NCBI RefSeq assembly: GCF_013283745.1
Contig: NZ_JABSTZ010000002.1
Span: forward strand, 620,001-684,000
Reading direction: 5' to 3'
DNA length: 64,000 bases
From: Aeromicrobium stalagmiti
Lineage (GTDB): Bacteria > Actinomycetota > Actinomycetes > Propionibacteriales > Nocardioidaceae
Below, piece by piece: positions 1-64,000 of the stretch. Below the pieces are notes generated by a model that ran no database searches, was not told the origin of the DNA, and worked only from the letters and a program-made list of their open reading frames with translations. The position numbers and the translations under genes are program-made. Numbering within the stretch: position 1 is the stretch's first letter; each line of letters starts with the position of its first letter.

Positions 1-487
1 CGGCTGCGTACGACTGCCCCGTCTGGATCCACCCCGCCGACCGCCATCTGCTGAGCGACCCGATGGCCGCGATCTCGGGTGAGTCGGCAGCGATGCTGCG
101 CACCCAGCTCGGCATGACCGACCTGCCCGACTTCGTCGAGCCCGCCGACGTCCGCGATGCCGTCGACGGAGCCACGATCGAGGTCGACGGACTGACCCTC
201 ACGGTCGACCACGTGCCCGGACACACGCCCGGCACCGTCGTCTACCGCGTGCCCTACGTCGGGCCCGAGGACGTCTCGCAGGTCATGTTCTCCGGCGACT
301 TCCTGTTCGCCGGCTCGATCGGTCGCACCGACCTGACCGGTGGCTCGCACCCGCAGATGCTGGACAGCCTGCGTGATCGCGTGCTGCCCCTGGCCGACGA
401 CATCGTCGTCCTGCCGGGCCACGGCGGACAGACCTCGATCGGCCGCGAGCGGGCGACCAACCCGTTCCTCGCCGAGGTGGCGTCCTG

Positions 488-488
<1 letters not shown>
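1..488 (+). CDS. Metallo-beta-lactamase-fold hydrolase (glyoxalase II-like), C-terminal part
   Basis: The window opens inside this gene; the frame is open from base 3 and about 161 residues are visible. Three family motifs can be read: a His in GHTPGTVVYR, the bridging-metal Asp in FSGDFLFAGSIGRTDL, and a C-terminal metal His in LPGHGGQTSIGRER. These belong to the glyoxalase II-like branch, which binds two metal ions and hydrolyses thioesters or related substrates in the cytoplasm. The HxHxDH motif lies upstream of the window. The stop overlaps the hisS start by one base (TGATG), so the two are probably cotranslated. In actinobacteria a hydrolase of this kind often precedes hisS, usually downstream of relA and a peptidyl-prolyl isomerase gene; those are not visible. 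Exact substrate unknown. Confidence 0.85.
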
Positions 489-1794
<1,306 letters not shown>

Positions 1795-1798
<4 letters not shown>

Positions 1799-3561
1799 TC
1801 CGCACCCATGACGCCGGAAGCCTGCGCGCCGACCACATCGGCCAGCAGGTCACGCTCGCCGGATGGGTCGCGCGACGGCGAGACCACGGCGGTGTCGCGT
1901 TCATCGACCTGCGCGAGGCCTCGGGCGTCGTCCAGGTCGTCGTCCGCGAGGAGGTCGCCCACCAGCTCCGCGCCGAGTACTGCCTCAAGATCGTCGGCAC
2001 GGTCCAGCAGCGGCCCGCGGGCAACGAGAACGCCGGCATCCCGACCGGTGACATCGAGGTCATCGCCGACGACGTCGAGATCCTCAGCGCCGCCGCGCCC
2101 CTGCCGTTCCCGATCGACGACCACGTCGACGTCGGCGAGGAGGCGCGCCTGAAGTACCGCTACCTCGACCTGCGTCGTTCGGCGCCGGCCGCCGCGATCC
2201 GCCTGCGCAGCAAGATCAACGCCGCGGCCCGTGAGGTGCTGTCCGAGCGCGACTTCGTCGAGATCGAGACGCCCACGCTGACCCGGTCGACGCCCGAGGG
2301 CGCCCGCGACTTCCTGGTGCCCGCGCGACTGCAGCCCGGCAGCTGGTACGCCCTGCCGCAGAGCCCGCAGCTGTTCAAGCAGCTGCTCATGGTCGGCGGC
2401 ATGGAGCGCTACTACCAGATCGCGCGCTGCTACCGCGACGAGGCGTTCCGCGCCGACCGCCAGCCCGAGTTCACCCAGCTCGACATCGAGATGAGCTTCG
2501 TCGAGCAGGCCGACATCGTCGAGCTCATGGAGAGCATCCTCACCAAGATGTGGGCGCTCATCGGCCACGAGATCCCGACCCCCATCCCGCACATGACGTA
2601 TGCCGAGGCGATGCGTCGGTTCGGCTCCGACAAGCCCGACCTGCGCATGGGTCAGGAGCTCGTCGAGTGCACCGACTACTTCAAGGACACGCCGTTCCGG
2701 GTGTTCCAGGCCGAGTACGTCGGCGCGGTCGTTATGCCCGGCGGAGCCTCGCAGCCCCGCCGTCAGTTCGACGCCTGGCAGGAGTGGGCCAAGCAGCGCG
2801 GCGCGCGGGGCCTGGCCTACGTCACGATCTCCGAGGACGGCGAGCTCGGCGGCCCCGTGGCCAAGAACCTCTCCGACGCCGAGCGTGAGGGCCTGGCGGC
2901 GCACGTCGGCGCCCAGCCGGGCGACTGCGTCTTCTTCGGTGCCGGTGCGACCAAGTCGACCCGTGGCTTGCTCGGCGCGGCGCGCCTGGAGATCGGCGAG
3001 CGCTGCGACCTGATCGACAAGGACGCGTGGGAGTTCCTCTGGGTCGTCGACGCCCCGCTGTTCGAGCCGTCCAGCGAGGCCGTCGAGTCCGGCGACGTCG
3101 CGGTCGGCGCCGGGTCGTGGACCGCGGTCCACCACGCCTTCACCTCGCCCCAGGACGTCGAGACCTTCGACAGCGACCCGGGCAACGCGCTCGCGTGGGC
3201 CTACGACATCGTCTGCAACGGCAGCGAGCTCGGCGGCGGGTCGATCCGTATCCACCGCGAGGACATCCAGAAGCGTGTCTTCGCGATCATGGGCATCGAG
3301 GAGGACGAGGCGCAGGAGAAGTTCGGCTTCCTGCTCGACGCGTTCACCTTCGGCGCACCCCCGCACGGCGGCATCGCGGTCGGCATGGACCGCATCGCGG
3401 CGATGCTGAGCGGGAGCGCCTCGATTCGCGAGGTCATCGCCTTCCCGAAGTCCGGCGGTGGCTTCGACCCCCTGACCGCGGCACCGGCGCCCATCACGCC
3501 GGAGCAGCGCAAGGAGGCGGGCGTCGACTGGAAGCCCGAGCCCAAGAAGGCTGACGCCTGA
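1795..3561 (+). CDS. aspS: Aspartyl-tRNA synthetase
   Basis: Class IIb synthetase charging tRNA-Asp (and, if non-discriminating, tRNA-Asn for later amidation). I place the start at the GTG that overlaps the hisS stop (GTGA), giving 588 residues, the normal bacterial size; the frame is open further upstream but that part lies inside hisS. An OB-fold anticodon-binding domain fills roughly residues 1-105, starting at [14 protein letters not shown]. Motif 2 is in [23 protein letters not shown] insertion domain follows in the middle. Motif 3, [14 protein letters not shown], starts at residue 520. Specificity (discriminating or not) cannot be settled from sequence reading alone. Confidence 0.97.
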
Positions 3562-3576
3562 CGCAGCGGCGAGACG

Positions 3577-3668
3577 CGAAAGTGTGCGCGTCTGCACGAC
3601 TGGGGACTCCCCAGGCGTGCGGATGTGCACACTTTCGGGTTCGGGCGGGGCAGACGCGCACAGTTTCG
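3577..3668. repeat. Intergenic inverted repeat module, family 1, site A
   Basis: Three copies of one word lie between aspS and rarA: a plus copy at 3577-3598 (CGAAAGTGTGCGCGTCTGC...), a minus copy at 3616-3636 and another minus copy at 3652-3668 differing by one base over 17. Between the first two copies, CTGGGG/CCCCAG forms the tip, so 3577-3636 can fold into a long hairpin. The same word in the same order (plus, minus, minus) recurs at 11718-11814. It ends the aspS unit and the last copy runs up to the rarA promoter. It may act as a terminator or be a REP/MITE-like element; no open reading frame is inside. Confidence 0.8.
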
Positions 3669-3684
3669 GGGGCGGGCGGGCGAC

Positions 3685-3690
3685 TAGGCT
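3685..3690 (+). promoter_or_regulatory. Predicted -10 box, leaderless rarA transcript
   Basis: TAGGCT with only 6 nt before the rarA ATG at 3697. Transcription would start at or next to the A of the start codon. No Shine-Dalgarno sequence is visible, which fits leaderless translation. Confidence 0.6.
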
Positions 3691-3696
3691 CGTGAC

Positions 3697-5061
3697 ATGA
3701 GCTCCGACGGACTGTTCGACATCCCGGACACGCCGCCGACGACCGGCACCGGCGGGGGCAGCCTCTCGGGCAACACGCACGCGTCGGCGCCGCTGGCGGT
3801 GCGGATGCGTCCACGGTCGCTCGACGAGCTCGTCGGCCAGCAGCACCTGCTGGCGCCCGGATCGCCCCTGCGCCAGATGATCGACGGCAGCCAGCCGCTC
3901 ACGATCCTGCTCTGGGGCCCGCCCGGCACCGGCAAGACGACGATCGCGAGCCTGCTCAGCGCCCACACCGACCGCCGCTTCGTCGAGGTCTCCGCCGTCT
4001 CGGCCGGCGTCAAGGAGGTCCGCGACACGATCGCCGGCGCCCGCCGTGCCTTGGCACAGACCGGCATCGAGACCGTCCTGTTCGTCGACGAGGTCCACCG
4101 CTTCAGCAAGTCCCAGCAGGACGCCCTCCTGCCCGGCGTCGAGAACCGCTGGGTCTCGCTCGTCGCGGCCACGACCGAGAACCCGCACTTCAGCGTGATC
4201 TCGCCGCTGCTGAGCCGCAGCCTCCTGCTCACGCTGGAGAGCCTCACCGACGACGACATCGGGGTGCTCGTCGACCGAGCGCTGACCGACGAGCGGGGCC
4301 TGGCCGGGGCCGTCACGCTCACCGACGAGGCCAGGTCGCACCTCGTCCGGCTCGCGGGCGGTGACGGACGCCGCGTGCTGACCTACCTCGAGGCCGCGGC
4401 CGGTGCCGCGACGAGCCAGGGCAAGACCGAGATCTCCGTCGAGGACGCCGCGCTGGCGGTCGACAAGGCGGCCGTCCGCTACGACCGACAGGGCGACCAG
4501 CACTACGACGTCATCAGCGCCTTCATCAAGTCGATCCGCGGCTCCGACGTCGACGCCGCCCTGCACTACCTCGCCCGCATGATCGAGGCGGGGGAGGACC
4601 CGCGCTTCATCGCCCGACGGCTGATGATCCACGCGAGCGAGGACATCGGCATGGCCGACCCGACGGCGCTGCCGCTCGCGACGGCCACCGCCCAGGCCGT
4701 CGCCATGATCGGCTTCCCCGAGGCGCGCATCCCGCTCGCCCAGGCCGTGATCCACCTGGCCGCAGCGCCCAAGTCGAACGCCGTGATCGTCGCGATCGAC
4801 CGCGCGCAGGCCGATGTCAGGGCCGGCAAGGTCGGCGCCGTCCCTCCCGCGCTGCGCGACGCCCACTACGCCGGCGCCAAGAAGCTCGGCCACGGGCACG
4901 ACTACCAGTACCCGCACAACGACGTCCGTGGCGTCGTCGGGCAGCAGTACGCCCCGGACGACGTCGACGGGAGCATCTACTACGAGCCCAGCGAGCACGG
5001 CTTCGAGGCCAGGCTCGGCGAGCGGCTCGCGATGATCCGCAAGATCCTGCGCAAGCGCTGA
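3697..5061 (+). CDS. rarA: Replication-associated recombination protein A (RarA/MgsA AAA ATPase)
   Basis: AAA+ ATPase related to clamp-loader subunits and eukaryotic Wrnip1; it acts at stalled replication forks. The 454-residue length is typical. Walker [10 protein letters not shown] is at residues 74-82 and Walker B ends in DEVH (residues 131-134). Sensor/arginine-finger motifs lie in the region [14 protein letters not shown], and the C-terminal tetramerisation part carries SEDIGMADP and PHNDVRG. It is transcribed alone, with repeat modules on both sides and a -10 box six bases before the ATG. Older annotations call it an uncharacterised AAA ATPase or YcaJ. Confidence 0.95.
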
Positions 5062-5093
5062 CTCAACCCGTCCGCCGGCCCCCGCCCGCCCAG

Positions 5094-5171
5094 GGCGGTG
5101 CGTTGGCGTCCACGTCACGCGCGAACGTGGACGCCAGTGCACCGCCTCGGTGGGGCGGTGCGCTGGCGTCC
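5094..5171. repeat. Intergenic inverted repeat module, family 2
   Basis: A 22-bp word (GGCGGTGCGTTGGCGTCC plus ACGT) at 5094-5115 is followed by its inverted copy at 5125-5146 (20 of 22 positions match) with a 9-nt loop, and by a third, plus-strand copy at 5154-5171. The first two form a strong stem-loop just after the rarA stop. This is a different sequence family from sites 3577-3668 and 11718-11814 but with the same style of organisation. It could terminate rarA transcription. Confidence 0.8.
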
Positions 5172-5195
5172 GGTGGGCGGCGCGACTCCCCGCGA

Positions 5196-5201
5196 TAGGC
5201 T
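5196..5201 (+). promoter_or_regulatory. Predicted -10 box, leaderless start of the 5209 gene
   Basis: TAGGCT followed by 7 nt and then the ATG at 5209. The spacing matches the other leaderless-type promoters in this window and supports ATG 5209 over the earlier in-frame ATG at 5098, which lies inside the repeat module. Confidence 0.6.
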
Positions 5202-5208
5202 CGTCCCC

Positions 5209-5673
5209 ATGTCGGTGGAGGTCTGGATCCTCGTCGCGACCGCGGTCCTGGCCGTGGTCGCGATCGTTGCTGCCATCGTCGCGGTCCGAGCCGTCCGACA
5301 GATCTCACGGGGCCAGCAGGTCGCCGTGGTCGAGACGCCTCCTGCCCGCAGACAGGCCGACGTCACGGTCCACGAGCAGCCGACACCCGTGGTGTCCCGC
5401 GAGCTGACGCCCCGCGTCGTCGAGGGCCGCCTGGTCGTGCCCCCGAGCGAGCAGCAGGTCGTCCAGGCCGCCCTCGGACGCCCCGGCGTGCGGCTCTCGG
5501 TCTATGCGCACGGGATCGCCCATGCGCTGCGGGCCGAGAGCCGCGACCGCATCTCCGCGCTGATGCGACGTGAGTACCGCCGCCGTCGCCGTGAGCGCCT
5601 GCAGGCCGGGCGCCGGGCCGTGCGCAGCACCTCGCCGACACCGCCCGCCGACCAGTGGATGGGGTCGTCATGA
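5209..5673 (+). CDS. Small single-pass membrane protein (DUF948-like position), unknown function
   Basis: A 154-residue protein with one N-terminal membrane helix (about residues 4-27, VEWILV-type start then AVLAVVAIVAAIVAVRAV), a polar middle rich in Val/Glu/Pro, and a very basic stretch near residues 113-137 (REYRRRRRERLQAGRR). The start is chosen at ATG 5209 because of a -10 box seven bases upstream. The stop overlaps the start of the next gene (ATGA). In many actinobacteria a DUF948-type membrane protein and a DUF6167-type protein sit just upstream of alaS; this gene holds the first of those positions, but I cannot confirm the family by eye. No function is assigned. Confidence 0.75.
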   Translation: MSVEVWILVATAVLAVVAIVAAIVAVRAVRQISRGQQVAVVETPPARRQADVTVHEQPTPVVSRELTPRVVEGRLVVPPSEQQVVQAALGRPGVRLSVYAHGIAHALRAESRDRISALMRREYRRRRRERLQAGRRAVRSTSPTPPADQWMGSS

Positions 5674-5969
5674 AGTCGCGTCTCGTCTGGTTCGTCGCCG
5701 GCTCGGCCGCCGGCGTCTACGGCGCCGCCAAGGCCCGCCGTGCCGCCTACCGCCTGTCGGCGCCCGGCGTCGTCGACCAGGCCGCCGCCCTCGGGCTCGG
5801 CTGGCGCGCGTTCAGCGCCGAGGTGCAGGACGGCATGCAGGCCCGCGAGCGCGACGTCGTCCGCCGACTGACCGCCGACTCCCTCGACCACAGCACCCTC
5901 GACCACAGCACCCTCAGCCTCGAGCAGGCTCACCTCGACACCATCCATCCCGACAAGAGGCCCCACTGA
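5670..5969 (+). CDS. Small conserved protein upstream of alaS (DUF6167-like)
   Basis: A 99-residue protein with a short hydrophobic N-terminus (LVWFVAGSAAGVYGA, about residues 5-19) followed by KARRAAYRL and a helical region. I chose ATG 5670, which overlaps the previous stop (ATGA), over a GTG 15 bases earlier. The layout resembles the DUF6167 family found before alaS in actinobacteria. Near the C-terminus the pentapeptide LDHST is repeated because of a perfect 15-bp tandem duplication at 5883-5912. The stop overlaps the alaS ATG (TGATG). Function unknown. Confidence 0.75.
   Translation: MKSRLVWFVAGSAAGVYGAAKARRAAYRLSAPGVVDQAAALGLGWRAFSAEVQDGMQARERDVVRRLTADSLDHSTLDHSTLSLEQAHLDTIHPDKRPH
5883..5912 (+). 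repeat. 15-bp perfect tandem duplication in coding sequence
   Basis: CTCGACCACAGCACC occurs twice in a row, in frame, adding one extra LDHST unit to the preceding small protein. The length is a multiple of three, so the frame is kept. It looks like a recent slippage event. Confidence 0.9.
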
Positions 5970-8623
5970 TGCACACCGCGGAGATCCGCCGACGATTCCT
6001 CGACCACTTCGAGAAGGCGGGACACACCGTCGTGCCGTCGGCACCCCTGCTGTTCGACGACCCGAACCTGCTGTTTGTCAACGCCGGCATGGTGCCGTTC
6101 AAGCCCTACTTCCTCGGCCAGGAGACGCCGCCGTGGGAGACCGCGACCAGCGTCCAGAAGTGCGTGCGCACCCTCGACATCGAGGAGGTCGGCAAGACGA
6201 CCCGCCACGGCACGTTCTTCCAGATGAATGGCAACTTCTCGTTCGGCGACTACTTCAAGGAAGGCGCCATCACCCACGCGTGGGGCCTCATCACCGGATC
6301 GGTCGACGAGGGTGGCCTCGGCATCGATCCCGACTCGATCTGGGTCACGGTGCTGCACACCGACCAGGAGGCGCGCGAGATCTGGAAGCGGGTCGCGGGG
6401 CTGCCCGACGAACGCATCCAGGACCGCGGCCTGCTCGACAACTACTGGCACATGGGCGTCGCCGGGCCCGGCGGGCCGTGCAGCGAGATCTACGTCGACC
6501 GCGGCCCCGAGTTCGGGCCCGACGGGGGACCGGTCGTCGACGAGGACCGGTTCCTGGAGATCTGGAACCTCGTGTTCATGCAGGAGGAGATCACCAACGT
6601 CCAGGCCAAGGACCGCTTCGACGTCGTCGGTGAGCTGCCCCACAAGAACATCGACACCGGCATGGGCCTAGAGCGGGTCGCCTACCTGCTGCAGGGCAAG
6701 GGCAACCTCTACGAGATCGACGAGGTCTTTCCGGTCATCGAGAAGGCGTCGGAGATCTCCGGGCGCACCTATGGCAAGGACCACACCGACGACGTGCGGT
6801 TCCGCGTCATCGCCGACCACGTCCGCAGCGGCCTGATGCTCATGGGTGACGGCGTCACGCCGGGCAACGAGGCGCGCGGCTACGTGCTGCGACGCCTGCT
6901 GCGGCGAGCCGTCCGCTCGATGCGGCTGCTCGGCTTCGACGACCCCGCGCTGCCGCTGCTCCTGCCGGTCAGCCTCGACCGCATGAAGGCGTCCTATCCC
7001 GAGCTCGAGGCCGACTTCCCCCGCATCGAGCAGGTCGCGTACGCCGAGGAGGAGGCGTTCCGCCAGACCCTCGGCAAGGGCACCCAGATCTTCGAGAGCG
7101 CGGCCGTGGCGGTCAAGGACAGCGGCGGCACCGGCCTGAGCGGCGAGGCCGCGTTCACCCTGCACGACACCTACGGCTTCCCGATCGACATCACGCTGGA
7201 GATGGCCTCCGAGCAGGGGCTCAGCGTCGACGAGGACGGGTTCCGCGCTCTGATGGCCGAGCAGCGCTCGCGCGCCAAGGCCGATGCGAAGTCCAAGAAG
7301 GGCAGCCACGCCGACACGACGGTCTACCGGTCGGCGCTCGACGCCAACGGCCCCACCGACTGGCAGGCCTACACGACCCTCACGACGGAGTCGCGCGTCC
7401 TCGCGCTCATCGCCGACGGCGGATCGGTGCCGGCGATCGGCGCGGGGTCGATCGGCGAGGTCGTGCTCGACCGCACGCCGTTCTACGCCGAGTCCGGCGG
7501 TCAGAACGCCGACGCGGGCCACCTGGTCTGGGACGGCGGACGGGCCGAGGTGCTCGACGTGCAGCGTCCGGTGCGCGGGCTGGTGGTCCACCAGGTCCGC
7601 GTGCTGGAGGGTGAGCTCACCCTCGACCGCACACTCGAGGCGGCGGTCGACCCCGAGTGGCGTCTCGGCGCGCGTCAGGCGCACTCGGGCACCCACGTCG
7701 TGCACGCCGCGCTGCGCGAGGTGCTCGGCCCCACGGCGCTGCAGGCCGGCTCCTACAACCGTCCGGGCTACCTGCGCCTCGACTACGGCTGGAGCGGCGC
7801 GCTGTCGCCCGACCAGCTCACCGGTGTCGAGGAGGCGTCCAACCGGGCGCTGCGCGCCGACCTGCCCGTCACGGCCCAGACGATGTCGCTGCCCGAGGCC
7901 CGTGAGTGGGGTGCGTTGGCGCTGTTCGGCGAGACGTACGGCGAGGACGTCCGCGTCGTCGAGATCGGCGGCCCGTGGTCGCGCGAGCTCTGCGGTGGCA
8001 CGCACGTCGACCGCTCGTCCCAGATCGGCACCGTCGTCATCACGTCCGACGGCTCCGTCGGCGCCGGCAACCGCCGCGTCGAGGCACTGGTCGGCATCGA
8101 GGGCTTCCAGTACCTCGCCAAGGAGCGCGACGTCGTCCGCCAGCTCACCGACATCCTCAAGACGCAGCCCGAGGACGTCCCGGGTCGTGTCCAGGACCTC
8201 ATGGACCGTCTCAAGGCCGCCGAGAAGGCTGCCGAGAAGATCAAGGCGGCGCAGCTGCTGGGCGCGGCCGGCGACGTCGCCAGCAGCGCCAAGGACGTCG
8301 GCGGCATCGCCTACGTCGGCCACCACGCTGCCGGCGCAGGCGGGGGAGACGTGCGCACGATCGCGCTCGACATCCGCAAGCGCCTCGCCGACCGGCCGGC
8401 GGTCGTCGTGGTGATCGGTGATGCCGGTGACAAGCCGGCCGCCGTCGTGGCGCTCAACGAGGCGGCGCAGCAGCGCGGCCTGTCGGCCAACGACCTGATC
8501 AAGGTCGTCGGCCAGCAGATCGGCGGCAAGGGCGGCGGCAAGGGCGATGTCGCCCAGGGTGGCGGCACCGACGTGTCGGGCATCCCGGCAGCGCTGGCCG
8601 CGGTCGAGGCGGCGCTCGCCTGA
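5969..8623 (+). CDS. alaS: Alanyl-tRNA synthetase
   Basis: Charges tRNA-Ala and edits Ser/Gly-mischarged tRNA. From ATG 5969 (overlapping the previous stop, TGATG) the product is 884 residues, normal for the family. Order: class II catalytic domain starting at EIRRRFLDHFEKAGH, with motif 2 region KTTRHGTFFQMNGNFSFGDYF; tRNA-recognition domain; editing domain with the zinc-site pairs HSGTH (His572, His576) and CGGTH (Cys675, His679); a C-Ala domain with coiled coil (about 710-750, rich in Lys/Ala/Glu) and a glycine-rich stretch GGKGGGKGDVAQGGG near the end. The stop overlaps ruvX. The frame is open upstream of the chosen start, but that part shadows the two small genes. Confidence 0.97.
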   Translation: MHTAEIRRRFLDHFEKAGHTVVPSAPLLFDDPNLLFVNAGMVPFKPYFLGQETPPWETATSVQKCVRTLDIEEVGKTTRHGTFFQMNGNFSFGDYFKEGAITHAWGLITGSVDEGGLGIDPDSIWVTVLHTDQEAREIWKRVAGLPDERIQDRGLLDNYWHMGVAGPGGPCSEIYVDRGPEFGPDGGPVVDEDRFLEIWNLVFMQEEITNVQAKDRFDVVGELPHKNIDTGMGLERVAYLLQGKGNLYEIDEVFPVIEKASEISGRTYGKDHTDDVRFRVIADHVRSGLMLMGDGVTPGNEARGYVLRRLLRRAVRSMRLLGFDDPALPLLLPVSLDRMKASYPELEADFPRIEQVAYAEEEAFRQTLGKGTQIFESAAVAVKDSGGTGLSGEAAFTLHDTYGFPIDITLEMASEQGLSVDEDGFRALMAEQRSRAKADAKSKKGSHADTTVYRSALDANGPTDWQAYTTLTTESRVLALIADGGSVPAIGAGSIGEVVLDRTPFYAESGGQNADAGHLVWDGGRAEVLDVQRPVRGLVVHQVRVLEGELTLDRTLEAAVDPEWRLGARQAHSGTHVVHAALREVLGPTALQAGSYNRPGYLRLDYGWSGALSPDQLTGVEEASNRALRADLPVTAQTMSLPEAREWGALALFGETYGEDVRVVEIGGPWSRELCGGTHVDRSSQIGTVVITSDGSVGAGNRRVEALVGIEGFQYLAKERDVVRQLTDILKTQPEDVPGRVQDLMDRLKAAEKAAEKIKAAQLLGAAGDVASSAKDVGGIAYVGHHAAGAGGGDVRTIALDIRKRLADRPAVVVVIGDAGDKPAAVVALNEAAQQRGLSANDLIKVVGQQIGGKGGGKGDVAQGGGTDVSGIPAALAAVEAALA

Positions 8624-9069
8624 TGCGCCGCGGCAGGAGGCTCGGGGTCGACGTGGGTGACGCCCGCATCGGCGTCGCCGTGAGCGATCCCGACGGCATC
8701 CTGGCCACGCCCGTCGAGACCGTCCCGGCCGGTCCGGCCGCCATCGGGCGTCTCGCCGAGCTCGTGCGGGAGCACGAGGTGCTCGAGTGCGTGGTGGGGC
8801 TGCCGATGGGGCTCTCGGGCCGTGAGGGCCCGGCCGCGATCAAGGTCCGGGCCTTCTGCGTCGACCTGCTCGCGGCCATCGAGCCCGTCCCGATCCGGCT
8901 CTTCGACGAGCGGATGTCGACGACCAGCGCGCACGGGCAGCTGCGCGCGAGCGGACGTTCGACGCGCACCACGCGCGGCATCATCGACCAGGCTGCCGCT
9001 ACCGTGATCCTTCAAACGGCACTGGATGCCGAACGGACCCGCGGGTCCGCCCCCGGCGAGAGCATGTGA
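8623..9069 (+). CDS. ruvX: Putative pre-16S rRNA nuclease / Holliday junction resolvase-like protein (YqgF)
   Basis: A 148-residue RNase H-fold protein. The first catalytic Asp is Asp10 (LGVDVGDARIG), followed by VVGLPMGLSG, the DERMST motif carrying the second acid, and a third Asp in IIDQAAATVIL. The E. coli homologue trims the 5' end of 16S rRNA; a resolvase role was proposed earlier. The start overlaps the alaS stop (TGATG) and mltG follows after six bases, matching the common alaS-ruvX-mltG-aroE order of actinobacteria. Confidence 0.93.
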   Translation: MRRGRRLGVDVGDARIGVAVSDPDGILATPVETVPAGPAAIGRLAELVREHEVLECVVGLPMGLSGREGPAAIKVRAFCVDLLAAIEPVPIRLFDERMSTTSAHGQLRASGRSTRTTRGIIDQAAATVILQTALDAERTRGSAPGESM

Positions 9070-9075
9070 GGTCGA

Positions 9076-10212
9076 ATGAGTGACAGCGGGCTGGACCTGA
9101 TGACAAGCGGTCCCTCGGGCCCCGGGCGCCGCCGGGCCGAGAGCCCTGCGCGCAAGCCGTGGGGACGTCGGATCGTCGCGCTGGTCGTCGTGGCGGTGAT
9201 CCTCGTCGGTGGCTACGTCGCGTACGGCAAGGTCTCCGACATGCTCGGCGGTCCCGAGGACTACACCGGGCAGGGCACCGGCGACGTCACGGTCGAGATC
9301 CCGAGCGGCGCCGGAGGCCAGCAGATCGCCACGATCCTCAAGGACGCCGGCGTGGTCAAGAGCGCCGAGGCGTTCTACCAGCTCGCGATCAAGGACTCCC
9401 GCTTCCAGTCGGTGCAGGCCGGCTTCTTCGCGCTGCGCAAGGAGATGTCCGCCGAGAACGCGCTCGTCGCGCTGATCGACAAGGGCAACCGTGTCGAGGG
9501 CAAGGTCACGATCCCCGAGGGCGCGCGCGTCGACCAGGTCGTCGCCACGATCGCGGCCAAGACCGAGATCTCCAAGGCCGATCTGCAGAAGGTGCTCGAC
9601 GACCCGAAGGACCTCGGGCTCCCGGCCGTCGCGAAGGGCAACCCCGAGGGCTACCTGTTCCCCGCGACGTACGAGGTGCCGCCCGGCACGACGGCCACCG
9701 ACCTGCTCAAGAAGATGGTGGCCAAGACCGTCGCGGTGGCGTCCGACCTCGACATCGGCACCCGCGCCAAGGCACTCGGCTACACCGGCGAGCAGATCCT
9801 GACCGTCGCCAGCATCCTGGAGTACGAGGCCAACAACGACGAGGACTACCCCAAGGTGGCCCGCGTGCTCTACAACCGGCTCGACCAGGGCATGCCGCTG
9901 CAGCTCGACTCGACCGTCTCCTACGTCAGCGGTCGCAAGGGCGACGTCTTCACGACGGAGGAGGAGCGCAACGCCGAGTCGGCCTACAACACCTACAAGA
10001 ACCCCGGCCTGCCGCCGGGACCGATCGGCTCGCCGGGCGAGAAGACGATCGAGGCCGCGCTCAACCCCGCCGAGGGCAGCTGGCTGTTCTTCGTCGCGGT
10101 CAACCTCGAGACCGGTGAGACGGTCTTCTCCGACACGTTCGCCCAGCACAACCAGGCCGTCGCCAAGCTGCAGGAGTACTGCAAGACGGCCCCGGAGGGT
10201 GTCTGCGGATGA
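9076..10212 (+). CDS. mltG: Endolytic murein transglycosylase MltG (YceG)
   Basis: Membrane-anchored enzyme that cuts nascent peptidoglycan strands, thought to set glycan length. The 378 residues comprise a basic cytoplasmic N-terminus, one membrane helix (about 31-49, IVALVVVAVILVGGYVAYG), a LysM-like region and the YceG catalytic domain. The catalytic Glu is Glu249 in ASILEYEA; other family motifs are EGYLFPATYE and YNTYKNPGLPPGPIGSPG. It ends overlapping aroE (ATGA). The first ATG is preceded by GTGAGGTCGA, a modest ribosome-binding site. Confidence 0.95.
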   Translation: MSDSGLDLMTSGPSGPGRRRAESPARKPWGRRIVALVVVAVILVGGYVAYGKVSDMLGGPEDYTGQGTGDVTVEIPSGAGGQQIATILKDAGVVKSAEAFYQLAIKDSRFQSVQAGFFALRKEMSAENALVALIDKGNRVEGKVTIPEGARVDQVVATIAAKTEISKADLQKVLDDPKDLGLPAVAKGNPEGYLFPATYEVPPGTTATDLLKKMVAKTVAVASDLDIGTRAKALGYTGEQILTVASILEYEANNDEDYPKVARVLYNRLDQGMPLQLDSTVSYVSGRKGDVFTTEEERNAESAYNTYKNPGLPPGPIGSPGEKTIEAALNPAEGSWLFFVAVNLETGETVFSDTFAQHNQAVAKLQEYCKTAPEGVCG

Positions 10213-11012
10213 TCTGTGCGGTGCTCGGCTCGCCGATCGCCCACTCGTTGTCGCCGGCGATGCATCGCGCCGCCTACGCCGAGCTGGGCCTGGACTGGAC
10301 CTACGAGCCGGTCGAGGTCCGCGAGGGTGAGCTGGCGGCGTTCGTCGGTGCTCTGGGCGACGACGTCCGGGGGCTGTCGGTGACCGCTCCGCTCAAGCGC
10401 GAGGCCGCGGCCGCGGCGCACCAGCACGACGGCGTCGTCGAGGTGCTGGGAGTCGCCAACACGCTCGTCGTCGACGACGGCATGCTCTCGGCCTACAACA
10501 CCGACGTCCCCGGCGCCGCCGCGGCGATCGAGGAGGCCGGCATCGGGGTGCCCCGCTCGGCGCGCATCCTCGGAGGCGGCGCCACCGCGGCGTCGATCGC
10601 GTTGACGCTCGTGCGGCTCGGTGTCGAGGAGCTCGACTTCGTGGTGCGTGATCCGGCCCGGGCCGTCGAGGCCGAGGCGGTCGCCCGTGGTCGGGGCATC
10701 GTCGTCAACGTCCGCAGGATCGACGAGCCGCTGCTCGACAAGGTCGACCTGCTCGTCTCGACGGTCCCTGACGAGGCGATCGGGGCCCGGTCCCACGAGC
10801 TGGTCGAGGCGTCCCGGGCCGTGTTCGACGTCGTCTACGACCCGTGGCCGACCGGTCTGGCCCAGGCGGCCGACGACGAGGGCGTCCCCGTGATCTCCGG
10901 CCTCGACCTCCTCGCGCACCAGGCCGTCCTGCAGGTCGAGCTGATGACCGGGTCCGAGGTCTCTCCACAGCTGCTGCGCGACGCAGCCCTCGCTGCCCTC
11001 CGATCTCGCTAG
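10209..11012 (+). CDS. aroE: Shikimate dehydrogenase
   Basis: NADPH-dependent reduction of 3-dehydroshikimate to shikimate (267 residues). The shikimate-binding motif SPIAHSLSP is near the N-terminus; the catalytic Lys is Lys63 in VTAPLK and the paired Asp is Asp99 in AYNTD. A Rossmann motif (ILGGGATAAS) follows. The usual NVT motif reads SVT, an acceptable variation. It overlaps mltG, while aroC, aroK and aroB lie about 1 kb downstream, separated by a peptidase gene and a repeat module. The TAG stop is also part of the -10 box for the next gene. Confidence 0.94.
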   Translation: MICAVLGSPIAHSLSPAMHRAAYAELGLDWTYEPVEVREGELAAFVGALGDDVRGLSVTAPLKREAAAAAHQHDGVVEVLGVANTLVVDDGMLSAYNTDVPGAAAAIEEAGIGVPRSARILGGGATAASIALTLVRLGVEELDFVVRDPARAVEAEAVARGRGIVVNVRRIDEPLLDKVDLLVSTVPDEAIGARSHELVEASRAVFDVVYDPWPTGLAQAADDEGVPVISGLDLLAHQAVLQVELMTGSEVSPQLLRDAALAALRSR

Positions 11013-11015
11013 GGT
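11010..11015 (+). promoter_or_regulatory. Predicted -10 box, leaderless start of the prepilin peptidase gene
   Basis: TAGGGT, sharing its TAG with the aroE stop codon, followed by 7 nt and the GTG at 11023. Same spacing as the other leaderless-type promoters here. Confidence 0.5.
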
Positions 11016-11022
11016 TCGTGGC

Positions 11023-11706
11023 GTGACCATCGCCCTCGCCGTCGTCGTCGCCGCGCTCATCGGTGCTGCCGGCCCGCGAGTGCTGCGACGGCTCCCCGAG
11101 CCACCGGAACCGGCCGACGACAAGCTGCCGTACGCCGTCCTGTCCGAGCTGCGCCTCCTCACCGCCGGCCTCGCCGTCGCGGCCGCCGTCATGGCGGGTG
11201 TCGTCGCGTGGCGGATCGACGACCCCGAGCTCGTCCCCGTGTGGGTGCTGGTGTGCGGGGTCGGAGCGTGGCTCGCGTTCGTCGACTGGCACACCCGGCT
11301 GCTGCCGTTCCTGATCGTCGCCCCGCTCTACGTCGCGACGCTGCTGCTCGTCGGGCTCGGCGCCCTGCTGCTGCGCGACGTCGACGTCCTGCTCCACGCG
11401 GTGGTCGCCAACGCCGTCGTCTACGCGGTCTTCCGGCTGCTCTACTGGCTGGGCGGCCGGTTCTTCGGTGGCGCGTTCGGCTACGGCGACGTGCGGCTGT
11501 CGGGCGTGCTGGCCCTGGCGCTCGGTGCCCTGGGACGCAGCGAGGTCTTCGTCGGCATCTACGCCGGGTTCATCCTCGGGGCGGTCCTTGGCGTCGTCCT
11601 GGCGCGCATGCGGGTCATCGACCCTCAGGGCTATGCGTTCGGCCCGTTCATGATCGTGGGTGCCGTGATCGGCGCGGCGTTTGCGCCGGCGATCTACGGC
11701 GGCTGA
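11023..11706 (+). CDS. Prepilin-type leader peptidase (A24 family)
   Basis: Polytopic inner-membrane protein, 227 residues, with about seven hydrophobic helices. The A24 aspartyl protease signature is visible: a first Asp in AFVDWHTRLLPF (the usual D-x-x-x-x-x-I/L-P pattern) and the second in GYGDVRLSG (GxGD motif). Such peptidases process type IV pilin-like or tad pilin precursors; the short form lacks the cysteine-rich methylase domain. No pilus genes are in the window, so its substrate must be encoded elsewhere. The start is GTG 11023 with no Shine-Dalgarno but a -10 box seven bases upstream. Confidence 0.88.
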   Translation: MTIALAVVVAALIGAAGPRVLRRLPEPPEPADDKLPYAVLSELRLLTAGLAVAAAVMAGVVAWRIDDPELVPVWVLVCGVGAWLAFVDWHTRLLPFLIVAPLYVATLLLVGLGALLLRDVDVLLHAVVANAVVYAVFRLLYWLGGRFFGGAFGYGDVRLSGVLALALGALGRSEVFVGIYAGFILGAVLGVVLARMRVIDPQGYAFGPFMIVGAVIGAAFAPAIYGG

Positions 11707-11717
11707 CCGGCCGCGCA

Positions 11718-11814
11718 CCCCGAAAGTGTGCGATCCTGCACCGATCTCGCGGCCCGGACGGTGCACCTGCGCACAGTCCGTGGCGCCGATCGTGCAGACT
11801 CGCACACTTTCGGG
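11718..11814. repeat. Intergenic inverted repeat module, family 1, site B
   Basis: Same word as site 3577-3668. A plus copy at 11718-11746 (CCCCGAAAGTGTGCGA...) and a minus copy at 11788-11815 are near-perfect inverted repeats of about 28 bp; a degenerate minus copy (GTGCACCTGCGCACAGTCCG) is at 11761-11780. The plus/minus/minus order matches site A. The module sits after the peptidase gene and before aroC, at a transcription-unit boundary. The rest of the 199-bp gap contains only the aroC promoter region. Confidence 0.8.
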
Positions 11815-11892
11815 GAGGGGCTGGTGAGGAGGGGCCGGTGACGAGAGGTGTTCATCAGCCAGCCACGGTCCCGGGTGCCGCAGGGGGCGTGG

Positions 11893-11898
11893 GAGAAT
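11893..11898 (+). promoter_or_regulatory. Possible -10 box for aroC
   Basis: GAGAAT, seven bases before the aroC ATG. It matches the TAnnnT pattern at five of six positions at the usual leaderless spacing. No clear Shine-Dalgarno precedes the ATG. Confidence 0.35.
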
Positions 11899-11905
11899 CA
11901 TCCCC

Positions 11906-13084
11906 ATGCTTCGTTGGTTGACCGCTGGTGAGTCCCATGGCCCTGCGCTCGTCGCCGTCCTGGAAGGGCTGCCGGCCGGTGTGCAGGTGACCAGCAAGGA
12001 GATCCAGGCCGCCCTCGCCCGTCGTCGTCTCGGCTACGGCCGCGGTGCCCGCATGGCGTTCGAGCAGGACGAGCTCGAGATCGTCGGCGGCCTCCGCCAC
12101 GGCTCGACGATGGGCAGCCCGATCGCGCTGCGCATCGGCAACAGCGAGTGGCCCAAGTGGGAGCAGGTCATGGCGGCCGACCCGGTCGACGCCGACGTGC
12201 TCGACGGGCTCAAGCGCAACGCGCCGCTGACCCGTCCGCGTCCCGGCCACGCCGACCTCGCCGGCATGCAGAAGTACGGCTTCGAGGAGGCCCGTCCGGT
12301 GCTCGAGCGGGCCAGTGCCCGTGAGACCGCCGCCCGCGTGGCCCTCGGCGAGATCGCCGCCCAGTTCATCCACCAGGCGACCGGCGCGACGATCGTGTCG
12401 CACGTCGTCGAGCTCGGCACGGTGCGCGCACCGGCCGGTGTCATCCCGTCGCACGGCGACGTCGAGGCGCTCGACGCCGACCCCGTGCGCTGCTTCGACC
12501 CCGAGACCAGCGCCGCGATGGTCGCCGAGATCGACCTGGCCCACAAGGAGGGCGACACGCTCGGCGGCGTGGTCGAGGTCGTCGTCGAGGGTCTTCCGCC
12601 GGGACTCGGCTCCTACACGCACTGGGACAAGCGCCTCGACGGCCGTCTCGCGCAGGCGCTCATGGGCATCCAGGCCATCAAGGGTGTCGAGATCGGTGAT
12701 GGCTTCGAGCTGGCGCGCACCCGGGGCTCGCTCGCGCACGACGAGATCGTCCCCACGGCCGACGGCATCCGTCGCACCTCAGGGCGCGCCGGTGGCACCG
12801 AGGGCGGCATGACGACGGGCGAGATCCTGCGCGTCCGCGCGGCCATGAAGCCCATCGCCACGGTCCCGCGCGCGCTGCGCACGATCGACGTCGAGACCGG
12901 CGAGGAGGCCCGCGCCCACCACCAGCGCTCCGACGTCTGCGCGGTCCCCGCTGCCGGCATCGTCGCCGAGGCGATGGTGGCCCTGGTCGTGGCCGACTCC
13001 CTGATCGAGAAGTTCGGTGGAGACGCGGTCGAGGAGACCCGCCGCAACGTCGAGGGCTACCTCGCCAACCTGAGGCTCCGTTGA
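11906..13084 (+). CDS. aroC: Chorismate synthase
   Basis: Last step of the shikimate pathway: EPSP to chorismate, needing reduced FMN. 392 residues, the actinobacterial size. Family motifs: GESHG at residues 8-12, RRLGYGRG with [23 protein letters not shown], and the C-terminal region [17 protein letters not shown]. The stop overlaps a TTG start of aroK (TTGA), beginning the chain aroC-aroK-aroB-peptidase-efp-nusB. Confidence 0.97.
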
Positions 13085-13590
13085 GCCCCACCGTCGTCCT
13101 GGTCGGTCCGCCCGGTGCGGGCAAGTCGACCGTCGCCGCTGAGCTGGCTGCCCGGCTCGGCCAGGTGTTCCGCGACACCGACGACGACATCGTCGCGAGC
13201 GAGGGTGTCCCGGTGCAGGAGATCTTCATCGACCACGGTGAGGCGCACTTCCGTGCGCTCGAGGAGAAGGCCGTCGCCGCGGCGCTCGCCGAGCACGACG
13301 GCGTGCTGTCGCTCGGCGGGGGAGCCGTGCTCAGCGAGGCGTCGAGGTCGCTGCTGCGTGAGCACCGCGTGGTCTTCCTCGACGTCGGTCTCGCCGCCGC
13401 CGTCTCCCGGGTGGGGATGAACGGCAACCGGCCGCTCCTGCTCGGCAACGTACGTTCACAGATGAAGGGACTCATGGATTGCCGCCGCCCCCTCTACGAC
13501 GAGGTCGCCCGCTTCACCGTCGTCACCGACTCGCTGGACGCGAACCAGGTCGTCGACCAGGTCGTCCGCCTGATCGAGGAGGACCGATGA
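13081..13590 (+). CDS. aroK: Shikimate kinase
   Basis: ATP-dependent phosphorylation of shikimate. 169 residues from a TTG start that overlaps the aroC stop by four bases (TTGA); the P-loop GPPGAGKST at residues 9-17 would be too close to any later start. Other motifs: shikimate-binding RDTDDDI, GGGAV (residues ~80-84) and the lid NRPLL. The rare TTG start with no separate ribosome-binding site suggests translation by coupling to aroC. Confidence 0.95.
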
Positions 13591-14681
13591 CCACGCGCCT
13601 CACCGTGCCGACCAGTCGGCCCTACGACGTGGTGATCGGCAACGGCGTCCACGAGCAGCTGCGCGGGCTCGTCGGCTTCGGCATGGGAGTGCTCCGCGTC
13701 GCGATCATCCACGCACCGGCTATGCGCAGGCAGGCCGAGATCCTGCGGGAGCCGCTGGTGTCCGACGCCCTCGAGGTGCACCTCATCGAGGTGCCCGACA
13801 GCGAGCAGGCCAAGACGGCCGACGTGCTGACCTTCTGCTGGAAGGTGCTGGGCGAGACCGGCTTCACCCGCTCCGACGTGATCGTCGGTCTGGGCGGGGG
13901 AGCCACGACCGACCTGGCCGGCTTCGTCGCGGCCAGCTGGCTGCGCGGTGTCCGGTTCGTCAACGTCCCGACGACCGTGCTGGGCATGGTCGACGCCGCG
14001 GTCGGCGGCAAGACCGGCATCAACACCGCCCAGGGCAAGAACCTCGTCGGGGCGTTCCACGAGCCCGTCGGCGTCCTGTGCGACCTCGACGTCCTGCACA
14101 GCCTGCCGCCGGCCGAGATGCGCAGCGGCATGGCCGAGATCGCCAAGTGCGGGTTCATCGCCGACCGGACGATCCTCGAGCTCATCGAGGCGGCGCCCGA
14201 GGCGATCTCCGACCCCGGGTCGCCCATCGTCGCCGAGCTCATCACCAAGGGCATCGCGGTCAAGGCCCGCACCGTCGCGGGCGACCTGCGCGAGACGGGC
14301 GCCGACGGCTCGATCGGACGAGAGGCGCTCAACTACGGCCACACCTTCGGGCACGCGGTCGAGCGGTTCGAGGACTACCGCATCCGCCACGGCGAGGCCG
14401 TCGCGATCGGCATGGTCTTCGTCGCCGAGATCGCCCATCGCATCGGCCACATCGACCAGGAGCTGCTCGACCGGCACCGCTCGATCCTGCAGCTCGTGGG
14501 CCTGCCGACGACCTACCGGCCCGACATCTGGGAGGCGCTCCTCACCACGATGCGGCTCGACAAGAAGACCCGCGGCGACCAGCTGCGCTTCGTGGTCCTC
14601 GAGGGGCTGGAGCACCCGGTCATCCTCGGCGGCCCCGACGAGTCGCTGCTCGTCGATGCCTACCAGGCGATCTCGGCATGA
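13587..14681 (+). CDS. aroB: 3-dehydroquinate synthase
   Basis: Converts DAHP to 3-dehydroquinate, NAD- and metal-dependent. From ATG 13587 (ATGA overlap with aroK) the product is 364 residues. Glycine-rich NAD site GLGGGATTDLAGF begins at residue 101; metal and substrate ligands lie in KTGIN...GKNLVGAFH and NYGHTFGHAVE. The open frame extends 36 codons upstream but inside aroK. A domain-standard monofunctional enzyme. Confidence 0.96.
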   Translation: MTTRLTVPTSRPYDVVIGNGVHEQLRGLVGFGMGVLRVAIIHAPAMRRQAEILREPLVSDALEVHLIEVPDSEQAKTADVLTFCWKVLGETGFTRSDVIVGLGGGATTDLAGFVAASWLRGVRFVNVPTTVLGMVDAAVGGKTGINTAQGKNLVGAFHEPVGVLCDLDVLHSLPPAEMRSGMAEIAKCGFIADRTILELIEAAPEAISDPGSPIVAELITKGIAVKARTVAGDLRETGADGSIGREALNYGHTFGHAVERFEDYRIRHGEAVAIGMVFVAEIAHRIGHIDQELLDRHRSILQLVGLPTTYRPDIWEALLTTMRLDKKTRGDQLRFVVLEGLEHPVILGGPDESLLVDAYQAISA

Positions 14682-15745
14682 CGGCAGCAGCGCGTCGCTC
14701 GCGCCTCGTCGCGGCGCTGGCGGACCGTGACCTGGCCGGGCTGTTCGTCACGAACCTCGTCAACGTCCGCTACCTGACGGGGTTCACCGGCTCCAACGGT
14801 GCGATCCTCGTGCCCGTCGAGGGGGAGCCGGTCTTCCTCACCGACGGCCGCTACCGCGACCAGGCCGCGGCCGAGCTGCCCGACGTCGAGCACGTCATCA
14901 CCCGCGACCTGCTGGGCGGGATGGCCGAGCGCACGGCGCCCGGCACCTACGGCATCGAGTCGCACACCATGAGCGTCGACGCCCACGCCCGGCTGGCTGA
15001 GCTGGCCCCCGCGCTGACGTTGCGTGGCGCGGGTCGGGTCGTGGAGTCGTTGCGCGAGGTCAAGGACGACGTCGAGGTCGCGGCGCTGCGCCGGGCGTGC
15101 GAGATCTCGACCCGTGCGCTTCAGACGGTGATCGAGGGCCGGCTCGTCGGGCGCACCGAGCGTGACGTCGCCCGTGAGCTCGAGGGCACGATGCTCGACC
15201 TCGGCGCCGAGGCCGTCGCGTTCGACACGATCCTGGCCTCGGGCCCGAACACCGCGATCCCGCACCACAGCCCCACCGACCGGGTGCTGGCCGCCGGCGA
15301 CCTGCTCAAGGCCGACTTCGGCGCCCGGGTCGACGGCTACCACGCCGACTGCACCCGCACGGTCGTGCTCGGGCGCGCCGACGCCTGGCAGCGCGAGGTC
15401 TACGCGGCCGTCCAGCACTCGCAGGCAGCCGGCGTGGAGCTGCTGCGCGAGGGGGTCGAGGTGGCCGCCTCCGACGCTGCCGCACGCGCCTCGCTGGAGT
15501 CCTCCGGGTGGCTCGAGGCGTTCACCACGGGCCTCGGCCACGGGGTCGGCCTCGAGATCCACGAGGACCCGTTCATCGCGGGCTCGCACACAGGTAAACT
15601 GACCAGTCGCACCGTCCTCACGATGGAGCCGGGCATCTACGTGCCGGGCCGTGGGGGAGTGCGTATCGAAGACACCGTCCTCGTGACCGCGGGTGCCCCC
15701 GAGGTGCTCACCACGATGACCAAAGACCTCCTGGAGATCGGCTGA
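14678..15745 (+). CDS. pepQ: M24 family Xaa-Pro aminopeptidase / prolidase-like peptidase
   Basis: A 355-residue cytosolic metallopeptidase with an N-terminal creatinase-like domain (residues 1-125) and a pita-bread M24 domain. All five metal ligands can be read: Asp in KADFGA, Asp in YHADCTRT, His in [12 protein letters not shown], Glu in TMEPGIY and Glu in RIEDT. It sits between aroB and efp, as in many Gram-positive genomes. Start ATG 14678 overlaps the aroB stop; the stop overlaps efp (TGATG). Whether it acts on dipeptides (PepQ) or longer Xaa-Pro peptides (PepP) is not decidable by eye. Confidence 0.9.
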
Positions 15746-16308
15746 TGGCCACCACGAACGACCTCAAGAACGGCATGGTTCTCAACATCGAAGGACAGTT
15801 GTGGTCCATCGTCGAGTTCCAGCACGTCAAGCCGGGCAAGGGCCCCGCCTTCGTGCGCACGAAGATGAAGAACGTCGAGTCCGGCAAGGTCGTCGACAAG
15901 ACGTTCAACGCCGGCACCAAGGTCGAGACCGCGACCGTCGACAAGCGCACGATGCAGTACCTCTACAACGACGGCACCAGCTACGTGTTCATGGACACGA
16001 CGACGTTCGACCAGACCGAGGTCTCGCCCGAGGTCATGGGTGACGTTGTGGGCTTCCTGCTCGAGAACCAGGAGGCCGTCGTCGCGACCAACGAGGGTCG
16101 CGTCCTGTTCGTCGAGCTCCCGGCGTCGGTCGAGCTGCTCGTCGAGCACACCGACCCGGGCCTGCAGGGCGACCGCTCCAGCGGCGGCACCAAGCCCGCC
16201 ACCCTGGAGACCGGCAAGGAGATCCAGGTCCCGCTGTTCATCGTCAGCGGCGAGAAGATCAAGGTCGACACCCGCGACGCCAGCTATCTCGGCCGCGTGA
16301 AGGCCTGA
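15745..16308 (+). CDS. efp: Translation elongation factor P
   Basis: Relieves ribosome stalling at polyproline stretches. 187 residues with a KOW-like domain and two OB folds. The loop that reaches the peptidyl-transferase centre reads PGKGP (residues 30-34) with Lys32 at the tip. Actinobacterial EF-Ps with PGKGP loops have been reported to work without lysine modification, in line with no epmA-like gene nearby. TGATG overlaps join it to the upstream peptidase and to nusB. Confidence 0.97.
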
Positions 16309-16718
16309 TGTCTGCTCGGACGAAGTCCCGCAAGCGCGCCCTCGACATCCTTTTTGAGTCCGAGGCGCAGAGCCTGCCGACCGGCGGCACCCTGGCCGAC
16401 CGCGTGGGTGACACCGAGTACCCCGTCAACGAGTACGCCGTGCTGCTGATCGAGGGCGTCGTCGCCCACCGTGAGCGTCTCGACGAGATCATCACCGAGA
16501 ACGCCAAGGACTGGACGCTCGACCGCATGCCGGCGGTCGACCGCAACCTGCTGCGGATCGGTGCGTTCGAGGTGCTCTACGTCGACGACGTCCCCGACGC
16601 GGTCGCCGTCAGCGAGGCCGTCAACCTCGCGAGCGAGCTGTCGACCGACGAGTCCCCGTCGTTCGTCAACGGGCTCCTGAGCCGCATCGTGGAGCTGAAG
16701 CCGACCCTGATCGGTTGA
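16308..16718 (+). CDS. nusB: Transcription antitermination factor NusB
   Basis: All-helical RNA-binding protein of the rRNA antitermination complex (with NusE/S10, boxA). 136 residues, starting with the typical RTKSRKRALDILFESEAQ and containing the core motif DWTLDRMPAVDRNLLRIGAFE. Start overlaps efp (TGATG). It ends the aroC-nusB chain. Confidence 0.95.
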   Translation: MSARTKSRKRALDILFESEAQSLPTGGTLADRVGDTEYPVNEYAVLLIEGVVAHRERLDEIITENAKDWTLDRMPAVDRNLLRIGAFEVLYVDDVPDAVAVSEAVNLASELSTDESPSFVNGLLSRIVELKPTLIG

Positions 16719-16730
16719 GCGCTCGATCTT
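16709..16730 (+). terminator. Possible weak terminator after nusB
   Basis: GATCG (16709-16713) pairs with CGATC (16724-16728) around a GAGCGCTC palindrome, followed by TTTCT. Short stem and few U residues, so a weak candidate. Confidence 0.3.
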
Positions 16731-16774
16731 TCTGCGTTTCCCCGTCATGACCTGCGGGGTCCTTGCTCTTCATG

Positions 16775-16796
16775 GGTGAGGCCCACAGGTCTCACC
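16775..16796 (+). promoter_or_regulatory. Hairpin in the leader of the WecG-type gene
   Basis: GGTGAG at 16775-16780 and CTCACC at 16791-16796 form a short hairpin just before the ribosome-binding region (AGGGGACC, about 16806-16813) of the next gene. A second inverted pair, CCCCG/CGGGG, lies just upstream (about 16740-16759). No known riboswitch pattern was recognised. Confidence 0.35.
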
Positions 16797-16818
16797 GGGG
16801 AGATACAGGGGACCAGGC

Positions 16819-17550
16819 GTGATCACTGAAGAGCTCATCGACATGATGGCCGAGAAGTGCATCCTCAACGACGACGACTTCGACGCGGTGGTGCTAGACG
16901 ACAGCCCCAAGCGGATCCAGACGGTCAACCTGCACCACCTGGCGCTGGCCTCGAAGTCCGCCGACTTCGCGCGGACGATCGCGCGGGCCGACTACATCAC
17001 CGCCGACGGCTGGCCGATCGTCTCGCTGATGCGGTCGCGCGGCATCGACCCGGAGCGCGTGACGGGGTCGGAGTTCCTCGAGCGCATGCTCGCCGGGCGC
17101 CAGTTCCACGGCAAGAAGGCCGCGATCCTGGGCGCTGACCGCCACACCGGCTACGACTTCCGGGGCCGTCTGCACGACTCCGGCCTGCAGGTCGTCTTCC
17201 GCGAGCACGGCAGCCGCGGCGACTGGAAGCCCAAGCGCCTAGCCCGCAAGCTGCAGAAGTACGGCGTCGACCTGCTCATCGTGGCCGTCACGCCGCCGTT
17301 CGGCGACATGATCGGCGAAGAGGTCCGCAAGGCGGGCTTCCGCGGCGTCGTCGTCAACGTCGGCGGTGCGGTCAACATGGTCACGGGCAACGCGACGATG
17401 GCACCGGGATGGGTGCGCGCGACCAAGATCGAGTGGTTCTACCGCCTGGCGCAGGAGCCGCGCCGGCTGTTCCGTCGCTACTTCGTCGAGTGCCTGCCGG
17501 TGTTCGTCAAGTACGTCCTGCCGCACTACTGGCGTCGTTCGCGGGCCTGA
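16819..17550 (+). CDS. WecG/TagA/CpsF family glycosyltransferase
   Basis: Family GT26: transfers an N-acetylmannosamine-type sugar to a lipid-linked acceptor in teichoic acid, ECA or capsule synthesis. 243 residues from GTG 16819. Recognisable features: ADYITADGWPIVSLM near residue 57, ERVTGSEFLERML, the nucleotide-binding region KKAAILGADRHTGYDF, and the basic C-terminus EWFYRLAQEPRRLFRRYF followed by a hydrophobic tail that probably touches the membrane. The usual family motif GxPxQE is altered (VAVTPPFGDMIGEE). It stands alone between nusB and the pyr leader; no other cell-wall genes are adjacent, so the product is unknown. Confidence 0.85.
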   Translation: MITEELIDMMAEKCILNDDDFDAVVLDDSPKRIQTVNLHHLALASKSADFARTIARADYITADGWPIVSLMRSRGIDPERVTGSEFLERMLAGRQFHGKKAAILGADRHTGYDFRGRLHDSGLQVVFREHGSRGDWKPKRLARKLQKYGVDLLIVAVTPPFGDMIGEEVRKAGFRGVVVNVGGAVNMVTGNATMAPGWVRATKIEWFYRLAQEPRRLFRRYFVECLPVFVKYVLPHYWRRSRA

Positions 17551-17673
17551 CCCGGTCCCGGAGCGCCGCTGTCTCGGCCGTTGCGTCGTCGAAGCTCCCT
17601 GAACCCCCGACGATCGGTCCGGGCGGGTCGTGCGACGTGCCGAGCCGCGTCCAGAGCGAGGGCGACGCGCTGC

Positions 17674-17679
17674 TAGTGT
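17674..17679 (+). promoter_or_regulatory. Predicted -10 box of the pyr operon
   Basis: TAGTGT about 30 bases upstream of the PyrR-binding hairpin. A start near 17686 would give a leader of roughly 55 nt that contains the hairpin and the pyrR ribosome-binding site. The rest of the 189-bp gap upstream (17551-17670) shows nothing recognisable. Confidence 0.5.
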
Positions 17680-17702
17680 TGCCGTGAACAACCGACATCC
17701 TT

Positions 17703-17733
17703 TAACGGCCGTCCCGAGAGGCGGAGAAGGAGG
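17703..17733 (+). promoter_or_regulatory. PyrR-binding RNA hairpin next to the pyrR ribosome-binding site
   Basis: The sequence GTCCCGAGAGGC (17711-17722) matches the conserved PyrR-binding loop (consensus close to UCCnGnGAGGCU). CCG-U-CC (17709-17714) pairs with GG-CGG (17720-17724) around a CGAGA loop. The strong ribosome-binding site AGAAGGAGG (17725-17733) begins at the next base and is seven bases before the pyrR ATG. No terminator or antiterminator lies between, so PyrR bound with UMP would most simply block ribosome access: translational control, as described for mycobacterial PyrR. Confidence 0.75.
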
Positions 17734-17739
17734 TCAGAC

Positions 17740-18345
17740 ATGGTTGCGTCTGACGACGCTGCACGTGCTGACACAGCGAACATTCCTGACACAGCGCACA
17801 CGCCTCCCGCGGCAGCCCGCACGGTCCTGGACGACCAGGACATCTCCCGGGCCCTGACCCGCATCACGCACGAGATCCTCGAGCGCAACCGCGACTCCGC
17901 CGGTCTGGTGCTGCTGGGCATCCCGACCCGCGGTGTTCACCTGGCCCGCCGGATCGCGGCGCGCATGTCGGAGGTCGAGGGGCGCACGATCACCGCCGGC
18001 GCCCTCGACATCACGATGTACCGCGACGACCTGCGCCTCAAGCCGGCCCGGGCGCTGGAGCACACCGAGATCCCCGACGACATCGACGGCAAGGTCGTCG
18101 TGCTCATCGACGACGTGCTGTTCTCCGGACGGACGATCCGCGCGGCGCTCGACGCCCTCAACGAGCTCGGACGCCCCAAGGCCGTCCAGCTCGCCGTGCT
18201 GATCGACCGGGGCCACCGCGAGCTGCCGATCCGGGCCGACTTCGTGGGCAAGAACCTGCCGACGTCGCTGGCCGAGCAGGTCAAGGTGCGGCTCGCAGAG
18301 TCCGACGAGGGCGACTCCGTGGCCATCGCGGGAGGTGCCGCATGA
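17740..18345 (+). CDS. pyrR: Bifunctional pyr operon regulator / uracil phosphoribosyltransferase PyrR
   Basis: RNA-binding regulator that senses UMP and represses pyr genes; also has UPRTase activity. 201 residues, with about 25 extra N-terminal residues compared with the B. subtilis protein. The PRPP-binding motif [13 protein letters not shown] is at residues 120-132, and the substrate region [15 protein letters not shown] near 59. It is preceded by its own target hairpin, so it is probably autoregulated, and it overlaps pyrB (ATGA). Confidence 0.95.
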
Positions 18346-19307
18346 TCAAGAACCTGCTGAGCGCGGGCGACCTCGACCGCACCGACGCGATCCGCGTCCT
18401 CGACACCGCCGAGGAGCTCCTCGGCGTCGCGAGCCGCCCGATCAAGAAGCTGCCCACGCTGCGCGGGCGCACGGTCGTCAACCTGTTCTTCGAGGACTCG
18501 ACCCGCACGCGCATCTCGTTCGAGGCCGCCGCCAAGAGGCTGAGCGCCGACGTCATCAACTTCTCGGCCAAGGGCTCGAGCGTCTCCAAGGGCGAGAGCC
18601 TCAAGGACACCGCGCTGACCCTGCAGGCCATGGGCGCCGACGCGGTCATCATCCGCCACCACAGCTCGGGGGCACCGCACCGCCTGGCCCAGGCCAAGTG
18701 GACCAAGGGTGCCGTCATCAACGCCGGCGACGGCACGCACGAGCACCCCACGCAGGCGCTGCTCGACGCGTTCACGATGCGCCGTCACCTCGCGCAGGGC
18801 GGCGACGGCAGCCTCGAGGGCAAGAACGTCACGATCGTCGGCGACGTGCTGCACAGCCGGGTCGTCCGCTCCAACGTCCTGCTGCTCCAGACGCTGGGCG
18901 CCAACGTCACGATCGTCGCCCCGCCGACGCTCCTGCCCGTCGGCGTCGACCGCTGGCCGGTCACGACGTCGTACGACCTCGACGCGTCGCTGGAGAAGGC
19001 CGACGCCGTGATGATGCTGCGGGTGCAGGCCGAGCGGATGAACGCGTCGTACTTCCCGAGCGCCCGCGAGTACTCGCGCCGCTACGGCCTCGACACCGCA
19101 CGGCTGAACCGGCTGCCCGATCACGCGATCGTGATGCACCCCGGCCCGATGAACCGCGGCATGGAGATCACCGCCGACGTCGCCGACCACGTCCGGTCGG
19201 TCATCGTCGAGCAGGTCACCAACGGCGTCGCGGTCCGGATGGCCGTCCTCTACCTCCTGCTCGGCGGCGCAGCCGACGACACCAGCACGACAGAAGGAAA
19301 CGCATGA
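18342..19307 (+). CDS. pyrB: Aspartate carbamoyltransferase catalytic subunit
   Basis: Carbamoyl phosphate plus aspartate to carbamoyl aspartate, the first committed step to UMP. 321 residues. The carbamoyl-phosphate motif STRTR is at residues 53-57; the HPTQALLD and the MHPGPMNRG motifs follow. There is no pyrI gene, so regulation is probably only through PyrR and carbamoyl phosphate supply. Overlaps both neighbours by ATGA. Confidence 0.96.
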
Positions 19308-20632
19308 CCGACTACCTGATCCTCGGGGCCGACGTGCTCGGCAACGGCCCGACGGACCTCGTGCTCCGCGACGGCGTGATCGCCTCGCTCGGCGCCGACA
19401 CCGCCGCACCGCGCGACGGGGTCGAGCTGGTGACGATCGACGCCACCGGGCTCGTCGCCCTGCCGGGGCTCGTCGACCTGCACACCCACGTCCGCGAGCC
19501 GGGCCGTGAGGACGCCGAGACGGTCCTCACCGGGTCGCAGGCGGCCGCGCGCGGCGGCTTCACCTGCGTGCACGCGATGGCCAACACCGAGCCGGTCGCC
19601 GACACCGCCGGCGTCGTCGAGCAGGTCTGGCGCCTGGGCCGCGAGGGCGGCTACTGCGACGTCCAGCCGGTCGGCGCGGTCACGGTCGGTCTCCAGGGCA
19701 CGCAGCTCGCCGAGCTCGGCGCGATGGCCGACTCCGCCGCAGGGGTCAAGGTGTTCTCCGACGACGGCAAGTGCGTGTCCGACGCGGTCGTCATGAGGCG
19801 AGCCCTGGAGTACGTCAAGGCGTTCGACGGCGTCATCGCCCAGCACGCCCAGGAGCCCCGCCTCACCGAGGGGGCCCAGATGAACGAGGGCCCATTGTCG
19901 GGCGAGCTCGGCCTCACCGGCTGGCCGGCCGTCGCCGAGGAGGCGATCATCGCCCGTGACGTCCTGCTCGCCGAGCACGTCGGCTCGCGGCTGCACGTGT
20001 GCCACCTGTCGACGCGCGGATCGGTCGAGATCATCCGCTGGGCCAAGAGCCGCGGCATCGACGTCACGGCCGAGGTCACCCCGCACCACCTGCTGCTCAA
20101 CGATGACCTCGTGCGCAGCTACGACCCGATCTACAAGGTCAACCCGCCGCTGCGCTCGGCCGACGACGTCGAGGCGGTCCGCGAGGGTCTCGCCGACGGC
20201 ACGATCGACATCGTCGCGACCGACCACGCCCCGCACCCCATGGAGGACAAGGAGTGCGAGTGGTCCGCCGCGGCCTTCGGCATGCTGGGTCTGGAGACGG
20301 CGCTCTCGGTCGTCCAGCAGACGATGGTCGACACCGGACGCCTCACGTGGGAGCAGGTGGCCCGCGCGATGTCGAGCAAGCCCGCCGAGATCGGCCGCGT
20401 CGCCAACCAGGGCCGCCCGATCGCCGTCGGCGAGCCGGCCAACATCGTCCTCGTCGACCCGTCCGCCACCCGGACGATCGACCCCCGCGACACGGCCTCG
20501 CTGTCGCGCAACAACCCGTACGCCGGACTCACCCTGCCCGGAGAGGTCGTCGCGACCTTCCTGCGCGGCAGGGCGACCGTCCGTGACCGTGCACTCGTGA
20601 CCCCGCTGGTGGAAGGACAGGTGACCGCATGA
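19304..20632 (+). CDS. pyrC: Dihydroorotase
   Basis: Zinc amidohydrolase that closes carbamoyl aspartate to dihydroorotate. 442 residues, the long class I type. Metal ligands His60 and His62 ([10 protein letters not shown]), [12 protein letters not shown] in the carboxylysine-region equivalent, later His residues in [10 protein letters not shown] and the Asp in [12 protein letters not shown]. Start ATG 19304 overlaps pyrB; the frame is open far upstream but that is a shadow of pyrB. Stop overlaps carA. Confidence 0.95.
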
Positions 20633-21752
20633 CCGCCACGACCGAGGCGATCCTCGTCCTGGAGGACGGCCGCGTGTTCCGCGGCGAGTCCTACGGTGCC
20701 GTGGGCGAGACGATCGGCGAGATCGTGTTCTCCACCGGCATGACCGGCTACCAGGAGACCCTGACCGATCCGTCCTACAAGGGGCAGATCGTCGCCATGA
20801 CCGCCCCGCACATCGGCAACACCGGCGTCAACGACGAGGATTTTGAGTCCCGCCGCATCTGGGTCGACGGCTACGTCGTGCGCGACCCCGCCCGGGTCCG
20901 GTCCAGCTGGCGGTCCAGCCAGACGCTCGACGCGGAGCTGGAGGCGCAGGGGGTCGTGGGCATCTCCGGGATCGACACCCGCGCGCTCACGCGTCACCTG
21001 CGCGAGCGCGGCTCGATGCGCGGCGGCATCAGCTCGGCCTCGACCGACGTGGCCGCGCTGCTGGCCAGGGTCACCGAGGCCCCGCAGATGAAGGGCGCCA
21101 GCTTCCTCGCCGACGTGACGACCGAGCAGACGTACGTCGTGCCGGCCGTGGGGGAGAAGCGGTTCACCGTCGCGGCGATCGACCTGGGCATCAAGGGCAT
21201 GACCCCGCGCCGCATGGCCGAGCGCGGCATCGAGGTGCACGTCATGCCGGCCACGGCGACGTACGACGAGATCGCCGCGATCGGGCCCGACGGCGTGTTC
21301 ATGTCGAACGGCCCGGGTGACCCGGCGACCGCCGACCACGCGGTCGCGACGCTCAAGCAGGTGCTCGCGGCACGCACGCCCTACTTCGGCATCTGCCTGG
21401 GCAACCAGGTCTTCGGCCGGGCGCTCGACCGCGGCACCTACAAGCTGGTCTACGGCCACCGCGGCATCAACCAGCCCGTGCAGGACCTCACGACCGGCAA
21501 GGTCGAGATCACGGCCCACAACCACGGCTTCGCGGTCGACGCCCCGCTGACAGGGACGTTCGAGACGCCGTACGGTCCCGGCCGCGTCACCCACGTGTGC
21601 CTCAACGACGACGTGGTGGAGGGGCTCGCGCTCCTCGACCAGCCGGCGTTCAGCGTCCAGTACCACCCCGAGGCAGCGGCCGGCCCGCACGACGCGGCCT
21701 ATCTCTTCGACCGGTTCGTCGACCTCATGAGCGCAGAAAAGGCAGGTGTCTG

Positions 21753-21753
<1 letters not shown>
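20629..21753 (+). CDS. carA: Carbamoyl-phosphate synthase small (glutaminase) subunit
   Basis: Hydrolyses glutamine and passes ammonia to CarB. 374 residues: N-terminal CPSase domain ([14 protein letters not shown] onwards) and a class I amidotransferase domain with nucleophile Cys256 in [13 protein letters not shown] and the catalytic His in [12 protein letters not shown]. Overlaps pyrC (ATGA) and carB (TGATG). Confidence 0.96.
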
Positions 21754-25078
<3,325 letters not shown>

Positions 25079-25079
<1 letters not shown>

Positions 25080-25894
25080 TGTCCTTCGGCTCGCGTGCAC
25101 GGGTCGCGATGCAGGCCTATGGTCCGGCCTGCATCGGGATCGATCCGCACCCCTCGCTGCTGGAGCAGTGGGGTCTCGAGGACGACATCGAGGGCCTCGA
25201 CCGGTTCGCGTCGATCTGCGTCGAGGCCTTCGCCGGCCAGGTCGCGTTCGTCAAGCCCCAGTCGGCGTTCTTCGAGCGGTTCGGCGCCAGGGGAGTGGTG
25301 GTGCTCGAGCGCACGATCGAGGACCTGCGCCACACCGGCTCGCTGGTCGTGCTCGACGTCAAGCGCGGTGACATCGGCTCGACCGCGCAGGCCTATGCCG
25401 ACGCCTACCTCGACGACGACGCGCCGATGGCGGCCGACGCCATCACGGTCAGCCCGTTCCTCGGCTTCGGCTCGCTCGCCCCGTTCTTCGACGTGGCCGA
25501 GAAGAACGACGCCGGCGTGTTCGTGCTGGCGCTGACCTCCAACCCCGAGGGCCCCGAGGTGCAGCACGCCAGGAACGGTGACCGCACCGTCGCCGGAGGC
25601 GTCCTCGCGCAGCTCGCCGAGCTCAACGCGGGCGCGACGCCCATGGGGTCCTACGGCGCCGTCGTCGGCGCGACGATCGGCGACGCGACTGAGGACCTCG
25701 CGATCAACGGCCCGCTCCTAGTGCCCGGCTTCGGTGCCCAGGGCGGCACGGTCGACGACGTGCGGCGGCTGTTCGGCGGCGTGATCGACAACGTCATCCC
25801 GTCGACGTCGCGGGGCGTGCTTGCCGCAGGCCCGGATGTGCAGGCGCTCCGCGATTCTGCGGCTCGGGTCAACGCCGAACTTGTAGGGTCGTAG
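25079..25894 (+). CDS. pyrF: Orotidine 5'-phosphate decarboxylase (mycobacterial-type PyrF)
   Basis: Final step to UMP. 271 residues from ATG 25079 (TGATG overlap with carB). The catalytic motif is VLDVKRGDIGSTA, with Lys95. Its length and overall pattern (CIGIDPHPSLLEQWGL, AITVSPFLGFGSL) fit the subfamily 2 enzyme of actinobacteria and deltaproteobacteria rather than the shorter E. coli type. The pyrD gene, which in several actinobacteria lies between carB and pyrF, is not here. Confidence 0.95.
25884..25889 (+). promoter_or_regulatory. Possible -10 box for the lipoprotein gene
   Basis: TAGGGT at the very end of pyrF. A transcript starting near 25896 would include a good Shine-Dalgarno (GAGGAGG, 25916-25922) before ATG 25930. 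Confidence 0.35.
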
Positions 25895-25929
25895 GGCCCG
25901 GTCATGACCGCCCGTCGAGGAGGCACTGC

Positions 25930-26361
25930 ATGAAGACGATCGCCGCTCTCGTGGCCACGACCGTCGTCGCGGCCGCCACGCTGGCCGGCTGCGGCGGGGA
26001 CAGCGAGTACTGCGCGGCGGTCAAGAAGGACCAGTCCACGCTGGAGTCGTTCGGCCAGAAGCGCACCGACGCCGCGTTCGCGGGCTACCGCAGCGCCACG
26101 CGTACGATCGCCAAGCTCGCCCCCACGACGATCCGCAAGGACTGGACGGCCCTGTCGACGGCGATCGCCGACGTGCAGGCGGCCCAGAAGGCGGCGGGCC
26201 TCAAGCTGGAGGACGTCTCGGTCGACGCCGTCGCGCAGCTCACGCCCGAGCAGGGCGAGAGCCTCAACAGCTCCTACACCGCGTTCAACTCCGCCGTGTC
26301 GAAGCACGGCAAGCGGGTCGCCGCCGACGTGAAGTCCGAGTGCAGCGTGACCCTGCAATGA
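25930..26361 (+). CDS. Small secreted lipoprotein, unknown function
   Basis: 143 residues. A lipoprotein signal peptide is clear: MKT, a hydrophobic stretch, and the lipobox LAGC with the acylated Cys at residue 21. The mature part is helical and Ala/Lys-rich with two further cysteines (YCAAVKKD and the C-terminal ECSVTLQ) that could form a disulphide. A strong ribosome-binding site GAGGAGG sits eight bases before the ATG. No family was recognised. It lies between pyrF and mihF but need not be related to either. Confidence 0.75.
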   Translation: MKTIAALVATTVVAAATLAGCGGDSEYCAAVKKDQSTLESFGQKRTDAAFAGYRSATRTIAKLAPTTIRKDWTALSTAIADVQAAQKAAGLKLEDVSVDAVAQLTPEQGESLNSSYTAFNSAVSKHGKRVAADVKSECSVTLQ

Positions 26362-26392
26362 TGAACCGCACGGATCAAGAGAGGTGACACCA

Positions 26393-26731
26393 GTGGCACT
26401 CCCGATACTGACGCCCGAACAGCGCAAGGCGGCGCTGGAGAAGGCCGCCATGGCCCGGCAGCTGCGTGCCGAGGTCAAGACCCGGCTCAAGAGCTCGCGC
26501 GCGAGCCTCACCGAGGTCATCGCGGAGTCGAAGGCCAACGAGGTCATCGCCAAGCTCAAGGTCATCGACCTGCTCCAGGCCATGCCCGGGGTGGGCAAGG
26601 TGCGTGCGCAGGAGATCATGCAGCGCATCGGCATCGCCGACAGCCGGCGCCTCCGCGGCCTCGGTGCCAACCAGATCAAGGCTCTCCTCGCCGAGTTCGC
26701 CGACCGGTCAGACCGTTCTGGCCGTGCCTGA
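26393..26731 (+). CDS. mihF: Integration host factor, actinobacterial type (mIHF)
   Basis: Nucleoid-associated DNA-bending protein specific to actinobacteria and unrelated to HU/IHF of proteobacteria. 112 residues from GTG 26393, chosen over a GTG nine bases earlier because it gives the canonical start [18 protein letters not shown] and is eight bases from GAGAGG. The DNA-binding segment [22 protein letters not shown] (helix-turn-helix-like) and [15 protein letters not shown] are as in mycobacterial mIHF. It overlaps gmk by eight bases, the usual actinobacterial mihF-gmk-rpoZ order. Confidence 0.93.
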
Positions 26732-27317
26732 CGCGGCAGCGCCCGGCCGGTCACGACTCGTCGTGCTCGCCGGTCCGACGGCCGTCGGCAAGGGAACCGT
26801 CGCCGCGTGCGTCCGCCGTGAGCACCCGGACATCTGGATCTCCGTCTCGGTCACGACCCGCCCCGCCCGACCCGGCGAGGTCGACGGCGTCCACTACCAC
26901 TTCATCTCCGACGACGAGTTCGAGCGGCTGGTCGCCGAGGATGGACTGCTCGAGTGGGCCGTCGTGCACAGCGCGGCCCGCTACGGCACGCCGCGCGCGC
27001 CGGTCGAGGAGCATCTCGCCGCCGGCACCCCGGCCCTGCTGGAGATCGACCTGCAGGGGGCCCGGCAGGTGCGCGAGCGCATGCCGGAGGCCCTCATGTG
27101 CTTCCTGAAGCCGCCCAGCTTCGAGGAGCTCGAACGGCGGCTCGTCGGTCGCGGCACCGAGGGCCCGGAGGAGCGCGAACGCCGTCTGGCGACCGCCCGG
27201 ATCGAGCTGGCGGCCGAGTCGGAGTTCGACGTGACGATCGTCAACACCGATGTCGAGACCGCCTGTGAAGAATTGGTAGACTTGTTCAGATCCGGCACCA
27301 GTCGGGTACCTTCCTAA
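26724..27317 (+). CDS. gmk: Guanylate kinase
   Basis: GMP to GDP with ATP. 197 residues from GTG 26724. The P-loop GPTAVGKGT is at residues 17-25; [21 protein letters not shown] is the GMP-binding region. The GTG overlaps the end of mihF by eight bases and has no separate ribosome-binding site, so translation is probably coupled. Earlier in-frame starts would overlap mihF far more. Confidence 0.95.
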
Positions 27318-27335
27318 ACTTTTCTGTGAGGCTTT

Positions 27336-27629
27336 GTGTCCACGACACGTTCCACTGCCATCGGCATCACCAACCCGCCCCTCGACGACCTGCTCGAGAA
27401 GGCGGACAGCAAGTACAAGCTCGTCCTCTACAGCGCCAAGCGCGCTCGCCAGATCAACGCCTACTACTCGCAGCTCGGCGAGGGCCTGCTCGAGTACGTC
27501 GGACCGCTCCTGGAGACGGGCGTCCAGGAGAAGCCGCTGTCGATCGCGCTGCGCGAGATCAACGCCGACCTCCTGACCGTCGAGGACATCGACCCCGAGG
27601 CCGAAGCAGCAGCTGCCGAGAAGGCCTGA
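27336..27629 (+). CDS. rpoZ: RNA polymerase omega subunit
   Basis: Small subunit that helps assemble beta'. 97 residues from GTG 27336, preceded by GTGAGG. Typical actinobacterial sequence: [34 protein letters not shown], ending in an Ala/Glu-rich tail. Lies between gmk and coaBC as usual in Gram-positives. Confidence 0.95.
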
Positions 27630-27654
27630 CACCTCCGTGCCGGAGGCCAACGAC

Positions 27655-28857
27655 ATGGCTGAAGTGGTCCTGGGCGTCGCAGGTGGCATCGCCTCCTACA
27701 AGGCGGCCGAGCTCCTGCGCCTCTTCACCGAGTCAGGACACAGCGTCCGCGTCGTGCCGACCGAGTCGTCGCTGCACTTCGTGGGCGCTGCCACGTGGGA
27801 GGCCCTCAGCGGCAAGCCCGTCCAGGTCGGCGTGTTCGAGCACGTCGACGAGGTGGCCCACGTCCGCATCGGTCAGGGCGCCGACCTCGTGCTGGTGGCT
27901 CCTGCGACGGCCAACATCCTGGCCAAGGCCGCCCACGGCCTCGCCGACGACCTGCTGACCAACACGTTGCTCACGGCACGTTGTCCGGTCATGTTCGCGC
28001 CCGCGATGCACACCGAGATGTGGGAGAACGCCGCGACCCAGGCCAACGTCGCGACGCTGCGGGCCCGCGGCCACGTGGTGATCGAGCCCGCGGTCGGTCG
28101 TCTCACCGGTGTCGACACCGGCAAGGGGCGCCTGCCGGCGCCGGCCGAGATCTTCGCCGCAGCGCTCGACGTCCTCGCCGGGCGCGCGCAGGACCTGGCC
28201 GGCCGGCACGTCGTCGTCTCGGCCGGCGGCACGCGTGAGTTCCTCGACCCGGTCCGCTACCTCGGCAACCGATCGTCGGGCCGTCAGGGCTTCGCGCTCG
28301 CCGCGGCCGCCGTGTCGCGGGGCGCCCGTGTGACCGTCGTGGCGGCCAACGTCAGCCTGCCGCGGCCTGCCGGCGTCGACGTCGTCGACGTGGTGAGCAC
28401 CGAGGAGCTGCGCCAGCAGGTGCATCGTGCGGCGGCCGACGCCGACGCGGTCGTGATGGCTGCCGCACCGGCCGACTTCCGCCCGGCCGACGTCGTCGGC
28501 GCCAAGATCAAGAAGACCGCCGACGGGGTCGCACCCGAGATCCGGCTGGTCGAGAATCCCGACATCCTGGTCGAGCTCGTCACGGCCCGCACCAGCAAGC
28601 GTCCCGTCATCGTGGGCTTCGCAGCCGAGACCGGCGACGCCTCGGCGAGCGTCATCGAGCACGCTCGCGCCAAGCTGGCCCGCAAGGGCTGCGACCTGCT
28701 CGTCGTCAACGACGTCAGCGGCGGTCAGGTCTTCGGCCAGGACGACAACGAGGCTGTCCTGCTCGGTGCCGACGGGTCGGTCGAGCAGTTCCCGAGAGGG
28801 CCCAAGGGCGAGCTCGCCCACCAGATCTGGGATGCCGTCGTCCATCGCTTGGACTGA
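27655..28857 (+). CDS. coaBC: Bifunctional phosphopantothenoylcysteine decarboxylase / phosphopantothenate-cysteine ligase
   Basis: Two successive steps of coenzyme A synthesis. 400 residues from ATG 27655, chosen over GTG 27637 because GGAGG lies eight bases upstream. The N-terminal CoaC flavoprotein domain (about 1-175) opens with [18 protein letters not shown] and has the [12 protein letters not shown] motif; the C-terminal CoaB domain begins near residue 180 ([19 protein letters not shown]) with [10 protein letters not shown] and the KIKK signature. Confidence 0.95.
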
Positions 28858-28883
28858 GCGAAACCACAGGGCATCTCGCTCGT

Positions 28884-28889
28884 TACACT
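28884..28889 (+). promoter_or_regulatory. Predicted -10 box of metK
   Basis: TACACT, giving a 5' leader of about 23 nt with CAGGAGA before the GTG start. The gap is too short for a SAM riboswitch and none is seen. Confidence 0.45.
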
Positions 28890-28918
28890 TCCGTACAGTC
28901 ATCAACCCAGGAGACAAT

Positions 28919-30106
28919 GTGAGCCGCTTGTTCACGTCCGAGTCCGTCACTGAGGGACACCCGGACAAGATCGCCGACCAGATCAGCGACAGCATCCTCG
29001 ATGCCCTGCTGGCCGAGGACCCCAAGAGCCGCGTCGCGGCTGAGACCTTCGTGACGACCGGCATGGTGCTGGTCGGTGGCGAGGTCACCACGCAGGCGTA
29101 CGTCGACATCGCTCGCATCGCCCGTGACCGGGTGCTCGAGATCGGCTACGACTCCTCCACCAAGGGCTTCGACGGGGAGTCCTGCGCCGTGCAGGTCACC
29201 CTCGACGCGCAGAGCCCCGACATCGCGCAGGGCGTCGACAACGCGGAGGAGGCCCGCGTCGGCGGCGCCACCGACCCGCTCGACCTCCAGGGTGCCGGCG
29301 ACCAGGGCCTGATGTTCGGCTTCGCGGTCGACGAGACGCCCGAGCTCATGCCGCTGCCGATCACGATCGCGCACCGTCTGGCCGAGCAGCTGACCGCGGT
29401 GCGCAAGGACGGCACGCTGCCGTACCTGCGTCCTGACGGCAAGACCCAGGTCACCATCGAGTACGACGATGACGACAAGCCCGTCCGGGTCGAGGCCATC
29501 GTGCTGTCCACGCAGCACGAGGAGGGCATCGACCTGGAGTCGCAGCTCGCCGTCGACATCAAGAAGCACGTCATCGACGCGGTGCTCGCGCAGTACGACA
29601 TCGACTCCTCGGACTACCGCCTGCACATCAACCCGACGGGCAAGTTCGTCATCGGTGGCCCCATGGGCGATGCGGGCCTGACCGGCCGCAAGATCATCGT
29701 CGACACCTACGGCGGCTACGCGCGCCACGGTGGCGGCGCCTTCTCGGGCAAGGACCCGAGCAAGGTCGACCGCTCGGCCGCCTACGCGATGCGGTGGGTC
29801 GCCAAGACGATCGTCGCGTCCGGCCTGGCCACCAAGGCCGAGGTCCAGGTCGCCTACGCGATCGGCGTCTCGAAGCCGGTCGGCTTCTACGTCGACACCT
29901 ACGGCACGGAGACCGTGCCGGTCGACAAGATCCGTGAGGCCGTCCTCGAGGTCTTCGACCTGCGCCCCGGCGCGATCGTCCGCGACCTCGACCTGCTGCG
30001 TCCGATCTACGCGCAGACCGCCGCCTACGGCCACTTCGGCCGTGAGGGGCTGCCGTGGGAGGACACGAGCCGCGCCGACGCGCTGCGTGCCGCTGCCGGC
30101 GCCTGA
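28919..30106 (+). CDS. metK: S-adenosylmethionine synthetase
   Basis: ATP plus methionine to S-adenosylmethionine. 395 residues from GTG 28919, with AGGAGA five bases upstream. Motifs: [14 protein letters not shown] at the N-terminus and [19 protein letters not shown] near residue 273. The frame stays open upstream, but that stretch shadows the end of coaBC and lacks a ribosome-binding site. Followed by a strong hairpin terminator. Confidence 0.97.
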
Positions 30107-30121
30107 CGCATCCCGCACCAA

Positions 30122-30155
30122 CACGACGGCCCCCGCCTCGGCGGGGGCCGTCGTG
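30122..30155 (+). terminator. Strong hairpin terminator after metK
   Basis: Perfect 16-bp inverted repeat: CACGACGGCCCCCGCC at 30122-30137 and its complement at 30140-30155, with a two-base gap. There is no T-run after it, as is common for actinobacterial terminators. It lies 15 bases after the metK stop and before the priA promoter. Confidence 0.85.
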
Positions 30156-30190
30156 CGTCTGCGGGCCGTCAGCCTGTGGGTGGCGGCTGG

Positions 30191-30196
30191 TAGAAC
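30191..30196 (+). promoter_or_regulatory. Predicted -10 box, leaderless priA transcript
   Basis: TAGAAC followed by six bases and the priA GTG at 30203; no Shine-Dalgarno present. Confidence 0.5.
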
Positions 30197-30202
30197 AGCA
30201 CA

Positions 30203-32194
30203 GTGAGCGATCAGCAGGACGACCCGGAGCAGCTCACGCTGGTGCCGTCGCCGGCGCCCCGCCGACGGGCCCCGCGGGCGAGGCCGACGCCCGAGGTCGC
30301 CGCCGAGCTCCCGGTTGCACGGGTCGTCGTCGACTCCGGCCTGGTGCACCTCGACAAGCCGTTCGACTATGCGGTCACGCAGGACCTCGACGAGCTGGTC
30401 GTCCCGGGGTGCCGGGTCAAGGTGCGCTTCGCCGGTCGTCTGGTCGACGGCTTCGTGGTCGATCGCCTGGCGGCCACCGAGCACGGAGGACGACTGGCTC
30501 CCGTTGCCAAGGTGGTCTCGTCCGAGGTCGCCCTGACGCCGGAGGTCATGGCCCTCGCCCGTCAGGTCGCCGACCGCTATGCCGGGTCGCTGGGCGACGT
30601 GCTACGACTCGCGATCCCGCCACGGCACGCCGCCGCCGAGAAGGCAGCGCGGCTGGTCCCGCCCGAGGGCCTTCCTGAGGGCGGTGACGAGGCGTGGGCC
30701 GACTATGAGCGCGGTGCCGCCCTCGTCGCGGCCCTGCGGGCGGGGGAGAGCCCCCGGGTCTGGTGGTCCGCGGTCCCCGGCGACGATCCGGCCCTCAGCG
30801 TGGCCCAGGCCGTGCTCGCGACCCTCGCGTCCGGTCGCGGGGCGATCGTCTGCGTGCCCGACGTGCGCGACGTGGCCCGCTGGGACGAGGTGTTCAGCGC
30901 CGTGCTGGGCGACGGCCGGCACGTGGTCCTCACCGCGGCCCAGAAGCCGGCCGCCCGCTACCGCGCCTTCTTGGCAGCCGCACGCGGCGACGTGCGCGTC
31001 GTGCTCGGCACCCGGGCGGCTGCCTTCGCCCCGGTGGCCGATCTCGGCCTCGTGGCGATGTGGGACGAGGGCGACGACCTCTACGCCGAGCCGCGCGCTC
31101 CTTATCCCCACACGCGTGAGGTCATGCTGCTGCGCGCGTCGGCCGGCGCCGCGCTGCTGGTCGGCGGCTACGCCCGCACCGCCGAGGGGCAGTCGCTGGT
31201 CGAGAGCGGCTGGTGCACCGAGGTCGTCGCCGACCGTCAGACCCGGCGCACGGCCTGGCCGCAGCTGCTGGTGACCGACGGGGTGGCAGCCGGGTCTGCC
31301 CCCGTGCGCCTGCCGGGCGAGGTCTTCGCGGCGATCAGGCGCACGACGGGTCCCGTGCTCATCCAGGTGCCACGACGCGGCTACCGCGAGTCGCTCGCGT
31401 GCCAGCAGTGCCGCCAGCCGGCCCGGTGCGAGGCGTGCCAGGGCCCCCTCGTCCAGCGCGCCGCCGGCTCGACGGTCGTCTGCCGCTGGTGCTCGCTCGA
31501 GCACCCCCACTGGCGGTGCTCGCACTGCCAGGGCACCCGGCTGCGCTCGCCCGTGGTGGGCGCCCTGCGCACGGCCGAGGAGTACGCCCGGGCGTTCCCC
31601 GGTGTCGAGGTCGTGACGTCGGGTGGTGCCACCGTCCTCGACACGGTGCCGCCGGGTCGGGTCATCGTGCTGTCGACCCCCGGGGCGGAGCCCCACGTCG
31701 AGGGCGGCTATGACCTGGTCGTGCTGATGGACACCTGGCTCATGCTGGCGCGCGACGACGTCCGGGTCGAGGAGGAGTCGCACCGGCGCTGGTTCAACGC
31801 GCTCGCGCTGGCTGCGCCCGGTGCTTCGGCGGTCGCGGTGGGCGAGACCGCGCAGCTGCAGGCCCTCGTCCGCGCCGACCCGACCGGCTTCGCGGTGCGC
31901 GAGCTCGCGGCGCGGGCCGAGACGCATCTGCCGCCGACCGCGCGGCTGGCGGCGATCGATGCGCCCGACGACGTCCTGGCCGAGCTCGCCGCCCGACCGT
32001 GGACGCCCCACACCGAGGTGCTCGGCCCGGTCCCGGTCGATCCACGCGTCCCCGACGGCGACCAGCGACTCATCCTGCGGTCACCCCGCCGCGAGGGCGC
32101 GGCGCTCGCGGCAGCGCTCAAGGCCTACGCGGCCGAGCGCAGTGCGGCCAAGCTGTCGCTGCCGCGCATCCAGGTCGACCCCTCCTCGTTCTGA
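30203..32194 (+). CDS. priA: Primosomal protein N' (PriA), helicase-motif-deficient actinobacterial form
   Basis: Replication-restart protein of 663 residues. The N-terminal DNA-binding domain (VARVVVDSGLVHLDKPFDYAV) and the cysteine-rich zinc region are intact (C400 onwards: CQQCRQPARCEAC, then CRWC and CSHC). The Walker A region, where active PriA has GSGKT, reads VWWSAVPGDDPALSVA, and the DEEH box reads DEGDD. This loss of ATPase motifs is typical of actinobacterial PriA, which is therefore presumed to lack helicase activity. It begins a priA-fmt-rsmB cluster also seen in other bacteria. Confidence 0.92.
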   Translation: MSDQQDDPEQLTLVPSPAPRRRAPRARPTPEVAAELPVARVVVDSGLVHLDKPFDYAVTQDLDELVVPGCRVKVRFAGRLVDGFVVDRLAATEHGGRLAPVAKVVSSEVALTPEVMALARQVADRYAGSLGDVLRLAIPPRHAAAEKAARLVPPEGLPEGGDEAWADYERGAALVAALRAGESPRVWWSAVPGDDPALSVAQAVLATLASGRGAIVCVPDVRDVARWDEVFSAVLGDGRHVVLTAAQKPAARYRAFLAAARGDVRVVLGTRAAAFAPVADLGLVAMWDEGDDLYAEPRAPYPHTREVMLLRASAGAALLVGGYARTAEGQSLVESGWCTEVVADRQTRRTAWPQLLVTDGVAAGSAPVRLPGEVFAAIRRTTGPVLIQVPRRGYRESLACQQCRQPARCEACQGPLVQRAAGSTVVCRWCSLEHPHWRCSHCQGTRLRSPVVGALRTAEEYARAFPGVEVVTSGGATVLDTVPPGRVIVLSTPGAEPHVEGGYDLVVLMDTWLMLARDDVRVEEESHRRWFNALALAAPGASAVAVGETAQLQALVRADPTGFAVRELAARAETHLPPTARLAAIDAPDDVLAELAARPWTPHTEVLGPVPVDPRVPDGDQRLILRSPRREGAALAAALKAYAAERSAAKLSLPRIQVDPSSF

Positions 32195-32223
32195 CCACCC
32201 CGGGCCGGGTGCGGGCCACGGCC

Positions 32224-32229
32224 TAGACT
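32224..32229 (+). promoter_or_regulatory. Predicted -10 box, leaderless fmt transcript
   Basis: TAGACT. It is only one base from GTG 32231 but seven from GTG 32237. The seven-base spacing, shared with the other promoters here, supports 32237 as the start. Confidence 0.55.
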
Positions 32230-32236
32230 CGTGGCC

Positions 32237-33178
32237 GTGAGAGTCGTCTTTGCCGGAACCCCAGAGACGGCGCTCCCGTCCCTCGAGGCGCTCGTCGCGA
32301 GCCGCCACGACGTCGTCGCCGTGATCACCCGACCGGACGCCCCGGCCGGTCGTGGACGCACGCTGACGCCGTCGCCCGTGGCGGAGGCTGCCGCGCGCCA
32401 CGGCATCGAGGTGCTCAAGCCCGTCAAGCCGTCGGACCCCGACTTCATGGAGCGGCTCCGGCAGATCGCGCCCGACTGCATCCCGATCGTCGCCTACGGT
32501 GCGCTGATCCGCCGCGAGGCGCTGGACATCCCGCAGTTCGGCTGGATCAACCTGCACTTCTCGGTGCTGCCCGCCTGGCGTGGCGCGGCTCCGGTCCAGC
32601 GCGCCATCATGGCCGGTGACGAGGTCAGCGGCGCCACGGTCTTCAGCCTGGTCGAGGAGCTCGACGCCGGCCCGGTGCTGGGCACGATCACCGAGCTCAT
32701 CCGCGCCGACGACACGTCCGCCGAGCTCCTGGAGCGCCTGGCCGACTGGGGCAGCAAGCTGCTCGTCGACGTCGTCGACCACATCGAGGACGGCGACATC
32801 GCGGCCGTTCCCCAGCCCGAGGACAACATCTCCTACGCGCCCAAGCTCACGACCGAGGAGGGGCGCATCGACTGGAACCGTCCCGCGTTCGCGGTCGACC
32901 GGCACATCCGCGGCTGCACCCCGGCGCCGGGCGCCTGGACGACGCTCGACGGTGACCGCGTCAAGATCGGGCCGGCGACGATCGCCGACGACCGTACGCT
33001 CGAGCCCGGCCGACTGCACGTGGGCAAGCGTGAGGTGAGGGTCGGCACGACGACGACCGACCTGGTGCTGGGCGACGTCCAGGCCGTCGGCAAGAAGCGC
33101 ATGCCGGCCGCCGACTGGGGGCGTGGCACGACCTTCGCCGACGATCCCGCCTTCACCTCGGTGGGGAGCGACGCATGA
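32237..33178 (+). CDS. fmt: Methionyl-tRNA formyltransferase
   Basis: Formylates initiator Met-tRNA with 10-formyl-THF. 313 residues from GTG 32237, which yields the canonical N-terminus VRVVFAGTPE; a GTG two codons earlier is possible. Catalytic residues Asn105 and His107 are in INLHFSVLPAWRGAAP, and Asp143 in EELDAGPV. The C-terminal OB-like tRNA-binding domain begins about residue 210 (NRPAFAVDRHIRGCTPAPGAW). Overlaps rsmB by ATGA. Confidence 0.96.
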   Translation: MRVVFAGTPETALPSLEALVASRHDVVAVITRPDAPAGRGRTLTPSPVAEAAARHGIEVLKPVKPSDPDFMERLRQIAPDCIPIVAYGALIRREALDIPQFGWINLHFSVLPAWRGAAPVQRAIMAGDEVSGATVFSLVEELDAGPVLGTITELIRADDTSAELLERLADWGSKLLVDVVDHIEDGDIAAVPQPEDNISYAPKLTTEEGRIDWNRPAFAVDRHIRGCTPAPGAWTTLDGDRVKIGPATIADDRTLEPGRLHVGKREVRVGTTTTDLVLGDVQAVGKKRMPAADWGRGTTFADDPAFTSVGSDA

Positions 33179-34458
33179 CCGACCCGGTGCGCTCCGTCGC
33201 CTTCCACGCGCTGCGCGCCGTCGCGGAGCAGGACGCCTACGTCAACCTGATCCTGCCGGCGATGCTCGACGAGCACCACATCGAGGGGCGTGACGCCGCC
33301 TTCGCGACCGAGCTGGTTCACGGCACGCTGCGTCGTCAGGGCACCTACGACGCGATCATCGACCACGTCGCGAGCAAGGGCATCGGGTCGATCGACCCCC
33401 CGGTGCTCGACGCCCTGCGGCTCGGCACCCACCAGCTGCTCAACATGCGGGTGCCGGCGCACGCCGCGGTCTCGACGACCGTCGACGTGGTGCGCCGCGA
33501 GATCGGCCACAAGCCGGTCCACTTCGCCAACGCGCTGCTGCGCAAGATCGGCCAGAAGGACCTCGACGGCTGGCTCGCGATCGTCACCGAGGGGCTGGAG
33601 GGCGACGCGGCTCGGTCGGTCCGCGCCTCCCACCCGCTCTGGATCGTCACCGCGTTGCGCGAGGCCCTCGGCGGTCACGGTGCGCAGATCGACAAGCTGC
33701 TCGCCGCCGACAACGCCCCGCCGCGCGTCACCCTGGTCGCGCGCCCCGGTCTGAGCCGCGCCGAGGACCTCCCGGGACGACCGGGCGAGCTGTCGCCCTA
33801 CGCCCGCATCCTCGACGAGGGCGGAGACCCCGGTGCGATCCCCGAGGTCAGGGACGGACGCGCGGGAGTGCAGGACGAGGGCTCCCAGCTCGTCGCGATC
33901 GCCCTCGCCGACGCGCAGGTCACCGGCTCGGACGCGCGGTGGCTCGACGTGTGTGCCGGTCCGGGCGGCAAGGCGGCCCTCCTCGGGGCGCTCGCCGCCG
34001 GGCGGGGAGCCACGCTCGTCGCCAACGAGCTGCAGCAGCACCGGGCCGAGCTCGTGCGCCACGGCGTCCGCCAGCTCTCCAACGTCGAGGTCACGACCTT
34101 CGACGGCCGCGAGGGCCCGTGGGAGGCCGGTTCGTTCGACCGGGTCCTGGTCGACGCGCCGTGCACCGGGCTCGGGGCCCTGCGACGGCGTCCCGAGTCG
34201 CGGTGGCGCCGCAGGCCCGCCGACCTCGACGGCCTGGTGCCGCTGCAGGAGGCGCTGCTGACCCGGGCGCTCGAGCTGGTGCGCCCCGGCGGGGTCGTGG
34301 TCTATGCGACGTGCTCGCCGCACCTGCGGGAGACGCAGGGCGTCGTCACCGCCGTGACAGCGGGACGCAGCGACGTCGACGTGGAGTCCACCCACCAGTG
34401 GTGGCCCCACATCGACGGCACCGATGCGATGTTCTGCGCGGTCCTACGCCGCCAGTGA
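33175..34458 (+). CDS. rsmB: 16S rRNA (cytosine-967-C5)-methyltransferase RsmB
   Basis: SAM-dependent m5C methyltransferase, 427 residues. An N-terminal NusB-like RNA-binding domain (residues 1-140) is followed by the Rossmann catalytic domain: SAM motif LDVCAGPGGKAALL, the DAPCTG motif with its cysteine, and YATCSPH carrying the second cysteine used in catalysis. ATGA overlap with fmt. Its 3' end overlaps the end of the convergent MFS gene by 15 bases. Confidence 0.93.
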   Translation: MTDPVRSVAFHALRAVAEQDAYVNLILPAMLDEHHIEGRDAAFATELVHGTLRRQGTYDAIIDHVASKGIGSIDPPVLDALRLGTHQLLNMRVPAHAAVSTTVDVVRREIGHKPVHFANALLRKIGQKDLDGWLAIVTEGLEGDAARSVRASHPLWIVTALREALGGHGAQIDKLLAADNAPPRVTLVARPGLSRAEDLPGRPGELSPYARILDEGGDPGAIPEVRDGRAGVQDEGSQLVAIALADAQVTGSDARWLDVCAGPGGKAALLGALAAGRGATLVANELQQHRAELVRHGVRQLSNVEVTTFDGREGPWEAGSFDRVLVDAPCTGLGALRRRPESRWRRRPADLDGLVPLQEALLTRALELVRPGGVVVYATCSPHLRETQGVVTAVTAGRSDVDVESTHQWWPHIDGTDAMFCAVLRRQ

Positions 34459-35856
34459 CACCGGCACCGCGGCCTTGCGCGGCGTCCGCATGACGACCGT
34501 CGCCATGGCGAACCCGACCAGTGCGAACACCATCGAGGTGAGGAACGCGGCCTCGGCGCCCGGCACGACCTCGCCGGGCACGGCGCCCGACGCGTAGACC
34601 GAGACGATCACGGCCAGGCCGATCGCCCCACCGAGCTGCTGCATGGTCTGCAGCAGTCCTGACGCGGCACCCGCGTGCTCGGGCTCGACGCCCGCAAGGA
34701 TCGCGACCGTCGTCGGCATGAAGGTCAGGCCGGCCGACGCGCCGCTCAGCAGCATGGGCCCCAGGATCGAGGTCGCGTAGTCGCTGGAGGTCGAGATCTG
34801 GCTGAGCCAGGCGAAGCTGACGGCCATGCCGAGCGTGCCGATCGCGATGAGCCGGGCCGTGCCGTAGCGGGTGACGAGGCGTGCAGAGATGCGGGAGACC
34901 GCGAAGATCGCGAGCGTCAGCGGCAGGAAGGCGAACCCGGAGGCGAGCGGACCGAAGCCCAGCACCCGCTGGTCGTACTGCACCAGCAGGTAGAACATCG
35001 GGAACTGCGAGCCGACCAGGAGCGACATCACGACGAGGGCTCCGGCGCGTTGCCGGTCGCGCAGCAGGCCGAGACGCAGCAGCGGGTGGGGAGCGACGCG
35101 CTCGGTCCGGACGAACAGCGCCAGGAGGGCAGCGGCCAGGGCGAACCCACCGATCGTCCCGACGGAGCCCCAGCCGTGGTCGGGTGCGTTGATGAAGGCG
35201 TAGACCAGGGCCACGGAGCCCAAGGTCGCGGACGCGGCGCCGACCACGTCGAAGCGGCCCGGCCGACGGTCCGTCTCGGCCACGAAGCGGCGGACGAGGG
35301 CGAGCACCACGATGCCGATCGGCACGTTGATCACGAGCGTCCAGCGCCACGAGCCGACGTCCGTCAGGGCGCCGCCGAGGATCAGGCCGATCGAGCCGCC
35401 GGCCGACGACACGGCGGTGAACAACGCCAGGGCACGGTTGCGGGATCCCTCGTCGGTCGTGGCGGTCATGAGCAGCGCGAGGACGCTGGGAGCCGCGATC
35501 GCGGCGCCGACTCCCTGGGCGACACGGGCGACGACGAGCAGGTCGGCGTTGGGCGCGAGGCCGCCCGCGAGGGAGGCGACCGTGAACAGCGCCAGGCCGA
35601 TCTCGAACACGCGGCGGCGTCCGAAGACGTCGCCGAGCCTGCCACCGAGCAGCAGGAGGCCGCCGAAGGCGAGCGTGTAGCCGTTGAGGACCCACGAGAG
35701 GCTGGCGGGCGAGAAGTCGAGATCGGCCTGGATGCGGGGGAGTGCGACGTTCACGACGGTGGCGTCGAGGACGAGCATCAGCTGGGCCAGCAGCACGAGG
35801 GTGATGCCGAGCGTGGCGCGCCGCTGCGCGGGTGGCGCCGAGGAGACAGAGGTCAT
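34444..35856 (-). CDS. MFS drug efflux transporter, DHA2 (EmrB/QacA) type
   Basis: Proton-driven exporter, 470 residues, with about 14 hydrophobic helices. The family motif of helix 1, LVLDATVVNVALP (Asp31), and motif A after helix 2 (GGRLGDVFGRRRVF) are present. I start at ATG complement 35856, which has AGGAAG seven bases upstream; the open frame runs further but into the operator region. It is divergent from a TetR regulator, with two palindromic operators between, so it is probably repressed until an inducing compound binds the regulator. The stop overlaps rsmB by 15 bases, tail to tail. Substrate unknown. Confidence 0.92.
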   Translation of the reverse strand: MTSVSSAPPAQRRATLGITLVLLAQLMLVLDATVVNVALPRIQADLDFSPASLSWVLNGYTLAFGGLLLLGGRLGDVFGRRRVFEIGLALFTVASLAGGLAPNADLLVVARVAQGVGAAIAAPSVLALLMTATTDEGSRNRALALFTAVSSAGGSIGLILGGALTDVGSWRWTLVINVPIGIVVLALVRRFVAETDRRPGRFDVVGAASATLGSVALVYAFINAPDHGWGSVGTIGGFALAAALLALFVRTERVAPHPLLRLGLLRDRQRAGALVVMSLLVGSQFPMFYLLVQYDQRVLGFGPLASGFAFLPLTLAIFAVSRISARLVTRYGTARLIAIGTLGMAVSFAWLSQISTSSDYATSILGPMLLSGASAGLTFMPTTVAILAGVEPEHAGAASGLLQTMQQLGGAIGLAVIVSVYASGAVPGEVVPGAEAAFLTSMVFALVGFAMATVVMRTPRKAAVPVSLAA

Positions 35857-35892
35857 GGCGTGCTTCCTGTTCTGGGCGGAGAGGGTGACGTA

Positions 35893-35898
35893 GACTAG
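35893..35898 (-). promoter_or_regulatory. Predicted -10 box of the MFS gene
   Basis: Read on the minus strand, TAGTCT lies 36 bases before the MFS ATG. The operator palindrome at 35900-35914 begins next to it, in the promoter spacer, where a bound repressor would block RNA polymerase. Confidence 0.45.
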
Positions 35899-35899
35899 G

Positions 35900-35914
35900 C
35901 GGAGAAGGACTCCG
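35900..35914. promoter_or_regulatory. Candidate TetR operator 1
   Basis: CGGAG-AAGGA-CTCCG, a 15-bp palindrome followed by GTT. It matches operator 2 at 12 of 15 positions, and the trailing GTT is shared. It is positioned over the MFS promoter. Confidence 0.65.
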
Positions 35915-35932
35915 GTTCCTTCGACGACTATA

Positions 35933-35947
35933 CGGAGACGGTCTCCG
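35933..35947. promoter_or_regulatory. Candidate TetR operator 2
   Basis: CGGAGAC-G-GTCTCCG, a perfect 7+1+7 palindrome, 33 bp centre to centre from operator 1 (three helical turns). It overlaps a TATACG box that could serve the tetR gene itself, so autoregulation is likely. Confidence 0.7.
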
Positions 35948-35968
35948 GTTAGCAAGGGAGGTGGCGCG

Positions 35969-36583
35969 GTGGTGTCCGTCACGCGCGAGCAGACCGGCGC
36001 CGAACCAGGTGCCAAGCCCCTGCGAGCCGACGCCCAGCGCAACTACGACAAGCTCGTCGAGGCAGCCCGCGAGGCATTTCGCGAGCACGGCGCCGAGGCC
36101 TCGCTCGACGACATCGCCAAGCGGGCCGGCGTCGGTCCCGGCACGCTCTACCGGCACTTCCCGACCCGCGACGACCTGATCGACGCGGTCATGCGCGACT
36201 GGGCGGCCCAGATCGAGGCCGACAGCGACGCGGTCGTCGGCTCCGGGCTCGACGCACGACCGGCTCTGACCGACTGGTTCGGCAAGTTCGTCGCCAACGT
36301 CGGCATCTACCGCGGCGCGGCGGCCAAGGTCATGGCGGCCATGGACGACGAGTCGTCGCCGATCTACCGCAAGTGCCAGGTGCTCGTGGGCGCCAACGAG
36401 AAGGTCATCGGGCACATCGCCGAGATGGGCGCCCTGCGCGACGGTGTCGACTCCCGTGAGGTCATGCGGCTGGTGAGCGGCGTCGCCAGCGTGGCCGACC
36501 AGGCGGGCATGGACATCGCCGAGGCGGGCCCCATGCTCGACATCGTGATCCAGGGCATCCTGCGCGACCCGGCAGCCTCCTGA
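35969..36583 (+). CDS. TetR/AcrR family transcriptional regulator
   Basis: 204 residues. An N-terminal helix-turn-helix domain (about 25-70) reads NYDKLVEAAREAFREHG...SLDDIAKRAGVGPGTLYRHFPTRDDLI, a textbook TetR pattern; the C-terminal ligand-binding domain is family-variable. Start GTG 35969 with AGGGAGG seven bases upstream. Divergent to the MFS exporter across a 112-bp gap with two operators, so it is presumed to repress both. Confidence 0.93.
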   Translation: MVSVTREQTGAEPGAKPLRADAQRNYDKLVEAAREAFREHGAEASLDDIAKRAGVGPGTLYRHFPTRDDLIDAVMRDWAAQIEADSDAVVGSGLDARPALTDWFGKFVANVGIYRGAAAKVMAAMDDESSPIYRKCQVLVGANEKVIGHIAEMGALRDGVDSREVMRLVSGVASVADQAGMDIAEAGPMLDIVIQGILRDPAAS

Positions 36584-36615
36584 TCCTCCCCCCGATCGCC
36601 CGGACGCGCGCCCAC

Positions 36616-36621
36616 TAGGCT
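36616..36621 (+). promoter_or_regulatory. Predicted -10 box, leaderless rpe transcript
   Basis: TAGGCT followed by six bases and the rpe ATG at 36628. Confidence 0.6.
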
Positions 36622-36627
36622 GACGCC

Positions 36628-37290
36628 ATGGGCATCCAGATCACCCCGAGCATGCTGTCGGCCGACTTCGCCAACCTCGAGGCCGAGGCGGCTCGCATCA
36701 GCGGAGCCGACTGGTTGCACATGGACGTCATGGACAACCACTTCGTGCCCAACCTGACGCTGGGGGCCCCGGTCATCGAGGCCCTCGCGAAGGTCGCGAA
36801 GCAGCCGATCGACGCGCACCTGATGATCGCCGACCCCGACCGCTGGGCGCCGGCCTACGTCGAGGCCGGCGCGGGCAGCATCACGTTCCACGTCGAGGCG
36901 GCCGCGGCTCCGGTGCGCCTCGCGCGGGAGATCCGCGCCAAGGGGGCGCGGGCGTCGATGGCGCTCAAGCCGGCCACGCCGATCGAGCCCTACGCGGACA
37001 TGCTCCCCGAGCTCGACATGGTGCTGATCATGACGGTGGAGCCCGGGTTCGGCGGCCAGACGTTCCTCGACCTGTGCCTGCCCAAGATCCGGCGCGCCCG
37101 TGACCTCATCGACCAGCACGGTGGCGACATCTGGCTCCAGGTCGACGGTGGTGTCTCGCTCGAGACGATCGAGCGCTGTGCCGAGGCCGGCGCGGACGTC
37201 TTCGTCGCGGGCTCCGCGGTGTTCGGCGCCGACGATCCGGAGGACATGGTGTCGCAGCTGCGCTCGCATGCCGGACGTCACGTCCACTGA
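36628..37290 (+). CDS. rpe: Ribulose-phosphate 3-epimerase
   Basis: Interconverts ribulose 5-phosphate and xylulose 5-phosphate in the pentose phosphate pathway. 220-residue TIM barrel; metal and catalytic residues lie in [14 protein letters not shown] (His31, Asp33), [15 protein letters not shown] and LQVDGGV. It precedes the riboflavin genes, whose pathway uses ribulose 5-phosphate, but has its own promoter. Confidence 0.96.
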
Positions 37291-37304
37291 CGGGGACGAC
37301 CCGA

Positions 37305-37310
37305 TAGAAT
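37305..37310 (+). promoter_or_regulatory. Predicted -10 box of the riboflavin operon
   Basis: TAGAAT, giving a start near 37317. A perfect 7-bp hairpin (ACGAGCA/TGCTCGT, 37318-37333) would then form the very 5' end of the transcript before the FMN aptamer. Confidence 0.55.
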
Positions 37311-37333
37311 GACCGCAACGAGCAGTTGCTCGT

Positions 37334-37481
37334 GTGCTCCGGGGTCGGTGCAATTCCGAACCGGCGGTGACAGTCCGCGACCCGCGGTCACTTCTTTGCG
37401 CAGCAACCAGCGCAGGGGTGAGGCCCGGTTGAGCCGGTGGAATTCCGGCACCGACGGTGAAAGTCCGGATGAGAGGGGCAC
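37334..37481 (+). ncRNA. FMN riboswitch (RFN element)
   Basis: Closing helix P1 is GTGCTCC (37334-37340) with GGGGCAC (37475-37481). Between them are the conserved RFN segments: GGTCGGTGCAATTCCGAACC, GGCGGTGACAGTCCGCGACCC, GGTTGAGCCGGTGGAATTCC and CACCGACGGTGAAAGTCC. It senses FMN and controls the ribD-ribE-ribBA-ribH operon. Downstream, CCGGGT (37537-37542) can pair with ACCCGG (37560-37565), which touches the ribD ribosome-binding site GGAGGA (37564-37569), and no terminator is visible. Control of translation is therefore more likely than termination. Confidence 0.96.
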
Positions 37482-37573
37482 GTGTGTCGTGGTGACGTCT
37501 GCCGCGGCCACGCGATGACACCCGTCATCTCCCGCCCCGGGTCGTGCGAGCAGACCACCACCCGGAGGAATGC

Positions 37574-38611
37574 ATGGCATCAGAGGTCGAAGTCGCAGCG
37601 ATGCGACGGGCGCTCGACGCGGCCCGCGGGACGCGGCGGACGTTGCCCAACCCGCGCGTCGGCTGCGTGCTGATCGCGTCCGACGGCACCGAGATCGCGG
37701 TGGGAGCCCACCACGGCGCCGGCACGCCCCATGCCGAGGTCGACGCCCTGACCCGCGCCGGCGACGCCGCTCGCGGCGCCACGGCCGTCGTCACCCTCGA
37801 GCCGTGCAACCACACGGGTCGCACGGGGCCCTGCGCGCAGGCCCTCATCGACGCAGGGGTGGCACGGGTCGTCTTCGGGCAGATCGATCCTGATCGCACC
37901 GCGTCGGGCGGCGCCTCGACGCTGCGGGCCTCCGGCATCGAGGTCGAGCCCGGCGTGATGGCCGAGGAGGCGACCGACCTCAACGTCGAGTGGACGTTCG
38001 CGGTGACGTCGGGGCGACCCTTCGTGACCTGGAAGTACGCCGCGACGCTCGACGGGCTCAGTGCGGCTCCCGACGGCACCAGCAAGTGGATCACCAGCGA
38101 CGAGGCGCGGCGCGACGTGCAGACGTTCCGTGCCGAGGCCGACGCGATCGTCGCGGGCACGGGCGCCGTGCTGGCCGACGACCCCCGTCTGACCGTCCGC
38201 GACGCCAAGGACATGCCGCTGCCCTACGACCAGCAGCCGCTGCGGGTCGTCGTGGGCGAGACCAAGATCCCCAACTACTTCCGGGTCTTCGACCGGGTGG
38301 CGCCGACCCTCATGATCCAGTCGCGCGACCCCGACACCGTGCTGCAGAAGCTCGTCGAGAACGGCATCCGCCACATCTGGCTGGAGGGTGGTCCGCGCCT
38401 GGCCGGTGCCTTCTGGAAGGCCGGCGTCATCGACCGGATCATCGGCTACATGGCACCCGCGATGCTCGGCTCCGGCCGTGCCGCGCTGGAGGGCGAGGCC
38501 ACGACCCTCGCCGACCTGCGACCGATCCACATCGAGGACCTCACGATGATCGGTCCCGACATCCGCATCATCGGCACCCCAGGGCGCATGCAGAGAGAGG
38601 ACTTCGACTGA
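37574..38611 (+). CDS. ribD: Bifunctional diaminohydroxyphosphoribosylaminopyrimidine deaminase / reductase
   Basis: Second and third steps of riboflavin synthesis from GTP. 345 residues: deaminase domain with zinc ligands His53 (HAEVDAL), Cys78 and Cys87 ([12 protein letters not shown]), then the NADPH-dependent reductase domain (about residue 145 on: [16 protein letters not shown]). Start ATG 37574 is set by GGAGGA four bases upstream. Overlaps ribE (TGATG). Confidence 0.96.
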
Positions 38612-39240
38612 TGTTCACCGGACTCATCGAGGAGAAGGGCACCATCACCGCGGTGGAGGAGCTCGGCGACTCCGTGCGCCTGACGATCCGCGGCCCCGTC
38701 GTCACGTCCGACGCAGGTCACGGCGACTCGATCGCCGTCAACGGCTGCTGCCTGACCGTCATGGCCCAGGACGGCGACACGTTCGGCGCGGACGTCATGA
38801 AGGAGTCGCTCGACAAGACGTCCCTGGGCGACCTGGCCGTGGGCTCGCAGGTCAATCTCGAGCGCGCCACGAAGGCGGGGGCCCGGCTCGGCGGTCACAT
38901 CGTGCAGGGCCACGTCGACGGCACCGGCCACGTCATCGACCGCACGCCCAGCGAGCACTGGGAGGTCGTGCGCATCGGCCTGCCGGTCGAGCTCGCGAAG
39001 TATCTCGTCGCCAAGGGCTCCGTCACCGTCGACGGCACGTCGCTGACGGTCGTCGAGGTCGTCGACGCGGCCCCGTCGACGGGGGAGGGGCCGTGGTTCT
39101 CGGTCTCGCTGATCCCCACCACGCTCGCCGACACCACGTTGGGCACCAAGGCTCCGGGCGACCGGGTCAACCTCGAGGTCGACATCCTCGCCAAGTACGT
39201 CGAGCGCCTGCTCGCAGCACAGAAGGAAGAATCGGCATGA
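38611..39240 (+). CDS. ribE: Riboflavin synthase (alpha subunit)
   Basis: Dismutates two 6,7-dimethyl-8-ribityllumazines into riboflavin. 209 residues with the two lumazine-binding repeats, [12 protein letters not shown] at the start and [13 protein letters not shown] in the second half. Also named ribC in some species. TGATG overlap with ribD and ATGA with ribBA. Confidence 0.95.
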
Positions 39241-40469
39241 CCGAGCACGAAGCAGTCAGGCTCGACAGCATCGAGCGTGCGATCGCGGACTTCCGCGACG
39301 GCAAGGCCATCGTCGTCGTCGACGACGAGGACCGCGAGAACGAGGGCGACATCATCTTCGCCGCGAGCAAGGCGACGCCGGAGCTCATGGCGTTCCTGGT
39401 CCGCTACTCCAGCGGCCTGGTCTGCGCGCCCATCACCGGCGACATCCTCGACCGGCTCGCGATCCCGTTGATGACGCCGCACAACCGCGAGAAGATGCGC
39501 ACGGCCTACACCGTGTCGATCGATGCCCGCGACGGCATCACGACCGGCATCTCGGCCTCCGACCGCGCCCGTACGTGCCGGGTGCTCGCCGACTCGGCCA
39601 CCGAGCCGTTCGAGCTCAACCAGCCGGGCCACATCATCCCGCTGCGGGCCAAGCCGGGAGGCGTTCTCGAGCGCGCCGGCCACACCGAGGCCGCGGTCGA
39701 CTTCGCGCGCCTCGCGGGACTCACGCCGGCCGGCGTGATCGGTGAGGTGCTCAACGACGACGGCACCCTCATGCGGGCGCCCGAGCTGCGCGAGTTCGCC
39801 GACGAGCACGGCATCGCGCTGGTGTCGATCGAGGCCCTCCAGGTGCACCTGCGCCTGCACGAGTCGCAGGTCGACCGCCTCGCGACGACCCGGCTGCCCA
39901 CCGAGTTCGGTGAGTTCACGGCCCACGGGTACCGCGACCGCATCGAGGGCTCCGAGCACATCGCGCTGGTCCACGGCGATCCCGGCACCGAGGACGTCCT
40001 GGTGCGCATCCACTCCGAGTGCCTCACCGGCGACGTGTTCGGCTCGCGCCGCTGCGACTGCGGCCCCCAGCTCGAGCTCTCGATGACCGAGATCACCGCG
40101 GCGGGCGCGGGCATCGTCGTCTACCTGCGCGGCCACGAGGGTCGCGGCATCGGGCTGCTGCACAAGCTGCAGGCCTACGGTCTGCAGGACGCCGGCAGCG
40201 ACACGGTCGACGCCAACATCCAGCTCGGCTTCGGCGAGGACGAGCGCGACTACGCCGCCGGAGCGCAGATCCTGCGCGACCTGGGGGTCACGTCGGCGCG
40301 CCTGCTCACCAACAACCCCGACAAGACGACGGCGCTCGAGGCGTACGGCGTCAAGGTCAGCGAGCGTCTTCCGCTCCTGATCGCCCCGACGGAGGACAGC
40401 CTGCGTTATCTGCAGACCAAGGCCGAGCGCATGGGACACGACCTTCCCGGCCTCGAGGAGGAGAGCTGA
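39237..40469 (+). CDS. ribBA: Bifunctional 3,4-dihydroxy-2-butanone-4-phosphate synthase / GTP cyclohydrolase II
   Basis: Supplies both starting materials for riboflavin. 410 residues: DHBP synthase domain (1-205) with the acidic motif [10 protein letters not shown], and GTP cyclohydrolase II (206-410) with zinc ligands Cys262, Cys273 and Cys275 ([20 protein letters not shown]). Both domains look complete. Overlaps ribH (TGATG). Confidence 0.96.
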
Positions 40470-40939
40470 TGTCAGGACACGGAGCACCGCAGCTGGCCGT
40501 CGACGCGGCGGGCGCCCGCGTGGCGATCGTCGCCTCGAGCTGGCACACCGAGGTGATGGACGGACTCATCGCGGGAGCCCAGGCGGCCCTGGCCGACGCC
40601 CACGTCACGGACGTGACGCTGGTGCGCGCGCCCGGGTCGTTCGAGCTTCCCATCCTCTGCCAGGCGTACGCCCGGCAGGGCTTCGACGCGGTGATCGCCC
40701 TCGGGGTGATCATCCGGGGCGGCACGCCGCACTTCGAGTACGTCTCTGCCGCCGCGACCGACGGCCTCAGCCGGGTCGCGCTCGACACCGGTGTGCCCGT
40801 CGGCTTCGGCCTCCTGACCTGCGACGACGACGCCCAGGCGCTCGATCGCGCAGGGCTGGAGGGCAGCAAGGAGGACAAGGGACGCGAGGCCGTCGAGGCC
40901 GCCCTGTCCGCGTGGAACGTCCTGCGCACCCTTGCCTGA
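40469..40939 (+). CDS. ribH: 6,7-dimethyl-8-ribityllumazine synthase
   Basis: Condenses the pyrimidine with DHBP to the lumazine; usually a 60-mer or pentamer. 156 residues, general acid/base His88 in GGTPHFEYV, and the phosphate loop region in RAPGSFELP. Last gene of the operon. Confidence 0.95.
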
Positions 40940-40949
40940 GCCGCACCGA

Positions 40950-40955
40950 TAGACT
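40950..40955 (+). promoter_or_regulatory. Predicted -10 box, leaderless hisE transcript
   Basis: TAGACT, eight bases before the hisE ATG at 40964. Confidence 0.5.
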
Positions 40956-40963
40956 GCTCCACG

Positions 40964-41227
40964 ATGAAGACCTTCGACCAACTCTTCGCCGAGCTCGCCG
41001 ACAAGGCCGCGACGCGCCCCGAGGGCTCGCGCACCGTCGCCGAGCTCGATGCCGGCGTCCACTCGATCGGCAAGAAGCTCGTCGAGGAGGCCGCCGAGTC
41101 GTGGATGGCCGCCGAGCACGAAGGTCCTGAGCGCACGGCCGAGGAGATCAGCCAGCTGCTCTACCACGCGCAGGTGATGATGATCGCCTCCGGCATCTCG
41201 CTCGACGACGTCTACGCGCATCTGTGA
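40964..41227 (+). CDS. hisE: Phosphoribosyl-ATP pyrophosphatase
   Basis: Second step of histidine synthesis. 87 residues, a monofunctional HisE (not fused to HisI): [28 protein letters not shown], the metal-binding [11 protein letters not shown], and [14 protein letters not shown]. Paired with hisG, as in mycobacteria; the other his genes are elsewhere. Confidence 0.94.
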
Positions 41228-41290
41228 CGGACCGGCTGCTGCTCTCGACGAGGGTGGGCGCCCGTCCGTGCCTCCGCCGTCCGTCACAGA
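41221..41290 (+). promoter_or_regulatory. Long-range 12-bp inverted repeat in the hisE-hisG gap
   Basis: TCTGTGACGGAC (41221-41232, including the hisE stop) and GTCCGTCACAGA (41279-41290) are perfect complements, enclosing a 46-base GC-rich loop with its own short GGGCGCCC palindrome. It would fold just before the hisG ribosome-binding region (GAGAAGAG). It could be a terminator, attenuator or mRNA-stability element. No T-box or His-leader peptide was recognised. Confidence 0.5.
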
Positions 41291-41311
41291 CTCCCTGAGA
41301 AGAGACCTTCC

Positions 41312-42157
41312 ATGCTCAAGATCGCCGTTCCCAACAAGGGCGCGCTGGCCGAGGCCGCCGCGCAGATGCTGGCCGAGGCCGGCTACCGCCAGCGTCGCAA
41401 CGCCAAGGACCTCGTCACCCTCGACCCCGACAACGACGTCGAGTTCTTCTACCTGCGTCCGCGTGACATTGCCATCTACGTGGGGGAGGGCACGCTCGAC
41501 GTCGGCATCACCGGCCGCGACCTGCTGCTCGACTCCGGCGCCAACGCGGTCGAGAACATCTCGCTCGGCTTCGGCGCCTCCACGTTCCGCTTCGCCGCAC
41601 CGATCGGCCAGATGTCGTCGGTCGACGACCTCGCCGGTGCCCGCATCGCGACCTCCTACGAGGGCATCGTGGGCGCCTACCTCGCCGAGCGGGGGATCAG
41701 CGCCGACGTCGTCCGGCTCGACGGGGCGGTCGAGTCCTCGATCCGCCTCGGCGTGGCCGACGCCATCGCCGACGTCGTCGAGACCGGCAGCACCCTGCGT
41801 CAGGCCGACCTCGAGGTCTTCGGTGACCCGATCCTGTCGTCCGAGGCCGTCATGATCACCCGGAAGGACGCCCCGGAGGCGCCCGGGTTCGAGATCTTCA
41901 AGCGCCGCATCGACAGCGTGCTGGTGGCGCGGACGTACATCATGATGGACTACGACATCCGTGTCGACCAGGTCGAGAAGGCCGTCGAGCTGACGCCGGG
42001 CATCGAGTCGCCGACGGTGTCGCCCCTGCATCGTGAAGGGTGGGTCGCCGTGCGCTCGATGGTGCCGCGTGACGCCGCCCAGAAGGTCATGGACGAGCTC
42101 TACGGCCTCGGCGCCCGGGGCATCCTCGTGACGGACATCCTCGCGTGCCGGATCTGA
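41312..42157 (+). CDS. hisG: ATP phosphoribosyltransferase (long form)
   Basis: First step of histidine synthesis, feedback-inhibited by histidine. 281 residues, the long form that carries a C-terminal ACT-like regulatory domain (about 210-281) and does not need HisZ. Start MLKIAVPNKGALAEAA; PRPP-binding region DVVETGSTLRQADLEV. The stop overlaps the next gene (TGATG). Confidence 0.95.
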   Translation: MLKIAVPNKGALAEAAAQMLAEAGYRQRRNAKDLVTLDPDNDVEFFYLRPRDIAIYVGEGTLDVGITGRDLLLDSGANAVENISLGFGASTFRFAAPIGQMSSVDDLAGARIATSYEGIVGAYLAERGISADVVRLDGAVESSIRLGVADAIADVVETGSTLRQADLEVFGDPILSSEAVMITRKDAPEAPGFEIFKRRIDSVLVARTYIMMDYDIRVDQVEKAVELTPGIESPTVSPLHREGWVAVRSMVPRDAAQKVMDELYGLGARGILVTDILACRI

Positions 42158-42558
42158 TGACGTTCCGGCCCGGTGGCGCGCGGATCGTCGCCTACGCCGT
42201 CGCCGTCATCATGCTCGTGCTCACGGCCGTGATCGCGTTCGCGCTGCCCGACGAGATCTACTTCACGACCGCCGAGACGATCACGCTCTGGATCATCATC
42301 CTGGCCGTCCTGGCGCTGCTGCACGGCATCGGTCGCAGCTTCGTGCGGGCCACCGACGCGGGCGTCGAGGTGCTCAACGGCTACCGCCGGCACACCGTCG
42401 CGTGGTCCGACATCGAGGGCTTCGCGATGAACACCGGCGCGCCCTGGCCGACGCTCGTGACGACGGACGACGAGCGGGTCATGCTGTTCGCCATCCAGGG
42501 CAGCGACGGGCGCTACGCCCGCGAGGCCGTCGACTACCTGCGCGGACGGATCGGCTGA
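42157..42558 (+). CDS. Membrane protein with PH-like domain (bPH6 type)
   Basis: 133 residues. Two membrane helices (about 10-30 and 41-60) are followed by a short beta-rich segment typical of the low-molecular-weight protein antigen 6 / PH family (SFVRATDAGVEVLNGYRRHTVAWSDIEGF). ATG 42157 overlaps the hisG stop; a GTG four codons earlier is possible. Similar genes follow hisG in other actinobacteria. No function known. Confidence 0.75.
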   Translation: MTFRPGGARIVAYAVAVIMLVLTAVIAFALPDEIYFTTAETITLWIIILAVLALLHGIGRSFVRATDAGVEVLNGYRRHTVAWSDIEGFAMNTGAPWPTLVTTDDERVMLFAIQGSDGRYAREAVDYLRGRIG

Positions 42559-43046
42559 TGGCCCACGGTCACGACGGCCCTCCCGGGGGCGGGAGGGGCG
42601 CCCACCTGGCGAGTCCCCAGTTCCCGGGCGACGACGGCACCGTCGCGCCCGCCCTGGCCGAGGCCTTCGGCGACAACGTCGCGGTGCTGCAGGCGCTCGG
42701 CGACGCCCGCGTGTTCGTGCCGATCGTCGCGCTGCTCGGCGAGACCCCGGCCCAGGGCGACAAGAACGCCGACATGGCCGCGGTGCTGATGACCGGAGCC
42801 GACGGCCGGCAGGCGCTGCTCGCCTTCAGCAGCGTCCAGACGATGGCCGTGTGGGACCCGCAGGCCCGTCCCGTGCCGATCCTCGGGCGCGACGCCGCCT
42901 TGGCGGCGATCGACGAGAAGGCCTCGGCCATCCTGCTCGACCTGGCCAACCCGTCGTTCACGGTCGTCGAGACCGACGACCTGCAGCACCTGGCCGCCGG
43001 CCACCGCCTGACCCGCACTGCTGCGGGCCAGGCCTGGGTGGTCTGA
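42558..43046 (+). CDS. SseB-like domain protein
   Basis: 162 residues from ATG 42558 (TGATG overlap). After a Gly/His-rich N-terminus, the region from about 30 to 120 (DARVFVPIVALLGE..., VLMTGADGRQALLAFSSVQTMAVWDP) resembles the SseB N-terminal domain common in actinobacteria. The role of these proteins is unclear; in actinobacteria the gene often lies near infC, as here. Confidence 0.7.
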   Translation: MAHGHDGPPGGGRGAHLASPQFPGDDGTVAPALAEAFGDNVAVLQALGDARVFVPIVALLGETPAQGDKNADMAAVLMTGADGRQALLAFSSVQTMAVWDPQARPVPILGRDAALAAIDEKASAILLDLANPSFTVVETDDLQHLAAGHRLTRTAAGQAWVV

Positions 43047-43056
43047 CGGCCCGGTG

Positions 43057-44157
43057 CTACGAGCGCGCGTTCGCGACGTAGGGCTTGCCCGACTTCCAGC
43101 GCAGGGCCTTGACGTACAGGTTCTTGGGACCGCCGGGCGTCGAGGTGCGGCTCGCGTGGCCGTTGAAGTAGATCAGCCACTTGTCGCCACCGGTGCCCAC
43201 GACCTGGGCGTTGCCGCGCCCGCAGGTGTTGAGGCCCTTGAAGAACGGCAGGTCGGTGCTCCGGGCCTTCAGCCACGCCTTCGAGCTCCACAGCGACTTC
43301 GTCTGGTGGTAGCGCGTGATGTAGTTGCAGGTGCCGTACCAGCCGAACGACGTGAAGAGCGTGTAGGTGCCGCCGCGTTTGGCCAGCACCGGGTTCTCCT
43401 CGATGTACTGGTGGGTCTTGTCGCTGATGCGGATGCTGCCACCGTCGGCGTGGGCCGGGTTGGGGGCCGTCCGGGTGGGGTCGTTCGGGTCGAGCCGGAC
43501 CAGACGGGTGGTGGTGTGCCACTTGCCGCTCTTGCGGATCTGCGTCTTGTAGGTCAGGACCAGCTCGTTGCTGCTCAGACGGACCGGGGTCGGGTCGATG
43601 AGCGAGAAGCGAGTCCCCTCGGACCTGATCTGGTCGACGGGACTGGCGCCCGAGCCCTTCCAGCACGCCAGCGCGCGCGGGCTGGCGGTGAAGGGACCCT
43701 GCGCGCTCGGACCGGTGCCGGTGCCGATGCACCGGGCCGAGCCGGCCTTCTTGACGGTCACGGCGAAGTACGCGACGTACGTGCCCGATGCCGACCGTGT
43801 CACCGACGGCGCCCAGATGCTGTGGTCCTCCTTGCCCTCGGAGCTGATGCTGCCCATCCACGAGGGGGCGGTGCCCTTCTTGAGCAGCCGGCGCTTGGCC
43901 ACCTTGCCGTACGAGCTCGACGCGCTGGCGGTGCTCGAGACCGACACGGAGTGGCTGTCCCAGCTGCCGGTCCCGTGGATGACCCAGCGGCCCGCCTCGA
44001 CGTCCTGGACGACGCCCGGGTTGGCCAGGCCGGACACCGCGGGCTTGCGGACCGAGTCCGCGGCGACGGCGCCGGGAGCCGTCCCGGCCACCAGGGCGAC
44101 GGCGCCCAGGGCTGTCGCGCCCACCTGCAGGCAGCGACGTGCGTATGTTCTTGGCAT
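43057..44157 (-). CDS. Secreted GH43-like five-bladed beta-propeller protein
   Basis: 366 residues with a signal peptide (basic MPRTYARR, hydrophobic core, cleavage likely near APGAVAAD). Motifs of the glycoside hydrolase 43 clan: IWAPSV, SLIDPTPV (the pKa-modulating Asp) and IEENPVLAKRGGTYTLF (Glu in the general-acid position), with SFGWYGT. The first blade, normally carrying the catalytic base in ADPGV, here reads ANPGV (Asn46). It may therefore be a non-catalytic sugar-binding relative or use another residue. Start at complement 44157 with GAGGGGG upstream. Converges on the SseB-like gene with a 10-base gap; neighbours give no substrate clue. Confidence 0.75.
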   Translation of the reverse strand: MPRTYARRCLQVGATALGAVALVAGTAPGAVAADSVRKPAVSGLANPGVVQDVEAGRWVIHGTGSWDSHSVSVSSTASASSSYGKVAKRRLLKKGTAPSWMGSISSEGKEDHSIWAPSVTRSASGTYVAYFAVTVKKAGSARCIGTGTGPSAQGPFTASPRALACWKGSGASPVDQIRSEGTRFSLIDPTPVRLSSNELVLTYKTQIRKSGKWHTTTRLVRLDPNDPTRTAPNPAHADGGSIRISDKTHQYIEENPVLAKRGGTYTLFTSFGWYGTCNYITRYHQTKSLWSSKAWLKARSTDLPFFKGLNTCGRGNAQVVGTGGDKWLIYFNGHASRTSTPGGPKNLYVKALRWKSGKPYVANARS

Positions 44158-44287
44158 CACGAATGTTCCCCCTCGATAGCGACGGGGATCGCGGAGTGCT
44201 CGCACGGTTGCAGCACCGACCCCCGTCCCGGCCAGTATCGGTGCGGGGACAGTGGCGGGCAACCCTCCGCGCGGACCGAGCGACCGA

Positions 44288-45292
44288 TCAGCTCGCCTGG
44301 ATCGCCCGCACCTCGCGCAGGGGCACCGTGATGTGGACGTTGCCGTCGTGCCGCTCGACCCGCGCGACGAAGCCGGCGTTGCCGACGGCGCGCAGCAGGT
44401 GGTCGTTGGACCCGGCGGTGACGAAGGTGAGGCGCGCCGCCCCCTCGCTCTTGGCGCGCCCGGCCGCGTGCTTCATCAGTCGCGTGCCGAGTCCCTGGCC
44501 CTGCCAGGCATCCTCCACGATGAGCTGGAAGCGCCACACGTCCTCGACGAGCTCGAGCACGCCGTGGCCGACGACGTCGAGCCCGACCTGCACCACGAAC
44601 GCGCACCCGACGTCGGGGACCACGAGGCGGCGGGCCATCCGCGTCGTCATCGGCATCTTCAGCGGCACCTGGTAGCGGTTGTAGAGGGTGTCGACGCTGC
44701 AGCGCTCGTGGAGGGCCGTCACGGCCTCGATGTCGGCGAGGGTCGCCTGGCGGACGAGCGGCACCGCCTCGCGCGGCGACGGGCTGATCAGGGGGATGTC
44801 GCTCCCGGCGTCGCTGACCAGCGACACCAGGGCCTGGGCGCGGGCACGCTCGACCGGGGTGAAGGGGACGGCGCGACTGATGCGCAGCTCCGAGCCGTTG
44901 CGCCGGGTCAGCACCAGGACGTCGTGACCGCTGTAGTCGGCGACATCGGGCGGCTCGGTCTCGAGCAGCTCTCGCAGCACCTCCTCGACGTCGCGGCCCT
45001 CGTCGAGCACCTGGTGCACCCCGTCGAGGTAGCGCGTCGGCGCGTCCGCGGTCGCAGCCCCGGTCACACGGGTGACCGCGACCTGCGCGCCGCCCGCCCG
45101 CTCGAAGACCTCGGCGACCTGCAGGTCGGTGAACCCGTCGGGCGCACTGACGACGAGCTCGTCCGTGACGTGCGGGGTGGTGGGGAAGACCTGGAGGCCC
45201 TGGATGTTGATCCCGGCGTCGCCGCAGGCCAGCGCGATGGCAGCCAGGTTGCCCGGTCGGTCAGCAAGAGTCGTTCGTACGCGCCACAGCAT
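44288..45292 (-). CDS. ACT domain - GNAT acetyltransferase fusion protein
   Basis: 334 residues. The N-terminus (1-75) looks like an ACT amino-acid-sensing domain: VRTTLADRPGNLAAIALACGDAGINIQGLQV. A linker is followed by a GNAT domain (about 205-330) with the acetyl-CoA motif VEDAWQGQGLGTRLMKHA (Q/RxxGxG/A). This suggests an acetyltransferase whose activity responds to an amino acid, but the target is unknown. The ATG at complement 45292 has no Shine-Dalgarno; CACTCT lies six bases upstream and may be a leaderless-type -10. The gene diverges from infC across a 316-bp gap. Confidence 0.8.
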   Translation of the reverse strand: MLWRVRTTLADRPGNLAAIALACGDAGINIQGLQVFPTTPHVTDELVVSAPDGFTDLQVAEVFERAGGAQVAVTRVTGAATADAPTRYLDGVHQVLDEGRDVEEVLRELLETEPPDVADYSGHDVLVLTRRNGSELRISRAVPFTPVERARAQALVSLVSDAGSDIPLISPSPREAVPLVRQATLADIEAVTALHERCSVDTLYNRYQVPLKMPMTTRMARRLVVPDVGCAFVVQVGLDVVGHGVLELVEDVWRFQLIVEDAWQGQGLGTRLMKHAAGRAKSEGAARLTFVTAGSNDHLLRAVGNAGFVARVERHDGNVHITVPLREVRAIQAS

Positions 45293-45385
45293 GGTGCCAG
45301 AGTGACGCAGGGAGTTTTCACCTCCGCAACACCGATGTTTCGGCCGTGCTACGACGCCGATTTCACAACCGAACGGCACCGCTGA

Positions 45386-45391
45386 TAGTCT
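45386..45391 (+). promoter_or_regulatory. Predicted -10 box of the infC operon
   Basis: TAGTCT within TGATAGTCT (extended -10 style), with TTCACA about 18 bases upstream as a -35. Start near 45397 gives a leader of roughly 210 nt. Confidence 0.55.
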
Positions 45392-45396
45392 GGTCG

Positions 45397-45608
45397 CTGA
45401 AGTGGAGGCCCACCTCCCACCTACGTGGTTCCTGACCGCGAGGTACGAGTCGGTTCGACCGGCCACGGCGCATGCCGTGTTCGCAGAGCTGATGGTTGCA
45501 CTGTTCCGGCATTTCTAGGAATAGTGCTCTGGTGGCGTCCGTTTCACACGGGGGCCACTTTTTTGTGCGACGAGCTCGGTTCGACGAGCTTCGTCCGCGA
45601 GAAGTTCC
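45397..45608 (+). ncRNA. Structured infC-rpmI-rplT leader
   Basis: This leader fills most of the 316-bp gap between the divergent ACT-GNAT gene and infC. Hairpins visible: GTGGAGG/CCTCCCAC at 45402-45420; ATGCCG (45472-45477) with CGGCAT (45507-45512); the terminator hairpin at 45532-45558; and a 9-bp direct repeat CGACGAGCT (about 45568 and 45583) after it. Ribosomal leaders upstream of infC-rpmI-rplT are regulated by L20 or L20-independent mechanisms in other phyla; I do not recognise a known L20 fold here. Confidence 0.5.
45532..45564 (+). terminator. Attenuator-type intrinsic terminator in the infC leader
   Basis: GTGGC-GT-CCGT pairs with ACGG-GG-GCCAC around a TTCAC loop, followed directly by six T residues (45559-45564). 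It is the only hairpin plus T-tract of this quality in the window and lies 45 bases before infC, so it probably regulates read-through into the operon. Confidence 0.75.
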
Positions 45609-46328
45609 GTGGCCCTCCACACGACCCCAGGAGGATCCATCACCACAGAGCTGCGCGTCAACGACCGAATCCGAGTGCCCGAAGTACGCCTCGTCGGTCC
45701 TGGCGGTGAACAGGTCGGCATCGTTCGAATCGAAGATGCCCTGCGACTGGCGGCGGAAGCCGATCTCGATCTCGTCGAGGTGGCGCCCACAGCTCGTCCG
45801 CCCGTCTGCCGACTCATGGACTACGGCAAGTTCAAGTACGAGACCGCTCAGAAGGCTCGCGAGTCACGGCGCAACCAGACCAACACCATCATCAAAGAGA
45901 TGAAGCTGCGTCCCAAGATCGATCAGCACGACTACGACACCAAGAAGGGTCACGTCGTCCGATTCCTCAAGGCCGGCGACAAGGTCAAGATCACGATCAT
46001 GTTCCGCGGACGCGAGCAGCACCGCCCCGAGCTGGGCTACCGCCTGCTGCAGCGTCTCGCCGCCGACGTCGAGGATCTCGGTTTCATCGAGTCCAACGCC
46101 CGCCAGGACGGCCGCAACATGACGATGGTGCTCGGTCCGCACAAGAAGAAGTCCGAGGCACAGGCCGAGGTCAAGGCGGAGAAGGCCGTGAGCATGAGCG
46201 CGAAGGCCGCCGAGAAGGAAGCCGAAGAGGCTGAGGTCAAGGCGCACCGCGAGGCCGCCCAGAAGACAGCAACACCCAAGAAGCCACGTCGACGTTCTGA
46301 GAACCTCGACCCAGACATGGAGGCATAA
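45609..46328 (+). CDS. infC: Translation initiation factor IF-3
   Basis: Checks start-codon pairing and keeps 30S subunits free. 239 residues from GTG 45609, or 229 if translation begins at the in-frame ATC 45639, which has a perfect AGGAGG (45629-45634) four bases upstream; GTG 45609 has none. Core: [27 protein letters not shown] (N domain), helical linker with MDYGKFKYE, and the C domain ([37 protein letters not shown]). The Lys/Glu/Ala-rich C-terminal tail (about 185-239) is an actinobacterial extension. rpmI follows directly after the TAA. Confidence 0.95.
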
Positions 46329-46523
46329 ATGCCGAAGTTCAAGCCCCACTCGGGAATGAAGAAGCGCGTCAAGCTGACCGGAAGCGGCAAGCTGCGTCGT
46401 GAGCAGACCAACCGTCGTCACCTCCTCGAGGTCAAGTCGTCGCAGCGCAAGCGTCGCCTCGACGGCACCACGGCCGTCTCCAAGAACGACGTCCCCCGCG
46501 TGAAGAAGATGCTCGGTCTCTGA
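46329..46523 (+). CDS. rpmI: 50S ribosomal protein L35
   Basis: 64 residues, very basic: [20 protein letters not shown] and [16 protein letters not shown] are standard L35 motifs. It begins at the base after the infC stop. Confidence 0.95.
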
Positions 46524-46582
46524 CCGCGTTCCCACCCCCCTCCACGGACTAGCAAGTCCACTGATTTGTAAGGAGAACTGAG

Positions 46583-46990
46583 ATGGCACGCGTCAAGCGC
46601 TCAGTCAATGCACAGAAGAAGCGCCGTCAGACACTCGAGCGCGCTGCGGGCTACCGCGGTCAGCGTTCGCGCCTCTACCGCAAGGCCAAGGAGCAGGTCA
46701 CCCACTCGCTGGTCTACAGCTACCGTGACCGCAAGGCCAAGAAGGGCGACTTCCGTCGTCTCTGGATCCAGCGCATCAACGCTGCGGTCCGCGCCGAGGG
46801 CATGACCTACAACCGCTTCATCCAGGGCCTCAAGGCTGCTGGTGTCGAGGTCGACCGCAAGATCCTGGCCGAGCTGGCCGTCAACGAGCCCGCCGCGTTC
46901 TCGGCGCTCGTGCAGACCGCGAAGGACAACCTTCCGGCCGACGTCAACGCTCCGAAGACCGAGTCGTCGAAGGATGGCGCCGCGGCCTGA
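46583..46990 (+). CDS. rplT: 50S ribosomal protein L20
   Basis: 135 residues with the typical start [35 protein letters not shown] and [27 protein letters not shown] gives a good ribosome-binding site. In E. coli and B. subtilis L20 represses its own operon through mRNA leader binding. A 59-bp spacer separates it from rpmI. Confidence 0.96.
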
Positions 46991-47009
46991 CCGCGGTTCC
47001 CCTCACGCA

Positions 47010-47822
47010 GTGGCGAGCACTCCTGGTGACTTCACCGTCCGTTCCGGACGCGTGAAGCACGCCAGGAGGCTCGCCACTCGTGCGTTCCGGGCCGACCAGC
47101 GCGAGTTCCTCGCCGAGGGACCCCAGGCCGTGCGCGAGGCGCTGGCCTCGGCGGGCACGACGCTCGAGGTCTTCGCGACCGCGTCGGCCACCGATCACCA
47201 CGCCGATCTCGTCGCAGCTGCCACGGCCGCACAGGTGCACTGGCACGTCGTCACCGACGACGTCGTCGAGGCCATAGCCGACACCGTCCAGCCGCAGGGC
47301 GTCGTGGCCCGGTGCGCCATGCTCGACCGCCCTCTCGAGGTCCTGCTCGACCGCGACCCGACCTTCGTCGTCGTCTGTGCCGACATCCGCGACCCGGGCA
47401 ACGCCGGGGCCGTGATCCGTTGCGCCGACGCCGCGGGCGCGGACGGCGTGGTCCTGGTCGGCGACAGCGTCGACCCCTACAACCCCAAGTCGGTGCGGGC
47501 GACGGTGGGCAGCCTGTTCCACCTGCCGCTGGTCATCGAACGCGACACCACCGCGGCGCTCCGTGCGCTGCAGGACGCCGGCCTGCAGGTGCTGGCGGCC
47601 GACGGCGGGGGAGAGGTGGGCCTGTTCGACCCCGTGCTCGACCTCGCGGCGCCCACGGCCTGGCTGATGGGCAACGAGGCATGGGGGCTGCCCGCCGAGA
47701 CCCGTCAGCTGGCCGATGCCGTCGTCTCGGTGCCCATCTTCGGGCAGGCGGAGAGCCTCAACCTGGCCACCGCTGCGGCCGTGTGTCTCTACGCGACGGC
47801 GCGGGCCCGTCTCACTGGGTGA
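47010..47822 (+). CDS. TrmH/SpoU-family RNA 2'-O-methyltransferase
   Basis: 270 residues from GTG 47010 (an ATG at 46974 overlapping rplT is the alternative). The knotted SPOUT catalytic domain shows all three motifs: NAGAVIRCADAAGADGVVLVG, LMGNEAWGLP and VPIFGQAESLNLATAAAVCLYA. The N-terminal substrate-binding part reads FLAEGPQAVREAL. Genes in this position after rplT are usually annotated as 23S rRNA methyltransferases (TsnR/RlmB-like), but the target nucleotide cannot be read from sequence. Confidence 0.88.
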   Translation: MASTPGDFTVRSGRVKHARRLATRAFRADQREFLAEGPQAVREALASAGTTLEVFATASATDHHADLVAAATAAQVHWHVVTDDVVEAIADTVQPQGVVARCAMLDRPLEVLLDRDPTFVVVCADIRDPGNAGAVIRCADAAGADGVVLVGDSVDPYNPKSVRATVGSLFHLPLVIERDTTAALRALQDAGLQVLAADGGGEVGLFDPVLDLAAPTAWLMGNEAWGLPAETRQLADAVVSVPIFGQAESLNLATAAAVCLYATARARLTG

Positions 47823-47848
47823 GTCCTGCGACACGTCCGAGTCGTCGC

Positions 47849-47870
47849 ATCTAGTCCATTGGTACTAGAT
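47849..47870. promoter_or_regulatory. AT-rich palindrome over the histidine kinase promoter
   Basis: ATCTAGT (47849-47855) and ACTAGAT (47864-47870) are perfect complements, with CCA/TGG extending the symmetry inside (one base offset). It overlaps the TAGATT -10 box. In DNA this GC-rich, such an AT-rich palindrome looks like a protein-binding operator. Confidence 0.5.
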
Positions 47871-47871
47871 T
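47866..47871 (+). promoter_or_regulatory. Predicted -10 box, leaderless histidine kinase transcript
   Basis: TAGATT, eight bases before ATG 47880. Supports that ATG over the in-frame TTG at 47859, which would lie upstream of the -10 box itself. Confidence 0.5.
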
Positions 47872-47879
47872 CAACCGTC

Positions 47880-48920
47880 ATGGACTACGACGACTACCCG
47901 GACGGCGTCATCATCGCCGGTCCCGACGGTCTCGTCGAGTACGTCAATCCGCGCATCAAGGTCATGGCGCGGGCCGAGGGCGACGAGATGATCGGCATGC
48001 ACCTGTCCGACGCGGTGCCGTTCGACGACCTCAACGGCAACTCCTGGTACGACTGCTGCCTGCCCTACGACGGCCTCAACATCCGCAGCCGGATCTCCGA
48101 GGCGTCGTGGTGGTCGCCCAAGGGCAGCGAGTACCTCATCACGGCCAGCCTGGTCCGGTCGCGTCGCTCCGGACCGGTCGAGCGGGTCGTCGTCAGCGTC
48201 CGCAACGCGCGCATCCGCAACCAGGCCGACCGCGAGCGGTCCGACCTGGTGGCCACCGTGGCGCACGAGCTGCGGTCGCCGCTGACCGGCATCAAGGGGT
48301 TCACGTCGACGCTCCTGACCAAGTGGGACAAGTTCTCCGAGGAGCAGCGCCAGCTGATGCTCGAGACGGTCGACGCCGACGCCGACCGCCTGAGCCGACT
48401 GATCACCGAGCTGCTCGACGCCGCTCGCATCGACGCCGGCCGGCTCACGCTCAAGCGCGGCCCGGTCAAGCTCGACGAGGTCGTGCGGCACGTGCTCACC
48501 AGCGTCTCGGGCGGGTCGACCGAACCGTTCGAGGTCAGCATCAAGGACGACCTCGACCTCATCTGGGGCGACAGCGACCGCATCCACCAGGTCGTGACCA
48601 ACCTCGTCGAGAACGCGCTGCGGCACGGCTTCGGTCTCAAGGAGATCGTCGTGCAGAACACGCAGCACCCCGACTACCAGGGCGGGGTGTCGCTGCAGGT
48701 GCACGACAACGGTCCGGGCATCCCCGAGGAGATGCGGCAGCGGGTCTTCAGCCGCTTCTGGCGCTCGGGTCCGGGAGCCGGCAGTGGACTCGGCATGTAC
48801 ATCGTGCGCGGCATCGTCGAGGAGCACGGAGGAGCCATCGACATCCAGGACGCCGAGGGCGGCGGGGCCCAGATCCGGGTGTGGTTCCCGATCAACGAGC
48901 CCGACTCGATGACCGACTGA
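47880..48920 (+). CDS. Orphan PAS-domain sensor histidine kinase
   Basis: 346 residues without membrane helices, so probably cytoplasmic. A PAS domain (about 5-105: DYPDGVIIAGPDGLVEYVNPR) precedes the phosphoacceptor domain with His129 in VAHELRSPLTGIKG, then the ATPase domain: N box NLVENALRHG, G1 DNGPGIPEE, F box FSRFWRSG, G2 GSGLGMYI. No response regulator is adjacent. A solo kinase between the rplT-linked methyltransferase and pheS is also known in Streptomyces, so the position is conserved and may relate to translation state. Confidence 0.88.
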   Translation: MDYDDYPDGVIIAGPDGLVEYVNPRIKVMARAEGDEMIGMHLSDAVPFDDLNGNSWYDCCLPYDGLNIRSRISEASWWSPKGSEYLITASLVRSRRSGPVERVVVSVRNARIRNQADRERSDLVATVAHELRSPLTGIKGFTSTLLTKWDKFSEEQRQLMLETVDADADRLSRLITELLDAARIDAGRLTLKRGPVKLDEVVRHVLTSVSGGSTEPFEVSIKDDLDLIWGDSDRIHQVVTNLVENALRHGFGLKEIVVQNTQHPDYQGGVSLQVHDNGPGIPEEMRQRVFSRFWRSGPGAGSGLGMYIVRGIVEEHGGAIDIQDAEGGGAQIRVWFPINEPDSMTD

Positions 48921-48940
48921 TTCGCCCGATCCACGACCGA

Positions 48941-48946
48941 TAAACT
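48941..48946 (+). promoter_or_regulatory. Predicted -10 box of pheST
   Basis: TAAACT, giving a leader of about 43 nt with GGAAGG before ATG 48996. Too short for a T-box or leader-peptide attenuator. Confidence 0.45.
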
Positions 48947-48995
48947 CAGACCACGGCTGTCCAGCCCACCCACCTGCGTTCTCCGGAAGGTCCTC

Positions 48996-50099
48996 ATGTC
49001 CGCGCCCAACTCCTCGTACGACCCGGTGGAGGTCACTCCTTTGCACGCCGATGAGGTCGAGCGCATGCGGGACGAGGCCCTGGCAGCGATCGCCGCCGCC
49101 GTCACGCTCGACGACCTCGCGCAGGTCCGCATCGACCACGTGGGCGACCGCTCACCGATCGCCCTGGCCAACCGCGAGATCGGCGCCCTGCCGCCGCAGG
49201 CTCGCAAGGAGGCGGGCCAGCGCGTGGGCCAGGCGCGTGGCGCCATCAACCAGGCCCTCGCTGCCCAGTCCGCCGAGGTCGAGGCGGCCGCCGAGGAGCA
49301 GGCGCTGGTGACCGAGGCCGTCGACGTCACGCTGCCGTGGGACGTCGCGCCCGTCGGAGCCCGGCACCCCGTCACCACGTTGTCGGAGCACATCGCCGAC
49401 GTGTTCGTCTCGATGGGCTGGGAGATCGCCGAGGGCCCCGAGGTCGAGGCCGAATGGCTCAACTTCGACGCGCTCAACCTGGGTCCGGACCACCCGGCCC
49501 GCACGATGCAGGACACGTTCTGGGTCACGCCCGAGAAGGCGGCCATGGTGCTGCGCACCCACACGTCGCCCGTGCAGGCGCGGACGATGCTCACCCGCAA
49601 GCCCCCGATCTACATCGCCTGCCCCGGTCGCGTGTTCCGCACCGACGAGCTCGACGCCACCCACTCGCCGGTCTTCCACCAGGTCGAGGGCCTCGCGATC
49701 GACGAGGGTCTGTCGATGGCCCACCTCAAGGGAACGCTCGACCACTTCGCCCAGGCGATCTACGGCGACGGCATGACGACGCGCTTTCGGCCGTCGTACT
49801 TCCCGTTCACCGAGCCGAGCGCCGAGATGGACCTGCTCTGCTACGTCTGCCACAACGAGCCCGACGCGGTCGCCGACTGCCGCACCTGCAAGGGCGAGGG
49901 CTGGGTCGAGTGGGGCGGGTGCGGCGTCGTCAACCCGCGCGTGCTGATCGCCTGCGGCGTCGACCCCGAGCGCTACTCGGGCTTCGCCTTCGGCATCGGC
50001 ATCGACCGCACCATCACGTCCCGCTACGACATCGCTGACCTGCGCGACCTGTTCGACGGCGACATCCGTTTCACCGAGCCCTTTGGAGTCGAGCTGTGA
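48996..50099 (+). CDS. pheS: Phenylalanyl-tRNA synthetase alpha subunit
   Basis: Catalytic subunit of the alpha2beta2 enzyme. 367 residues: N-terminal coiled-coil (about 1-95) that binds tRNA, then the class II core with HPVTTLSEHIADVFVSMGW, HTSPVQARTM (motif 2 region), FHQVEGLAID, and the motif 3 region FAFGIGIDRTITSRY. Stop overlaps pheT (GTGA). Confidence 0.96.
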   Translation: MSAPNSSYDPVEVTPLHADEVERMRDEALAAIAAAVTLDDLAQVRIDHVGDRSPIALANREIGALPPQARKEAGQRVGQARGAINQALAAQSAEVEAAAEEQALVTEAVDVTLPWDVAPVGARHPVTTLSEHIADVFVSMGWEIAEGPEVEAEWLNFDALNLGPDHPARTMQDTFWVTPEKAAMVLRTHTSPVQARTMLTRKPPIYIACPGRVFRTDELDATHSPVFHQVEGLAIDEGLSMAHLKGTLDHFAQAIYGDGMTTRFRPSYFPFTEPSAEMDLLCYVCHNEPDAVADCRTCKGEGWVEWGGCGVVNPRVLIACGVDPERYSGFAFGIGIDRTITSRYDIADLRDLFDGDIRFTEPFGVEL

Positions 50100-52627
50100 A
50101 GGTCCCTGTCACCTGGCTGCGTGAGTACGTCGACCTGCCAGAGGATCTCTCGACCGTCGACCTGGCTGGCCGCCTCACCGAGTTCGACCTCAAGCTCGAG
50201 GAGATCGCCTCGTCCGGCATCAGCGGCCCGCTGGTGGTCGGCCGCGTGCTCAGCCTCGTCAAGGAGGAGCAGAAGAACGGCAAGACGATCAACTGGTGCC
50301 GGGTCGACGTCGGCGCACACAACGACGCGTCCGTGCCCGACGCGCCGGGCGACGACGTGCCGTCGCGCGGCATCATCTGCGGCGCGCACAACTTCGTCGA
50401 GGGCGACCTCGTGGTCGTCTCCCTGCCCGGCACGGTGCTGCCGGCGCTGGCCCATGTCATCCCGGGTGGCGAGATCAGCGCGCGCAAGACCTACGGGCAC
50501 GTGTCGGACGGCATGATCTGCTCGTCCGCCGAGCTCGACCTGCCGGGCGACGCCAGCGGCATCATCGTCCTCGAGCCCGGTTCGGCCGAGCCGGGCGACG
50601 ACGCGATCGCGCTCCTGGGGCTGGGTGAGGAGGTTCTCGACCTCGAGGTCAACCCCGACCGCGCCTACGCGCTGTCGCTGCGCGGCGTGGCCCGTGACGC
50701 GGCGATCGCGACCGGCGCGCCGTTCCACGACCCGGCCGACCTCGAGGCGGTGACGGTCGCGACCGACGGTCCCGGCGCCTACCGTGTCGAGGTGCAGGAC
50801 CCGACCGCCTGCCCGGTCTTCGCTGCCCTGACCGTCACCGGCATCGATCCGACCCGCACCACGCCGGCATGGCTCGCGCAACGCATCGAGCTGGCGGGCA
50901 TGCGGTCGATCTCGCTGGCGGTCGACGTCACCAACTACGTCATGCTCGAGCTCGGCTTCCCGATCCACGGCTACGACCGCTCCCTGCTCAAGGGTCCGCT
51001 GGTCGTCCGTCGCGCGACTCCGGGGGAGCAGCTCACGACGCTCGACGGCACCACCCGCACGCTCACCGAGTCCGACACGCTCGTCACCGACGACCGTGGC
51101 CCGGTGGGGCTCGGCGGCATCATGGGCGGCGAGGAGGTCGAGATGACCCCGTCCACGACCGACGTCGTCGTCGAGGCCGCCGTCTGGTCCGCCCCGATGA
51201 TCGCGCGCACGGCCCGGACGCAGAAGCTGTCGTCCGAGGCCGCCAAGCGCAACGAGCGAGGGGTCGACCCCACGCTGCCGGCGCGGGCGGTCCGCCGCGT
51301 GGCCGACCTGCTCGTCGAGCACGGTGGGGGCACGCTCGAGGACGGTCTGACCCTGATCGGTGAGGCCCCGGTGCTGCCCGACGTGACGCTGCACGCCGAC
51401 CTGCCCGCCCGGGTCACCGGCGTCGACATCGACACCGTCGCGGCTGTGGAGGCCCTCGAGGCCAACGGCTGCGAGGTCGCGGTCGACCACACGTGGCTGA
51501 CGGTCACGCCGCCGCCGTGGCGTCCCGACCTCACCGACCCCTACGACATCGTCGAGGAGGTGCTGCGCGTCGTCGGCTACGACCAGGTGCCGTCGGTGCT
51601 GCCGACCGCCCCGGCCGGCCGCGGCCTCACGACCTCGCAGAAGCTGCGCCGCCGGGTCGGCAACGTCCTCGCGGGCGAGGGGCTCGTCGAGGTCAAGACG
51701 TTCCCGTTCGCCGGTGAGGCCGACTGGGACCGGATGGGCCTGCCCGCTGACGACGTCCGGCGCCGCCAGGTCATGCTCGAGAACCCGCTGTCGGCGGAGG
51801 ACCCGGGCATGACCACGACGCTGCTCTCGGGCCTGCTGCGCAGCCTCGTGCTCAACATCGGTCGCGGTCACAGCCACGTGCACATCACCGAGACCGGTCG
51901 CGTGTTCCTGCCCCAGGCTGGTGAGGCCGAGGCACCGATCTACGGAGTCGACCGTCGCCCGAGCGACGACGAGCTCGCGGCCCTCTCGGCTGCGCTGCCC
52001 GACCAGCCGTTCCACGTCGGCGTGGTCATGAGCGGCGAGCGGGTCCGTTCGGGCTGGGCCGGCAAGGGACGTCCGGTGCAGTGGGCCGACGCCATCGCGA
52101 TCGTCCGCCACCTCGCAGCGGTGCTGCACGTCGACCTCGAGGTGCGGCAGGCGCAGCAGGCACCCTGGCACCCCGGCCGCTGCGCGGCGTTCGTCCTCGA
52201 CGGTGCCGTGATCGGGCACGCCGGCGAGCTGCACCCGCGGGTGCTCAAGGCGTACGGGCTGCCCGCCCGGGTCGTCGCGGCCGAGGTCGATCTCGACGCG
52301 ATGATCGAGGCGTCACCGCAGATCGGTCCGCGGCCTGACTTCTCGACGTTCCCGGTGGCCAAGGAGGACCTCGCGCTCGTCGTCGACCTCACGGTGGCGG
52401 CGGGCGATCTCGAGGCGGCACTGGCCGGTTCCGGCCCGCTGGTCGAGTCGGCCCGACTCTTCGACGCCTACGTCGGCGAGCAGGTGCCCGAGGGCAAGAA
52501 GTCGTTGGCGTTCGCGCTGCGTCTGCGTGCCCCCGATCGCACGCTGACCGACGACGACATCAAGGCCGCTCGCGAGGCAGCGGTCGCAGCGGCCCACGAG
52601 GCCACCGGCGCCACCCTCCGCCACTGA
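50096..52627 (+). CDS. pheT: Phenylalanyl-tRNA synthetase beta subunit
   Basis: 843 residues from GTG 50096: N-terminal tRNA-binding (EMAP-like) domain around 40-150, B3/B4 editing domain (about 210-370), B5 DNA-binding-like domain (about 420-500), catalytic-like fold, and the C-terminal FDX-ACB anticodon domain (last 95 residues, FSTFPVAKEDLALVVD). Complete length, coupled to pheS by GTGA. Confidence 0.96.
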   Translation: MKVPVTWLREYVDLPEDLSTVDLAGRLTEFDLKLEEIASSGISGPLVVGRVLSLVKEEQKNGKTINWCRVDVGAHNDASVPDAPGDDVPSRGIICGAHNFVEGDLVVVSLPGTVLPALAHVIPGGEISARKTYGHVSDGMICSSAELDLPGDASGIIVLEPGSAEPGDDAIALLGLGEEVLDLEVNPDRAYALSLRGVARDAAIATGAPFHDPADLEAVTVATDGPGAYRVEVQDPTACPVFAALTVTGIDPTRTTPAWLAQRIELAGMRSISLAVDVTNYVMLELGFPIHGYDRSLLKGPLVVRRATPGEQLTTLDGTTRTLTESDTLVTDDRGPVGLGGIMGGEEVEMTPSTTDVVVEAAVWSAPMIARTARTQKLSSEAAKRNERGVDPTLPARAVRRVADLLVEHGGGTLEDGLTLIGEAPVLPDVTLHADLPARVTGVDIDTVAAVEALEANGCEVAVDHTWLTVTPPPWRPDLTDPYDIVEEVLRVVGYDQVPSVLPTAPAGRGLTTSQKLRRRVGNVLAGEGLVEVKTFPFAGEADWDRMGLPADDVRRRQVMLENPLSAEDPGMTTTLLSGLLRSLVLNIGRGHSHVHITETGRVFLPQAGEAEAPIYGVDRRPSDDELAALSAALPDQPFHVGVVMSGERVRSGWAGKGRPVQWADAIAIVRHLAAVLHVDLEVRQAQQAPWHPGRCAAFVLDGAVIGHAGELHPRVLKAYGLPARVVAAEVDLDAMIEASPQIGPRPDFSTFPVAKEDLALVVDLTVAAGDLEAALAGSGPLVESARLFDAYVGEQVPEGKKSLAFALRLRAPDRTLTDDDIKAAREAAVAAAHEATGATLRH

Positions 52628-52746
52628 CGCTGACGAGACCGTTACCGCCCCCTGACGAGACCGTTCCCGCCCCTTCGCGAGACCGTTGCCGCCCTGGATG
52701 GGGGCGACAAAGGTCTCCTCGAGGGGCCGGAAAGGTCTCGTCAGCG
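52628..52746. repeat. Intergenic repeat module, family 3, with 13-bp terminal inverted repeats
   Basis: Three tandem copies of TGACGAGACCGTT plus nCCGCCCC start at 52631, 52653 and 52675, an exact 22-bp period. Two inverted, less exact copies follow (52700-52722 and 52723-52743). The outer ends, CGCTGACGAGACC (52628-52640) and GGTCTCGTCAGCG (52734-52746), are perfect complements. It fills the 127-bp gap between convergent pheT and the LemA gene, so it may terminate both, or be a MITE-like insertion. No target duplication was seen. Confidence 0.85.
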
Positions 52747-52754
52747 TGTGGGGG

Positions 52755-53315
52755 TCAGAACTGGACGGCGGGGGGCGTCTCCTGGCCCTCCGGGGCGTTG
52801 TAGAACTCGCGGGCGTGGACGCCGGCGATGCCGGTGAACAGCAGCCACGGGATCGTGCGGACGATGCTGTTGAGCGACGCGACCGCGTCGTTGTAGTACT
52901 GGCGGGCGAACGAGATCTTGTCCTCGGTCTCGGCGAGCTCGGTCTGCAGCTGCAGGAACCCGGCGGACGCCTTGAGGTCGGGGTAGGCCTCGGCGACCGC
53001 GAGGACGTCGATGATGGCCTTGTCGAGGACCTGCTGAGCCTCGGCCTTCTCCGCGACGGTGCCGTCGGCAGCAGCAGACTTCGCGCCGGCACGCGCGGCC
53101 GTCACGGCCTCGAAGACGCCCTTCTCGTGCTGGGCGTAGCCCTTGACGGTGTTGACCAGGTTGGGGATCAGGTCGGCGCGCCGGGTCAGCTGGACGTCGA
53201 TGCCGCCCAGCGCCTCCTGCGCCCCGATGTCGAGGCGGCGCAGCTTGTTGAAGGCGTAGGCAGTGAACAGCAGCAGCACGACGATGATGCCGATGATGGT
53301 CAGAAGGACGGCCAT
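52755..53315 (-). CDS. LemA family membrane protein
   Basis: 186 residues. One N-terminal membrane helix (about 3-20, VLLTIIGIIVVLLLFTAYAF), then the LemA helical domain: FNKLRRLDIGAQEALGGIDVQLTRRADLIPNLVNTVKGYAQHE and ETEDKISFARQYYNDAVASLNS. Family function is not settled. It is translated after the DUF2207 gene (37-bp gap, AAGGAGA before the ATG), a pairing seen in many bacteria, which points to a joint envelope function. Confidence 0.92.
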   Translation of the reverse strand: MAVLLTIIGIIVVLLLFTAYAFNKLRRLDIGAQEALGGIDVQLTRRADLIPNLVNTVKGYAQHEKGVFEAVTAARAGAKSAAADGTVAEKAEAQQVLDKAIIDVLAVAEAYPDLKASAGFLQLQTELAETEDKISFARQYYNDAVASLNSIVRTIPWLLFTGIAGVHAREFYNAPEGQETPPAVQF

Positions 53316-53352
53316 GGATGTCTCCTTGTTGCAGGGGTTGGGTTCGTGCGGG

Positions 53353-56687
<3,335 letters not shown>

Positions 56688-56729
56688 GGGCTGCGCGCCC
56701 CCAGACCACACTTCTGCAAAGGTGGAGAG

Positions 56730-57776
56730 ATGACCACGATCACCGTCGCCGTCGCCGGCGCGAGCGGGTATGCAGGTGGAGAGGTGCTGCGGCTGCTGCT
56801 GTCGCACCCGGACGTCGAGATCGGCGCCCTGACCGCCGCGTCCAGCGCGGGCACCGCGCTGGGCGGGCACCACCCGCACCTCGTCCCGCTCGCCGACCGC
56901 ATCCTGCAACCCACGACCACCGAGACCCTGTCGGGCCACGACGTGGTGTTCCTCGGCCTGCCTCACGGCGAGTCGGGGGCCGTCGCCGCCCAGCTGGGCG
57001 ACGACGCCCTCGTCATCGACCTGGGTGCCGACTTCCGCCTGCAGTCGGCTGACGACTGGACCGAGTTCTACGGCGGTGAGCACGCGGGCACCTGGCCCTA
57101 CGGCATGCCGGAGCTGTTCGTCGGCGCGGGACGTCAGCGCGACGCCCTGGCCGGGGTCAACCGCATCGCGGTGCCCGGGTGCAACGTCACGGCCATCACG
57201 CTGGGCATCCAGCCGGCCGTCGCGGCCGGGATCGTCGACGCCACCGACCTCGTCGCGGTGCTCGCCAACGGCTACTCCGGTGCCGGCAAGGCACCCAAGG
57301 CCAACCTGATGGCGTCCGAGGGACTCGGCGCGGCCTCGCCCTACGGCGTCGGCGGCACCCACCGCCACGTGCCGGAGATCATGCAGAACCTGCGGCTGGC
57401 CGGCGCCGACGAGGTGACGATCTCGTTCACCCCGACACTGGTGCCCATGGCCCGCGGCATCCTCGCCACGACGACGGCCCGCATCAAGGACGGCGTCGAC
57501 CTCGCCACGGTCCGCTCGACGTACGAGGCGGCCTACGGCGACGAGCCGTTCATCCACCTGCTGCCCGAGGGCCAGTGGCCGACCACGGCTGCGACGCTCG
57601 GCGCCAACACCGCCCAGCTGCAGCTCGCGATCGACGCCCGGGCTCGCCGTCTGGTGGTCGTCTCCGCGATCGACAACCTCGTCAAGGGCACCGCCGGCGG
57701 TGCCATCCAGTCCATGAACCTCGCCCTGGGTCTCGCTGAGACCACGGGGCTCTCGACCATCGGAGTTGCCCCCTAA
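56730..57776 (+). CDS. argC: N-acetyl-gamma-glutamyl-phosphate reductase
   Basis: Third step of arginine synthesis. 348 residues: NADP motif [14 protein letters not shown] at the N-terminus, catalytic Cys151 in VPGCNVTA, and the [10 protein letters not shown] region. GGTGGAGAG lies just upstream. Stop overlaps argJ (TAATG). Confidence 0.96.
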
Positions 57777-58927
57777 TGAGCGTCACAGCAGCCCAGGGAT
57801 TCACCGCGCACGGCGTGGCCGCGGGCCTGAAGTCGACCGGCGCGCCCGACGTCGCCGTGGTCGTCAACCAGGGACCGTCGAAGGCCGCCGCCGCGGTCTT
57901 CACCACCAACCGGTGCAAGGCCAACCCCGTTCTCTGGAGCGAGCAGGCCATCGCGAGCGGCACGGCGGTCGCCGTCGCGATCAACTCCGGCGGCGCCAAC
58001 TGCTACACCGGTGCCGAGGGCTTCCAGACGACCCACCAGACCGCCGAGGCCGTGGCCGGCCAGCTCGGCGTCGGCGCAGTCGACGTCCAGGTCTGCTCGA
58101 CCGGACTGATCGGGCTGCTCAACGACCGCGAGGCGCTGCTGTCGGGCGTCCGTGCGGCCGTCGAGGGGCAGAGTGCCGACGGCGGTCACACGGCTGCGAC
58201 CGCGATCATGACGACCGACACCGTCGCCAAGGAGTCGGTCGCCCAGGGTGAGGGGTTCACCGTCGGCGGCATGGCCAAGGGCGCCGGCATGCTGGCCCCC
58301 GCGCTGGCCACGATGCTCGTCGTCATCACGACCGACGCCGACGTCGACTCGGCCACCGTCGACGCCGCGCTGCGTTCGGCCACGGCCCAGACCTTCGACC
58401 GGCTCGACTCCGACGGGTGCCAGTCGACCAACGACACGGTGCTGCTGATGGCGTCCGGCGCGTCGGGCACGACACCTGACGCCGCGGCCTTCACCGACGC
58501 GGTCACGGCGGTCTGCCGCGACCTCGCGATGCAGCTGCTCGCCGACGCCGAGGGCGCCGACCACGAGATCGCGATCGAGGTGGTCAACGCGGCCAGCGTC
58601 GACGACGCCCTCGAGGTCGGACGCTCGGTGGCCCGCAGCAACCTGTTCAAGTGCGCGATCTTCGGCAAGGACCCCAACTGGGGGCGCATCCTCGCCTCGG
58701 TCGGCACGACCCAGGCGGCGTTTGACCCGGCCGACCTCGACGTCGCGCTCAACGGCGTCTGGGTCTGTCGCAACAGCGGGCCGGGGGAGTCGGCCGACTC
58801 CATCGACCTGGAGGCCCGCGCGGTCTCCGTCACGATCGACCTCAAGTCCGGCGACCAGTCGGGCACCATCTGGACCAACGACCTGACGCAGGCCTACGTC
58901 CACGAGAACTCGGCGTACTCATCATGA
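57776..58927 (+). CDS. argJ: Bifunctional glutamate N-acetyltransferase / amino-acid acetyltransferase
   Basis: Recycles the acetyl group from N-acetylornithine to glutamate. 383 residues. The self-cleavage site is Ala178|Thr179 in [11 protein letters not shown]; Thr179 becomes the nucleophile of the beta chain. C-terminal motif [15 protein letters not shown]. Bifunctionality (use of acetyl-CoA) is probable since no argA is visible, but not proved. ATGA overlap with argB. Confidence 0.95.
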
Positions 58928-59894
58928 CCCCTGACTTCGACGCACCCGACCACGAGTGGCACCCCGACGACTGGAAGAAGGCGACGGCCAAGGCCGCGAC
59001 CCTCGCCCACGCGCTGCCCTGGCTGAAGAAGTACCACGGCAAGGTCATCGTGGTGAAGTACGGCGGCAACGCCATGACCGACGAGACCCTCAAGCGGGCG
59101 TTCGCCGAGGACATCGTCTTCCTGCGCCTCGCCGGCTTCAAGCCGGTCGTCGTCCACGGCGGCGGACCGCAGATCAGCAAGATGCTCGACAAGCTCGGCA
59201 TCGAGTCGGAGTTCCGCGGCGGACTGCGGGTCACGACGCCCGAGACGATGGACGTCGTCCGCATGGTGCTGACCGGGCAGGTCGGACGTGAGCTGGTCGG
59301 GCTGCTCAACCAGCACGGCGACCTCGCAGTCGGTCTCTCCGGCGAGGACGGTGGCCTGTTCACCGCCCAGAAGACGATGCCCGTCATCGACGGGGTCGAG
59401 ACCGACATCGGTCTGGTCGGCGAGGTCGTGGGCGTCCGCCCCGAGGCGGTCCAGGACCTCATCGAGGCCGGACGCATCCCGGTCGTGTCGACCGTCGCGC
59501 CCGATGCCAGCGGGCAGGTCCACAACGTCAACGCCGACACCGCTGCGGCGGCTCTGGCCGTCGCTCTCGGCGCCGAGAAGCTGCTCGTGCTGACCGACGT
59601 CGAGGGGCTGTACGCCGACTGGCCCCACAGCACCGACGTCATCGGCGAGATCGGCCCCGAGGCGCTCGCCGAGCTGATCCCCGACCTGTCGACCGGCATG
59701 ATCCCCAAGATGGCGGCCTGCCTGAAGGCCGTCGAGGAGGGCGTCAAGCGCGCCACCGTCATCGACGGTCGCGAGCCGCACGCGGTCCTGCTCGAGATCT
59801 TCACCGACGAGGGCGTCGGCACCCAGGTGGTCCCGGGGGCGCAGACCCGCATCCGGACCGCGCTCTACTCGACCAGCGTCGACAAGGACAAGCC

Positions 59895-59898
<4 letters not shown>
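58924..59898 (+). CDS. argB: Acetylglutamate kinase
   Basis: Phosphorylates N-acetylglutamate. 324 residues; amino-acid kinase fold with Lys45 in [23 protein letters not shown], and [20 protein letters not shown]. The N-terminal helical extension ([17 protein letters not shown]) is typical of hexameric, arginine-inhibited forms, so feedback control is likely. ATGA overlaps with both neighbours. Confidence 0.96.
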
Positions 59899-61996
<2,098 letters not shown>

Positions 61997-62009
61997 GCGA
62001 GGTCACCCG

Positions 62010-63925
<1,916 letters not shown>

Positions 63926-63960
63926 GGCTCACCACCGGTCGCCGACGCGCCGAGGATCGG

Positions 63961-63966
63961 TAGGGT
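63961..63966 (+). promoter_or_regulatory. Predicted -10 box of the last gene
   Basis: TAGGGT, six bases before the ATG at 63973; leaderless spacing. Confidence 0.45.
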
Positions 63967-63972
63967 CTGACC

Positions 63973-64000
63973 ATGCGATCTCGTCTCCTGGCCGCGTCGG
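63973..64000 (+). CDS. Start of a further gene, cut by the window end
   Basis: Only MRSRLLAAS is visible. A basic start followed by hydrophobic residues hints at a signal peptide. The call rests on the -10 box at leaderless spacing and on the 47-base gap after argH. Confidence 0.4.

Follow-up and report, generated by a model that had tools for sequence, protein, structure and literature searches.

The array between pheT and lemA

We analysed a stretch of DNA of 64,000 nucleotides (the window) and, in it, a short cassette lying between the convergent genes pheT and lemA. The pheT stop is at 52627 and the lemA stop codon begins at 52755, so that the cassette takes up 119 of the 127 nt of the convergent gap. 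The features of the locus are the following:

50096-52627, plus strand: pheT, left convergent neighbour (Pfam PF17759, PF03483, PF03147), the anchor of the orthologous gap in relatives
52628-52746, no strand: solo repeat array of five 22-bp units oriented towards a short centre, with ends CGCTGACGAGA / TCTCGTCAGCG
52628-52640, plus strand: left 13-bp terminal inverted repeat
52630-52651, plus strand: unit 1, word GAGACCGTT
52652-52673, plus strand: unit 2, word GAGACCGTT, 95% identity to unit 1
52674-52695, plus strand: unit 3, word GAGACCGTT, 77% identity to unit 1
52701-52720, minus strand: inverted unit, word GAGACCTTT
52723-52742, minus strand: inverted unit, word GAGACCTTT
52734-52746, minus strand: right 13-bp terminal inverted repeat
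52755-53315, minus strand: lemA, right convergent neighbour (Pfam PF04011)

The original prediction described a 119-bp cassette between two convergent genes, with three direct copies of exact period, two inverted copies and matching ends, and all of this was confirmed: the direct units keep an exact period of 22 over 52630-52695, the inverted units occupy 52701-52742, the ends CGCTGACGAGACC...GGTCTCGTCAGCG form a perfect 13-bp inverted repeat, and the Pfam matches support both gene names. The predicted RNA fold of the cassette was strong (-71.3 kcal/mol, z -6.4). No T-tract intrinsic terminator was found at 52400-53000, and Rfam returned nothing for the cassette region except a sub-threshold CRISPR-repeat match located outside the element. 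On the far side of lemA, the protein at 53353-55161 has a glycine-rich C-terminus that is encoded by short-period CCG-rich tandem repeats (53363-53419).

Dispersed copies in the genome

A whole-genome blastn search of the study genome (G000, genus Aeromicrobium, 3.68 Mb; other genomes are labelled G0xx and fetched loci L0xx) with the 119-bp cassette gave 47 matches that collapsed to 22 places, i.e., about 22 copies. The word GACGAGACCNTT occurred 34 times and the unit GAGANNNTTNNNGCCCC 81 times in the genome versus 0 for the reversed controls, and the repetition of the cassette is thus far beyond chance. The 22 copies (L009-L030, the X1 locus described below being counted as two, L029 and L021) showed common ends near CGCTGACGAGA/TCTCGTCAGCG and units of the form GAGA-NNN-TT-NNN-GCCCC. 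In the 102 units read, the middle triplet was CCG, CCC, CCT, GCG or GGG, with few others, and because of this variation the two arms do not form a perfect palindrome. A minimal copy consisting of a single unit in each arm was found at C1:840675 (L217).

According to gene calls made with a home-made codon-usage caller, 12 of the copies had convergent, nine tandem and one divergent neighbours, and 18 of the 22 started at most 8 bp from the 3' end of a plus-strand gene. The neighbour genes scanned around the elements were functionally unrelated. When 17 elements were compared, 24 pairs were more than 80% identical, the best match being in the same orientation in nine, in the reverse orientation in nine and about equal in six. 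A target duplication of at least 4 bp was present in none of the 18 elements (out of 22) with both ends recognised. Agreement between arms at variable sites, calculated for 18 elements, was 0.423 in the outer register versus 0.517 in shuffled arms, and 0.527 versus 0.529 in the inner register, i.e., no difference. Selection for perfect arm pairing is therefore unsupported, the outer register being below the shuffled value and the inner one no higher.

A gene enclosed by one copy of the array

At C12:610829-611977 three plus and three minus units lie about 1 kb apart, and the sole gene between them, named X1 (C12:610899-611906, outside the window; 336 aa), splits one array copy at its centre. 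Its outer neighbours are a RelA/SpoT gene and an OpgC-like gene. X1 matched the Pfam winged-helix family AbiEi_4 (E 2.4e-7) and, weakly, the nuclease family MTES_1575 (E 0.015); it is predicted to combine a DNA-binding winged helix of AbiEi type with an endonuclease of PD-(D/E)XK type. A gene for a predicted enzyme with the ends of the cassette thus exists, one arm on each side, but it does not encode the transposase that had been envisaged.

The likeness to a MITE seen by the original prediction stands insofar as the cassette is short, extragenic and dispersed and has inverted ends. A classical MITE, derived from a DDE transposon that shares its ends, is nevertheless an insufficient explanation, since target duplications of at least 4 bp were absent from all 18 elements, and X1, the one gene seen between arms among the places of the whole-genome blastn search, has its matches in AbiEi and nuclease families and not in a transposase. 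Array sites are, in addition, common to species with other words (see below), and we consider this origin hardly credible.

Five more X-like genes were found in G000, six in all. One of them, X6, gave no Pfam match at 0.001 and was assigned through its 34% identity to X2. Inspected by eye, all six lie between inverted copies of their own word, as listed here for the five besides X1:

L069: X-like gene, flanking word GATTTCGGCACTTATGGGTG
L070: X3, flanking word GAAAGTGTGCG..CTGCAC
L071: X4, terminal inverted repeat of ~40 bp and word CGTCCTCCCGGGGGA
L072: X-like gene, flanking word GAGGTGGATCCGCAACCTC
L208: X-like gene, flanking word CGAGTGGCGCA

The terminal inverted repeats of X4 (L071:2676-3995) are nearly identical and lie outside its word array, which makes this locus more transposon-like than the other X loci.

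The window itself holds two arrays of the same kind of element with another partner, X3:

3574-3668, no strand: solo array of the X3 word GAAAGTGTGCG...CTGCAC
11718-11815, no strand: second solo array of the X3 word

A third array-like palindrome at 5082-5175 carries GGCGGTGCGTTGGCGTCC in one inverted and one direct copy, with no partner recognised among the six X genes.

To score the association of X genes with flanking inverted repeats, we took the 350 bp to the left and to the right of each gene and searched for the best inverted repeat between the two; the threshold (15.5) was the maximum of our own 77 control genes and was chosen after the controls were seen. Thirty of 34 X loci exceeded 15.5 and hence all 77 controls (medians 33.5 versus 10.5), the failures being L086, L087, L096 and L102. 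Every one of the six G000 genes was above all controls, X6 with a score of 46.5. Of the 117 genomes of the order, 101 had an X homolog, and in an order-wide set, which has 4 of its 30 places in common with the 34 loci and reuses the same controls, 26 of the 30 fetched X loci passed (14 of 17 outside the genus). L168, L175, L177 and L180 failed, and L163 and L176 barely passed.

Conserved features of the X proteins

In 32 X proteins, residues E218, D250 and E261 were invariant and D263 nearly so; these conserved residues are of PD-(D/E)XK type and would form the active site. Pfam matches at E up to 0.01 fell into six families, among them MTES_1575 in 18 proteins, DUF559 in 13 and AbiEi_4 in nine, with no Y1 transposase family in these matches, and the AbiEi models of PADLOC matched all 32. 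To our knowledge, X-type proteins have no assigned role.

These matches allow a defence or toxin-like reading: an AbiEi-type protein with a nuclease, silenced by titration on the arrays, which would act as decoys or self-marks, and set free when foreign DNA is to be attacked. PADLOC, MTES_1575 and DUF559 assignments all agree with it, but a fixed locus with a single gene for each word is not what mobile defence islands look like, and X1 had no relatives in phage and viral collections and five weak, partial matches in plasmids. We regard such a function as improbable.

Word and protein across relatives

Orthologs or cousins of X1 were read in 18 relatives (38-79% identical). The same RelA/SpoT gene adjoined X1 in 13 of them, whereas none of the 18 loci had the gene that lies on the other side in G000. 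The flanking words differed by species: 12 distinct words, assigned by eye, were counted in the 18 genomes. The word GACGCGTGGGTT flanks X1 in G013, G035, G034, G008 and G065, which had 43, 103, 29, 13 and 103 copies, respectively, versus 0-3 copies in 44 other genomes. The G003 word GGGGYACTTNNNGCCC had 69 copies in its own genome and 0-2 in 48 others, and GCGAGAGASTTTGTT, the X1-flank word of G033, G002 and G004, had 23, 19 and 40 copies in these, 21 in G031 and 0 in 45 others. G031 counts against the pairing, as the word is present and an X1-like gene was not found in this draft (84% complete). The G000 unit pattern was present 81 times in G000, 10 in G069 (whose X1 flank carries a word similar to that of G000), 6 in G003, 5 in G062 and 0-2 in the other 45; G003 is thus not fully homogeneous, because the G000 pattern also matches there. 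The genomes are related and these counts are therefore not independent. In this comparison the word of the dispersed arrays changes between species together with the word around X1, and the link between protein and repeat is strong.

The pheT-lemA gap was measurable in 17 of 22 fetched genomes, arrays being judged by eye. An array was present in eight of nine genomes with X1 or a cousin and in none of eight without either (one-sided hypergeometric probability 9/24310, relatedness ignored). G026 counts against this association, having an X1 cousin and no array in the gap. The gap word was the X1-flank word in six of the eight genomes; the exceptions, G024 and G015, also count against. In the G024 gap (L042) the word GGGTCACTT matches neither the X1-flank word nor those of the four other X genes of that genome, and it is perhaps an older word whose replacement is pending. 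The G035 gap (L050) holds a giant palindrome of 481 bp with roughly 20 units and a fold of -337.5 kcal/mol. Across relatives, the gap does not keep the identical layout, without mobility, that would have spoken against the original prediction, as other words, plain hairpins or nothing at all are found there.

The original prediction had also considered a bidirectional terminator. An ordinary bidirectional intrinsic terminator or an mRNA-end hairpin with no link to a protein would fit the position between convergent stop codons, the convergent neighbours of 12 of the 22 elements and the fold of the cassette (z -6.4), and simple hairpins do lie in the gap of the X1-less relatives G063, G010 and G028. 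However, the T-tract is missing, arm pairing within elements is not favoured, and one and the same word recurs dozens of times and agrees with the one on the flanks of the X gene. A side function at transcript ends is possible; as a full explanation a plain terminator is contradicted by the match between word and protein and seems very improbable to us. Neither the MITE nor the terminator reading explains why the word follows the protein across species.

Of 56 windows of 15 residues scanned across 18 X1-type proteins, the one that best tracked the distance between words, once the distance between whole proteins was allowed for, was residues 46-60 (partial r 0.43, n=18; max-statistic P 0.0048), the part of the winged helix in which the recognition helix is predicted. 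After thinning to one genome per word (n=12), r for residues 46-60 was 0.31, behind residues 121-135 (0.43) and 66-80 (0.38). Because the signal drops on thinning, the helix is likely, but not proven, to be the specificity determinant.

Orthologous sites with different words

Leaving aside pheT-lemA, we took 20 loci with GACGCGTGGGTT from among the matches listed for G034, G008 and G065, 19 of them arrays elsewhere than at the X1 locus. Twelve of these 19 have the same pair of neighbour genes as a G000 array, and one more matches on one side. In G003, which has the closest X1, 20 arrays were fetched: four matched a G000 site on both sides and one on one side, and 15 had no match. Eight stray single-word loci (in G005, G006, G021, G023, G026 and G036) did not match any G000 site. 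These matches and mismatches mean that many arrays persist while the word differs, and that many other sites are unshared.

Shared sites would also be expected if X1 were a domesticated sequence-specific regulator and the arrays its operator or roadblock sites at gene ends, serving transcription end, separation of convergent genes or chromosome organisation; the host function would then force site and protein to co-evolve with no copying drive. This reading is in keeping with the RelA/SpoT gene that adjoins X1 in 13 of the 18 relatives, with a single gene for each word, with the start of 18 of 22 elements within 8 bp of a plus-strand gene 3' end, with the 12 convergent pairs, with the sites common to several species and with the strong fold. 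It accounts less well for copy number, which lies anywhere between 13 and 103 in the five genomes that have a word in common, and for orientation, near-identical elements occurring in both. Moreover, the scanned neighbours are functionally unrelated, 15 of 20 G003 arrays match no G000 site, and the conserved nuclease residues would need another reason. We therefore hold a purely regulatory role to be a serious but rather unlikely alternative.

Proposed mechanism

We favour, with a probability of roughly 0.55, the reading that the cassette is a solo array of the repeat family cognate to X1, in a partnership that resembles REP/RAYT but is built on an unrelated nuclease, and whose arrays are rewritten in concert. 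Cutting and copying by X1 are our inference from the sequences. The winged helix of X1 would bind the 22-bp unit and its nuclease would nick or cut DNA at arrays; repair would then copy the whole array from another site, overwriting the element, and copying could take place in either orientation because the ends are symmetric. By such a homing-like or REP/RAYT-like process arrays would spread to new gene ends and be rewritten in concert. Inserts are probably tolerated at gene 3' ends, above all between convergent pairs, where the arrays may also help to end or protect transcripts. A nick or break followed by whole-element repair would account for the similarity of elements in both orientations, the mosaic of units, the shared sites and the concerted turnover of words. 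It counts against this mechanism that a freely cutting nuclease would be toxic to its own genome, which has 80-odd units; the genome could survive if X1 nicked only folded or single strands, were under tight control, or if the units were protected.

If each X protein is the partner of a repeat family, many hypothetical proteins and intergenic palindromes gain one joint explanation. The pairs of protein and word would be a natural series in which to study how the DNA target of a winged helix can change, and the arrays a test case for concerted evolution of dispersed sites in bacteria.

Relation to known systems

The nuclease domain of the X proteins resembles Vsr-like (DUF559) homing endonucleases: the profile match to 3r3p, a 'mobile intron protein', was weak (E 0.013), DUF559 was matched by 13 of the 32 proteins, and the PD-(D/E)XK-type residues are conserved. 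These endonucleases, including 3r3p, we take to be of the EDxHD class. X1 differs from them in that its neighbours give no sign of an intron or intein around it, and in having an N-terminal part of AbiEi type together with a dispersed family of repeats. That N-terminal part is similar to AbiEi antitoxins (AbiEi_4 in 9/32, PADLOC in 32/32), from which it differs in being fused to a nuclease-like domain.

In the REP/REPIN-RAYT system the repeats are extragenic, inverted and dispersed, the enzyme gene is single-copy and flanked by its own repeat, several enzyme-repeat pairs can exist per genome, and co-evolution has been proposed (PMC3116915, PMC3733652). In the same respects the X system is alike: the partner gene is flanked by its own repeat, there are several pairs per genome, and the repeats are dispersed, inverted and extragenic. 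It differs in having an AbiEi winged helix and a PD-(D/E)XK enzyme in place of a Y1 tyrosine transposase (TnpA-REP), in arrays of tandem units (22 bp in G000) where a REP, tagged with GTAG or CGTC, is one hairpin of 20-40 bp, and in that many arrays share an orthologous site between species whose words differ. The cassette ends CGTCAGCG contain CGTC and in this resemble, by eye, the CGTC-tagged REPs, which the source describes as palindromic, located in gaps at gene ends and without a dedicated transposase; their stems of 8-9 bp and loops of 4-5 nt are unlike the X arrays (PMC3733652). The word 'actinobacteria' is absent from the main text of that paper. Among the literature matches listed, judged by title and the start of the abstract, no description of a nuclease-repeat pairing was found. 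That the word differs between species and matches the one flanking a predicted nuclease suggests a partnership of nuclease and repeat that is undescribed and common among these soil bacteria.

A DnaA-box-like motif upstream of X genes

A motif noticed by eye before counting, TCCACAG/CTGTGGA, was present 5' of the X gene in 52 of 61 X loci and in 8 of 151 control genes; downstream of the X genes it was found in none of the 61 loci. Its core TCCACA is the core of the actinobacterial DnaA box TTGTCCACA, as given in PMC4285127, and the motif may tie X expression to replication.

A wider reading, which we put forward tentatively and as possible rather than probable, is that actinobacterial genomes carry several single chromosomal nucleases of this type (AbiEi winged helix plus PD-(D/E)XK), each maintaining its own tandem-inverted words at gene ends and overwriting them as its DNA specificity shifts. 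The sites would stay while their sequence is replaced in concert, the DnaA-box-like site 5' of the gene would couple rewriting to replication, and the whole would be an undescribed kind of element, a bacterial counterpart of the self-reinforcing turnover of specificity that is known from homing drives or recombination hotspots. In X1 orthologs the motif lies close to the start used here, in L029 it is found upstream of X1, and in about a dozen loci two copies are placed some 28-30 bp apart.
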